Made by a program: the position numbers and the translations under genes. From Candidatus Zipacnadia bacterium (GTDB taxonomy: Bacteria > Armatimonadota > Zipacnadia > Zipacnadales > UBA5352): a stretch of 45,114 nucleotides of DNA. The notes beneath the pieces are model-generated. The model made no database searches, had not been told where the DNA came from, and was given only the letters and a program-made list of their open reading frames with translations. The stretch spans positions 1 to 45,114 of the forward strand of contig JALGVA010000040.1 of assembly GCA_029820295.1 (NCBI GenBank), read 5' to 3'. This document shows, one piece after another, positions 1-45,114 of this stretch. The first letter of the stretch is position 1. The number at the start of each line of letters is the position of its first letter.

Positions 1-12
1 CACTGTGCACTC

Positions 13-87
13 ACGGCAGGAGCCTCCCGAAACGGCGCTTTGGGCTATCACCACGCCATTTCGACGCTCCTGCCGTTTTCCTTTCTC
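13..87 (+). terminator. Rho-independent terminator-like long hairpin
   Basis: A perfect 11-bp inverted repeat (ACGGCAGGAGC at 13-23, its complement at 66-76) encloses a second near-perfect pair (28-37 with 54-63, 9 of 10), giving one long two-part stem. The right arm runs straight into a T-rich tail (TTTTCCTTTC from 76). This fits an intrinsic terminator for a gene lying upstream of the window on the plus strand. The stem is longer than usual, so it could instead be the end of a small repeat element. Confidence 0.55.
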
Positions 88-131
88 ACCACGCATGAAT
101 AATCCGGGCTAGGATTGAGCCCCCCGAGTGG

Positions 132-923
132 ATGCGTGACGTCGCAGTTCAGTTGCGCCAGTACTCTTGGGCGATTGAGCGGGCGATCATGACGGATCAT
201 CCGCCGGAGTTGGAGTGCGTCGCCCATGTAGAGGCGTTGGGGCTGCTCTTGCTCCTGCTGCGCAACGTTCGAGCGGTCTGCGCACTCGCCGAGCAGGATG
301 TGGAGTATCTGCCCGCCGCTGGCGCCACCGCCAGAACGGCCTTCGAGGCAGCGGCGACCGCAGTCTGGCTGGTGAGACCGGAGGATGATCGGGAAAGAGA
401 CACGCGTTGGGCAAGCCGCCTGCGAGCAGAGCGTGAAGACCACGTGAAGATAATACGCGACCTCACGGCATTGGGGTGCGAAGCCTACGCGCAGTACTGC
501 CGATACAGGGAAATGGTATTGGGACTTCTCCTGGATGGCGCGGTGGAAGACGGAGTGCTCACAGAGGTGCAGAGGTGTCCTTCGGTCTCCGACCTGCTGA
601 AGTCAGTTTGCATTGGGGAGCTATATGGCATCTACGTCTGCTTGTGTCAGCACGTGCACCCGACCCATCAAGCTACGACCCGCTACATCGACGAGCCGTT
701 CACGGACCCGATCGCGATCGGTGATCGGGCTGAGGCTGAGGACTGGTTGCTCCCCATGGGCGCCTGCTATCTCAGCATGCGACTTGCCAGCAATGCCGTG
801 GAGGAGCGCTGCGGCTTGAGTCTCGGGGAGTATGTGACGGACGAGATCAGTGCCATACCCATTCCCCTACTGCAGATGATGTCCCGGGAGCTCGGCGGCG
901 GTGCGGGTCTCAGGCTCATCTGA
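132..923 (+). CDS. Hypothetical protein (DUF5677-like?)
   Basis: A 263-residue soluble protein with no signal peptide and no convincing membrane segment apart from a leucine-rich helix near residues 36-43. It is mostly alpha-helical, with an ARTAFEAAATAVWLV stretch (about residues 66-80) and a helix bearing YGIYVCLCQHVHP (about 178-190). The spacing of an Arg/Glu helix and a later helix ending in a His-rich H-HPTH segment recalls DUF5677-type proteins found near abortive-infection and restriction loci, but the resemblance is weak. The ATG at 132 is the first usable start and has only a poor ribosome binding site. No function can be assigned. Confidence 0.6.
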   Translation: MRDVAVQLRQYSWAIERAIMTDHPPELECVAHVEALGLLLLLLRNVRAVCALAEQDVEYLPAAGATARTAFEAAATAVWLVRPEDDRERDTRWASRLRAEREDHVKIIRDLTALGCEAYAQYCRYREMVLGLLLDGAVEDGVLTEVQRCPSVSDLLKSVCIGELYGIYVCLCQHVHPTHQATTRYIDEPFTDPIAIGDRAEAEDWLLPMGACYLSMRLASNAVEERCGLSLGEYVTDEISAIPIPLLQMMSRELGGGAGLRLI

Positions 924-943
924 CGGAGGGCAGGTGCATCACC

Positions 944-1122
944 ATGGCTGACCTGAAGTACGTCACCTTCTGTGGGCTCTACTGCAGGCTGTGCGCGCAC
1001 ATGGCGCGTATGCCGCAGCAGGCGCCCGCCTGCGTGAGATGGGCATCGACGCCTGGATCCCCGAGCAGGAGCAGCGCCGCGCAACGGGCTTCGCCTGCGC
1101 GGACATCCGCTATTCGGACTGA
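944..1122 (+). pseudogene. DUF3795 gene with its middle deleted
   Basis: The ATG at 944 opens a reading frame starting MADLKYVTFCGLYCRLCAHM, the N-terminus of DUF3795 proteins (small cysteine-rich, probably metal-binding). About 26 codons in, near 1022, homology stops. In the next frame over comes ARLREMGIDAWIPEQEQ..GFACADIRY and a stop at 1120-1122, which resembles the C-terminal end of the same family. The central part, which in the family carries several Cys-rich motifs (roughly 80-100 residues), is absent and the two ends are out of frame. The original frame runs on to a stop at 1181-1183 without sense. It lies 20 bp after the preceding gene. Naming the C-terminal piece rests on family memory, not on a search. 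Confidence 0.6.
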
Positions 1123-1455
1123 AGGCGCCTGCAGCCGCGGTTGGCCGCATGGGCTGCATTCCCCGCAACACGAGACTCAGTAGTTCCTCAATCCGCCATT
1201 CCATCAGTCTAACCCATCGATCGGCAACACCGCCCTACCGCCCCAAATTAGCCCGTTTTTCGCGCAAAGCTCCAGCTCTGCATCACCGACGCTGCGCGCC
1301 CTACTTGCGGCGTACTGGAGGAAGTTAACAGAATTCTTGACAACGGCCATAGTGCTGATATATGATTTGTGTGAGCTGCGTTAGGATTGCGCGGGGAGGC
1401 CGTTGGGATTGCGTGTGATTGACGTGGGGATGCATGGCAGAGAGGATGGCGCACG
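1123..1455. other. Intergenic region, lower GC, carries a promoter
   Basis: About 330 bp without a gene. It is visibly less GC-rich than its surroundings between about 1190 and 1380. Apart from the sigma-70-like promoter at 1337-1366 I see no conserved open frame, hairpin or repeat in it. Confidence 0.6.
1337..1366 (+). promoter_or_regulatory. Sigma-70-type promoter of the PEP-CTERM gene
   Basis: A perfect TTGACA (1337-1342) is followed after 18 bp by TATGAT (1361-1366, 5 of 6 to consensus). Transcription would begin near 1373, leaving a leader of about 80 nt before the TTG start at 1456. It lies in the lowest-GC patch of the intergenic region, which supports a real promoter. Confidence 0.7.
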
Positions 1456-2229
1456 TTGCGCGTCGCTCGGGCGGCGATGATCGCTGCAGTATGGGTGCTG
1501 GCGGCCGTCTGTGCTCGGGCCGATGTGATCTGGCCCGCAGAGGGCGCCTGGCACCAGTTCACGTACGGCGGACTGCTCTATCCGGATCCCGATGACACCA
1601 ATCCCGGCCGGCTCGATGTCCGTGGCGGATTCGATGATTACGGACGCGAGTACGCTGCGTGCGCCAGCTACTTTGACGGGAACGACGTCATGTTCCGCTT
1701 GCGCCTCGATAAACCCGACAATGGTGGAACAGGCGTGTGGCAGGTGATGCTGGACACTGACTTCGATGGCTTCCTCGACTGGACTGTGCGTGTGGACCAC
1801 CACAGGATGGACCGCGTGGAGTTGCGGGCGATGGAGGTGGGCGGACCAACGGTCGGGAACCTGGCGGTATCGGATGATGTCGCGTGGTTTGGCGCTCTGG
1901 AGGAATACCAGAGGTCTCTGAGTTCGTCCCCCGACGGCTCGCACTTCGATGGGAGCCCGGACGCCTTCCTCGATTTCGCCGTTCCGTGGACCGACTTCTC
2001 AGACGCCACCGGGGTGTCGGGGGCATATGCGTGGCGGATCGCGGTGACAACGGGGACCACGGCCGACGCGATCAAGGACCTGCCCCTCGACAACGACGTA
2101 GACCTCTACGTCGGCGACGTGCTCAGCGCGACAACTCCAGAACCGAGCGCAGGCATGCTCGTACTGGCCGGCCTGGCGGCCATTGTGCTTCGGGGCCGCG
2201 GACGGCGACTCAGCAGGAAGACGACCTGA
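1456..2229 (+). CDS. PEP-CTERM sorting-domain protein
   Basis: A 257-residue exported protein. Residues 1-22 form a signal peptide ending ...VCARA. The last 30 residues are a textbook PEP-CTERM signal: TPEPS, a hydrophobic stretch (GMLVLAGLAAIVL) and an Arg-rich tail. Such proteins are recognised by an exosortase and delivered to the cell surface, usually with exopolysaccharide production; no exosortase gene lies in this window. The middle is rich in Asp, Gly and Trp and looks beta-sandwich-like (W-V-LD-D-DG-LDW pattern near residues 95-115), but I do not recognise a named domain. The start is TTG, chosen because AGAGGA lies at 1441-1446 and the upstream frame closes at 1420 without an ATG. 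Confidence 0.8.
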   Translation: MRVARAAMIAAVWVLAAVCARADVIWPAEGAWHQFTYGGLLYPDPDDTNPGRLDVRGGFDDYGREYAACASYFDGNDVMFRLRLDKPDNGGTGVWQVMLDTDFDGFLDWTVRVDHHRMDRVELRAMEVGGPTVGNLAVSDDVAWFGALEEYQRSLSSSPDGSHFDGSPDAFLDFAVPWTDFSDATGVSGAYAWRIAVTTGTTADAIKDLPLDNDVDLYVGDVLSATTPEPSAGMLVLAGLAAIVLRGRGRRLSRKTT

Positions 2230-2318
2230 TCCCTCCGCGTGGGCCGATACCGGCTCCTCGGTCCTGAGCCAACCGCGGCCAGCGCAGCTCTGAGCACCGG
2301 GACTCTGCAACCCTCCGT

Positions 2319-3551
2319 CTACTCTCCCTCGTACCCCTTGCTGCGCCAGACCTCGCGTGAGAATGCGACCTGCTCGGGCGTGGGCTGCTTGCGGCCCTCG
2401 ATGCTGGGCCACGGATCGCCCTTGACCGGGTCGGGCCGCCAGTCATCATTCTCATACTGCACGCGGTCGGCCTCGCGCCGGAAGTCGGGTACGTCGATGG
2501 TGTTGCTGTCACCCAGCGCCGAGCGGTAGGCCAGCGGACCGATGATGGACATGGTTACGCCACGGTAGACGTCGAGGAAGGGCGGTTCGTCGCGACGGAT
2601 CGCCTCGGCGAAGTGGTAGTTGGTGAAGAAGTCGCCGCCGCCGTGCCCCGCCTGCAGTGCCTGCTGATGGAACTCGGGGAAGTCCGGGCGGTAGATGACC
2701 TCCTCGGGATGGTGGCGCTCCTCGTGGTACTGTTCGCGCACCACGCGCAGCATGTTGCGCTCGCCCCAGCGCAGGTTCTCCATCAGCCCCCGCGACCCGT
2801 GCACGCGCACCCACACGCCGTGGCCGCGCAGGTAGACCTGCACCAGCCGCACCACCGCGCCGTTGTCCATGCGCAGCGCAATCATCGATGAGGCGTCGCT
2901 GAACTTGATGGTGCGCTCGTTGACCGGATCGTCTTCGCGCCGCACCATCACGAAGCCGTTGACCTTCTCCGGCCAGGTCTCGGTGATGAACATGATGGGC
3001 GCAAGCGAGTGCGTGCAGTAGTACGTGGCCGGGATCCAGTTGCGCCAGTGGTAGGTGCCGCAGGCGCGCCCCATGATGACCTCGGCGGGGTCGGGGTGGA
3101 TGTACTCGGCCTCCGCGTACATGACCGTGCCGACCTCCCCCGCCCGGTAGAGCCGGCGCATCTCCTGATTGAAGACCATGTAGGGGTAGTTCTCGGCGAA
3201 CATGTAGGTCTTGCCCGTGCGCTCGACCGTGCGGATCAGCTCTACGCCCTCGGCGATGGTAAAGCAGGCGGACGTCTCGCTCATGACGTGTTTGTCCGCC
3301 TGCAGGGCCTTGATCGCGAAGGGCGCGTGCTCGTGGAAGTAGTTGGCCAGGATCACCGCGTCCATGTCGTGGGCGAGGAACTCGTCATAGTCAGTGTAAG
3401 TCGTGACGTCGAACTGCTTGCCGGCCTGCTCCAGTCGCTCTTCCCAGGTGTCGCACAGCGCCACCAGCTCCAGCCCCACCAGCGGCCCGGTCCCACGCGC
3501 GAAGGACATCCCGCGACCAACTCCAACGACACCGACTCGGATCGTGTCCAT
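2319..3551 (-). CDS. Gfo/Idh/MocA family oxidoreductase
   Basis: A 410-residue cytoplasmic NAD(P)-dependent sugar oxidoreductase. The N-terminal Rossmann fold starts at once with VGVVGVGRGM (residues 7-15), followed by the ALCD strand end and the DAVILANYFHEHAPFAI segment. The usual EKP motif after the KHV strand is altered: it reads SETSACF (about 91-97), so the lysine many members need is missing. The C-terminal alpha/beta domain carries GHGGGDFF..NYHFAEAI (about 310-330), typical of the family. The substrate cannot be read from sequence, but the neighbouring DUF4838 gene, in the same direction about 110 bp upstream, suggests sugar catabolism. An ACTCTCCTCCGG stretch right before the start gives a GGAGG-type site on the minus strand. 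Confidence 0.9.
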   Translation of the reverse strand: MDTIRVGVVGVGRGMSFARGTGPLVGLELVALCDTWEERLEQAGKQFDVTTYTDYDEFLAHDMDAVILANYFHEHAPFAIKALQADKHVMSETSACFTIAEGVELIRTVERTGKTYMFAENYPYMVFNQEMRRLYRAGEVGTVMYAEAEYIHPDPAEVIMGRACGTYHWRNWIPATYYCTHSLAPIMFITETWPEKVNGFVMVRREDDPVNERTIKFSDASSMIALRMDNGAVVRLVQVYLRGHGVWVRVHGSRGLMENLRWGERNMLRVVREQYHEERHHPEEVIYRPDFPEFHQQALQAGHGGGDFFTNYHFAEAIRRDEPPFLDVYRGVTMSIIGPLAYRSALGDSNTIDVPDFRREADRVQYENDDWRPDPVKGDPWPSIEGRKQPTPEQVAFSREVWRSKGYEGE

Positions 3552-3574
3552 GACTCTCCTCCGGAAGAGCTGTC

Positions 3575-3665
3575 AGCTATCGGCTACCAGCTACCGGCTA
3601 CCAGCAAGGGCAATGGCTCGCAGTCGCCTGCCGTTTCCCGGTTGCCGTTTCGCGGTTCCCGGCTA
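3575..3665. repeat. Short intergenic tandem repeats
   Basis: Between two minus-strand genes, 3575-3605 holds imperfect copies of AGCTAYCGGCTACC (a 14-15 bp unit alternating AGCTA and GGCTACC). 3630-3662 holds a different short unit, CCGTTTCCCGGTTG / CCGTTTCGCGGTTC. Both look like slippage-prone interspersed repeats of a kind seen between genes in several environmental phyla. Neither part is coding. The second array touches the 3' end of the DUF4838 gene. Confidence 0.6.
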
Positions 3666-6086
3666 CTCGTCAACCATGATCCAGACGCGTTTGTAGATGC
3701 CGCCCTTGCCCGCCGAATCGCGCACCGCGACCGCCAGGTAGTTGGTCTCGCCGAAGCGCACGTGATCGGTCATGTCGATGGTGAAGGGCTGCTTCCAGCC
3801 CTCAGGCCCGTCCATGGGGTGATCGGCGACAAGCTGCCCGTTCAGCCAGATCTTCGCGTCCTCGTCCACCGAACCGAAGAAGAGAACGAGGTCGCTGCCC
3901 TGGTACTGCGGGTCGATCTCGAAGGTCGTCCGGTACCAGCCGAGGCCGTCGTAGTCGCGACCGTCATGCTCGGCCTCCCACGCGCGCCCGAGGGGCTGGT
4001 TCTCCCAGAAGGTGTCGGTGCGCATGGTCGTCCAGCCCTCGGCCGAGCCGCGCAGGTTGAACCACGCCTCGGCCTCCCCCACCTCGTCCGGGTCGAAGCG
4101 AAAGTGCCATTGCAGCGGGAGCAGCCCGACCGCCTCGCGATCGCCGATGTCCCGCACGAGCTTGTAGCCGGCGAAGTCGCCGTACTTGGTGTCGCGCCAC
4201 ATCGCCCAGTAGGGGTTGATGACGTTCTCGCGGCCAATCGTCACGCGGTAGGCGTGCATGCGCCGGATGGTCTCGATGCTCGCGGCCAGGTCGCCCTCGC
4301 CCGAGTTGATGGCCTCGGTGGCGGCGATGGCCTCGGCGGTCATGCGTGCATGGCGCAGGGCCTGCAGGAGCTGGTCCACGCGCCGCTGCACGATCTCGGG
4401 CTCACCGGCCACCTCGCGCCGGGCGCGCATGAGCAGGTCCAGAGCGGGCGCGAAGGCCTCCTCGTCGTAGATGTAGGGGATGATGCGCTCGGACCCGCGG
4501 CCCATGTTCTGGTAGCCCAGCTCGTACTGCAGGTCGGCCCACTTCGGGCTCTCCTCCGTCACGTAGCGGTTCCAGTACTCGAAGTACTCGCGCACGGTAT
4601 CGCCCGCGGCGCCAAAGGCGGGCAGATACTCGTCGAGGAGCTGCTCGGTCGAGGCGTCGGTATCCCAGTGCAGGCGGGCGAGCAGGTAGTAGACCGGGCC
4701 CTGCGCGAGCCACTGCCCCGAAAGCGTGTCGTAGTCGGTGCCGATCATGCCGTTGTCGGCGGCGAAGCGGAAGTCGTCGGCCATACGGTAGAGCGGCGCC
4801 CGGGGCATGGCGTGCAGGCCACCCAGCCAGTTCGGGCGCAGGAAGAGCACGCTCGCCTGATCGTGCCAGGCCAGCCAGTCGTCCTGAAACTGCGCGCTGC
4901 TCGCGCCCGAGTTCGGGTAGCCCACGCCGGGCACGAAGCCCACGATGATGTTCGGCTCCAGCCGGGTCTCCCGCGGCGGGAAGCGGTAGCGCGAGTAGGC
5001 GTAGACCGCGACGTAGGCGTCCGGATCTACCTCCGCCACGCGCCGCGCGATCTCGTTCCAGAACTTCGCATAGCGGTCAGACAGGATCACCCGCGGCCCC
5101 TCGGGCGTCTGCTCCACGTAGTCGGGCACGTCCCACGCGGCGCAGCGCTCGCACAGGCAGAAACCGCCGCCGTCGTTCTCGCAGGCGTTGAGCGTGCGGT
5201 TGGCCACCGGATCCTGCTCCCAGCGCTCCCGCCAGCGCGCCACGATCTCGTCCCACAGCGCCGGCTCGGAGACGCACATCTTCACGCGGTCAGGCGGCCC
5301 GACGGGCGCGCGCTCGCCGTCCTCATTGAGTGCGAAGAACTCGGGATGCTCCGCGCCGTACTCCTCCCACCAGCGCGTGAAGGCGTGCCCGTAGTTGATG
5401 AACAGGCTGCGGCCCATGCGCATGCGCCGCATCCACAGGTTCTCGTCCGCCGCCAGCTCCGAGGCCATCTCCCGGTCGAGTGGCCCGCTGAAGGCCTCGA
5501 TGGCGTCGAGCATCGAGCCACGGATCCCGGTGCGCAGATGGCGCTGCTTGATCTGCGGGACCTCGTAGATGTCGATCTCCCCCACGCTGATTGTCGGCGC
5601 CTCCGGGATGACCGTGCCGGTCTCGCCCGGCCACAGCCAGCGCACGCCGAGCCGGTCCTGCAGGAAATCGTAGACCGCGTAGAGCGTGCCGGCCTGATTG
5701 TTGTAGCTCATCGCGTCGTCGCGCCCGCCCGGGCCGATGGCGTCGCCGCCGAGCAGGAACAGGTCGCTGCCGACGGTCAGCAGCCGGATGGCCTCGGGCT
5801 CCAGCGCTCCGATGTCGATGCCCGCCGCCTCAGCGGCCCGCGTCGGGCCGACGTAGATGCGGCACTCAACGTCGATCGGCCGCTCACTCTCGGGCCGGAT
5901 GGCGATCTCCGCGCCGCTCATCGCCTGCAGGAAGTGCTGCAGCTCCTGTGCCGCGAAGGTGTGCAGGTTCAACGGCTCGTCGGGCAGCAGGATCACGCAG
6001 CGCGCCTGGCCGTCCACGGTCAGGTCGAGCGCCGCGGAGGGCAGTACGCAGATGAGTGCGAGCGCAAGGGCGACGGAGCAGCGCAT
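3663..6086 (-). CDS. Secreted DUF4838 protein with C-terminal jelly-roll domain
   Basis: An 807-residue exported protein, signal peptide at residues 1-19 (MRCSVALALALICVLPSAA). Residues about 20-150 resemble the alpha-glucuronidase-type N-terminal domain (AAQELQHFLQAMSG). The central DUF4838 part follows, with RWLWPGETGTV and the Cys-rich ENDGGGFCLCERCAAW motif near residues 300-320. Residues about 670-807 form a galactose-binding-like jelly roll (GWYRTTFEI, KIWLNGQLV), as in beta-galactosidase-type glycosidases. It probably acts on plant or microbial glycans outside the cytoplasm. The start at 6086 is set by GAGGAGG 8 nt upstream and by the signal peptide. The frame stays open further upstream only by chance. 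A UROD gene fragment is divergently transcribed from the same intergenic region. Confidence 0.85.
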   Translation of the reverse strand: MRCSVALALALICVLPSAALDLTVDGQARCVILLPDEPLNLHTFAAQELQHFLQAMSGAEIAIRPESERPIDVECRIYVGPTRAAEAAGIDIGALEPEAIRLLTVGSDLFLLGGDAIGPGGRDDAMSYNNQAGTLYAVYDFLQDRLGVRWLWPGETGTVIPEAPTISVGEIDIYEVPQIKQRHLRTGIRGSMLDAIEAFSGPLDREMASELAADENLWMRRMRMGRSLFINYGHAFTRWWEEYGAEHPEFFALNEDGERAPVGPPDRVKMCVSEPALWDEIVARWRERWEQDPVANRTLNACENDGGGFCLCERCAAWDVPDYVEQTPEGPRVILSDRYAKFWNEIARRVAEVDPDAYVAVYAYSRYRFPPRETRLEPNIIVGFVPGVGYPNSGASSAQFQDDWLAWHDQASVLFLRPNWLGGLHAMPRAPLYRMADDFRFAADNGMIGTDYDTLSGQWLAQGPVYYLLARLHWDTDASTEQLLDEYLPAFGAAGDTVREYFEYWNRYVTEESPKWADLQYELGYQNMGRGSERIIPYIYDEEAFAPALDLLMRARREVAGEPEIVQRRVDQLLQALRHARMTAEAIAATEAINSGEGDLAASIETIRRMHAYRVTIGRENVINPYWAMWRDTKYGDFAGYKLVRDIGDREAVGLLPLQWHFRFDPDEVGEAEAWFNLRGSAEGWTTMRTDTFWENQPLGRAWEAEHDGRDYDGLGWYRTTFEIDPQYQGSDLVLFFGSVDEDAKIWLNGQLVADHPMDGPEGWKQPFTIDMTDHVRFGETNYLAVAVRDSAGKGGIYKRVWIMVDE

Positions 6087-6161
6087 GGCGGATGCCTCCT
6101 CGAAGCCGCTGAGCATCGCGCGGCTGTTCGTCGCGCGAGCCCCCGCGCCCTTCCGGGAGGC

Positions 6162-6167
6162 ATCATA
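6162..6167 (-). promoter_or_regulatory. Possible -10 element for the DUF4838 gene
   Basis: On the minus strand TATGAT lies about 75 bp before the start at 6086, the same hexamer as in the promoter at 1361-1366. No good -35 is seen at 16-18 bp, so this is a weak call. Confidence 0.3.
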
Positions 6168-6218
6168 CACCTGGCGGCGAACTGATCTGCGTCCCGATCC
6201 GTCGCCGAGGTGACCGCC

Positions 6219-6635
6219 TTGACGTCGCGCGAACGCATCATCGCCGTGCTGGAGCATCGTGAGCCCGACCGGCTGCCGATGCTCGAGATCTGCTACTGGC
6301 CGCCCACCGTCCAGCGCTGGCGCACCGAGGGCCTGCCCGCCGACGTGCACCCGGAGCAGTACTTCGGGCTGGGCGTCATCCCGCGCATGCGCATCGACTG
6401 CTCCCTGCAGCTTGAGGTGCAGACGCTGGAGGAGAGTGACGAGTGGGTCATCGAGCGCGACCGCAACGGCGCTGTGCACAAGCGCTGGAAGGACCACTAC
6501 GCGACTTGCGCCGAGCTGGACCAGCTCGTCAAGACGCGGGCCGACTGGGAGCGCGTGCGCGAGCGACTCACGCCCACGCCCGAGCGCCTGCCCGCGAACC
6601 TGGCGGCGGCCGTCGGTGCAGCGCGCGGAAGGTGA
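6219..6635 (+). pseudogene. Uroporphyrinogen decarboxylase-like gene, N-terminal third only
   Basis: The product (about 138 residues) starts LTSRERIIAVLEHREPDRLP, the classic N-terminus of UROD-superfamily proteins (uroporphyrinogen decarboxylases and corrinoid methyltransferases such as MtaA). It continues with PEQYFGLGV and an ELDQLVKTRADWERVRERL helix. Family members run to 340-400 residues; here the frame ends at 6633-6635 after AVGAARGR, and the TIM-barrel core with the active-site strands is missing. Nothing UROD-like follows in any frame. TTG at 6219 is the likely start because GAGGTGA (6207-6213) is 5 nt before it; a GTG at 6210 overlaps that site. The next gene's ribosome binding site overlaps its end. 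Confidence 0.7.
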
Positions 6636-6639
6636 GAGC

Positions 6640-7146
6640 GTGAACTCAGGCAGCGAGCTGATCGTCGAGATGCTGCGCCGGTCGTACTTCGCGGTCGATG
6701 GCCTGTGGTACGTCATGGTCGAGGAGGAGTTCGGGCCGGACATGGCGATGGAGCTCGACGAGCGCGTCTGGCAGGTCATGCCCAAGATCCAGGCGCGCAA
6801 GGCCCGTGAGCTGATCGACTGCCAGGACGACTCGCCGGCGGCGCTGGTGCGCTGCATGGCGCTCAAGTTCGCGGCCGAGGGTCACGACTACGTCGTGCGC
6901 ATACCCGCGCCGGGCGAGGCCGAGATCGTCATCAGGCGCTGCCCGTGGCGCGAGGTGCTCGAGTCCTCGGGGCGCACGCACCTGGGCCCGGAGATCGCCG
7001 ACCGCATCTGCGCCACTGAGGGCGCGACCTGGGCCGCCGAGTTCGGCGACGGCATCGACTTCGCCATGACCGAGGCCATCTGCCACGGGGCGGACCGCTG
7101 CCGCTTCGTCTTCCGTCGTGCGCATGGCTGCGATTCCCCGGAGTGA
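6640..7146 (+). CDS. DUF6125 / L-2-amino-thiazoline-4-carboxylic acid hydrolase-like protein
   Basis: A 168-residue cytoplasmic protein. The pattern YFAVDGLWYVMVEEEFG (residues 14-30), then ELDERVWQVMPKIQARKARELI, and a C-terminal half ending CHGADRCRFVFRR matches the DUF6125-type branch of the L-2-amino-thiazoline-4-carboxylic acid hydrolase-like family. Family members often sit with UROD-like and radical SAM genes, as here. GTG at 6640 is chosen because GGAAGG lies 7 nt upstream and the frame before it overlaps the UROD fragment. Its TGA overlaps the ribosome binding site of the next gene, so the two are probably translated together. The biochemical role is not known from sequence. Confidence 0.65.
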   Translation: MNSGSELIVEMLRRSYFAVDGLWYVMVEEEFGPDMAMELDERVWQVMPKIQARKARELIDCQDDSPAALVRCMALKFAAEGHDYVVRIPAPGEAEIVIRRCPWREVLESSGRTHLGPEIADRICATEGATWAAEFGDGIDFAMTEAICHGADRCRFVFRRAHGCDSPE

Positions 7147-7150
7147 TGGC

Positions 7151-8353
7151 ATGCCCGACGAACCGCTGACGGTTCTGGTCAAGCCCGCCGGCCCGGACTG
7201 CAACCTGGCCTGCAGCTACTGCTTCTACCGCGACAAGAGCGCCCTGTGGCCCGACGCCCCGCGCCATCGCATGAGCGAGGAGACGCTGCGCGAGCTGGTG
7301 CGCAAGTACATGAACTACCACGACGGCACCGTCCCCTTCGCGTGGCAGGGCGGCGAGCCCACGCTGATGGGCCTGGACTTCTTCAAGCGCGCGGTCGAGT
7401 TCCAGCAGCTCTACGGGCGCCCCGGCCAGGCGGTCTCCAACAGCCTGCAGACCAACGCCATCCTGCTGGACGACCCGGCCTGGGCGCGCTTCCTGCGCGA
7501 GTACAGGTTCCTGGTGGGTGTGAGCATCGATGGCCCGGCTGAGGTGCACGACGTCTTCCGCGTCACGCACGCGGGTGAGGGCTCGCACGCGCGCGTGGTG
7601 GCGGCGCTGGAGACGCTGCTCGCGCACGAGGTTGAGGTCAACATCCTGACGATGGTCCAGCCCGAGAACATCCATCGCCCTGCCGAGACTTACGAGTATC
7701 TGTTGTCGCTGGGCGTGGACTTCCTGCAATTCATCCCGCTGGCCGAACCGCGCCCCGACGGATCCGGCCTGATGCCCTTCAGCATCGACCCGGCCGACTA
7801 CGGCCGCTTCCTGTGCGAGGTCTTCGACCTGTGGCAGGCGGAGCAGCCGCGGCCGGCCTACGTGCGCATGTTCGACGACGCACTGGCGGTGGTCATGGGC
7901 TTCGACCACCCGACCTGCATGTTCGGCCCCGCGTGCGGCCCGTACTTCGTGGTCGAGCACAACGGGGACATCTTCGCCTGCGACTTCTTCGTCGAGGAGC
8001 AGTGGCGCTACGGCAACATCCACGAGTTGGAGTTCCACCACATCCCGCGCCTGGAGCTTTACCAGCGCTTCCGCGCGCGCAAGACCGCCGGCCTGGACGA
8101 GTGCGCGCGCTGCGAGTGGTTCAGCATGTGCCACGGGGGTTGCCCGAAGTACCGCGTGATGCTCGGCGACGCGGCGCGACCGACCTACTTCTGCGAGGCC
8201 TATCGCATGTTCTTCGAGCACTCACACGACCGCCTGCGGGAGATGGCAAAGCGGCTCAACGCGCGGCGAGCCGCGGAGGAGCAGGGCATCGGTCGCAACG
8301 ACCCCTGCCCGTGCGGGAGCGGGCGCAAGTTCAAGGACTGCTGCATGGCCTGA
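7151..8353 (+). CDS. Anaerobic sulfatase-maturase-type radical SAM/SPASM protein with SEC-C tail
   Basis: A 400-residue cytoplasmic Fe-S enzyme. The radical SAM motif CNLACSYC has Cys 17, 21 and 24. WQGGEPTLMGLDFF, LQTNAILLD, VGVSIDGP and LQFIPL follow in the order seen in anaerobic sulfatase-maturing enzymes, which turn an active-site Cys or Ser of sulfatases into formylglycine. The C-terminal SPASM domain has the expected cysteines (CMFGPACGPYF, CARCEWFSMCHGGCPKY, FC). The last 22 residues are a SEC-C zinc motif (GRNDPCPCGSGRKFKDCC). ATG at 7151 is preferred over 7118 because GGAGTGA precedes it and the 7118 start lies inside the upstream gene. No sulfatase is present in the window, so its client is elsewhere or is a different peptide. 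Confidence 0.88.
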   Translation: MPDEPLTVLVKPAGPDCNLACSYCFYRDKSALWPDAPRHRMSEETLRELVRKYMNYHDGTVPFAWQGGEPTLMGLDFFKRAVEFQQLYGRPGQAVSNSLQTNAILLDDPAWARFLREYRFLVGVSIDGPAEVHDVFRVTHAGEGSHARVVAALETLLAHEVEVNILTMVQPENIHRPAETYEYLLSLGVDFLQFIPLAEPRPDGSGLMPFSIDPADYGRFLCEVFDLWQAEQPRPAYVRMFDDALAVVMGFDHPTCMFGPACGPYFVVEHNGDIFACDFFVEEQWRYGNIHELEFHHIPRLELYQRFRARKTAGLDECARCEWFSMCHGGCPKYRVMLGDAARPTYFCEAYRMFFEHSHDRLREMAKRLNARRAAEEQGIGRNDPCPCGSGRKFKDCCMA

Positions 8354-8433
8354 GACCGATCGACCACGGTACACGCGAGGGCGCCGGCCACCGATCGCCA
8401 CCGACGGACAGGTTCCGCGTGTCGAGGTCGCGC

Positions 8434-10086
8434 CTACAGGCCCAGCAGGCCGACGATGGCGCCGATCGTCCACAGAGCGTTGCGGAAGTCGCCCCAGTTG
8501 AAGCCGGCGCGTTCCTGCCAGGGGATGAAGACCACGTCGCCCTCCTCCAGCGCCAGGTCCTCGGGGACCTCCTCGTCGTGTATGTGCGCGAAGTCGCGCT
8601 CGATGAACTGCGTCTCGCCATCGGGCCCCACGCGTACCACGGTCACCTGCGAGAGGTCGCCATTCTGCTGGTTCGCGAAGCGTGAGACGATGTCGAAGAG
8701 CGTCAGATCGGGCAGCAGGGGCACCGGGCCGGCGGTGGTGGTGGCGCCTAACACGTAGATGGTGTTGAGTTCGGGGATGACCACGATGTCGTCGGGCTGC
8801 AGCGAGATGTTCTGCGTCATGTCGCCCTCGTCCATCACCGCGCGCATGTCCGCGACGATGCGCTCGTCCTCGCGATAGACGTAGGTGCGGCGCAGATCGG
8901 CGAGTTCGGTAGGGCGCGCGGCCGTCAGCAGGCGCAGCAGATCCCGCTGCTGCTCCTCGCGGATGTTGATGACCCCGGGGTATTGCACCGCGCCCAGGAT
9001 CAGCACTGTCTCGGGGGCGGCGCGCGGCACCAGCACGACATCCCCGGGATTCACCATGAGGTTGTACCGCATCTCCCCGCGCATGAGCAGCGCCTCGAGG
9101 TCGAGCGGGATGGCGCCCTCGGGCGTGATGAGCTGGCCGTGAGCGAGGTCCGCGTCCTCGGTGACGCTGCCCGCGCGCGCCAGCGCCTCGAGCACGGTCA
9201 CCGGCTCCCCGATCTCGAAGGTCGCCGGGGCGCGCACCTCGCCCAGCACGGAGATCTTACCCGCCTGGCGCACCACCAGGACATCGCCCGCGCGCAGCTC
9301 GAGATTCTGGCTCAGATCACCCTCTTGCAGCAGACGGCGCAGGTCGATGCTGGTCGGGGGCGCGCCGGCGCGGATGAGCAGCGCCGAGCTGCGGTCGGCG
9401 CTGGTGGTCAGGCCGCCGCCGAGTCGGCTGATCGCGTGCAGCACGGTCACGCGCTCCCCCAGCGGCAGCACCATCTCGCCGGGGTGGACCACCTCACCGA
9501 GCACGGCGATGCGGTCCTGCAGGCGCGAGACGTAGATGATGTCGCCGTAGCGCACCGGCTCGAAGGCGGGGATGGGCCGGTCGGACCTGAGGCCGGACAG
9601 ATCGAGCACGCGCGGCTCGTAGGCCGAGTTGGTCACCCGCACATTGCGCAGGTCGGCGCTGAGCAGCGGCCCGGCGCTGGAGAGCGCATCCGCCACTGTG
9701 GCGCCGAAGGGCAGCACCCGCGGGCCGACGTGCTCGACCTCGCCCGCCACATAGACCTTGCGCTCGGAGGCCAACTCGTTGAGCGCCACGGTCACCACCG
9801 GCCGGCGGATCATGCGCCGCAACTCGGTGCCGATGGCCACCTCGGCCTCACTCAGGGGCAGGCCGCCCACCGCGATGTTGCCCACCAGGGGCATCGCCAG
9901 CGTGCCCGCGGGCCCCACACGGTAGGCGCCGCTCAACTGTTCCTCGTCGAATACGGTGATCTCGAGCACGTCGCCCGGGGAGATCAAGTAGTCCTGCAGG
10001 TCGGCCTGGGCGTGGGCCCGGGGGGGAGGAGCGATGAGCAGGAGTGCAACCGCTGCCGCCGCGAGGTGCGGTGTCGATGGCCTCAT
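8434..10086 (-). CDS. Polysaccharide export protein with multiple SLBB domains
   Basis: A 550-residue exported protein of the Wza/GumB class, which forms the periplasmic-to-outer-membrane channel for exopolysaccharide. Residues 1-27 are a signal peptide (ends RAHAQ). Residues about 30-110 are the Poly_export domain (YLISPGDVLEITVF). Five SLBB repeats follow, each marked by a strand such as VYVAGEV, IAVLGEVVHPG, ISVLGEVRAP, VLILGAVQYPG and IYVLGATT. The C-terminus is a short hydrophobic segment (ALWTIGAIVGLLGL), perhaps the outer-membrane helix. This is longer than Wza (about 380 residues) because of extra SLBB units. It stands alone, without glycosyltransferases or a Wzc kinase nearby. The start at 10086 is fixed by a near-consensus promoter that ends just before it. 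Confidence 0.88.
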   Translation of the reverse strand: MRPSTPHLAAAAVALLLIAPPPRAHAQADLQDYLISPGDVLEITVFDEEQLSGAYRVGPAGTLAMPLVGNIAVGGLPLSEAEVAIGTELRRMIRRPVVTVALNELASERKVYVAGEVEHVGPRVLPFGATVADALSSAGPLLSADLRNVRVTNSAYEPRVLDLSGLRSDRPIPAFEPVRYGDIIYVSRLQDRIAVLGEVVHPGEMVLPLGERVTVLHAISRLGGGLTTSADRSSALLIRAGAPPTSIDLRRLLQEGDLSQNLELRAGDVLVVRQAGKISVLGEVRAPATFEIGEPVTVLEALARAGSVTEDADLAHGQLITPEGAIPLDLEALLMRGEMRYNLMVNPGDVVLVPRAAPETVLILGAVQYPGVINIREEQQRDLLRLLTAARPTELADLRRTYVYREDERIVADMRAVMDEGDMTQNISLQPDDIVVIPELNTIYVLGATTTAGPVPLLPDLTLFDIVSRFANQQNGDLSQVTVVRVGPDGETQFIERDFAHIHDEEVPEDLALEEGDVVFIPWQERAGFNWGDFRNALWTIGAIVGLLGL

Positions 10087-10096
10087 GATACCGGTG

Positions 10097-10125
10097 ATTG
10101 TAGGCCGCCCCCTGCGGTGTGTCAA
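10097..10125 (-). promoter_or_regulatory. Near-consensus promoter giving a leaderless mRNA
   Basis: On the minus strand TTGACA (10125-10120) is followed after exactly 17 bp by TACAAT (10102-10097). The predicted transcription start is near 10090, only about 4 nt before the ATG at 10086, and no Shine-Dalgarno sequence precedes that ATG. The promoter therefore predicts a leaderless transcript for the export protein. It also rules out the longer frame starting at 10125, which would place the promoter inside the gene. Confidence 0.75.
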
Positions 10126-10164
10126 GCGCCGGTCACCGGGCGCGGCTGCGGCGCCTGGGCTCGC

Positions 10165-10851
10165 TCAGTTACGCGAGAACGGCACGTCATCGCCGTCATC
10201 GACGAGGCCGAGGCTCTCCAGCTTCCTGCGGGCGGCGGCCAGCACGCGGTAGTGGGCGATCTCCTTGCCCAGCAGGGGCAGCGCCATCTGCAGCCGCCGT
10301 GCGAGCGACGTGGCCTCCAGCATCTCCTGCTGCACCTGGAAGCTGGTCTGCAGGTTGGCGGCGATGGCGTAGGAGAGGTCCACCGGATCGTCGGGCACCT
10401 CGGGCTCGACGCTGTGCGCGCCCATCATGGTCATCACCAGGCGCATCAGCTCCTTGAGTTGCTCACGCGCCCTGACGATAACCGCCTCCTCGGCCGGGGA
10501 GACGGCGTCGCTGTCCTCGAGGATCACCACGTCCGCGCGCAACACCGGCATGGCGCGCTGCACGGTGTCGATGCGGAAGCGGGGGCCGCCCTGCACCAGC
10601 ACCATGCTGCTGCCGTCGGGCAGCTTCGTCACCTCGGCGACGCGCGCCACGGTGCCGACCTCATGGGGGATCGCCGGCCCGCCGACCTCGCGGCCGGCGC
10701 GCAGCAGCGCCACGCCGAAGAGCCCGTCGGTCTCCAGGCACTCGTCGAGCATCTCGCGGTAGCGCTGCTCGTGGATGTACACGGTCGCGGGCGCTCCGGG
10801 GAAGAGCACCGTGTTGAGCGGCATGATCGGGAAGTTCTCGCGGGTCGGCAT
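10165..10851 (-). CDS. LON substrate-binding domain protein
   Basis: A stand-alone LON N-terminal domain protein of about 228 residues, without the ATPase and protease parts of Lon. The N-terminus FPIMPLNTVLFPGAPATVYIHEQRY is diagnostic, followed by GLFGVALLR, EVGTVARV and GGPRFRI strands and a C-terminal helical bundle. Stand-alone LON proteins are common in bacteria and thought to bind unfolded substrates; their exact role is open. The start is uncertain: ATG at 10851 fits the domain boundary, while a GTG at 10887 would add 12 residues, and neither has a strong ribosome binding site. It is divergent from the RtcB-like gene across a roughly 135-170 bp gap holding two AGTACT palindromes (10890 and 10979). 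Confidence 0.85.
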   Translation of the reverse strand: MPTRENFPIMPLNTVLFPGAPATVYIHEQRYREMLDECLETDGLFGVALLRAGREVGGPAIPHEVGTVARVAEVTKLPDGSSMVLVQGGPRFRIDTVQRAMPVLRADVVILEDSDAVSPAEEAVIVRAREQLKELMRLVMTMMGAHSVEPEVPDDPVDLSYAIAANLQTSFQVQQEMLEATSLARRLQMALPLLGKEIAHYRVLAAARRKLESLGLVDDGDDVPFSRN

Positions 10852-11022
10852 CGGCGTCGGGCCCACCCCTTCCGCTCGCGCGTCCACTTAGTACTACGAC
10901 GCCCGCGCACGGACTCCTCCATCGGGTAGCGCACAACCTTCGCGCCGCCTGCAGAGGTCTTCGGCGAGCCCGCGCAGAAGTACTAGGCGCGATAGTTACA
11001 TCGCCGCGCGAGGAGTCACGCC

Positions 11023-12222
11023 ATGGCCGGAGCGGGCGCCGATCCCATGCTGCAGCGTGCCACTGAACACATCTTCTCGATGGGACTGGGCGACGTCGCC
11101 GCCGAGATGAGCGAGCGCAACATGACCTACGGCCTCGCCAAGATCCATCACGTGCTCGCCGAACTGGGCCACGCGCCCGACGCCACCTTCATCGCCACCC
11201 CCGACCTGACCATCACCCGCAACGAGGCGCGCTGGCAGGCCGGAGTCGGCTACGGTGGCAAGATCACGTGGGGCGGCGGCGAGCGGCCGGTGGTCTTCCT
11301 CGACGTGAAGCCCAACTGCTGCGGGATGCTGGTCGGCGGGCTCGCGGAGCTGCCGCCGCTGGCGGACGTCGCGCGCCGGCTCGACGCCATGCTCGAGGAC
11401 CACGCGCAGCTCGACGGCGTGGACATCGACTGGGACATCGGCACCGGCAACCACTTCGTGGACCTGATGGCGGTAGAGACGCTGGCGCCCGACGTGGACC
11501 TGCCGCGCTGGTGTTTCGTGATGCACTTCTCGGGCGAGGAGCTGCGCGGCGACAACGCGCTGGGGATGGGCCTGTACTGGGACTACAGCGCCGAGATCCG
11601 CCGACGCATGCGCGTCTTCGAGACGCCCTGGGGGCCCTGCCGCACGCTGCTTGACGATGACGCCTTCGAGTACTGGGAGTTCTTCCGCCGCGCCGAGCGG
11701 TTCACGCGCCGGCGCCGGCAGATGGCGGCCGAGCGCCTCTTCGATGACTTCACGGTCATCGCCAACCTGCACCACCAGGGGCTCGTGAGCGCGAACGCCA
11801 TGCTCCTGGGCTGCCAGGACACCTCGGGGGGCGGCCTGGCGCCGGTGATGCTGCGCGAGGCCACGCCGGGCTATCTCTTCCGGCCGCTGCCCAACCTCAC
11901 CGACCCGGTCATCGAGCTGCTGGGCTGGACCGAGCGCGCGCGCGAGCACGGGGTAATCGAGCAGCTCCGCGCGGCCAACGTCATCCCGCACGGCGCGGGC
12001 TACATGCTCCCCGGAGTGTCACACGTGGCCGCAGTGCATGAGTTCGACGGCCGGCGCTACTACGAGGTCGAGGCGACCGAGGGCGGCGTGCGCATCGTGC
12101 TGGGCACCCCGCGCGACCTCACCTACGCCTACCGCGGTCGGCGCGTGATCCTCGCCAGCGCCGAGTACCGCCTGGGCGAGATCGCCGCCCGCCTGCAGCC
12201 GCGCTCGGTGCTCAAGGCGTAG
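11023..12222 (+). CDS. Divergent RtcB-like protein
   Basis: A 399-residue soluble protein I would first have called unknown, but short motifs occur in the order of the RNA ligase RtcB: PNCCGML (98-102, where RtcB has DxGCGM), GTGNHFVD (141-147; RtcB GxGNHFxE), VMHFSGEE (166-172; RtcB HSGSRG), LHHQG (249-253; RtcB HHN) and PHGAG (322-326; RtcB SHGAGR, whose His carries the guanylate). The possible metal ligands C100, H144, H168 and H250/251, and the nucleotide-accepting H323, are all kept; the first Asp is Asn and the Glu after GNHF is Asp. The PGSMG motif is not recognisable. No archease gene is nearby. GGAG 8-11 nt upstream supports the ATG at 11023. It could ligate RNA or have drifted to another substrate. 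This call rests on motif order only. Confidence 0.55.
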   Translation: MAGAGADPMLQRATEHIFSMGLGDVAAEMSERNMTYGLAKIHHVLAELGHAPDATFIATPDLTITRNEARWQAGVGYGGKITWGGGERPVVFLDVKPNCCGMLVGGLAELPPLADVARRLDAMLEDHAQLDGVDIDWDIGTGNHFVDLMAVETLAPDVDLPRWCFVMHFSGEELRGDNALGMGLYWDYSAEIRRRMRVFETPWGPCRTLLDDDAFEYWEFFRRAERFTRRRRQMAAERLFDDFTVIANLHHQGLVSANAMLLGCQDTSGGGLAPVMLREATPGYLFRPLPNLTDPVIELLGWTERAREHGVIEQLRAANVIPHGAGYMLPGVSHVAAVHEFDGRRYYEVEATEGGVRIVLGTPRDLTYAYRGRRVILASAEYRLGEIAARLQPRSVLKA

Positions 12223-12228
12223 GCGCCG

Positions 12229-12876
12229 CTACTCCGCCGGCCCTGCGAACATGCGGTACTCCGCCGGGTCGATGCCCACCTGCCAGAGGAGCTGCGCGGC
12301 GCGCAGCCGGTAGCCCTGCGCGATCGCCGCACGCTCTTCGTCGGTGTCGGCGTCCGCCATGCCCTCTGCGTACTCCACTACCGCGGCCCAGGTCGGGTTG
12401 TTGGCGATCGCCCACACGGCAAGCTGGGCCACAGCACGCGGCGGCATCGACCTGCCGATCTCCGCTGTGACCGCCGCCATGCGCGGCTCCGGGCAACGCA
12501 CCGGCACCATGCGATTGTAGCGCGTGGGGGCGGGCAGCTCCAGGTTGGTGCACGCGGTCGGCACCTCGAAGTACGCCACGGCGCGCCGGGACAGGTCGAT
12601 GGGCACCCAGCCCAGCGTGGTCATCCCCTGCAGGCCCTCCTGCTGGGCCCAGAACTGCGTCCCCGGTTCGAGCATGATCTGCTCAGGGCCGAAGGCGCTG
12701 CGCCGGATGCGCCCGGTCACCGACCGGTCGCCGTTGCCGTAGAAGACCGCCTCCACCTGCCCGGTGGCAAGCGCATCCATCAGCTCCATGGGAGTGTTGT
12801 CGCGCGCCTGGACCGCCGCGGCCACTGCGAGCAGCGCCAGCGCACACACCGCAACCATGATGCCCGTCCGCTTCAT
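12229..12876 (-). CDS. Hypothetical secreted protein
   Basis: A 215-residue protein with a clear signal peptide (residues 1-24, ending AVQA). The rest is a small mixed domain. Residues 27-60 (PMELMDALATGQVEAVFYGN..SVTGRIRR) look like a strand-rich module, and the C-terminal 70 residues are helical. It carries an odd pair of Cys (109 and 128) that could form a disulfide. I do not recognise a family. GGAGGTG sits 5 nt before the ATG. A perfect 8-bp palindrome lies just upstream of that site. Its 3' end is only 6 bp from the end of the convergent RtcB-like gene. Confidence 0.7.
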   Translation of the reverse strand: MKRTGIMVAVCALALLAVAAAVQARDNTPMELMDALATGQVEAVFYGNGDRSVTGRIRRSAFGPEQIMLEPGTQFWAQQEGLQGMTTLGWVPIDLSRRAVAYFEVPTACTNLELPAPTRYNRMVPVRCPEPRMAAVTAEIGRSMPPRAVAQLAVWAIANNPTWAAVVEYAEGMADADTDEERAAIAQGYRLRAAQLLWQVGIDPAEYRMFAGPAE

Positions 12877-12891
12877 CTCATCCACCTCCGG

Positions 12892-12910
12892 CAGACCGCA
12901 GAGCGGTCTG
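12892..12910. promoter_or_regulatory. Perfect 8-bp palindrome near a start codon
   Basis: CAGACCGC, 3 nt (AGA), GCGGTCTG. It lies immediately upstream of the ribosome binding site of the minus-strand secreted protein, so it could be an operator or a 5'-UTR hairpin. A related palindrome (AGACCGC..GCGGTCT core) occurs at 26887-26904. Confidence 0.45.
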
Positions 12911-13086
12911 ACCATGCCTGCCGTCACTGGTCTTGGACGCGCGGGGCGCTCGCGAAGTTTCACCCGGCACGCGCCCATGCGGCGGCTTGCGGGCATGGGA
13001 GGAAGGGGGCCGGGGCCGCCTCGGGGAAGAACCTCCCGTCGCGAGCCCGGACCGCCCGACCCTGCCGCGCCATGGAGGCGCCTGCC

Positions 13087-14292
13087 ATGCGACTGCTCTT
13101 CCTGACGGCCATCGTGGCCGTGCTTGCCGGCGCGGCGGCACACGCCGCCGACATCGCCGCAGACGACGTGATGCTCAAGATCGAGATGCAGAGCTGGGGC
13201 CAGTCGCGCGGCCTGAGCCCGGTGGGCGCCGACGAGGCCTCGGACGGCGTGGCCATGGCGCTGGCGGGCGACGCCAGCGCGGTCGGCGCGCTTGAGCTGC
13301 CCGCCGGCGACTACACGCTGGTGCTGTGGGCGACCGCCCCCGCGGGCGACGCCGACGGCTTCTTCGTCGAGATCAACGGCGCGCGCACCCGTCTGCTGGG
13401 GCGCATCGGGAGTTGGGGCACGCTGTCGCTGCCCTTTACCGTCGCGCAGGCCGGGCCGGTCACGATCCAGATCATCGGCCAGGAGCCCGGGCTGACCATC
13501 GACCAGATCGCGGTGGTGCGCGGCGCCTACCCCCAGGGCGAGATCGACTACGCCGACATCCCCGGTGAGACCACCGGCGAGAGCATCGGCCTGGAGGACA
13601 TCCCGCGGCTGAGCGCGCCGTGCGAGCTGGCGGCGCTGCCCGACGCCCCCTTCGAGGCGGACGCCACCACGGTCTTCCACGAGAGCTTCGACGCCCCGTG
13701 TGCCGGCGTGGTCGGCGACCACCGGTGGACCGAGGAGGGGCGCTGGGGCCAGGCGCTGATCCTGGACATGCCCGACGGCCGCTTCGACATCGATGCCGCG
13801 GAGTTGGGCATCGCCGAGCGGGGCACTATCGAGTGGTGGGTCAAGCCCCGCCCGGCCGCGCGCGTGTGGTGGGATCAGGGCTGGCACTATTTCCTGCACC
13901 TCGAGCCCGCGACCGCGGATGGTGTGCAGATCGACGTGAGCAAGTACCGCACCTCGCTCGAGACGTGGATCACGCTCGACGGCCGGCCCTACGCGCTTGA
14001 TGAGGGCATCAACGAGACCACGCAGATGGGAACCAGCGGCCTCAGCATCGAGGACTGGCATCACATGCTGGTGTCCTGGGACCTGAGCGGCGAGCGCCAG
14101 TGGCTGTGGGTGATGACCGACGGCGTGGGCACGCAGAGCTTCTTCCCGCGCAGCTTCGAGCCGTCGGCATTCGCCCGCATCGAGGTCGGCAACACGCCGT
14201 CGGACTGGGATGTGCCCTACCTGCCCATGGACGGCGCCATCGATGAGCTGCGGGTGAGCAACGTCTCGGTCAGGGAGCGTCTCGCACAGTAA
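13087..14292 (+). CDS. Secreted LamG-type (concanavalin-like) protein
   Basis: A 401-residue exported protein with signal peptide MRLLFLTAIVAVLAGAAAHA. Residues about 25-140 form a beta-sandwich reminiscent of carbohydrate-binding modules (GDYTLVLWATAP, GFFVEING, ITIQIIG-like strands). Residues about 190-395 are a LamG/concanavalin A-like domain (RGTIEWWVKPR, EDWHHMLVSWDLSGE, MDGAIDELRVSN). No catalytic motif is seen. It probably binds glycan for the pectate lyase that follows 20 bp later. ATG at 13087 is chosen over 13072 because GGAGG (13074-13078) lies 8 nt before it and lies inside the longer frame. It is the first gene of a four-gene operon. Confidence 0.78.
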   Translation: MRLLFLTAIVAVLAGAAAHAADIAADDVMLKIEMQSWGQSRGLSPVGADEASDGVAMALAGDASAVGALELPAGDYTLVLWATAPAGDADGFFVEINGARTRLLGRIGSWGTLSLPFTVAQAGPVTIQIIGQEPGLTIDQIAVVRGAYPQGEIDYADIPGETTGESIGLEDIPRLSAPCELAALPDAPFEADATTVFHESFDAPCAGVVGDHRWTEEGRWGQALILDMPDGRFDIDAAELGIAERGTIEWWVKPRPAARVWWDQGWHYFLHLEPATADGVQIDVSKYRTSLETWITLDGRPYALDEGINETTQMGTSGLSIEDWHHMLVSWDLSGERQWLWVMTDGVGTQSFFPRSFEPSAFARIEVGNTPSDWDVPYLPMDGAIDELRVSNVSVRERLAQ

Positions 14293-14312
14293 CGCCGCCG
14301 GAGGTGATTGAC

Positions 14313-15716
14313 GTGCGCAGAGCAATCGTGATGGTCGCACTGGCCGCGCTGATGGTCTCGCCGGCGTGCGCACTCGACGAGGCGCTGGTGCAGCAGGCCG
14401 AGGACGCCCTGCGCCAGGCGACGCAGTACCTGACCGAGAACGCCGCCATCCACGGCGGCTACGCCGGATCGTACCTCGCCGACCTGAGCGACCAGTGGGG
14501 CGAGGGGCACATCACCGGCACCATGAACTGGGTGCAGCCGCCGGGGAGCCCGAGCACCGGCTTCGCCTTCCTCACCGCCTACGACGCCACCGGTGACGAC
14601 TACTTCCTGCAGGCGGCGAAGCAGGTGGCGGACTCGCTCGTGTGGGGCCAGCTCGCGGTGGGCGGCTGGGACTACAACATCGACTTCTCGCCCGAGGGCG
14701 AGCAGCGCTGGTTCTACCGCCACAACGTCGGCGCTGATGATGAGGCCCTGACCTCCGGGCGCAATGTCGGCACCATGGATGACAACGTCACCCAGCACTG
14801 CACGCGCCTGCTCATGGCCGTGGACATGGCGCTCGATCAGCAGGACCAGACCATTCATGAGGCCGCCATGGCGGCGCTCGAGTTCATCCTGGAGGCCCAG
14901 TACGACACGGGCGGCTGGCCGCAGCGCTATCCGCTCTCAGGGCGGGGTTACAGCGACTTCGTGACGCTCAATGACAACACGCTTCGCGACTGCGCGGACG
15001 TGATGGCCATCGCCTGGCATAACTACGGCGACCAGCGCTACTTCGACGCCGTGGTGCGCTGCGGCGAGTTCCTGGTTAACGCGCAGCTCCCCGAGCCCCA
15101 GGCCACCTGGGCGCAGCAGTATGACCAGGACCTCAAGCCCGGCTGGGCGCGCCGCTTCGAGCCGCCCGCAGCGTGCGGCGGCGAGAGCGTGGGCGCGATG
15201 CGCCTGCTGATCGACATCGCGGTCTTCACCGGCGATGAGCGCTTCCTTGCCCCCCTGCCCGGCGCCATCGACTGGTTCCGGCGCTCGCAGCTCCCCAACG
15301 GCCGCTGGGCGCGCTTCTACGAGCTGAAGACCAACCGCCCGCTGTACTTCTACGCAGAAACCTATCGCCTGACCTACGACCCCTCCAACCCGCCCACGCA
15401 CTACAGCTTCGAGAGCGGCTACTTCAACGAGCGCATCGCGGAGCAGTACGAGCACATCATGGACGTCGGCCTGGCCGCGTACATCGAGGAGCGCGAGGCC
15501 AGCACGCCGCCGACCGGCGCAGATGCGATTGCGCGCGCCGAGGGCATGGAGGACACGGTTCGCGAGGTGCTGGCCGCGCGGACCGAGAACGGCGTGTGGC
15601 TGCGCAAGGGCGGCTACGGCGGCGCCGATGTGCTGCACCTGGACATGCGGACCGTGCAGTCGCGGATGCGCACGCTCTCGCAGTACGTGCGGCTCGCGCG
15701 CAGCGGCGGGCAGTGA
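14313..15716 (+). CDS. Pectate lyase, polysaccharide lyase family 10
   Basis: A 467-residue exported enzyme (signal peptide 1-20) that cleaves polygalacturonate by calcium-dependent beta-elimination. The (alpha/alpha) toroid fold and family motifs are clear: TMDDNVT (154-160), GGWPQRYPL (200-208), TLNDNT (218-223), TWAQQYD (265-271), WARRFEPPA (278-286) and GRWARFYELKTNRPLYF (330-346). The Asp and Arg in these blocks match those used for catalysis in PL10. The length fits a PL10 catalytic module with about 100 extra C-terminal helical residues. GTG at 14313 is the start because GGAGGTG ends 6 nt earlier; a GTG at 14304 lies inside that site. It is followed after 16 bp by a dehydrogenase. Confidence 0.9.
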   Translation: MRRAIVMVALAALMVSPACALDEALVQQAEDALRQATQYLTENAAIHGGYAGSYLADLSDQWGEGHITGTMNWVQPPGSPSTGFAFLTAYDATGDDYFLQAAKQVADSLVWGQLAVGGWDYNIDFSPEGEQRWFYRHNVGADDEALTSGRNVGTMDDNVTQHCTRLLMAVDMALDQQDQTIHEAAMAALEFILEAQYDTGGWPQRYPLSGRGYSDFVTLNDNTLRDCADVMAIAWHNYGDQRYFDAVVRCGEFLVNAQLPEPQATWAQQYDQDLKPGWARRFEPPAACGGESVGAMRLLIDIAVFTGDERFLAPLPGAIDWFRRSQLPNGRWARFYELKTNRPLYFYAETYRLTYDPSNPPTHYSFESGYFNERIAEQYEHIMDVGLAAYIEEREASTPPTGADAIARAEGMEDTVREVLAARTENGVWLRKGGYGGADVLHLDMRTVQSRMRTLSQYVRLARSGGQ

Positions 15717-15732
15717 TGCCCGGAGGCCGATC

Positions 15733-16815
15733 ATGAGCGAGATACCGAGCACACACCGCATCCTGATGATCGACGGCTTCGGGCGCGGCCTGGTAGTCGA
15801 GCGCGACACGCCCGAGCCCGCGCCGGGCTACGTGCTGGTGCGCACGCGCGCATCGATGTTCAGCCAGGGGACCGAGGTCGCGGCGGCCTTCCGCTATCGG
15901 CGGGATCCGCAGCCGGACCTCGAGCCGCGGCCGCTGGGTTACCAGTGCGCGGGGGAGATCGTGGCGCTGGGTGAAGGCGTGAGCGGACGCGAGATCGGCC
16001 AGCGCGTGGCGTGCATGTCCGGCGGGCCGAACCGGCCGCCGGGTGTGGGCGCCTACCACGCCGACTACGTCACGGTGGCCGTCAACCTCACCGCGCCCAT
16101 CCCCGACAACGTCAGCTACGCCGAGGCCGCCTCGGCGCACCTGGGCGCGACCGCCATGCACGCCATCCGTCGCGCCGAGCCAGCGCTGTGCGAGGACGTG
16201 CTGGTGGTCGGCCTGGGCGTGGTCGGGCAATTCTGCGTGCGCTTCGCGGCGCTGTCGGGCACGCGCGTGGTGGGCTGGGACCTGTTCGCGCTCCGGCGGG
16301 CCGCAGCCGAGCGCGGCGGCGCGACGCTGACCATCGACCCGGCATCGACCGACCCCATCTCCCCGACGCGCGCCTTCACGCTCGGGCGCGGCCTGGACTG
16401 CGCGCTGATCGCCTTCGGCGGCGATAGTGACGAGGTCTTCCAGCAGGTCGTCGATTGCATGAAGATCTCGCCCGACACGCACGAGATGGGGCGCGTGGTC
16501 ATCGTCGGTGGCTTCGCCTTCCACCATCGCTGGGCGGCGTCGCTGGGGAATCTGGACGTGCGCAGCGCCGCCCGCACCGGCCCGGGCTTCCTCGATCGGG
16601 AATACGAGGAGGGCGCCGACTACCCGCCGGTGTTCGTCCAGTGGAGCACGCAGCGCAACCTGCACGAGTGCCTCCGCCTGATGAGCGAGGGACGGCTGGA
16701 CGTGGGCGACTTCACCTCGCACGTGTTCGCGATGTCCGATGCACCCGAGGCCATCGACACCATCGTCGAGCGTACCGCAGAGACCGTCGGCGTCGTGCTC
16801 GACCACGGTCGGTGA
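15733..16815 (+). CDS. Zinc-less medium-chain dehydrogenase/reductase
   Basis: A 360-residue cytoplasmic NAD(P)-dependent oxidoreductase of the MDR superfamily. The GroES-like N-terminal domain has SMFSQGTE (41-48) where zinc enzymes have the catalytic Cys, and LGYQCAGEIVALG (68-80) without the usual GHE histidine. The catalytic zinc ligands are therefore missing, as in the SAGTE-type branch of the family. The Rossmann motif is VVGLGVVG (158-165). Placed between a pectate lyase and a membrane protein, it may oxidise a sugar or uronate made by the lyase, but the substrate is not readable. GGAGG lies 6 nt before the ATG. Confidence 0.82.
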   Translation: MSEIPSTHRILMIDGFGRGLVVERDTPEPAPGYVLVRTRASMFSQGTEVAAAFRYRRDPQPDLEPRPLGYQCAGEIVALGEGVSGREIGQRVACMSGGPNRPPGVGAYHADYVTVAVNLTAPIPDNVSYAEAASAHLGATAMHAIRRAEPALCEDVLVVGLGVVGQFCVRFAALSGTRVVGWDLFALRRAAAERGGATLTIDPASTDPISPTRAFTLGRGLDCALIAFGGDSDEVFQQVVDCMKISPDTHEMGRVVIVGGFAFHHRWAASLGNLDVRSAARTGPGFLDREYEEGADYPPVFVQWSTQRNLHECLRLMSEGRLDVGDFTSHVFAMSDAPEAIDTIVERTAETVGVVLDHGR

Positions 16816-16837
16816 ACGCGGCCGCAGTGGATGCGAC

Positions 16838-19063
16838 ATGAGCGCGCGGGAGCGCCACCCGGTGACGGCCGACGAGATGGTCCCGCCGCGTGCCGCGCGC
16901 GGCATCGGCCTGCGCGTGGTCATCGTCGGCCTGCTGCTCACCATCGGCGCGGCGGTGTGGGTGGCGCAGGTCGAGATGATCCTGCACACCGCCGAGATCT
17001 CCGAGTCCGTCCCCCTGATCGCCTCCATCGCCGGGCTGCTCGCCCTCGTCGCCTGGAACCGGGCGCTGAGCGCGGTCGGCGCGCTGGCGGGCCGCTCGCG
17101 GCTCGCCGCCGGCGCGGCGCTGATCGCGCTGGCCGTCGTCGCCTGGCTGCTCAGCCGCGCTGCCGGTGGCGGCCTCGTGGCCTTCTTCGTCGTCGCCGCG
17201 ATCCTGCTGGCGTCAGGTGGCGTGGCCATCGCGGTCAGTCCCGGTGCTCGCGCCGTCGTCGAGCGCTGCCGTCTGGCGCGCCGCGAGATCGTTCTCGTCT
17301 ACTGCTTCCTCACCCTCTCGGCGCTGATGATGTCCGCCAAGGTCTCCGGCTACATCATCCCGCAGATGACCGTGTACACCTACTTCGGCTTCGACAACCC
17401 CGACTTCGCGGCCGCCGGGAAGCTCGTCCCGGGCTGGCTCACGCTCAAGCAGACCGAGGCGGTGCGCCGGCTCTACGAGGGCAGCGACCGTGACGTGCCG
17501 CCGGACCTCGGTGGCACGATCGCCCGCGCCACCGAGGGCCTGTGGTGGCCGCTGATGCAGGTTCCGTGGGCGGCGTGGCTGTTGCCGCTCGCCATGTGGA
17601 TCGTCATCATGGTCCTGGTGCTGGCCGCCAGCCTGTGCCTGCTGGCGCTCATGCGCCGCTACTGGATGGAGAAGGAGCGCCTGAGCTTCCCGCTGGTCAT
17701 GATCCCGCTGGAGCTGTCGAGCGCGGCCGAAGCGACCGGCCACTCAACCTTCCTGCGCGACCCCGGGTTCTGGGTCGGCTTCCTCCTCTCCGGCACCTTC
17801 ACGCTCTTCGTGCTGATGCATGCGGTGAACCCGGCCCTGCCGACCTTCCGCCCCTACTACAACCTGCGTCCACTGCTCACCGAGCGCCCCTGGAACGCTG
17901 CGCAGAGCGCATCGATCCACGTCCGCCCCGAACTGCTGGGCATGACCTACTTCATGGACTCGGATATCACCCTCACCATCTGGCTGATGGCGATGGTCAA
18001 CAGCCTGCTGGCGGTGGGCACCAGCGCGCTGGGCTACGAGACGCGCGACTTCCCGCGCCCGCTCGACCAGGGCGTGGGCGCCTACGTGGTGATCGCCATC
18101 TTCCTGGTGTGGTCGGCGCGCGTGTGGCTGGGGCGCGGGATCGCGGCGGCGATCCGGCGAGGCGGCTCGGCCGACGGCGGGCGCTATCTCGCCCTGTGGC
18201 TGGGGCTGCTGGGCAGCGTGACGGCGCTGCTGGTGCTGATCGTCGCCGCCGGGATGCGCTGGTGGGTGGCGGGCTACGTGTGCGGCATCGCGCTACTGTT
18301 CATGTTCGTCTACGGCCGGGCGCGCGCCGAGACCGGCGTACCTCACCCCAGCGCCTACCCCATGGGCGGCGCGATGAACGTCCTGGAGTACATCGGCGGG
18401 GCGAAGTCATGGGCGGGCGGGGCGACGCCCGGGCTGCTGGGCATCTTCTACTCGCTGGGGCGCGGCTACACCACCACCGCCGCCGGTGCGGAGGTCGAGA
18501 ACCTCAAGCTCGCCGAGGAGCAGGGCGTGCGCGAGCGCTCGATGGCCCTCCTGACGCTGCTGGCGCCGGTGCTGGGCCTGGCGATCGCCTTCGTGATGCG
18601 GCTGGCGGTGAGCTACCACTACGGGCTGAACTGCCTCGAGGGCGGAGCGGTAGAAGGCGGCTACGCCGTGCGCCAGGTCTACAACCACGCCAACGAGATG
18701 ATCCGGGACGCGGAACTCGGGGTGGGGCGCACCGTGGCCGGCGCGAACGCGGCCGTATACGGGGCCACGGTGACGGTGGCGCTGATCGTGCTGCGCCGCC
18801 TGTTCCTGCGCTTCCCCCTGCATCCACTCGGCTACTGCCTGGCGATGGTGCGCCTGCGCGAGTTCTGGGCGCCGATCCTGCTCACGTGGACCATCAAGAC
18901 GCTGCTGCTCAAGCTCGGCGGGGCGCGCGCCTACCGCCGCGCGGCTCCCGCCTTCATGGGCCTTGCGATCGGGCACTACTTCTTCGCGGGGATCGTGCTG
19001 GGAGCGCTGGCGGCGGCCTTCCCGCATCTGCTGGCCAAGATCGAGGTCATCAACTTCGACTGA
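16838..19063 (+). CDS. DUF6785/DUF6784-type polytopic membrane protein
   Basis: A 741-residue inner-membrane protein with about 14-16 hydrophobic helices, four of them before residue 140. Motifs shared with the paralogue at 21657-23618 are LSFPLVMIPLEL, a long loop with PYYNLRPLL, VGVPHPSAYPMGG-like residues and LFLRFPLHPLGYCLAM near the C-terminus. This arrangement fits the DUF6785 plus DUF6784 pair, distantly like oligopeptide transporters. Its position as the last gene of an operon with pectate lyase and dehydrogenase suggests uptake of oligogalacturonides, an inference only. Only a poor ribosome binding site precedes the ATG, 22 bp after the dehydrogenase stop. Confidence 0.75.
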   Translation: MSARERHPVTADEMVPPRAARGIGLRVVIVGLLLTIGAAVWVAQVEMILHTAEISESVPLIASIAGLLALVAWNRALSAVGALAGRSRLAAGAALIALAVVAWLLSRAAGGGLVAFFVVAAILLASGGVAIAVSPGARAVVERCRLARREIVLVYCFLTLSALMMSAKVSGYIIPQMTVYTYFGFDNPDFAAAGKLVPGWLTLKQTEAVRRLYEGSDRDVPPDLGGTIARATEGLWWPLMQVPWAAWLLPLAMWIVIMVLVLAASLCLLALMRRYWMEKERLSFPLVMIPLELSSAAEATGHSTFLRDPGFWVGFLLSGTFTLFVLMHAVNPALPTFRPYYNLRPLLTERPWNAAQSASIHVRPELLGMTYFMDSDITLTIWLMAMVNSLLAVGTSALGYETRDFPRPLDQGVGAYVVIAIFLVWSARVWLGRGIAAAIRRGGSADGGRYLALWLGLLGSVTALLVLIVAAGMRWWVAGYVCGIALLFMFVYGRARAETGVPHPSAYPMGGAMNVLEYIGGAKSWAGGATPGLLGIFYSLGRGYTTTAAGAEVENLKLAEEQGVRERSMALLTLLAPVLGLAIAFVMRLAVSYHYGLNCLEGGAVEGGYAVRQVYNHANEMIRDAELGVGRTVAGANAAVYGATVTVALIVLRRLFLRFPLHPLGYCLAMVRLREFWAPILLTWTIKTLLLKLGGARAYRRAAPAFMGLAIGHYFFAGIVLGALAAAFPHLLAKIEVINFD

Positions 19064-19072
19064 GCGCGCCGC

Positions 19073-19507
19073 TCACCCGGGGCCGAGCTTGCGGTAGGGC
19101 GCACGCTCGCCGGTGCGGATCTCGTGGAGCTTGCGCAGCTCCACACGCGCGCGGTCGTAGCCCGAATCGACGGTCAGGGCCTCGTACTGGGCGCGCTCGG
19201 CGTCGTAGAGCTTCCCCAGCCGCCGCAGCACCATGCCGAGGTTGCACCAGTTGCGCGCGCTGTCGGGCTTGAGGTCCACGGCCTTCTGTGCGGCCCTGAG
19301 CGCCTTCGCGAGGTCGTCCAGCTCGAAGTACGCCGCCGACAGCACCGACCAGGCGTCGGCGTCCTCGGGGTAGTCCTCAAGCCACGGCTCCAGCAGCTCC
19401 GCCGCCAGACGCCGCTGCCCGCGGCGGATGAACAGCTTGGCCTGCTCGATGGGCGATTCCTCGCGCTCACTGACCGGCACTGGCGTCACGCTCCCGTTGC
19501 GGATCAC
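19073..19507 (-). CDS. Small tetratricopeptide-repeat protein
   Basis: A 144-residue soluble protein with about three TPR units. AKLFIRRGQRRLAAELLEPWLEDYP, ADAWSVLSAAYFELDDLAKALRAA and ARNWCNLGMVLRRLGKLYDAERA give the helix-turn-helix pattern with the usual Ala, Gly and Tyr positions. TPR units mediate protein contacts; no partner is obvious. The GTG at 19507 follows AGGGG by a few bases. Its stop is 10 bp from the end of the convergent membrane protein gene. A TATGAT element lies about 30 bp upstream. Confidence 0.8.
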   Translation of the reverse strand: MIRNGSVTPVPVSEREESPIEQAKLFIRRGQRRLAAELLEPWLEDYPEDADAWSVLSAAYFELDDLAKALRAAQKAVDLKPDSARNWCNLGMVLRRLGKLYDAERAQYEALTVDSGYDRARVELRKLHEIRTGERAPYRKLGPG

Positions 19508-19532
19508 TCGCCCCTGGTGGGATTACACTCGG

Positions 19533-19538
19533 ATCATA
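19533..19538 (-). promoter_or_regulatory. Possible -10 element for the TPR gene
   Basis: TATGAT on the minus strand about 26 bp before the GTG start. TTCCCA sits 17 bp further upstream as a poor -35. This is the third TATGAT found just before a gene in this window. Confidence 0.35.
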
Positions 19539-19599
19539 CCCGAGCGGGGCCGCGATGGGAACGCCTGAAGAGTTAACTTTTCGTGAACAATAGAAGGCG

Positions 19600-20460
19600 T
19601 CAGCGGCACAGAATCAGCGTGCCCTCGGTCTCGGGCTCGAAGGCGGAGCGAATCCAGACGTTGACCTGGCAGCGGCAGGCGTACTCAAGCGCCTCGCGCT
19701 GGATGACCTGGGGGAACGGGTCCATCTCGAACACCTCCTGCGCGGTGACCCTGCCGAGCTTGCAGGCGTCGCCGTGCAGGTGCGGGTCGCAATCGTAGAC
19801 GCCGTCCACGTCGCTGAACATGATGCACGAGTCCTGGTCGAGCGCGTCGGCGAGTGCCACGGCGGTGAGGTTAGAGCCGCCGCGGCCGAGGACCGACACC
19901 TCGTCGCGTCCGCTCTCTTCATCGCGATAGTAGCCCTGGAAGCCCGCGACCACCGGGACGATGCCCTTCTCGATCAGCTCGGCGACGTGCGTGTTCTCCA
20001 CGTGGTCGATCTGCGCGCCGACCGGGCCGCCGCGGGTGACGATGCCGGCCTCGCGACCGGTAAGTGAGCGTGCCGCGCAGCCCTTCTCCTCCAGGGTCAT
20101 GGCCAGGGCGCTGTTGGCGCGCAGCTCGCCGGACATCAGCAGCCGGGCGTACTCGCGTGGCGAGGGCTCGGAGGTGATCGCGGCCGCGAGCTGGTCGAGC
20201 TTGTCGGTGGCCCAGTCGAAGGCGGAAACGACGATCACGGGCACCACGCCCTCGCGGTGCAGGGGCAGGATGAAGTCGCGTGCCACCTGCGCCAGGCGGC
20301 GGGCGCGCGCGCTGTTGCGCCGCTGGGCGAGCGTACGGTAGATCTCGTTGACCTCGTCCATGCGGCGCAGGTCGTCAAGCAGGCGGCCCTCGTCGGGCCC
20401 GAAGCGATGCTTGCCCTGCATCGAGGTGCCGCCGAACTTCATCACGGGGATGTCGGCCAT
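19600..20460 (-). CDS. Aspartokinase-like kinase without ACT domains
   Basis: A 286-residue amino-acid kinase. The aspartokinase catalytic motifs are present: KFGGTSM (8-14), VVSAFDWATDKL (78-89), LLMSGELRAN (107-116, normally SxGE), GFQGYY (173-178), LGRGGSNLTAVALA (191-204) and SDVDGVYDCDP (216-226). It ends right after SAFEPETEGTLI, the point where true aspartokinases go on into two ACT regulatory domains; total length is about 120 residues short. No ACT remnant is seen in the 92 bp after the stop. Feedback control by lysine or threonine is thus unlikely. ATG at 20460 has GGAG 9 nt upstream. It could phosphorylate aspartate or another small acid. Confidence 0.8.
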   Translation of the reverse strand: MADIPVMKFGGTSMQGKHRFGPDEGRLLDDLRRMDEVNEIYRTLAQRRNSARARRLAQVARDFILPLHREGVVPVIVVSAFDWATDKLDQLAAAITSEPSPREYARLLMSGELRANSALAMTLEEKGCAARSLTGREAGIVTRGGPVGAQIDHVENTHVAELIEKGIVPVVAGFQGYYRDEESGRDEVSVLGRGGSNLTAVALADALDQDSCIMFSDVDGVYDCDPHLHGDACKLGRVTAQEVFEMDPFPQVIQREALEYACRCQVNVWIRSAFEPETEGTLILCR

Positions 20461-20647
20461 GACTGTCCACTCCATCGGTGGGCCCGCGGCCCGGTCACGC
20501 TGGTTACTGGGCATGGTACGCCGCGACCTGGGCCGGCCGCGGGCGCGAAAGCAAATGGTACACAAAAGCCGGCCACGCTGCAAGAGCGAGGGCATCTTAC
20601 CGCTGCACGAGCTTCCGGCGACCGCGGGCCCCCGCTCAGGCGTGCTC

Positions 20648-21619
20648 TCACCGCGAGGTCCTGCGCGTCCACCAGCTCTCCTGTGCGAACAGCTCGGCGC
20701 GCTCCGCCTCGGCGAGCTGGCCCAGCGCCTGCGCCACTACGTCCACGCCGGTCAGCGCCGCCCAGCCATCCAGCAGCCTGATGGTCACCTCGCCCACCGC
20801 GCCATCGCCTACCGGCAGACCGTTGAAGCGCGTCGCGGGCATGATGCAGTAGGGCGTCGAGGTGAAGAACGCCTCGTCCGCGGTGTAGACGTCATACGGC
20901 TGCAGGTCGCGCTCCTCGGCAGGGATGCCCAGGTCGCGCGCTATGTCCAGTGTCGCCTGGCGCGTGACCCCGGCGAGGGCCTGCAGCGTCCGCGGCGTGC
21001 GCAGCACCCCGTCCTTCACGAGGAAGAAGTTGCCGCCCTTGTTCTCGGTGAGCAGGCCGTTGTGATCGAGCAGGATGCCCTGGGCCATGGGATCGACCAG
21101 CTTGGTCTCCAGCTCGGCCAGCGTGTAGGACATGCGCGAGCGGTTCTTGATCTTCGGGTCGAGCGACTGCGCAGGCATCATGCGCGACGGCGGCGTGACC
21201 GCGTGGCAGCCGCGGAGGTAGAACGCCGCCCAGTAAGTCAGATCCATCGGCGCGGTGTGCAGCATCACCGTTGGGACGCGCTTGGCGCTCTGGTCGCCGC
21301 TCATCGGGTAGCCGCCGCGCGAGATGTTGTGCACCAGCCACAGGTCCTCGTCCGGCGCGTAGCAGTCGGCATTGCGCTCGATGACCTCGAGGCTGAGCGC
21401 CAGCATCTCCTCGCGCGGCATGTCGAAGTCGTAGCGGCATACCTTGATCGAGTCATACAGGCGCGCCACGTGCGCCTCCAGCCGGAAGGGCTCGCGCGCG
21501 AAGGTGCGCGTCGATTCGGTCACACAGTCGCCCAGCATCACCGCCGAGTCGAAGATAGAGATCTTCGCCTCGCGGTGCGGCAGCCACTCGCCGTTGATGT
21601 ACGCCAGCGGCTCAGCCAT
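20648..21619 (-). CDS. Class IV aminotransferase (BCAT/D-amino-acid type)
   Basis: A 323-residue PLP-dependent enzyme of the branched-chain/D-amino-acid aminotransferase fold. The N-terminus AYINGEWLPHREAKISIFDSAVMLGDCVTE is typical. Lys156 in LDPKIKNRSRMSY is the likely Schiff-base lysine. LTENKGGNFFLVKDG (191-205) holds the conserved Glu and Asn that bind PLP. The C-terminal ITP-type loop reads EAFFTSTPYCIMP. Which amino acid it uses cannot be told. A perfect AAGGAGGT site is 8 nt before the ATG. It follows the DUF6785 membrane protein by 37 bp in the same direction, so the two are probably cotranscribed. Confidence 0.87.
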   Translation of the reverse strand: MAEPLAYINGEWLPHREAKISIFDSAVMLGDCVTESTRTFAREPFRLEAHVARLYDSIKVCRYDFDMPREEMLALSLEVIERNADCYAPDEDLWLVHNISRGGYPMSGDQSAKRVPTVMLHTAPMDLTYWAAFYLRGCHAVTPPSRMMPAQSLDPKIKNRSRMSYTLAELETKLVDPMAQGILLDHNGLLTENKGGNFFLVKDGVLRTPRTLQALAGVTRQATLDIARDLGIPAEERDLQPYDVYTADEAFFTSTPYCIMPATRFNGLPVGDGAVGEVTIRLLDGWAALTGVDVVAQALGQLAEAERAELFAQESWWTRRTSR

Positions 21620-21656
21620 CGCGTACGACCTCCTTATGTGCAGATCGGCCCGGGCC

Positions 21657-23618
21657 TCACGGGAAGACACGGTGGCCGGTGACGCCCACGATGGCGTCGA
21701 TGATCAGCCACAGGCCGGCCGCGCTGTACTCGCCCAGCACCAGCCCCAGGAAGGGCACCTGCAGCGAGCGATAGAGGTTCACCGAGCCGTAACGCGTGAC
21801 CAGCGCCTTGGCGGCCCAGCCGATCATGAACGGAAACCACATGCGCGAGGCCTCGAAGCCCGTGCCCACCACGTAGGCGATCGGGTGTAGCGGGAACCAC
21901 AGGAAGAGTTGGCGGGCACGGATCAGCAGCGCGCAGATCAGTCCGCCGGCCCCCAGCGCAATCAGCCGGTCCGGCTCCACGCCGGTCTGATTGACGATCA
22001 TGTTCTTGAGGCCCTCGGCGTTGCCGCGCGGCCCGCTGATGAAGAACCAGCTGTGCATGGCCAGCGCGCCCTTGGCGTACGCGACCTCCAGCGTCGCCAC
22101 GTAGGAGACGACGATCGCGACCGCCACGGCGATGGCCATGGCCCAGTACATGTGGCGGCGGTTGATGCGCGCGTCATCCGCCATCTTCAGCCCGTGCATG
22201 ATCTGCGGCATCAGGAAGCTTTTCAGGTCGTACATGTAGACGTACTCGGTGAAGTTGAGGATGGTCAGGCTCGCGGGCGCGAAGGCCGCGGAGCCGGCCA
22301 GCCCGGTCAGCACCACGCTCGGGCGCATCTGCACCGCCTTGGCGAAGAGGATGCCGCTCTCCACCACCAGTCGTGCCATGCCCCAGCAGATGATCAGAAA
22401 GATGACCCAGGTGAGCGCCGCCACGATCAGCGACATGCCAGCGACGTTGAGCCAGATGATCACCATCAGGCCGCCGACCAGCAGCCCCCAGAAGGCCAGC
22501 GGCACCGACATCGCCTCCGGGCGTGCGCTCTCACCGGCGCGGGCGGGCCGCCGGCCCGTGAAGCTGTCCCACATCTCGCCCAGGTGCCCGCGCGCCACCC
22601 ACAGGCCGTAGGCGACATAGACCAGGAAGGCGCCCTGGTACTGGTTCTGCTCGGTCTTGGCCAGCAACGGCTCGTTGCCGAAGGCGTCGAACAGCACATG
22701 CTGGAGCCGCCCGAACCACCAGAAGCCCCACAGCGACAGCGAGATCTCGGTGGTGAGGAAGTAGGCGAAGCCGATGACCGCGAAGTGGATGTAGATGGGC
22801 GAGCGCAGGAAGCGCCACGGACGCCCGGTCACGCCCGACAGGAAGCCGATGCCCTGCAACTTGAGCTGCGGCGTCCCCGGGTAGTAGCGGTTCAGAGCGT
22901 TCAGGTTGTGGATGAGGAACGGGATGGCGAAGCCCAGCCACAGCAGGCGGTTGCGGAAGAACGGCACCGCAGAGATGCCGTGGCGATCGGGCACGACCAT
23001 CTCCAGCGGAAGCTGCACCAGGGGGAAGATGAGGTTCTCGCGCTCGATCCACTGCTTGCGAACGATCGAGCCCAGGCAGAACATGGTCAGGTAGAGACCG
23101 ATGGTGAGGACGGTCCATGCCAGCAGCGGCGTCGCCCACTGGTCCCACGGGATCGGCGCGCCGGGCGGCAGGCCGTCGTAGAACCAGCGCACCGCGGTGC
23201 TGTCGGGCGCGGGCGCGATCCACTCCGGGAGGTACTGGAAGAAGGTCTCCTCCCACTTGTTCTCGGGCGTCGCCATGTAGAACGGTGCGGTCGTCACCGG
23301 GAACAGGTACAGGGCCAGGCCGAAGGTGGGGATGCCCGCCGCCACCAGCATCATCGCGGTGACGATCAGGTTCTCCTGCGGGCGCAGAGCCAGGCGCGCG
23401 GAGATGTGCCTGCTCAGCCACGTCAGCGGCAACACCAGCACCAGCAGCAGGAAGACCGGGCCGACCGGGAAGTGGCAGCCCCCGAGTTCCGAGGCGAACA
23501 TGAAGCCGGTGGTGTAGGGGATCGCGACACACAGGATGGCGACGCCGAGCAGCCCCAGCACCAGCGCCCGCGGCGTCAGCCCAGCGCCAGCGGCGGAGCC
23601 TGTGCGCTCATGGACCAT
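21657..23618 (-). CDS. DUF6785/DUF6784-type polytopic membrane protein (second copy)
   Basis: A 653-residue inner-membrane protein with about 12-14 hydrophobic helices, the first at residues 15-35. It shares FPLVQLPLEMV, VVESGILFAKA (a RAETGVPHP counterpart) and LFLWFPLHPIAYVVGTG with the protein at 16838-19063, but lacks the extra N-terminal helices of that copy. The family is DUF6785 followed by DUF6784. Function is unknown; a solute transporter is the best guess from topology. Its gene partner is an aminotransferase, not a glycan enzyme, so its substrate may differ from the first copy. ATG at 23618 has GAAGAGG 5 nt upstream. Confidence 0.75.
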   Translation of the reverse strand: MVHERTGSAAGAGLTPRALVLGLLGVAILCVAIPYTTGFMFASELGGCHFPVGPVFLLLVLVLPLTWLSRHISARLALRPQENLIVTAMMLVAAGIPTFGLALYLFPVTTAPFYMATPENKWEETFFQYLPEWIAPAPDSTAVRWFYDGLPPGAPIPWDQWATPLLAWTVLTIGLYLTMFCLGSIVRKQWIERENLIFPLVQLPLEMVVPDRHGISAVPFFRNRLLWLGFAIPFLIHNLNALNRYYPGTPQLKLQGIGFLSGVTGRPWRFLRSPIYIHFAVIGFAYFLTTEISLSLWGFWWFGRLQHVLFDAFGNEPLLAKTEQNQYQGAFLVYVAYGLWVARGHLGEMWDSFTGRRPARAGESARPEAMSVPLAFWGLLVGGLMVIIWLNVAGMSLIVAALTWVIFLIICWGMARLVVESGILFAKAVQMRPSVVLTGLAGSAAFAPASLTILNFTEYVYMYDLKSFLMPQIMHGLKMADDARINRRHMYWAMAIAVAVAIVVSYVATLEVAYAKGALAMHSWFFISGPRGNAEGLKNMIVNQTGVEPDRLIALGAGGLICALLIRARQLFLWFPLHPIAYVVGTGFEASRMWFPFMIGWAAKALVTRYGSVNLYRSLQVPFLGLVLGEYSAAGLWLIIDAIVGVTGHRVFP

Positions 23619-23919
23619 GGTCGCCTCTTCCTGCTGCGCCACGTCGGGGGGCCTCCCTGCCGGGGGTGGCTGCACGCTCGATCGGAAAACAGCAATTCAC
23701 CACGCACACCATCGCCACCTGCCCTGCGGTGGCCACGACGGATAACGGGGTCGCTCAGCCAGCCGTCCGCTCCAGACGATTGCCGCTGTCGTTCCCGTAC
23801 CGTGGCGGCGCCCTCGCCGCCGCGTGCGCGCGCACGCAGGTTTACCCTCCGCATGGGCGAACTGCCCCGGGACAGTGTTCGCCGACGACGACCGGACGCG
23901 GCGGAAGAGGTGTCGTCCC
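23619..23919. other. Divergent intergenic region
   Basis: About 300 bp between the membrane protein (minus) and the response regulator (plus). A GCCACC..GGTGGC 6-bp inverted pair lies near 23715-23735. I see no convincing promoter hexamers and no gene. Confidence 0.5.
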
Positions 23920-24444
23920 ATGCGCCGGATCAAGGTTCTGGTCGCAGAAGACGAGACGGTCGTGCGCTATGCCCTGGCGCAACTGCTGGGGGCTGAGGAC
24001 GACATCAGCGTGGTCGGCGAGGCCGCCGATGGCCAGATGGCCGTGGCGCCGGCGCGGCAGTCGGTGCCCGACATCGTACTCATGGACCTGGGCATGTCCA
24101 GGCTCGACGGCATCGAGGCAACGCGCCAGATCAAGGAGCACCTGTCCGACTGCGGCATCGTGGTGCTGACGGTGTTCGCAGATGACGAGCATCTGTTCCG
24201 GGCCATCAAGGCAGGCGCCGACGGCTACGTGCTCAAGGACGCACCGCCCGACCAGCTCGTGTCGCCGCGGCGCCGGCTGCGCCTGCCTGCGCAGCGCCCA
24301 CACGCTCATGGCGAGTACCGGCACCTGGTAGCCGAAGCCCTCCAGTCGGCGGCCCGGCAGCGGCGCGAAGACCACGCTTCACATGGTGACCCGCCACCAC
24401 CGCCGACCGCGCGCCGGCCAGCAGATGCGGGCTGCCCATCATGA
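23920..24444 (+). CDS. Response regulator receiver domain, output domain lost
   Basis: Residues 1-113 are a complete receiver domain of NarL/FixJ style: acidic pocket E10/D11, phosphoacceptor D56 in IVLMDLGM, T84 in VVLTVF and K106 in YVLKDAPPDQL. In intact proteins a linker and a LuxR-type helix-turn-helix follow. Here, from residue 115, the sequence turns into Arg/Pro/His-rich text without a fold (SPRRRLRLPAQRPHAHG), to a stop that overlaps the 3' end of the convergent PlsY-like gene. No helix-turn-helix is seen in any frame of 24250-24440. It is probably a 3'-truncated regulator, or a single-domain one. The broken sensor kinase 1.4 kb away could be its partner. AGAGGTG precedes the ATG. 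Confidence 0.65.
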   Translation: MRRIKVLVAEDETVVRYALAQLLGAEDDISVVGEAADGQMAVAPARQSVPDIVLMDLGMSRLDGIEATRQIKEHLSDCGIVVLTVFADDEHLFRAIKAGADGYVLKDAPPDQLVSPRRRLRLPAQRPHAHGEYRHLVAEALQSAARQRREDHASHGDPPPPPTARRPADAGCPS

Positions 24445-25152
24445 CTGCTGCACTTCCTCGGCGGAGACGGCTGCAGGCGGTGACGGCTCGGTCGCGTGCC
24501 GCTCGCCCAGCCGAGGCTCGGTGCCCCGCCCGAGGCGGATGATGTTGTTCTTGTGCCGGGCCAGCACCAGCGCGGTCATGCCCACAGCCAGCAGCAGGCA
24601 TGGCCCGCGCACGCCCGCCAGCCAGGCGGTCACCGGCACCGAGGTGATCGCGGTCATGGTCACCGGCGAGATGCGCTCCCAGTGGCCCAACATCAGCCGC
24701 GGCCCCAGCAGCCCAACCAGCCAGACCACCGGTGGAGCAACCGCGACATACCACGGCCACAGGCCCACAGTTGCGAGCCCGGTGATCACGCCCAGGGCGC
24801 AGGCGACGCTCTTCCCTTCCGACACCCGGCCCTCGGTGAGCATAAACCAGATCGACAGCGAGTGCCCGGCCATCACCCCGAACGCGCCCATGCAGACGGC
24901 GTACGTCGGGAAGCCGAGGGCCGACGCGACAACCACGACGCCCAGGGCCTTGCCGACGTCCGCGAGCAGCGTCGAGATCCCCAGCCAGCGCCCGCCGACG
25001 CGGAAGACGTTGATCGCCCCGACGTTGTGCGAGCCGAACTCGCGCACATCCAGCCCGCGCATCGCCCGCACCAACAGGTAGCCTGAGGGCAGCGACCCGA
25101 TCAGGTAGGCGACGATGCACAGCGCACTGACCTGCAGAGCCATGGCACTCAT
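24439..25152 (-). CDS. plsY: PlsY-like glycerol-3-phosphate acyltransferase
   Basis: A 237-residue membrane protein with about six hydrophobic helices, of the acyl-phosphate:glycerol-3-phosphate acyltransferase family that starts phospholipid synthesis. Motif 1 is GSHNVGAINVFR (40-51; usual GSGNPGATNVLR). Motif 2, normally GHxFPxxxxFKGGKG, is degraded to GHSLSIWFMLTEGRVSEGKS (96-115). Motif 3 RHKNNIIRLGRGTEP is well kept, followed by a polar tail. The altered motif 2 suggests a paralogue with weaker or different activity. The start is taken at 25152, whose ATG overlaps the TGA of the RpiB-like gene (ATGA), which implies translational coupling; ATG at 25143 is an alternative. Confidence 0.75.
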   Translation of the reverse strand: MSAMALQVSALCIVAYLIGSLPSGYLLVRAMRGLDVREFGSHNVGAINVFRVGGRWLGISTLLADVGKALGVVVVASALGFPTYAVCMGAFGVMAGHSLSIWFMLTEGRVSEGKSVACALGVITGLATVGLWPWYVAVAPPVVWLVGLLGPRLMLGHWERISPVTMTAITSVPVTAWLAGVRGPCLLLAVGMTALVLARHKNNIIRLGRGTEPRLGERHATEPSPPAAVSAEEVQQS

Positions 25153-25658
25153 CCTCTCGCCGCGCACAGCACGGTCGCTTCGTCCTGCCCGCTCCGAGTG
25201 CCTTGCGCGCGCGCCAACCGGTAGTGCTCGTCGATGGCGCGCACCTTCGCGACCTTGCGCGCCGACGCGCCCTCCTGGAACTCAGTGGCCAGCCACGCCC
25301 CCACGATGGCGCACGCCTCGTCCACACTGACGATGCGCGATCCGAGCGTGATGATCTGTGCGTTGTTGCTGCGCCGCGCGGCGATCGCCAACTCGACGCT
25401 GCTCACCGGCGCGGCGAAGACCCCCGGCACCTTGTTGGCCGCGATCGCCATCCCCAGGCCGGTGCCGCAGACCAGCACGCCGCAATCGACCGGCCCCATG
25501 CGCACGGCCTCCGCCACTTTCACGCCGATGTCCGGGTAGTCCGCCGGCTCAATCGAGTATACGCCGAAGTCGTAGACGCTCTCCTCGCGTTGCACGAGGA
25601 AATCGCGAATCCTCTCCTTCACGTCGAAGCCCAGGTCGTCACTGCCGATGCCGATCAT
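25149..25658 (-). CDS. RpiB/LacAB-family sugar-phosphate isomerase
   Basis: A 169-residue cytoplasmic isomerase (ribose-5-phosphate isomerase B or galactose-6-phosphate isomerase type). GIGSDDLGFDVKERI opens the protein, where E. coli RpiB has a DH pair; the His is Asp here. Cys64 in VLVCGTGLGMAIAANKVPG matches the catalytic cysteine. RRSNNAQIITLGSRIV (95-110) is the conserved phosphate-binding helix. The usual length is about 150, so this copy has a C-terminal helical tail. ATG at 25658 is chosen from GGAGG 8 nt upstream and the family start; an ATG at 25718 with AAGGGAG before it would add 20 unusual residues. It is coupled to the PlsY-like gene downstream. Confidence 0.82.
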   Translation of the reverse strand: MIGIGSDDLGFDVKERIRDFLVQREESVYDFGVYSIEPADYPDIGVKVAEAVRMGPVDCGVLVCGTGLGMAIAANKVPGVFAAPVSSVELAIAARRSNNAQIITLGSRIVSVDEACAIVGAWLATEFQEGASARKVAKVRAIDEHYRLARAQGTRSGQDEATVLCAARG

Positions 25659-25860
25659 CGCAGGCGCCTCCGCTGCCGAGCCGAGCTGTCCGATCATGTG
25701 CGTGCCCACCGCTACCATTGTCTCCCTTCAGCACACATCGTGCATAGGCCTGTAGACCCACAAGTCGGCCGATTCGGACCTGTCTTCCCGGGATCGTGCC
25801 GCGACCTGCAGGAAGCCGCGCGGCCTTCGCGAATACGCGCTAATAGGGAGGCGGGTCACC

Positions 25861-26576
25861 TTGGTGTCATCGGCGACGATGCAGCGCCTCTTCCTCTACC
25901 ACCTGTGGGCGTGCGTCCCGTTCGCACTGGCGTGGGCAATCTGGCCCGCGGTCCTGGGCGTCTCCCAGGATCCGGCTGAGATCTCCGCGCTACGCACCGT
26001 GGTGCTCGTCGCGGTCGCCTATCTGGCGATCCGCTCGTGGGTGGTGCTGCGCCGGCCGCAGTGGGGCTGGCAGTGCGTGTGGCCGCTGGTAGACGTGTTG
26101 CTGATCAGCGTGGCCCTGTGCCTCAAGGGCTCACCAGACCGGAGCTGGCTGTCGCTGCTCTACCTGCTGCCGGTCACCGAGGCGGCGGCGACCCTGGAGC
26201 TGCGCTGGGCGCTGGCAGTGGGCCTCCTGTCCGCCGCCACGTACGTCCTGGCGTGCGGGGCCGCGGGCCTGGGGAGTCTGCAGTACATGTACGCGGTCTT
26301 CCGGCTGTTCTTCCTGGTGCTGATGGCCTCGCTGCTGACGCACCTGGCGCGTACGGCGAGCGCCGACTCGAGTGCGTCGTGGCCGACGATGGCGTCGGCT
26401 TCGATCCGGCTCAGGTGCCGCACGGACCGACCCTGGAGGGAGGCGTCGGGCTCTCCAGCATGCAGGAGCGCGCGGCGGCGGTGGGCGCGACGCTGCACGT
26501 GGCGAGTGCTCCCAGCGAAGGTACGCGCATCACCTTCACCGTCCCGACCGACCAGGCGATGGCGCGCGCGGGCTGA
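25861..26576 (+). pseudogene. Membrane sensor histidine kinase with internal deletion
   Basis: The first frame (TTG at 25861, or GTG 25864) encodes an N-terminal sensor with five or six membrane helices, ending LLTHLARTASAD near 26370. The next sensible sequence is in another frame: RLECVVADDGVGFDP, then GVGLSSMQERAAAVGATLHV and GTRITFTVP, stop at 26574-26576. These are the G boxes of a HATPase_c domain of the NarX/HPK7 type. The phosphorylated His region (HisKA_3), its linker and the N box are missing, roughly 200 codons or more, and the join is out of frame. Without them no autophosphorylation is possible. The original frame runs on to 26769 as nonsense. GGAGG lies 9 nt before the TTG. Confidence 0.72.
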
Positions 26577-26657
26577 CTGCGCTCCCCCTGCAGGACATGG
26601 GGGCGCTTCCGCGGAAGGCGTCCGCGGACCTGTGACCACGCGGCGGGAGAGATCATC

Positions 26658-27113
26658 ATGCGCGCGCGACCGCATCACCTCATCGACATCATCAGCCAGT
26701 ACGGGGCCGGCGTGCAGTTCCGCCCACATCCCTGCGGCCACGCCGTCCACCTGGTCGCCGAGCAGGTGATCACCGACCCGGAGACCACGGTCGAATTCGT
26801 GGTGGACGCCGACGACATCTGCGAACCGTGCATCCACCTCGTCGATGGCCGCTGTGACGATGTGCTCAGCCAGCTCGACCCGCCCGGAGACCGCAAGCGG
26901 TCTCACTCCAAGCAGGACTACAACGATGACCTCGATCGCCGGCTTCTGGCCTTCCTGGGCATGGACGAGGGCCAAGCCATGCCCTTCCGCGAGTACCTGC
27001 GCATCATCCGCGAGCACCTCGAGGGCATCGAGGCGGTGTGTACCCATCCGGGCGAGGACCCATCCCGGCGCAGGGCGAATCTCATGCGGGGGCTGGCGAA
27101 GCTCGAGGCGTAG
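26658..27113 (+). CDS. DUF1284-like small protein
   Basis: A 151-residue soluble protein beginning MRARPHHLIDIISQYGAG, followed by VEFVVDADDICEPC, a third Cys in DGRCDDV, and DRRLLAFLGMDEGQAMPFREYLRIIREHL. The RPHH start, the DDIC-x2-C pair with a third Cys, and the D-LL--LG---G--- C-terminal helix fit DUF1284, a family of unknown function that may bind metal through the Cys and His. It is cut off from the preceding broken kinase by about 80 bp, and the heparinase-like gene follows after 19 bp. GGGAGAG precedes the ATG. The coding sequence contains a perfect palindrome at 26887-26904. Confidence 0.68.
   Translation: MRARPHHLIDIISQYGAGVQFRPHPCGHAVHLVAEQVITDPETTVEFVVDADDICEPCIHLVDGRCDDVLSQLDPPGDRKRSHSKQDYNDDLDRRLLAFLGMDEGQAMPFREYLRIIREHLEGIEAVCTHPGEDPSRRRANLMRGLAKLEA
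26887..26904. repeat. Perfect palindrome inside a coding region
   Basis: GAGACCGC, AA, GCGGTCTC. Its core AGACCGC..GCGGTCT is the same as in the palindrome at 12892-12910. It lies inside the DUF1284-like gene, about 230 bp before the heparinase-like gene. Confidence 0.45.
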
Positions 27114-27132
27114 ACCGCGAAGGAGCCATCGC

Positions 27133-30100
27133 GTGATCCACACCCCAGACAACCGACGACTTGCGCGTGCCGCACTGATCGCCACCATCCTCATGCTGGG
27201 AGCTGGTGCCGTGAGCGCCAAGTCAGGCAGCGTGCTCGTGACCGCCGAGATGCGTGAGAACGCCATGCGCAACTGCGAGCGCTACGAGTGGGCCGCGAAC
27301 TTCCGCGACGCCCTCATCGCGCAGCTCGAGCCGTGGATGGCCATGTCCGACGAGGAGCTGTGGGCGCTGCTGCCGGGCCAGGACATGCCGCGCGACGCCG
27401 GGGTCAACCGCGACGGCGCCGGCTGCCCGAACTGCGGCCGGGAGCACTACAACGCGCCCTACAGCCCCTCGCGCTGGCTGATCGACTTCCAGGACCACCC
27501 CTGGCAGGCCCAGTGCCGCAACTGCGGCGAGTGGTTCCCCAGCAACGACTTCGCGAGCTACTACGACAGCGCGCTCGACGACCAGCACAAGTTCCGCCTC
27601 GGCGCCGGCGATCCGCGCTTCCTGCAGCCGCGCGAGGGCGGCGACCCGCGCTGGGTGGACGACGGCACCGGCGTTGAGGTCGATGGGCACAAGTGGTTCT
27701 TTGCGGCCTACTACGCCTTCCGGCTGTGGCAGCAGATGCTCGACGTGACCGAGAAGGCCGCCATCGTCTACACGCTCACCGGCGATCCATTCTACGCGCA
27801 CAAGGCCGGCGTGCTCCTCGACCGCATGGCCGACCTCTACCCCGAGATGGACTACATGCCCCACTTCCGCCTGGGCATGGAGGCATCGACCGGCGGCTCC
27901 GGGCGCGGCCGCGTGCAGGGCATGATCTGGGAGACCTGGACCGCCCAGATGGCCTCGCTCGCCTATGACGAGGTCTACGATGCCCTGCTCCAGGACCGTG
28001 AGCTGGTCGACTTTTCGGCACGCATGTCCGAGCGCTACGGAACCGGTAACAAGTCCTCGCCTGAGGCGATCGCCCGGCACATCGAGGACCATCTGCTCCG
28101 CGAGTTCATCATCGGCGTCGAGGACGGCCGCATCCGCGGCAATCCGGGCATGCATCATCTCGGCATGGCCTGCGCCGCCATCGCACTCGATGACCCGGTC
28201 GAGACCCCGGCGGCGCTGGACTGGCTGTTCGAGGTCGGCGGCGGCGCCATTCCCTCCATCATGCACGAGCGCCTCAACCGCGATGGCTTCAGCGACGAGT
28301 CGGCGCTGGGCTACTCGCGCATCCCGGCGCTTTCGTTCTACCGGGTCGCCGAACTGCTGCGCCGCTACGGCGGCTACGAACGCCACGACATCCTGCGCGA
28401 CTACCCCAAGTTCCGCGCCTGCTACACGCTCGGCGCGGCGGTCCGCATGCTCGACAACTACTCCCCCAACTGGGGCGATGGCGACAAGTGCATGAACTAC
28501 TCCGGCCGCACCGGCCTCACCATCGACGTGGCCATGGCGCTGCAGGGCTGGGAGGTCTTCCACACACCGGCTATCGCGCGCGAGGTCTGGTTCGCCAACG
28601 GCAAGAGCCTCGACGACCTGTTCGCCGCGCGCCCGACTCGCGCACAGGCGCCCCAGGGCATCCACTGGCCGATCTACGCCGACGATCCGGAGGCGATGCT
28701 CGCGGACCTGCAGGCCGTCGTCGCCGCCGACCCCGGCCCGCTGCGCAGCTACAACTCCGGCGGCCACGGCCAGGCGGTGCTGCAGGCCCCGTCGCGGGAG
28801 AACGGCCGCGCGCTGGCGCTCTACTACGGCCGCATGTACGGTCACGGCCACCACGACCGCCTCAACTACCTGCTGGTCGCCGAGAACGTGGTGATGACCC
28901 CCGACATGGGCTACCCGCTCTACACCGGCCAGTGGCCCAAGCGCTTCGGCTGGGTGGACCACATCATCAGCCACAACACCTGCATGGTCAACGACACCAA
29001 CCCCGACGCCTCCTCGTTCTCGGGCAAGACCCGCCTGTTCGCCGAGGCCGGGCCCGTGCGCGTGGTCGAGGTCGATGGCGGCGACATCTACGATGGCGTA
29101 TCGACCTACCGCCGCTGCATGGTCATGGTGGATGTGGACGACCGCCACTCCTACGTGCTCGACCTCTTCCGCGTCCGCGGTGGCGCCAACCACCGGCTCA
29201 TCCAGAACGGCGGCGGGCCGGAGGTCACCACCGAGGGACTGCAGCTCACCGCCCAGCCCACCGGCACCTACGCTGGCCCCGACATCGCCTACGGCGAGGA
29301 GTACGACGGCGCGCACAACTCCCGGTACACCGGCACCGGCTTCTCCTACCTCGAGCGCGTCGAGAAGTCGGGCCCCGCCGCCGATTTCTCCGTGGACTGG
29401 CTGATGGTCGAACCCCGCCGCACCATGCCCGAGGACTGGGAGGCGCACCTGCGGGTGCACAACCTCACGCCGGTGGACGAGGTCGCGCTGTGCGACGGCA
29501 TCCCGCCGCTCTACAAGGGCAACCCCGAGCGCCTGCGCTACCTGCTGCGTACCCGCTACGGCGAGGACCTGACCAGCCAGTTCGTCTCTGTGCTCGAACC
29601 GTACGGCCACGAGCCGATCATCTCGAGCGTGCGCCTGCTCGACAGCGTCGCGGACACCGATCGCTTCTTCGCGGCGGTTGAGATCACGCTGGCCGATGGT
29701 CGCCGCGACGTGCTGCTGGTCGGCGATGACGCGGAGCAGGTCTCCGCCGGCGGCGTGACCATGGACGGCCGCGTCGGCTTCGTGCGCTTCGACGGCGATG
29801 AGGTCGTCGCACGCGCACTCATCGAAGGCACCCGCCTCGATGCCGGGGGCGTGGGCCTCGACCTGCCCGCAGCCGCCATCACCGGCACGCTGGCGGGATT
29901 CGATGACTCGGACCCGGACAACGTGCTGCTCGACCTGGCAAGCGCGGAGCTGACCGACGAGGTCGTGGGCCGCTACATCATCTTCGACAACGCCGAGCGC
30001 TCGGACGCGAGCTACCGCATCGAGGCGCTCGTGGACGCCGACACCGTCAGCATCGGCGGCAAGTCGCTCATCGAGCGCCTCGCCGACCCCGACAACTACG

Positions 30101-30192
30101 ACGCCGGCGTGCTCTACACCATCCAGCCGGGAGAGCCCTTCGCCATCGCGCTGTCGGCTGCGGGCTTACCATCGTTCCACCCACCGAGGTGA
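27133..30192 (+). CDS. Heparinase II/III-like secreted protein with Cys4 zinc-ribbon insert
   Basis: A 1019-residue exported protein (signal peptide 1-29). Early on it has two CxxC pairs (C98/C101 in CPNCGREHY and C128/C131 in CRNCGEWFP), a likely zinc ribbon. Residues about 190-520 form an (alpha/alpha) toroid. YGHGHHDRLN (about 570) and SHNTCMVND (about 613) are the heparinase II/III signature that opens a beta-sheet domain running to about 900. The C-terminal 120 residues are a further beta domain. Family members cleave uronate-containing polysaccharides by beta-elimination. The GTG start at 27133 has AAGGAG 7 nt upstream. The lipoprotein gene begins 2 bp after its stop. Confidence 0.82.
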   Translation: MIHTPDNRRLARAALIATILMLGAGAVSAKSGSVLVTAEMRENAMRNCERYEWAANFRDALIAQLEPWMAMSDEELWALLPGQDMPRDAGVNRDGAGCPNCGREHYNAPYSPSRWLIDFQDHPWQAQCRNCGEWFPSNDFASYYDSALDDQHKFRLGAGDPRFLQPREGGDPRWVDDGTGVEVDGHKWFFAAYYAFRLWQQMLDVTEKAAIVYTLTGDPFYAHKAGVLLDRMADLYPEMDYMPHFRLGMEASTGGSGRGRVQGMIWETWTAQMASLAYDEVYDALLQDRELVDFSARMSERYGTGNKSSPEAIARHIEDHLLREFIIGVEDGRIRGNPGMHHLGMACAAIALDDPVETPAALDWLFEVGGGAIPSIMHERLNRDGFSDESALGYSRIPALSFYRVAELLRRYGGYERHDILRDYPKFRACYTLGAAVRMLDNYSPNWGDGDKCMNYSGRTGLTIDVAMALQGWEVFHTPAIAREVWFANGKSLDDLFAARPTRAQAPQGIHWPIYADDPEAMLADLQAVVAADPGPLRSYNSGGHGQAVLQAPSRENGRALALYYGRMYGHGHHDRLNYLLVAENVVMTPDMGYPLYTGQWPKRFGWVDHIISHNTCMVNDTNPDASSFSGKTRLFAEAGPVRVVEVDGGDIYDGVSTYRRCMVMVDVDDRHSYVLDLFRVRGGANHRLIQNGGGPEVTTEGLQLTAQPTGTYAGPDIAYGEEYDGAHNSRYTGTGFSYLERVEKSGPAADFSVDWLMVEPRRTMPEDWEAHLRVHNLTPVDEVALCDGIPPLYKGNPERLRYLLRTRYGEDLTSQFVSVLEPYGHEPIISSVRLLDSVADTDRFFAAVEITLADGRRDVLLVGDDAEQVSAGGVTMDGRVGFVRFDGDEVVARALIEGTRLDAGGVGLDLPAAAITGTLAGFDDSDPDNVLLDLASAELTDEVVGRYIIFDNAERSDASYRIEALVDADTVSIGGKSLIERLADPDNYDAGVLYTIQPGEPFAIALSAAGLPSFHPPR

Positions 30193-30194
30193 CC

Positions 30195-32366
30195 ATGAGA
30201 CCGCGTGCGGGACTGTCCGAGACCATTGCCGCCGCCCTGATCCTGCTGACCGTCGCCTGCGGCGGCTGCCAGCAGCCGACCGATTTCGCCTCCGCCGAGG
30301 CGGGCGCGACCATCACCGGCCCGCGCAACGCCTCCGGTTCGGCCGGACAGCCTAACTGCGCCATCGATGGCGACCTCGACTACGGCTACAGCCACGGCTA
30401 CGCGTGGGCCTGGCTCGACACCCCCACGGTCGTGACCTTCGCCGAGCCTGCGACCATCGACGCGGTCGAGCTGTTCCTCAACGACCTCGGCGGGCGCAGC
30501 TACTCCTACCGCCTGAGCGTCTCGCCCGACGGCGAGCAGTGGCAGACGGTCGCCGACACGTCCGCTGAGCCGGTGCGCGGCTATCGCATCCACCGCTTCG
30601 ACCCGGTCGAGGCGCGCGCCCTGCGGCTCGACTTCACCGACACCTCGGTTGAGGCGCGCAGCTATCACATCGTCGAGATCGCTGCCTGGCGCCTTGGGGA
30701 TGCAGAGTTCGGCCCCCTGGCCGAGCGCTGGCGCAGGCTGGCCGAAGAGCGCGCGCAGCAGAACGTCGCCCTGCTGGGCGTGCCGGCCGCGCAGGAGGCG
30801 CTGGCGCGGAGCGAGGTCCTCGACCGTGCGCGGGCGCTGGGCGAGGGCGAGTCGTTCGTGCAGGAGCTGCCGGACGGCACGCGCGCGCTCGTCTTCCGCG
30901 ACGGCCGGCACATCATCGTGGCGATCGACGATGACGGCGACATGCCCGCCGATGCCACCGCCGCCGACGAGGACAGCGACTGCTTTGCCGTGGACATGGA
31001 CGGCGACGGCGTTCTTGACCGCACCATCGACCGCGACGACACCGACGACGACGGCTTCGCAGACGTGATGGTGCAGACCTACGGCGACCGCAACACCTGG
31101 GGCAATCTGCCCTTCCTGGTGGTCATCCGCGACCTCGACCGCGGGCCGCTCAGTCTGTGGAAGCTGCACGACTGGGGCTACAACCAGGGCCTGTGCCAGT
31201 GGGAGTGCGACTTTGCCGGCGACGGCTGGTTCTGCATGTTCCGGCGCAGCCCCGAGAACGACCGCTGGATGGGCATCTTCGAGGCCCCGTTCTGCTTCTA
31301 CGACCCCGACGGCGACGGCTTGCCCGAGGAGACGGTGCGCCTCACCGCCACCGACGCCACGCTGCGCTCGGTGCGCTACGGCATCAACGCCGACAACGAC
31401 ACCACCGAGGGCCAGCTCTACGACTACGACATGAGCATCACCGGCCTGGGCTCAGTCGAGATCCCTCCGGAGGCGCAGACCACCTTCTCGCATCGCAGTG
31501 GCGACAGCGCCGGGCCCTTCCTGTCATGGGAGGCCACGCGCGAGACGGTGCGCGCGGCGGCGTGGGAGCGCGCGCTGCTGGTCTGGGACGAGAACGATCA
31601 CAACGTGGCCTCACGCCGAGCCGATCACGAGCGCTGGGAGGGCATCCTGAACGCCTCCTACCGCGGCTTCCCCCAGGAGGGCGGGCCGCCGACCATGCGG
31701 CTCAACAAGCGCTTCGAGCTGGATGCGGACAACTCCGGGGGCATGCGGCTCTACTGGTGGGCCGCGGACGGGCGCCTGCACCTGTTCGGCGCCGAGCAGG
31801 GCTCGATGGACGTAGACTTCGACTACGATGACGAGGTCGATCTGACCGTGGAGTACGCCGACACCGACGGCGACGGCTTCTTCGACGAGCGCACCATCGG
31901 CTTCCCCGACACCGACCTGCCCACCCGCCGCCTGCTGGGTCCGCGCAGCTACCACGCGCCCGGCGCCGCGCCCGCCGACGAGCCGACCGTCTACCCGTGT
32001 AGCTATGAGGCCATCGCCGCGAGCTGGCAGGCGGAGCTGGCGCGCTGGACCGATGACACGGGGCGCCTGCTGGAGGCACTGAGCACCGGCGCGCAGGCAC
32101 TGGGCCTGCAACCGTACACCGCGCCCATGGACTTCTACCGCAGCGCCACACCGGCCGACGTCCCCTTCATCGACCGCCTGCGCGCCAGCGCCGAGGCCCG
32201 CCGTTACTACCAGGACGTGGCGGTCGAGCTGGCCTTCGCGCACCTGGTCGCCGACGCCGAGGCGGCCGGCGCGGGCGACGCCGCCATCGGCCGTCTGGTC
32301 TCCGCGCGCCGCCTCTGGCACGGTGGCAGCCCGAGCCAGGCGGCGGCGCGGCTGGCGGCGGAGTGA
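30195..32366 (+). CDS. Putative lipoprotein with discoidin domain and calcium-binding loops
   Basis: A 723-residue exported protein. The N-terminus has a signal peptide followed by TVACGGC, a possible but non-ideal lipobox. Residues about 35-165 are a F5/8 type C (discoidin) domain (AVELFLNDLGGRSYSYRLSVS..). After a helical linker come Asp-rich EF-hand-like loops: DMDGDGVLDR, DRDDTDDDGFAD, DPDGDGLPEE and, later, DTDGDGFFDE, as in thrombospondin-type or dockerin-like calcium loops. No catalytic motif is known to me. It probably binds carbohydrate at the cell surface and works with the heparinase-like protein. GAGG lies 5 nt before the ATG and overlaps the upstream stop, so the two are coupled. 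Confidence 0.72.
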   Translation: MRPRAGLSETIAAALILLTVACGGCQQPTDFASAEAGATITGPRNASGSAGQPNCAIDGDLDYGYSHGYAWAWLDTPTVVTFAEPATIDAVELFLNDLGGRSYSYRLSVSPDGEQWQTVADTSAEPVRGYRIHRFDPVEARALRLDFTDTSVEARSYHIVEIAAWRLGDAEFGPLAERWRRLAEERAQQNVALLGVPAAQEALARSEVLDRARALGEGESFVQELPDGTRALVFRDGRHIIVAIDDDGDMPADATAADEDSDCFAVDMDGDGVLDRTIDRDDTDDDGFADVMVQTYGDRNTWGNLPFLVVIRDLDRGPLSLWKLHDWGYNQGLCQWECDFAGDGWFCMFRRSPENDRWMGIFEAPFCFYDPDGDGLPEETVRLTATDATLRSVRYGINADNDTTEGQLYDYDMSITGLGSVEIPPEAQTTFSHRSGDSAGPFLSWEATRETVRAAAWERALLVWDENDHNVASRRADHERWEGILNASYRGFPQEGGPPTMRLNKRFELDADNSGGMRLYWWAADGRLHLFGAEQGSMDVDFDYDDEVDLTVEYADTDGDGFFDERTIGFPDTDLPTRRLLGPRSYHAPGAAPADEPTVYPCSYEAIAASWQAELARWTDDTGRLLEALSTGAQALGLQPYTAPMDFYRSATPADVPFIDRLRASAEARRYYQDVAVELAFAHLVADAEAAGAGDAAIGRLVSARRLWHGGSPSQAAARLAAE

Positions 32367-32455
32367 CGCGCGGGCGGGTTCCACCCGCTCCGGAACGGCT
32401 GTGCATCACGCACATCTTACTGCCGCGCTGGCAAAGGCGGTCGCCGGCTGTCGTG

Positions 32456-32681
32456 TGCCGTACGGAGGGGCTGCCCCAGGGCCCGATCCCGTCCCGCGGG
32501 ACGGGATGGGCACGAGGATGGGTCGCCGCCCGCCGGCTCAGCTTCCATGCCAGCCCTGCCTCGTCGTGCGGTGGGAGCCGAACGACAGGCCGGGATGGAA
32601 CCTGAGCCCCGTTCGCCTGCGGCTCACGGGTCTCACCCGGTCCCGCCCACAGGCGGGACCGGGCGGCCTCTCCGTACGGCA
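32456..32681. mobile_element. MITE-like or structured-RNA element, 226 bp
   Basis: The ends are imperfect 20-bp inverted repeats (32456-32475 and 32662-32681; 18 of 20, the outer 12 bp TGCCGTACGGAG perfect). Inside are four hairpins in a row: a 22-bp perfect palindrome at 32486-32507; a long imperfect stem 32543-32555 with 32588-32600 extended by TCGT/ACGA; a stem at 32604-32633 (GAGCCCCGT with ACGGGTCTC, 8 of 9); and 12-bp perfect arms 32636-32647 with 32652-32663 around CACA. The last overlaps the right inverted repeat by 2 bp. There is no open frame of sense. It fits a non-autonomous MITE or a folded RNA. No target-site duplication is obvious. Confidence 0.6.
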
Positions 32682-32773
32682 AACGGCACCGACCTGGTCG
32701 CCGCTCTACCCGCACGCAGTCCATAGTACGCCGACGACCGGCGGCGCCGCGAGAGCTGAAGCGCTGAGGCGCG

Positions 32774-33010
32774 CTACCCCACCGTCGGCGGATAGTCCCC
32801 GTAGCAATGCACGGCGTCGCGCATGGCGTAGACGTTCTCGACCTCGCAGTAGTGGGCGAGGCTGTTGCCGCTGGTGACAATGTATCCTCCGCCCGGGCCG
32901 ACGTCGCGGATCAGCCCGCGCACCTCCTCCGCCACGGCGTCGGGCGTCGCCATGGTCGGCAGGTTCAGGTCCACGTTCCCCAGCAGGCACAGGCGGTTCG
33001 CGCGAGCAAT
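32774..33010 (-). pseudogene. UROD-like gene, C-terminal remnant
   Basis: About 78 codons match only the C-terminal end of UROD-superfamily proteins: LLGNVDL, ATPDAVAEEVRGLIRD, GPGGGYIVTSGNSL, ENVYAMRDAVHCYGDYPP. The rest of the TIM barrel is absent. A consensus GGGAGGTGAG sits just before the remnant and is followed by TTG in a different frame, or ATT in frame. This looks like the original ribosome binding site fused to the gene's tail by a deletion that removed most of the coding sequence. The frame continues upstream to 33337 only as the shadow of the next gene. It is divergent from the beta-helix gene at 33123. Confidence 0.65.
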
Positions 33011-33122
33011 CTCACCTCCCGGACGCCACCATCCTGCCACCTGGGGAAGGAATGGCGCCCCCGTCGGCTGAACCTGCCGGCCGACGATGGCGCGCATGTC
33101 GCATCCGGGAGAGGTGCCGGTC

Positions 33123-35822
33123 ATGAGATGCCTCCTCACGATCGCCGTCCTGCTCGCGCTCATCATCCCCGCATGGGCACAGGAGGCGCCCGTCATGGAG
33201 CTGCATGTCGCGCTCAACGGCGATGACGCGGGCGCGGGCACGGCAGACGCGCCCTTCCGCACCCTCGAACGCGCCCGCGACGCCATCCGCGAGATGAAGG
33301 CCGACGACGACCTGCCCGCAGGCGGCGTCACCGTCATGATCGACGCTGGCCGCTACGAGTTGAGCCGACCCCTCGAATTGGGTCCCGAGGACGCCGGCAC
33401 CGCCGAGGCGCCGATCACGTGGCGCGCCCGGCCCGGCGCGACCGTTGTCCTGTCCGGCGGACGGCGCGTGCCCGCGCATGCCTTCGGCCCGGTGCAGAGC
33501 CATGCCACGCTCGGGCGCCTGCCCGCCGGGGCGCGCGATCACGTGGTGCAGGCCGACCTCAAGGCGCTGGGCGTCGAGGACTACGGCTCGCCCGCGGGCG
33601 GCGGCCTCGAGGTCTTCTTCGGCGAGCAGCGCATGACCCTGGCGCGCTGGCCCAACGAGGGCTTCACCCGCATCGCCGATCTCCTCAGCATCGAGCCCCG
33701 CAATGTGCGCGGAACCAAGGGCGACTCCGTGGGCATCTTCGTCTTCGAGGGCGACCGACCGCTGCGCTGGATCGGCGAACAGGACCTGTGGGTGCACGGC
33801 TACTGGTTCTGGGACTGGGCCGATCAGCGCCAGCGGGTCAGGCGCATCGACCGCGACGACCGCACCATCGAGGTCGAGGAGCCCTACCACCACTACGGCT
33901 ACCGCAAGGGCCAGTGGTACTACGCCTACAACGCGCTCTCCGAACTCGACCGGCCCGGCGAGTGGTATCTGGATCGCGATGCCGGCATCCTCTACTTCTG
34001 GCCGCCGGGCGACCTCGACCGCACCCCGGTCACGGTCTCCGTCCTCGATGAGCTGGTCTCTGCCACCGACACCACGTGGCTGAGTTTCCAGGGCCTCACC
34101 TTCGAGTGCACGCGCAAGACCGCAGTCACGATGAGCGGCGCGCACAACAGCATCATCGGCTGCACCTTCCGCGACATCGGCGGCTTTGCGGCGAAGGCGT
34201 CGGGCACCGACCAGCGCATCATGCACTGCGATGCGCGCTACCTCGGCGAGGGCGGCTTCAGCATCGCCGGCGGCGACCGGCCGACGCTCACGCCCGCGGG
34301 CAACGTGGTCGAGAACTGTCACATCCACGACTTCGGCGAGTGGAAGCGCATGTATGTGCCCGGCGTAGCGGTGAGCGGAGTAGGCAATCGCGTGGTCCAC
34401 AACCTCATCCACGACGCCCCGCACCAGGCGATCTCGTTCCGCGGCAACGATCACCTGATCGCGCTCAACGAGATCCACAGCGTCTGCTACGAGTCCAACG
34501 ACGCCGGCGCGATCTACTCCGGCCGCGACTGGACGATGCGTGGCACAACCATCCGCAACAACTACATGCACCACATCAACGGCCGCGAGGGCCGGGGTTG
34601 CGTCGGCATCTACCTCGACGACATGTGGTGCGGCACGCAGATGGTCGGCAACGTGTTCTACCGCGTGATTCGCGCCACGTTCATCGGCGGCGGGCGCGAT
34701 TGCGCGATCGCGGGGAACATCTTCGTCGAGTGCCCGCGCGCTATCCACATCGACGCCCGGGCCATGGGCTGGGCCGCCGCCGCGGTGCCCGGCACCATGA
34801 CCACGCGCCTGGAGGCCATGCCCTACCAGTCACCACTGTGGGCCGAGCGCTACCCGAAGCTGGTGGGCATCCTCGACGACGAGCCCGCCGCGCCCAAGGG
34901 CAATGTGGTGCGCGGCAACGTGGTAGTCGGCCGGTACCCGTGGAAAGACGTCGAGGGCCGCGCGCTTCCCTACCAGGAAATCGAGGAGCCGCTGACCATC
35001 GAAGACCCCTCAATCTTCGATCCCCAGACGCTGACACTCGATCTGCCCGAAGGCGTCCTGCTGCCCGATGGCTTCGAGCCAATCCCGGTGGAGGAGATCG
35101 GCCTCTACGCCGACCCGAACCGGCCCACGTGGCCCGTGCACACGCAGGTCCGCCCGAGCGTCGCCTACTACTGGCGCATGGTCCAGGAGGCCAGCCTGAA
35201 GCCGCGGGCCGAGACCGTCCGCGGGCCGCGTCCGGAGTTCACCGTGCGCCCGTTCGCCGGCGAGGTGACCGTCGATGGTCGGCTCGGCACGGACGAGTGG
35301 AGCGGACTGAGCCGCGACCGCGCCATGCCGGTGCGCGAGGGCATCGAGGGCGAGCCGACCGAACCGCCCAGCTTCGCGTGGCTGGTCCACGATGGCACGA
35401 ACCTGCTGGTCGCCATCGACAACCGCGTGGACGCCTCCAAGCCGCTGCGCCCGGGCGACACCTGGGGCAGCGATGACGCGGTGGAGATCGCGCTGCGCGT
35501 GGGCACCGGGCCGATCCTCGTCCTGCGCGGCTGGCCGTCCGGACACTTCGAGAGCAGCCAGGAGGCGGGCGCGCCCGCGGCCGTCGCCGAGCGCGCGGCG
35601 CAGGGCGTCGAGTACGCCGCCGGCATCGTCGGCCCGGCTCAGTGGACCTGCGAGTGGCGTATCCCGCTGGCCTCGCTGGGCATCGAGCCCGACCCGGCCC
35701 TGCGCCTCGACTTCAACATCAGCGTGCGCAAGTCCGCGCAGCCGCTGTGGCAGATGTGGCGCGGCACCGGCGCGCACACCTGGGACGTGCACCAGGCGGG
35801 CATCCTGCGCTTCGCCCGCTGA
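33123..35822 (+). CDS. Secreted right-handed beta-helix protein with CBM9-like C-terminus
   Basis: An 899-residue exported protein (signal peptide 1-20, ends PAWA). Residues about 25-130 form the N-terminal cap with GRYELSRPLELG and DAPFRTLERARDAIR, as in GH141-type and related beta-helix glycosidases. Parallel beta-helix coils run to about 600 (NSIIGCTFRDIGG, NVVENCHIHDFG, IRNNYMHHING, VGIYLDD). Residues about 705-899 are a CBM9-like domain (VDGRLGTDEWSG, WGSDDAVEIAL, WRIPLASLGI). It probably cleaves or binds plant-type polysaccharide. ATG at 33123 is chosen for the signal peptide and GAGAGGTG just before it. It is first in a tight five-gene operon with gaps of 12-20 bp. Confidence 0.82.
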   Translation: MRCLLTIAVLLALIIPAWAQEAPVMELHVALNGDDAGAGTADAPFRTLERARDAIREMKADDDLPAGGVTVMIDAGRYELSRPLELGPEDAGTAEAPITWRARPGATVVLSGGRRVPAHAFGPVQSHATLGRLPAGARDHVVQADLKALGVEDYGSPAGGGLEVFFGEQRMTLARWPNEGFTRIADLLSIEPRNVRGTKGDSVGIFVFEGDRPLRWIGEQDLWVHGYWFWDWADQRQRVRRIDRDDRTIEVEEPYHHYGYRKGQWYYAYNALSELDRPGEWYLDRDAGILYFWPPGDLDRTPVTVSVLDELVSATDTTWLSFQGLTFECTRKTAVTMSGAHNSIIGCTFRDIGGFAAKASGTDQRIMHCDARYLGEGGFSIAGGDRPTLTPAGNVVENCHIHDFGEWKRMYVPGVAVSGVGNRVVHNLIHDAPHQAISFRGNDHLIALNEIHSVCYESNDAGAIYSGRDWTMRGTTIRNNYMHHINGREGRGCVGIYLDDMWCGTQMVGNVFYRVIRATFIGGGRDCAIAGNIFVECPRAIHIDARAMGWAAAAVPGTMTTRLEAMPYQSPLWAERYPKLVGILDDEPAAPKGNVVRGNVVVGRYPWKDVEGRALPYQEIEEPLTIEDPSIFDPQTLTLDLPEGVLLPDGFEPIPVEEIGLYADPNRPTWPVHTQVRPSVAYYWRMVQEASLKPRAETVRGPRPEFTVRPFAGEVTVDGRLGTDEWSGLSRDRAMPVREGIEGEPTEPPSFAWLVHDGTNLLVAIDNRVDASKPLRPGDTWGSDDAVEIALRVGTGPILVLRGWPSGHFESSQEAGAPAAVAERAAQGVEYAAGIVGPAQWTCEWRIPLASLGIEPDPALRLDFNISVRKSAQPLWQMWRGTGAHTWDVHQAGILRFAR

Positions 35823-35834
35823 CGGAGGTGCCGA

Positions 35835-36167
35835 ATGAGAGCGCTCCTGACTGCAGTGGCGGTGGTCGCCATCGCGGGCACCGCCTTCGCCCGGCCGGTC
35901 GTGTTCTGGGCATCCGACCCGGTCGCGCCCGATGACACCGTGCTGGTCTGCGGCGACGGCTTCACCGACGCCCCGACGGTGACCCTCGTGCATCTCGAAG
36001 ACGTTGAGCCCGGCCCTCCGGGAGCCAGGGCCTACGGCGCCCCGGTCGCCGGCACCCCTGTCGAAGTGCTCCAGCCCACCGACCAGTCGCTCAAGTTCGT
36101 CATCCCCGCCGACATGGAGCCCGGCGCATCGAGGCGGCGGGGGAAGCCTCAGACCTCATGCGCCTGA
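35835..36167 (+). CDS. N-terminal piece of a frameshifted beta-helix protein
   Basis: A 110-codon frame with signal peptide (residues 1-19) and an IPT/TIG-like start (VFWASDPVAPDDTVLVCGDGF). Near 36120-36130, after DMEPGA, the sense passes to another frame that reads IEAAGEASDLMRLNCPTP and continues without a break into the next entry. The expected text would be PGxYRIEAAGE, so a few bases, not a multiple of three, seem to be missing. Residues after 98 here (RRRGKPQTSCA) are nonsense. This is therefore the exported start of the protein below, either from a real frameshift or a sequence error. GGAGG precedes the ATG, 12 bp after the upstream gene. Confidence 0.72.
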   Translation: MRALLTAVAVVAIAGTAFARPVVFWASDPVAPDDTVLVCGDGFTDAPTVTLVHLEDVEPGPPGARAYGAPVAGTPVEVLQPTDQSLKFVIPADMEPGASRRRGKPQTSCA

Positions 36168-39100
36168 ACTGCCCCACGCCCTGGTGGGCGCAGGGCGACG
36201 CGGGCATCGGCGCCTCCCCGGGCGGGTGGCTGCGCGTCTTCGGCCGCTGCGTGGGCAGCGAGGATGCATCCGCATCGGTCGCGCTGGTTCCTGAGGCCGG
36301 CGGGACGCCGGTCGCGCTCAAGGTCACCGCGGCGGACACGTGGTCGCTGCACGCGGACGTGCCCGCTGGCGTCCCGCCCGGCAGGTACCGCATCTTCGTG
36401 CACAACGGCCATGGCGGTCCCACGGGCTGGAGTGAGGTCGGTCCCATCGAGATCGCCACGCCCGAGCCCTGGCCGCAGGAGGTCTTCGACGTCACCCACT
36501 TCGGCGCCACGCGTCAGGGACAGGTGCTTGACGGCGAGGCCATCCGCGCCGCGCTGGCCGCCGCCGAGGAGAACGGGGGCGGCATCGTCTACCTGCCGCG
36601 CGGCCACTACCAGGTGCAGGGCACGCTGACCATCCCGCAGCGCACGGTGGTCCGCGGCGAGGGCACCGCGCTGGTGAGTCTGTTCTGGCCCGACACCGAG
36701 GACCCGTACACGCTCATCGAGGGCGCCAACCAGTTCGGCCTCGAGGACCTGACGATCTACTGCACCAACTACCAACACGTCATCGCCGCCGACATCGGCA
36801 ACCCCGACTCGGGCGACACCTTCCTGCGCCGCGTGCGCGTGCGCGCCGACATGTACCGCGGCCACCTCGACCCCGAGCAGATCGACGCCCGCTTCCGCGC
36901 TCACAAGACGCTCTCGTCCGGCGGCGGTGACACCGTGCGCATGGGCGGGCGCAACATCCGCATCATCGACTGCGACCTCTACGGCTCCGGCCGCTCGCTC
37001 TACCTGCTGCGGCCCCGCGGAGCGGTTGTCAGCGGCAACACGCTCTACAACGGGCGCTGGGGCTGGTACTGCATCGACGGCTCCGACGGCCTGATCCTCG
37101 AGGACAACCGCATCATCGGCGCGGACCTGATGTCCACCGGCGGCTCCCTGAACTGCTACACCAGCGCCGCCTCGCAGAACGTCTACTACGCGCGCAACCG
37201 CCTGTCGCTCATGCATGGCTGGGACCGCGAAGCGATGACCTCGGACGCGGGCTACGGCGCGTGGTTCGGCACCGCCCGGCAGATCGGCCCGGACACGCTC
37301 GTCCTCGGCGGCGATGAGCCGAACTGGACCCGCAAGGCCGACTGGCGCGGCGCGGGCGTGTTCATCCTCGGCGGCAGGGGCATGGGCCAGTACCGCCTGA
37401 TCGCCGACTACGACGGCCGCAACGTCACCCTCGACCGCCCGTGGGACGTGCCGCCCGACGAGAACTCGCCCATCACCATCACGATGCTGCAGCGCCGCTA
37501 CCTGTTCATCGGCAACCAGTTCGAGGACGTCGGCATCGGCCTGCAGTACTACGGCACCTCGATCGACCACGTCGCCGCCGGCAACACCATCGCCCGCGGC
37601 GGGGGCTTCTACAACTCCGGACGCTGGTACCGCCACTTCCAGCCGAGCTGGTACTGCCAGTTCCTGGGCAACGAGATCCTCGAAGGGAACAGCTATCGCT
37701 TCGGGCCCAACAACGCCACCGGTGCGGGCACGTCCTACATCTCCAGCCAGGGCCTGCAGGCCCGGGGCGGCGAGGCCCCGCTGGCGCTGTGCTCGGTGCA
37801 CCGGCGCAACCGCCTGCACAACAACGCCGAGCTGCGTTTCATCGGCGTCAGCGCCGAGCACCCAGGCCTGCGTGATGTCGTGGCCGAGCACAACATCATC
37901 GAGAACGCCGACCGGGGCATCTACATCGACGACGGCTGCGTGGGGGTGCTGCTGCGCGAGAACACCTTCGAGAACGTGGACGCCGAGGTCGTGGACGAAC
38001 AGACGCTGCGCGAGCAGCGCGAGGCCGCCCGCCAGGCGCTGCTCGACCAACAGGACCCCATCGCGCGCTGGACCTTCGACGAGCGCTACGCGAGCAACGT
38101 CCCCGACGTCTCCGGCCACGGCTTCCTCGCGGTCCCGACCGGCGAGATCGACTTCGAGCCGAGCCTCTCGGGCTCGGCGCCGCGCTTCGATGGCGGCTCG
38201 TACTTCGTCGTGGCCGGCGGCGAGGTGCTGGAGTTCCCGCGCATCACCATCAGCGCCTGGGTCATGCCCGACACCACGCAGGGGCGCTGGGGCGTCGTCG
38301 CCAAGCGCGCCCGCGGCACGACCTGCCCCTACGTGGTCGCCATCCGCCAGGGCGGCATCACCTTCGAGGCCACCGATGACACCGGCGCGTGGTCCTACAA
38401 CTTCACCACGCAGCCGGTAATCGAGGCCGGGCGCTGGAACCACGTCGCGGTCACCTGCGAGGACGGCGTGGGCGTCCGCATCTACTGCAACGGCCAGCTC
38501 GTGGCCGAAAAAGCTGCGGTCGCTCCGCTCGTCCGCACCGGCAACGCGCTGACCATCGGCTACGAGAACTGGGGCGGCCTCGAGGCGAAGGCGGGCGTCT
38601 CCGGCAACTTCCACGGGCTCATCGACGAGGTCGCTATCTGGTCGCGCCTGCTCTCGGACGAAGAGATCGCCGCCGAGTACGCGCGCCTGAGCGACGCCGC
38701 CATCGCCGACGAGCAGCGCCGCGCCCAGGAGGCGGCCGCCCTCGAGGAGCTGCGTCAGCGCTGGGCCACCGAGGTGGTGCTGCCCGGCGGCGTGGACTGG
38801 CAGCTTGTGGCCGCCGACGACTTCGAGCGCGCGGAGCTGGGCCCCGACTGGCTGGCGCTGCGTGGACGCTGGACCATCGAGGACGGGACGGTGCGCTGCG
38901 GCGAGACCGGCTACCTCGCGCGCAACGTCGAGGTCGCCGCGCCCGTGCGCATTGAGTACGACGCGCGCTCGACTGCCCCCGGCGACCTGACCGCCTTCTG
39001 GGGCACGCGCGATGCCGCCTGGCAGGGCGGCTACTTCATCGGCTTCGCCTCGAACGGCAACACCGCGAGCAAGCTCATGCGGCTGGGGCAGCAGGTCATG

Positions 39101-39304
39101 GTCACCGAGGGCCCGGTCGCCGAGCCCGGGCGGTGGTACCATGTGATCGCGCAGGTGCTGCCCGACCGCGTCCAGCTCATCGTTGACGGCGAGATGGCCC
39201 TGGAGTACGAGGAGAACCATCCGCTCGATGGCCGGCGCCTGCCAGGAATCATCGTCTGGTCCGAGGGCGAGTTCGATAACGTGCGCATCTACGCCGCCCA
39301 GTAA
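36158..39304 (+). CDS. Large beta-helix protein with LamG and DUF1080-like domains (body)
   Basis: A 1048-residue frame that lacks its own signal peptide, because the start lies in a different frame at 35835. Residues 1-105 are an Ig-like domain. From VFDVTHFGAT (about 107) to about 620 it is a pectate-lyase-type right-handed beta-helix (DGEAIRAALAAAEENGGGIVYLPRG opens it). Residues about 633-845 are LamG (RWTFDE, ITISAWVMPDT, RWNHVAVTCEDG, IDEVAIWSRLLSDEEI). A charged helix links to a DUF1080/3-keto-disaccharide-hydrolase-like domain (880-1048; DDFERAELGPDW, GRWTIEDGTVRC). With the frame repaired, the protein would be about 1155 residues. If read from the ATG at 36158 it would stay in the cytoplasm. 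Confidence 0.78.
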   Translation: MRLNCPTPWWAQGDAGIGASPGGWLRVFGRCVGSEDASASVALVPEAGGTPVALKVTAADTWSLHADVPAGVPPGRYRIFVHNGHGGPTGWSEVGPIEIATPEPWPQEVFDVTHFGATRQGQVLDGEAIRAALAAAEENGGGIVYLPRGHYQVQGTLTIPQRTVVRGEGTALVSLFWPDTEDPYTLIEGANQFGLEDLTIYCTNYQHVIAADIGNPDSGDTFLRRVRVRADMYRGHLDPEQIDARFRAHKTLSSGGGDTVRMGGRNIRIIDCDLYGSGRSLYLLRPRGAVVSGNTLYNGRWGWYCIDGSDGLILEDNRIIGADLMSTGGSLNCYTSAASQNVYYARNRLSLMHGWDREAMTSDAGYGAWFGTARQIGPDTLVLGGDEPNWTRKADWRGAGVFILGGRGMGQYRLIADYDGRNVTLDRPWDVPPDENSPITITMLQRRYLFIGNQFEDVGIGLQYYGTSIDHVAAGNTIARGGGFYNSGRWYRHFQPSWYCQFLGNEILEGNSYRFGPNNATGAGTSYISSQGLQARGGEAPLALCSVHRRNRLHNNAELRFIGVSAEHPGLRDVVAEHNIIENADRGIYIDDGCVGVLLRENTFENVDAEVVDEQTLREQREAARQALLDQQDPIARWTFDERYASNVPDVSGHGFLAVPTGEIDFEPSLSGSAPRFDGGSYFVVAGGEVLEFPRITISAWVMPDTTQGRWGVVAKRARGTTCPYVVAIRQGGITFEATDDTGAWSYNFTTQPVIEAGRWNHVAVTCEDGVGVRIYCNGQLVAEKAAVAPLVRTGNALTIGYENWGGLEAKAGVSGNFHGLIDEVAIWSRLLSDEEIAAEYARLSDAAIADEQRRAQEAAALEELRQRWATEVVLPGGVDWQLVAADDFERAELGPDWLALRGRWTIEDGTVRCGETGYLARNVEVAAPVRIEYDARSTAPGDLTAFWGTRDAAWQGGYFIGFASNGNTASKLMRLGQQVMVTEGPVAEPGRWYHVIAQVLPDRVQLIVDGEMALEYEENHPLDGRRLPGIIVWSEGEFDNVRIYAAQ

Positions 39305-39324
39305 GCTGCCCTGGAGGCATCGGA

Positions 39325-40878
39325 ATGCGAGGGACGCCGGCCATGATCGCCGCGGCAGTCACGATCGCGACCTCGGTGCTGGCCCAGACCGCCGACGTGC
39401 GCGAGATCGGCGGCAACAAGCAGCTCTTCATCGACGAGGACATGGTGCAGTCGATGGCGGGCGTCGCGTTCGTGCTCAACCCCGCTCAGCGCGCCGGGCC
39501 GGTGCTCTTCCCCGACGCGCCGTGGGAGCCGACCGGCCTCGGCTACGTCACCGTGCTGCACGATGAGGGCAAGTTCCGCATGTACTACGGGAGCTGGGAG
39601 TGGCGCGAGGACATCAAGGGCCACTGGATGGACCGCATCGCCTACGCCGAGTCCGATGACGGCATCCACTGGCGCAAGCCCATCCTCGGGCAGATGGAGT
39701 ACCAGGGCTCGACCGCGAACAACCTGCTGATGCTCGGGCACTGCGGCGGCTACGTGCACGGGGGCTCGGTGTTCATCGACCCGCACGCGGCCTCGCCCGA
39801 CGAGCGCTACAAGATGATCTTCGGCGACTTCTACCGCATCTGCCCCTACGAGGGCTGCCCGCAGCACACCACCATCAGCGGCGCCACCTCGGCCGACGGC
39901 ATCCACTGGACCGGCCTCGACACGCCCCACGGCCTGCTCTTCCCGTCAGGCGGCACTGACACGCAGAACGTCTGCTTCTGGGACCCGTACCGCCAGGCCT
40001 ACGTGGCCTACACACGCGTCAATGTCTACCGCAAGAACGATCAGGGCGAGCCCTACGGCCAGGCCTCGCGCCGCATCGGCCGCAGCCAATCGCCCATCTG
40101 GCGCGAGTTCCCGCCATCGGAGGAGATCGCGGCGCCCGATGAGGATGACCCCGGCGGCGAGTGGGGCTGCGGCCTCTACAACTCCGCCGCGACGCTCTAC
40201 GACTGGGCGCCCGGCGTCTACCTGTTCTTCCCGTCCGTGCATCACTACGACAACGGTCTGGCGGAGATCACCTTCGCCAGCAGCCGCGACGGCATCCACC
40301 TCGACCGGCGCTTCCGCGAGCGCTACGTGCCTATCGACCCGACCGCGGTGCGCGTCGGCGATCAGATCGGCTACTCCGCCTACATGGGCCCGGGCATGAT
40401 CCGCATGGGTGACGAGCTGTGGATGTATGGGCTGGAGCACCCCACGCCGCACAACTCCCGCTGGTACGGACGGCGCATCGAGGGCGCCATCCAGCGCTAC
40501 GTGCAGCGCCTCGACGGCTTCGTCTCGCTCGACGCCGCCGGCAGGCCCGGCACGGTCACGACCAGGCCCTTCGTCCTGCGCGGCAGCCGCCTTGAGGTCA
40601 ACGCGAAGGCCGACATCGCCCCACCCGCACCCGACGGCACGCCCGGCAGCACCCTCGTGGTCGAGGCGCTCGACCTCGAGGGCAACGTCCTGGCCGCCTC
40701 CGAGCCCATCCACGATGACGGCGTCGCGCTCACGCCCACCTGGCGCGACGGCGCGGACCTCGCGCAGCTCATCGGCCAACCCGTGCAGCTTCGCTTCACG
40801 CTCGACATGGCGAAGCTCTACGCCTTCCAGATCGCCGACGCCGAGCCGGTCGCGATCCAGATCGCGCCGCAGGAGTAG
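39325..40878 (+). CDS. Secreted beta-propeller protein, GH32/GH43-like
   Basis: A 517-residue exported protein (signal peptide to about residue 20, ends VLA). Blade-like repeats fit a five-bladed propeller related to glycoside hydrolase families 32, 43 and 130: NKQLFIDEDMVQ, EGKFRMYYGSWE, IAYAESDDGIHWRKP, ATSADGIHWTGL, ITFASSRDGIHLDR. The SDDGIHW signatures are the strand ends that hold substrate in these families. The C-terminal 110 residues are a beta sandwich (RGSRLEVNAKA, GSTLVVEALDLEGNVL). I cannot name the acid and base residues safely. GGAGG is 7 nt upstream of the ATG; the gene is 20 bp after the beta-helix gene. Confidence 0.75.
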   Translation: MRGTPAMIAAAVTIATSVLAQTADVREIGGNKQLFIDEDMVQSMAGVAFVLNPAQRAGPVLFPDAPWEPTGLGYVTVLHDEGKFRMYYGSWEWREDIKGHWMDRIAYAESDDGIHWRKPILGQMEYQGSTANNLLMLGHCGGYVHGGSVFIDPHAASPDERYKMIFGDFYRICPYEGCPQHTTISGATSADGIHWTGLDTPHGLLFPSGGTDTQNVCFWDPYRQAYVAYTRVNVYRKNDQGEPYGQASRRIGRSQSPIWREFPPSEEIAAPDEDDPGGEWGCGLYNSAATLYDWAPGVYLFFPSVHHYDNGLAEITFASSRDGIHLDRRFRERYVPIDPTAVRVGDQIGYSAYMGPGMIRMGDELWMYGLEHPTPHNSRWYGRRIEGAIQRYVQRLDGFVSLDAAGRPGTVTTRPFVLRGSRLEVNAKADIAPPAPDGTPGSTLVVEALDLEGNVLAASEPIHDDGVALTPTWRDGADLAQLIGQPVQLRFTLDMAKLYAFQIADAEPVAIQIAPQE

Positions 40879-40892
40879 GAGGACGACCCCGC

Positions 40893-41984
40893 GTGCCTGC
40901 CACGCTCGCCTTTAAGGCCAACACGCATGACGCCGTCGAGCGCCTCCGCACGCTCTACTCGGGCGCCGGCCGCGACCGCATCTTCGCCACCTTCGACATC
41001 CCCAGCCCGTCGGTCGAGCGCTTCGCGGCGCGCTACGCTCACGGCTACTGCCCGCCGCCCGACCCCGAGGAGCGCGTGCGCTTCTGGGAGGAACACCTTG
41101 CCGAGCGCACGCGGCTTGAGGATGACTCGCTCCCCTGCGCATACCTCAGCGAGTTCGACCAGGGGCTCTACGGCGGGCTGTTCGGCGCCGACGTGCAGTT
41201 CATGGCGCACCCCGAGAACGGCTGGATCTCGTCGATGGTCGCGCCGCTGCTCAACGACTGGTCGGAGCTTGACTCGCTGCAGTTCGACGAGAGCGGGCCC
41301 TGGTACGAGCGCTTCGTCGAGCAGACGACGCTGTTCGCCGAGCGCGCCCGGGGGCGCTTCGGGGTCAGTCACTTCATCCTCATCGACGGCCTCAACTTCG
41401 TCTTCGAACTCGTGGGCGCCACCGCAACCTACATGGCCCTGATCGAGCGGCCCGACAGCGTCCGCCGCGCCATCGACCTGGCCTTCGAGGTCAACCGGCG
41501 CATCCAGGCCGACTTCTTCGAGATTGTAGGGCTGTTCGAGGGGGGCAGCTTCAGCAACATGGCCCAGTGGCTGCCGGGGCGGATCGTCTCCGAGAGCGTG
41601 GACCCGTTCCACATGACCTCGTTGGCCTACTTCGAGCAGTGGGGTCGCGAGCCGGTCGAGCGCATCATCGCGCAGTTCGACGGCGGCGTCGTGCACATCC
41701 ACGGAAACGGGCGCCATCTGCTGGAGGCCGTCTCGTCGCTCCGGGGGCTGCGGGCGATGATGCTCGCCGACGACCGCGGCTTCCCGCTCGCCTTCGAGGT
41801 CCTGCCCGAACTACAGGCGCGCACCGGCGACCTGCCGCTGGTCGTCGAGGCTGAGTTCCCGGCCTTCGAGGCGGCGCTCGACCGGCACGCCCTGTGCGGC
41901 GGGGTGCTCTACAAGGTCACGGGTGCGCCGGACCTCGATGCCGCGAACCGCTGCATGGAGCGCGTGCGGGAGTACCGGCTGTGA
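40893..41984 (+). CDS. UROD-superfamily protein (intact), probably not a decarboxylase
   Basis: A 363-residue cytoplasmic TIM-barrel protein. FATFDIPSPSVERFAARYAHGYC near the N-terminus is unlike true HemE. FGVSHFILIDGLNFVFELVG, FSNMAQWLPGR, ISESVDP-like and VVHIHGNGRHLLEAV (about 266-280) give the barrel order of MtaA/CmuA-type methyltransferases. The HxC zinc motif of MtaA (HICGN) is H268-x-H270 here (HIHGNG), so a metal could bind with a His in place of Cys. The C-terminus KVTGAPDLDAANRCMERVREYR is typical. It may handle methyl groups rather than porphyrins. It lies within a glycan operon between a propeller protein and an amidohydrolase, with gaps of 14 bp on both sides. GTG start, with GGAGG 10 nt upstream. 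Confidence 0.75.
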   Translation: MPATLAFKANTHDAVERLRTLYSGAGRDRIFATFDIPSPSVERFAARYAHGYCPPPDPEERVRFWEEHLAERTRLEDDSLPCAYLSEFDQGLYGGLFGADVQFMAHPENGWISSMVAPLLNDWSELDSLQFDESGPWYERFVEQTTLFAERARGRFGVSHFILIDGLNFVFELVGATATYMALIERPDSVRRAIDLAFEVNRRIQADFFEIVGLFEGGSFSNMAQWLPGRIVSESVDPFHMTSLAYFEQWGREPVERIIAQFDGGVVHIHGNGRHLLEAVSSLRGLRAMMLADDRGFPLAFEVLPELQARTGDLPLVVEAEFPAFEAALDRHALCGGVLYKVTGAPDLDAANRCMERVREYRL

Positions 41985-41998
41985 GCGGAGGCCGATCT

Positions 41999-42994
41999 AT
42001 GCCGGGCAATTGGCAGTTCACGTCGCTCGACGCTGAAATCGCTGCCGACCTGGCGGAGTTCGTGCCCGAGCGCGTCTTCGACGCCCACGCGCACCTCTAC
42101 CGCCTGCGCGACCTGCCCGAGCCGCCGCCCGCGTTCCTGCAGGAGGGCCCGGCAAAGGTGACGCCGCGCGTGTGGCGCGCGCGACTCGAGCGACAGGTGG
42201 GGCGCGGACGCGTGACCGGCGGCCTGCTGATGCCCTTCCCCACCCCCGGCTGCGACGTGGCGCTGGTCAACCGGCGGCTGCTGGAGGACCTCGACCGCGA
42301 CGAGGCCAGCGTCGGCGCGCTGCTCATTGCGCCCGACAGCGACTGCGTTGAGCTGACGGCGGCGCTGGAGCACCCGCGCGTGGTGGCGCTCAAGCCCTAC
42401 CATTGCTTCTCGCCGCGCGCCAGCACGCAGGACTCGAGGCTCGGCGAGTACCTGCCCGAGTGGGCGTGGCGGCTCGCGAATGAGCGCGGCCTGGTCATCG
42501 TGCTGCACGTGGTGCGCCACGGCGCGCTCAGCGACCCCGGCAACCAGCGCACCATCGTCGCGATGTGCCGCCGCTACCCCAGCGCGCGCCTGCAGCTCGC
42601 GCACGCGGCACGCGGCTTCCACGCGCCCAACACGGTCCGCGGCATCGCGGCCATCGAGGGCCTGGAGAACGTCTGGTTCGACAGCTCGGGGATCTGCGAG
42701 GCCGCCGCGCTGGTCGCGATCCTGCGCGCCTTCGGGCCATCGCGGCTGATGTTCGGCAGCGACTTCCCGGTCTCGGAGATCCGCGGGCGCTGCGTGACCG
42801 TCGGCGACGGCTTCCTCTGGCTCTACCCGGAGACGCTCGACTGGCAGGCGGTCCAGCCCCCGGTGCGCCCGACGCTGGTGGGCCTGGAATCGCTGCGGGC
42901 GCTGCGCGCGGCGGCGCGGATCATGGGCCTGTCGCGCGCCGCCGTGCAAAGGGTCTTCCACGACACCGCGCGCGACCTCTACGGCACCCGCTGA
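41999..42994 (+). CDS. Amidohydrolase_2-type metal-dependent hydrolase
   Basis: A 331-residue cytoplasmic TIM-barrel hydrolase. FDAHAHLYRL gives the metal-binding H30-x-H32. Lys132 in VALKPYHCFSPR, His170 in VLHVVRHG, His202 in LQLAHAARGF and Asp255 in FGSDFPVSE fill the usual ligand places. Members of this family include decarboxylases and lactonases of uronate and aromatic pathways. The start at 41999 has GGAGG 7 nt before it. As the last gene in the operon it could open a lactone from the sugar acids made upstream, which is an inference. Its end lies 22 bp from that of a convergent LamG gene. Confidence 0.8.
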   Translation: MPGNWQFTSLDAEIAADLAEFVPERVFDAHAHLYRLRDLPEPPPAFLQEGPAKVTPRVWRARLERQVGRGRVTGGLLMPFPTPGCDVALVNRRLLEDLDRDEASVGALLIAPDSDCVELTAALEHPRVVALKPYHCFSPRASTQDSRLGEYLPEWAWRLANERGLVIVLHVVRHGALSDPGNQRTIVAMCRRYPSARLQLAHAARGFHAPNTVRGIAAIEGLENVWFDSSGICEAAALVAILRAFGPSRLMFGSDFPVSEIRGRCVTVGDGFLWLYPETLDWQAVQPPVRPTLVGLESLRALRAAARIMGLSRAAVQRVFHDTARDLYGTR

Positions 42995-43016
42995 TCGCGC
43001 GCTCCCTCGCCGGCAT

Positions 43017-43781
43017 TCAGCGCCCTGCGGCCCCCGCGCCCAGCTTCGCGTCCATGACGATCTGCGCCGGGGATCTGGCTTCGCGGTAGAGCCGCAGGTC
43101 ATCGACCGCCCCGGTCAGGCCGTAGGCGAAGCCACCACGGTAGCTGCCCACCCAGACGGTGGGCTCGCCGGGTGTCAGCGCCAGGCCCGGCTCGCTCTCC
43201 CCCACCAGCGCGCCGTCCACGTAGACGCGGAAGACCGAGCCATCATAGGTGCCCGCGAGGTGGTACCACTCGCCGGTGCGCAGCGCGGTGACCGACGGAT
43301 CGGAACCCGCGCCCCATGTGCGGCCGCCGCCGCCCTCGCCGGAACGCAGCCACAGGCTCGCCCAGCTCAGCATCAGCCGGAAGCCCGGCCCGCGATCCGC
43401 GACCGTGTTCGAGACGATCTCGTAGGTGCTGGGCCGGGTCAGCTCATCGAAGCGCACCCACACCTCGATGGTCAGCCCCCGCGACCAGTCAGTCTCGCCC
43501 AGCCCGGCGATCGCTACGCAGCCGGCCTCGCCACGAGCGTCCTGGGGGCCGCCGGTAAAGGCCAGCGCGCCACCGCTGCGCCCGGCGACGCGCTCCACGC
43601 CATGCTTGTCGGCGAGGATCACGCCGTCGCGCCCGTTCCCGGAGGCATCGACCACCGTCACGCCCCCGGCTTCATCGAAGCGCCACCAGCCCACCAGGCC
43701 GTCGCCGGCCTCCGCGACGGCAGCGCCCGCGAGCGCCAGCACCACCAGGACGGCCGCAGTGCAGGGTGGATGCACGCTCAT
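43017..43781 (-). CDS. Small secreted LamG-domain protein
   Basis: A 254-residue exported protein, signal peptide to about residue 23 (AVAEA). The remainder is one LamG/concanavalin-like domain: LVGWWRFDEAGGVTVVDASGNGRDG, GLTIEVWVRFDEL, TGEWYHLAGTYDGSVFRVYVDG, TGAVDDLRLYREA. No catalytic motif is evident, so it is likely a carbohydrate-binding protein. The ATG overlaps the stop of the upstream glycosidase-like gene (ATGA at 43778-43781), which implies coupled translation and a shared substrate. Confidence 0.82.
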   Translation of the reverse strand: MSVHPPCTAAVLVVLALAGAAVAEAGDGLVGWWRFDEAGGVTVVDASGNGRDGVILADKHGVERVAGRSGGALAFTGGPQDARGEAGCVAIAGLGETDWSRGLTIEVWVRFDELTRPSTYEIVSNTVADRGPGFRLMLSWASLWLRSGEGGGGRTWGAGSDPSVTALRTGEWYHLAGTYDGSVFRVYVDGALVGESEPGLALTPGEPTVWVGSYRGGFAYGLTGAVDDLRLYREARSPAQIVMDAKLGAGAAGR

Positions 43782-45114
43782 CGCTCGTAGACCTCCACCT
43801 CGGTGACCATCGAGTTCGGCCCGTTCGCGGCGGTCACGACCAGGCGGATGCGGTCCGTCGTGACCGGCTCGAACTCGTGCTCGATGCGGTCGGTCTGCTG
43901 GCCGCCGATGGCGGCCACCTCACGCCACTCACCATCGACGAACGCCTCGACGGAGTAGTCGCGCAGGCTCCGCTCGAACGGGTAGACCACGACGCGACCG
44001 ACGCCGTGCGCCTCGGCCAGCCTGATCTCCAGCCAGTCAGGGAACTCGTCGGGCGTATCATCCTGCCAGGTCAGGCAGTGGTAGCGGTCGCCCGCATCGA
44101 TGACCCCGTCCACCACGTGCCACAGCGCCACATCCGCGCGGCGCCCACGCCCCGCCCTGCTGGACGAGGCGCTCACGCTCACACCGTCGCCCTCGAACAT
44201 CTGGAAGGCCAGGTTGCCCGGCTTGCGCCGCGCCTGGTTGGCGGCGTCGATCTCAGCGACGATCTCCGCCACCGTCGGCAGCTCCGGCGCGTCCCCGGTG
44301 GTGTACACGTGCACCTCGAAGGTGTCGAAGCGGTCTGTCAGCCGGTCGCCATCCAAAGGCACGCTCCGCCCCTCCGAGACCACCTGCAGCTCCTCGGCAC
44401 GCGCGCCGACGCCCGGCACGGTGATCGTCACCTCTCGCGGCTCCATGTCGGCGTTGCAGGCCAGCAGCCACAGTTCGCCCTCGTGCTCCTTGAGCAGCAG
44501 CCTGGCAGTGTCGCTGTCGGCCGCCGGCACGATCTCCGACGTCGGCGACAGTGCGACCTCACCGAGCAGGCCCAGCTCGCGCGTGAGATGCGGCATGCCG
44601 ATGTACAGCTCGGGGTAGTGGGCCACCATGCGGTTGAACTGGATGAAGCCGCGCGCGCCGCAGATCAGCGCCAGCAGGTCCTGATCGCGGTACTCGACAT
44701 AGCTCGGGATGCGGTTGTTGACCGCTCCGTGGTCACCGTAATTGAAGCCCTGGTGCAGGTAGGCCACGGTCTGCTTGTGGTCGCTCCCGGCGAACGTATC
44801 GACCGCGCCCTCGACGAAGACCGTCACCGAGCTGAGGTCGTTCACGCGCCGGTCGCGCAGGATCGCGGGGTAGGGATGCAGGCCGTTGATGTCGCCGCAG
44901 CGCGCGTAGGCGCGCAGCCCGTGCATGGAGTCGTTGCTGATGATGATCGGGTGCCAGGGGTCCTCGTCGGCGAAGATGCGATAGACCTCTTCGAGCACCG
45001 AGGCCTGCGTGTTGGAGACCTCGGGCTCGTCGGAGACGTAGTAGGCGAACAGACGCGGGTTGTCGCGCCCCGCGCGCGCGTGCGCCCGCAGCAGCTCGGC
45101 GTCCTCGGCACTCA
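43778..45114 (-). CDS. Glycosidase-like secreted protein, 5' end outside the window
   Basis: The minus-strand frame is open to the window edge; about 445 codons are present and the N-terminus is missing. FAYYVSDEPE (first 35 codons) and MHGLRAYARCGDINGLHPYPAI, EYRDQDLLALICGARGFIQFN are TIM-barrel segments as in GH5/GH42-like or DUF4434-like glycosidases. Residues about 220-280 are a beta sandwich. The C-terminal 90 residues form a F5/8-type discoidin domain (LEIRLAEAHGVGRVVVYP, RIRLVVTAANG). The substrate is unknown. The gene is coupled to the LamG gene downstream. Confidence 0.7.
   Translation of the reverse strand, partial: SAEDAELLRAHARAGRDNPRLFAYYVSDEPEVSNTQASVLEEVYRIFADEDPWHPIIISNDSMHGLRAYARCGDINGLHPYPAILRDRRVNDLSSVTVFVEGAVDTFAGSDHKQTVAYLHQGFNYGDHGAVNNRIPSYVEYRDQDLLALICGARGFIQFNRMVAHYPELYIGMPHLTRELGLLGEVALSPTSEIVPAADSDTARLLLKEHEGELWLLACNADMEPREVTITVPGVGARAEELQVVSEGRSVPLDGDRLTDRFDTFEVHVYTTGDAPELPTVAEIVAEIDAANQARRKPGNLAFQMFEGDGVSVSASSSRAGRGRRADVALWHVVDGVIDAGDRYHCLTWQDDTPDEFPDWLEIRLAEAHGVGRVVVYPFERSLRDYSVEAFVDGEWREVAAIGGQQTDRIEHEFEPVTTDRIRLVVTAANGPNSMVTEVEVYER

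Follow-up and report, generated by a model that had tools for sequence, protein, structure and literature searches.

Can a protein that carries the metal-binding and nucleophilic histidines of the RNA ligase RtcB in their usual order, within an otherwise altered active site, be assigned to the RtcB ligases, or does it represent a different enzyme? To our knowledge, the fold of RtcB is regarded as unique and as tied to a single chemistry, the guanylylation and sealing of RNA 3' ends, and in Pfam RtcB makes up a single family. The question is raised by P0001, a protein of 399 amino acids encoded at positions 11023 to 12222 (+ strand, stop codon included) of the window, by which we mean the whole stretch of 45,114 nucleotides of contig JALGVA010000040.1 from a Candidatus Zipacnadia bacterium. 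The open reading frame lies exactly where the initial annotation had placed it. Together with structure prediction (AF2), Foldseek and profile alignment (hhalign), it defines P0001 as an RtcB-fold protein of a new family.

Gene, locus and host genome

The ATG is preceded, at a distance of seven bases, by the likely ribosome-binding site GAGGAG (11010..11015, + strand), recognised from the sequence. The GC3 of the gene is 0.94, and third codon positions account for 181 of the 298 differences from the L002 gene, in a comparison with relatives at 72-76% identity. From this excess of third-position changes among close relatives, the protein is real and under purifying selection. The divergent neighbour (10165..10887, - strand), separated from the gene by 135 bases of intergenic DNA, encodes a protein with a LON substrate-binding domain (PF02190, E-value 2e-36). 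In this protein the domain occurs without a protease. In a synteny comparison, no other bacterial neighbour of the family gene recurred as often as such a divergent LON-domain gene (14 loci). The conserved gene downstream is on the opposite strand, and the P0001 gene stands alone at its locus. No partner in RNA repair was seen at the bacterial family loci, where the LON-domain gene is accompanied by downstream genes of unrelated kinds. Elsewhere in the window, the product of the reading frame at 7118-8353 (+ strand) has a cysteine motif resembling that of radical-SAM enzymes and ends in a SEC-C-like tail (NDPCPCGSGRKFKDCC); judged by eye, it looks like an enzyme of the sulfatase-maturase type.

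The host genome (5.6 Mb, 98.6% complete) contains one copy of the family gene, one canonical RtcB gene on another contig and one Archease gene on a third. A true RtcB is also encoded in every family host genome that was checked.

Fold and homology to RtcB

P0001 received no assignment in searches of Pfam, NCBIfam, PHROGs or PADLOC. The RtcB model PF01139 went unreported up to an E-value of 10, P0001 being below the curated cut-off of this family, and it was matched by 3 of 30 family members with a best E-value of 0.0012. The sole RtcB trace was a match of P0001 to NF007153 over the NHF motif, with an E-value of 0.17 and 10.8 bits as compared to a cut-off of 407. The initial annotation had suggested profile searches and structure prediction as checks on the relationship to RtcB; no library places P0001 in another family, and in Foldseek searches with two models the predicted fold is that of RtcB and nothing else.

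The AlphaFold models were built without templates for P0001 (pLDDT 90, pTM 0.89) and for an archaeal member (pLDDT 93), two proteins that are 40% identical to each other. At an E-value of 0.001 or lower, Foldseek matched these models to 14 and 13 chains of the PDB, respectively, all of them RtcB with a probability of 1.00. The E-values for RtcB were about 1e-7 to 1e-8, as compared to about 0.1 for the next-best match. Among viral models there was a single significant match, an RtcB-type ligase annotated as 3'-phosphate/5'-hydroxy nucleic acid ligase. The TM-scores against RtcB are moderate (0.4-0.5) and the rmsd is large, which indicates that parts of the fold differ from RtcB.

Profile comparisons led to the same relative. 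An hmmsearch of the PDB with the family profile gave RtcB for all top matches (E-value 0.017), and hhalign aligned the family to a profile of 29 diverse RtcBs with a probability of 96%, an E-value of 3.6e-9 and a score of 75.7, whereas 30 column-shuffled RtcB profiles scored 18.2 +/- 3.3 (maximum 25.8) and the reversed profile scored 17.7. The claim that the RtcB motifs occur in order is thereby borne out as a resemblance beyond chance. A scan of several hundred genomes with the family profile gave eight weak matches from outside the family (L079, L083-L089), all of which were identified as true RtcBs by the RtcB profile. For the N-terminal third (residues 10-125) the profile alignment with RtcB was not above the shuffled background, so the equivalence of Asp61 and Cys100 to RtcB residues is drawn from order and fold only. 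Overall, we regard it as virtually certain that P0001 is homologous to RtcB and has the RtcB fold.

Distribution of the family

With a search profile built from ten members, carriers were found in 29 of the 291 genomes of the host phylum, all in one class (Zipacnadia, a group of the Armatimonadota as treated in PMC10290634). Further carriers are 2 of 400 genomes from the phylum of the Anaerolineaceae member (Chloroflexota) and 3 of 371 from the phylum of the Nanoarchaeota member, in addition to a Woesearchaeota member. The archaeal members are of the DPANN type and, like those from Chloroflexota, few in number. This occurrence in one class of Armatimonadota, in Chloroflexota and in DPANN-type archaea suggests spread between domains. 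Relatives at 61-78% identity in named records belong to candidate division WS1 or Candidatus Zipacnadia bacteria. Searches of phages, plasmids and viral contigs yielded no relative, and a mobile or phage origin was rejected on this ground. The openly accessible literature yielded no publication on the family, and within the libraries and open papers searched there is no described family that was found to hold it.

Conserved residues of the nucleotide-binding half

Conservation was counted over 33 family members, and motifs were compared with those of 29 RtcBs, both canonical and short. The fold, NHF and HGAG, and three metal histidines in the same order, are common to the family and RtcB (PF01139; Pyrococcus PhRtcB, 1uc2/4dwq; human RTCB, 7p3b; E. 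coli RtcB). In P0001 the motifs follow the RtcB order as PNCCGM (97-102), GTGNHF (140-145), MHFSGEE (167-173), LHHQG (249-253) and HGAG (323-326), and Cys100, Asn143, His144, Phe145, His168, His323 and Tyr370 are invariant in all 33 members. The initial annotation had placed a histidine at each metal or guanylate position. This holds for His144, His168 and His323 (33/33) and for His251 (32/33, missing in L007 only), but not for residue 250, which is variable (T, N, V, F or L in other members).

Residues 143-147 (NHFVD; 11449..11463, + strand) correspond to N202-H203-F204-x-E206 of PhRtcB, which serve triphosphate, metal B and guanine, with NHF present in 33/33 members and the register given by hhalign. 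His168 (11524..11526, + strand; 33/33) aligns with the metal-A ligand His234 of PhRtcB, and His251 of the HQ pair (11773..11775, + strand; hhalign) with the metal-A ligand His329. The segment HGAGY at 323-327 (11989..12003, + strand), with His323 and Tyr327 in 33/33 members, contains the predicted guanylylated nucleophile, His323, at the position of PhRtcB His404; the motif reads HG[AGS]G throughout the family. Cys100 (33/33) is by its place in the sequence the likely counterpart of PhRtcB Cys98 and would be a bridging metal ligand. Asp61 of a P-D-x-T motif (11203..11205, + strand) is the proposed counterpart of PhRtcB Asp65; the residue is Asp in 32 of the 32 members where it is present, and its register is by order only.

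The remainder of the pocket, a Tyr and a C-terminal Lys that had escaped the initial annotation, is likewise kept. Tyr370-Arg371 (12130..12135, + strand; 33/33) is the counterpart of A-Y-K in RtcB and corresponds to PhRtcB Tyr451, which we take to be part of the guanine pocket, and Lys398 (12214..12216, + strand; 30/33, hhalign) corresponds to the C-terminal guanine contact Lys480. Counterparts of PhRtcB N202, F204, Tyr451 and Lys480 are thus found in 33/33, 33/33, 33/33 and 30/33 members. The spacings match as well: the distance from the nucleophilic His to the Tyr is 47 residues in P0001 and most members, as in canonical RtcB, and that from the Tyr to the Lys is 28 in P0001 as compared to 29 in RtcB. 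The position of the guanine-contacting E206 of PhRtcB is mostly Asp in the family, with D, N, S or T occurring. It is this residue that had been described as an E to D change in the metal site; the position is a guanine contact, and Asp occurs there in short RtcBs as well (NHYVD).

Two deviations were seen among the members. In the L007 protein (5001-6176) an in-frame gap of 10 residues, between IANL and VVLGCQ, deletes the HHQG metal-ligand segment while the rest of the protein is normal; the gap is either a natural loss or an assembly error. In the sub-branch of L038, L039 and L040 the C-terminal guanine-contact Lys is lost and Asn replaces the guanine Asp/Glu, and these proteins may use a different nucleotide.

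Replaced residues of the RNA and pyrophosphate half

In human RTCB, metal A is bound by H259, H353 and C122, and metal B by D119, C122 and H227, while N226, H428, E230, S409 and K504 contact GMP (PMC8668186). Ligation requires each of the five metal residues, the metal-B Asp among them; D119A, H227A and H259A retain weak guanylylation, so that mutation of the metal-B Asp abolishes ligation and leaves weak guanylylation, and in the guanylylated complex the leaving phosphate is bound by D119, N354 and K375 (PMC10944509). In the presence of Archease, PhRtcB D95A guanylylates the RNA 3'-phosphate without ligation (PMC3973293).

Several of these residues are missing in the family. The segment KPNCCGM at 96-102 of P0001 (11308..11328, + strand) is without the Asp of D-x-x-C; KPNxCGM is present in 33/33 family members and 0/29 RtcBs, and D-x-x-C-G in 0/33 and 27/29, respectively, the Asp there being the metal-B ligand (Asp95 of PhRtcB). 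The D to N substitution proposed initially is correct in that the metal-B Asp is absent, but the change is better described as one from D-x-x-C to an invariant K-P-N-x-C. H-x-G-S-R is found in 28/29 RtcBs and in no family member; where RtcB has GSRG the family has, after the His, the downstream invariant Glu173. The HN after the third metal histidine of RtcB is HQ in the family, and RKGA is found in 29/29 RtcBs as compared to 0/33 members. The loss of PGSMG had been noted correctly: GSMG or GDMG occurs in 27/29 RtcBs and 0/33 members, which have a conserved RxDLPxYL instead, represented in P0001 by REATPGYL (278-285; 11854..11877, + strand), aligned by hhalign with the PGSMG guanosine loop. 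Finally, the nucleophile motif is HGxGY in 33/33 members and HGxGR in 29/29 RtcBs. This replacement of Arg by Tyr behind HGAG, invariant in the family, and the losses of GSR, HN and RKGA, had been overlooked. Among the residues lost are those equivalent to human D119, N354 and K375. Taken as a whole, RtcB has D-x-x-C, H-x-G-S-R, HN, RKGA, GSMG and HGAGR, whereas the family has KPNxCGM, H followed by E, HQ, RxDLPxYL and HGxGY, and these diagnostic motifs separate the 33 members from the 29 RtcBs almost without overlap.

Phylogenetic position

A tree was computed from 62 proteins, namely the 33 family members and 29 RtcBs of both the canonical and the short type, E. coli RtcB among them. In it the family forms one clade with support of 100/100, opposite all 29 RtcBs. 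With this, and with the nearly non-overlapping motifs, the proposal of a new branch distinct from plain RtcB stands. The internal branch between family and RtcB has about 5 or more changes per column, and the placement is limited by long branches and the weak N-terminal alignment. Within these limits on rooting, the family may be either a sister group of RtcB or an offshoot that has diverged very fast. To judge from the aligned sequences, it is outside the sampled RtcB radiation. By profile cut-off, by D-x-x-C, RKGA and HGxGR, and by position in the tree, P0001 does not belong to the RtcB ligase family. In its nucleotide half it would work like an RtcB nucleotidyltransferase.

In length the family proteins fall about 80 residues short of canonical RtcB, from which they also differ in the N-terminal third. 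They are similar in length to the short RtcBs (the PRK09588/NF007153 group and other paralogues of about 390 amino acids), with which they share Asp at the guanine-Glu position. However, the phosphate-side motifs are retained by short RtcBs, which fall among the RtcBs in the tree; the family differs in both respects.

Archaeal gene neighbourhoods

In three archaeal genomes a gene for an HD phosphohydrolase directly precedes the RtcB-like gene (L117:7318-7977, L119:373-1023 and L008:1307-1957). In L117 and L119 the stop of the first gene and the start of the second share one base, and in L008 the two genes are separated by 12 bases. The L117 HD protein matches PF01966 (E-value 6.8e-13), and those of L117 and L119 have NCBIfam matches of the phosphohydrolase type. 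Upstream of the HD gene, a pyruvate kinase gene is present in L117 and, judged by similarity, in L008. HD enzymes can act on phosphate ends, and the pair of HD and RtcB-like proteins could therefore be an end-processing unit, which we offer as a lead only. At a fourth archaeal locus a short gene (L118:7295-8014) overlaps the end of the RtcB-like gene; its product has no Pfam match, gives weak matches to the candidate-defence models PDC-S70 and PDC-M69C and starts with PIN-like residues.

Proposed function

Since several RtcB residues that handle the RNA end are missing, the family probably catalyses a related but different reaction. The absence of the metal-B Asp and of RNA-side residues, with the nucleophile and guanine pocket kept, fits an enzyme that forms His-GMP and passes the GMP to a phosphate, and we infer a histidine-GMP step in the family. 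In the proposed mechanism Cys100, His168 and His251 would hold Mn2+ or a similar ion, and GTP would be bound between Asn143/Phe145, Tyr370 and Lys398. His323 would attack the alpha phosphate of GTP to give covalent His-GMP, and the GMP would then go to an acceptor that carries a phosphate, most probably the 3'-phosphate or 2',3'-cyclic-phosphate end of a nucleic acid. The RtcB residues for the second metal, pyrophosphate and RNA phosphate are replaced by K96/P97/N98, E173, Q252 and Y327, which makes it probable that the reaction would end with nucleotidyl transfer (capping), or use another acceptor, rather than with standard sealing of 3'-phosphate and 5'-hydroxyl ends. P0001 would act beside, not instead of, the canonical RtcB of the genome. 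To this full mechanism, in which a nucleotidyltransferase guanylylates its own histidine and acts on nucleic acid with phosphate ends, sealing being doubtful, we assign a probability of roughly 0.5. A precedent for a GMP-capped end as the possible main product of an RtcB relative is RtcB3 of Myxococcus xanthus, which, in work by Maughan and Shuman from 2015 (cited in PMC10630183), reportedly caps DNA and RNA ends and is a weak ligase; it is likened to P0001 by description and not by sequence. The family may indeed, as initially suggested, catalyse another repair or a different nucleotide reaction.

According to the main rival, P0001 would be a genuine GTP-dependent ligase of 3'-phosphate and 5'-hydroxyl RNA ends whose site has been remodelled, so that K96/N98 or D94 would replace the missing Asp and Y327, E173 and R371 would position the RNA for repair of a particular cleaved RNA. 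The RtcB fold and the conservation of the nucleophile, NHF, the metal histidines and the guanine Lys agree with this, D94 occurs in 29/33 members, and specialised second RtcBs are known, such as the PrfH-linked RtcB2 that repairs colicin E3-cut 16S rRNA (PMC9223846). However, D94 is not invariant, ligation by human RTCB depends on each of its five metal ligands (PMC10944509), and all sampled RtcBs keep RKGA and HGxGR, and nearly all D-x-x-C and GSR, none of which is found in the family; we consider a remodelled ligase unlikely. The guanylylating transferase we prefer has to accommodate that D119A and PhRtcB D95A are weak or Archease-dependent even for guanylylation, so that loss of the Asp could mean lower activity altogether.

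In the second rival the fold would have been reused for a metal-dependent phosphoesterase or transferase with a small-molecule substrate; no nucleotide would be bound covalently during the reaction, and metal binding would be the sole role of the histidines. This reading would agree with the lost RNA- and pyrophosphate-side residues, the very long branch, the single-gene setting without RNA-repair partners in bacteria and the gene order pyruvate kinase-HD-family gene in two archaea, but a metallohydrolase would not need the Asn, Phe, Tyr, C-terminal Lys and HG[AGS]G that are kept nearly throughout, and we consider it improbable. An RtcB relative devoid of catalytic activity, which binds or regulates instead, would be in line with the loss of D-x-x-C, RKGA and HGxGR and with L007, which is without the metal-A HHQG segment; it is very improbable, as His144, His168, His323, Cys100 and Asn143 are invariant in all 33 members, drawn from two domains of life, and L007 alone lacks His251, which argues for catalysis. 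Chance motif matches in an unrelated protein, an idea that the lack of a significant Pfam or NCBIfam match for P0001 might have encouraged, are practically negligible and already refuted by the fold searches with two models and by hhalign with its controls.

More broadly, and more tentatively, at somewhat less than even odds, the family may be a second family of RtcB-fold enzymes, separate from every RNA ligase with this fold, in which a His-guanylylate or other His-NMP modifies something other than the 3'-phosphate/5'-hydroxyl RNA break; its task would be either the capping of nucleic-acid ends or nucleotidyl transfer to small molecules. A family beyond the RtcB radiation, with the nucleotide half of the site kept and the phosphate half rebuilt, would separate the residues that serve guanylylation from those that serve RNA handling, and it could add a new nucleotidyl transfer reaction.
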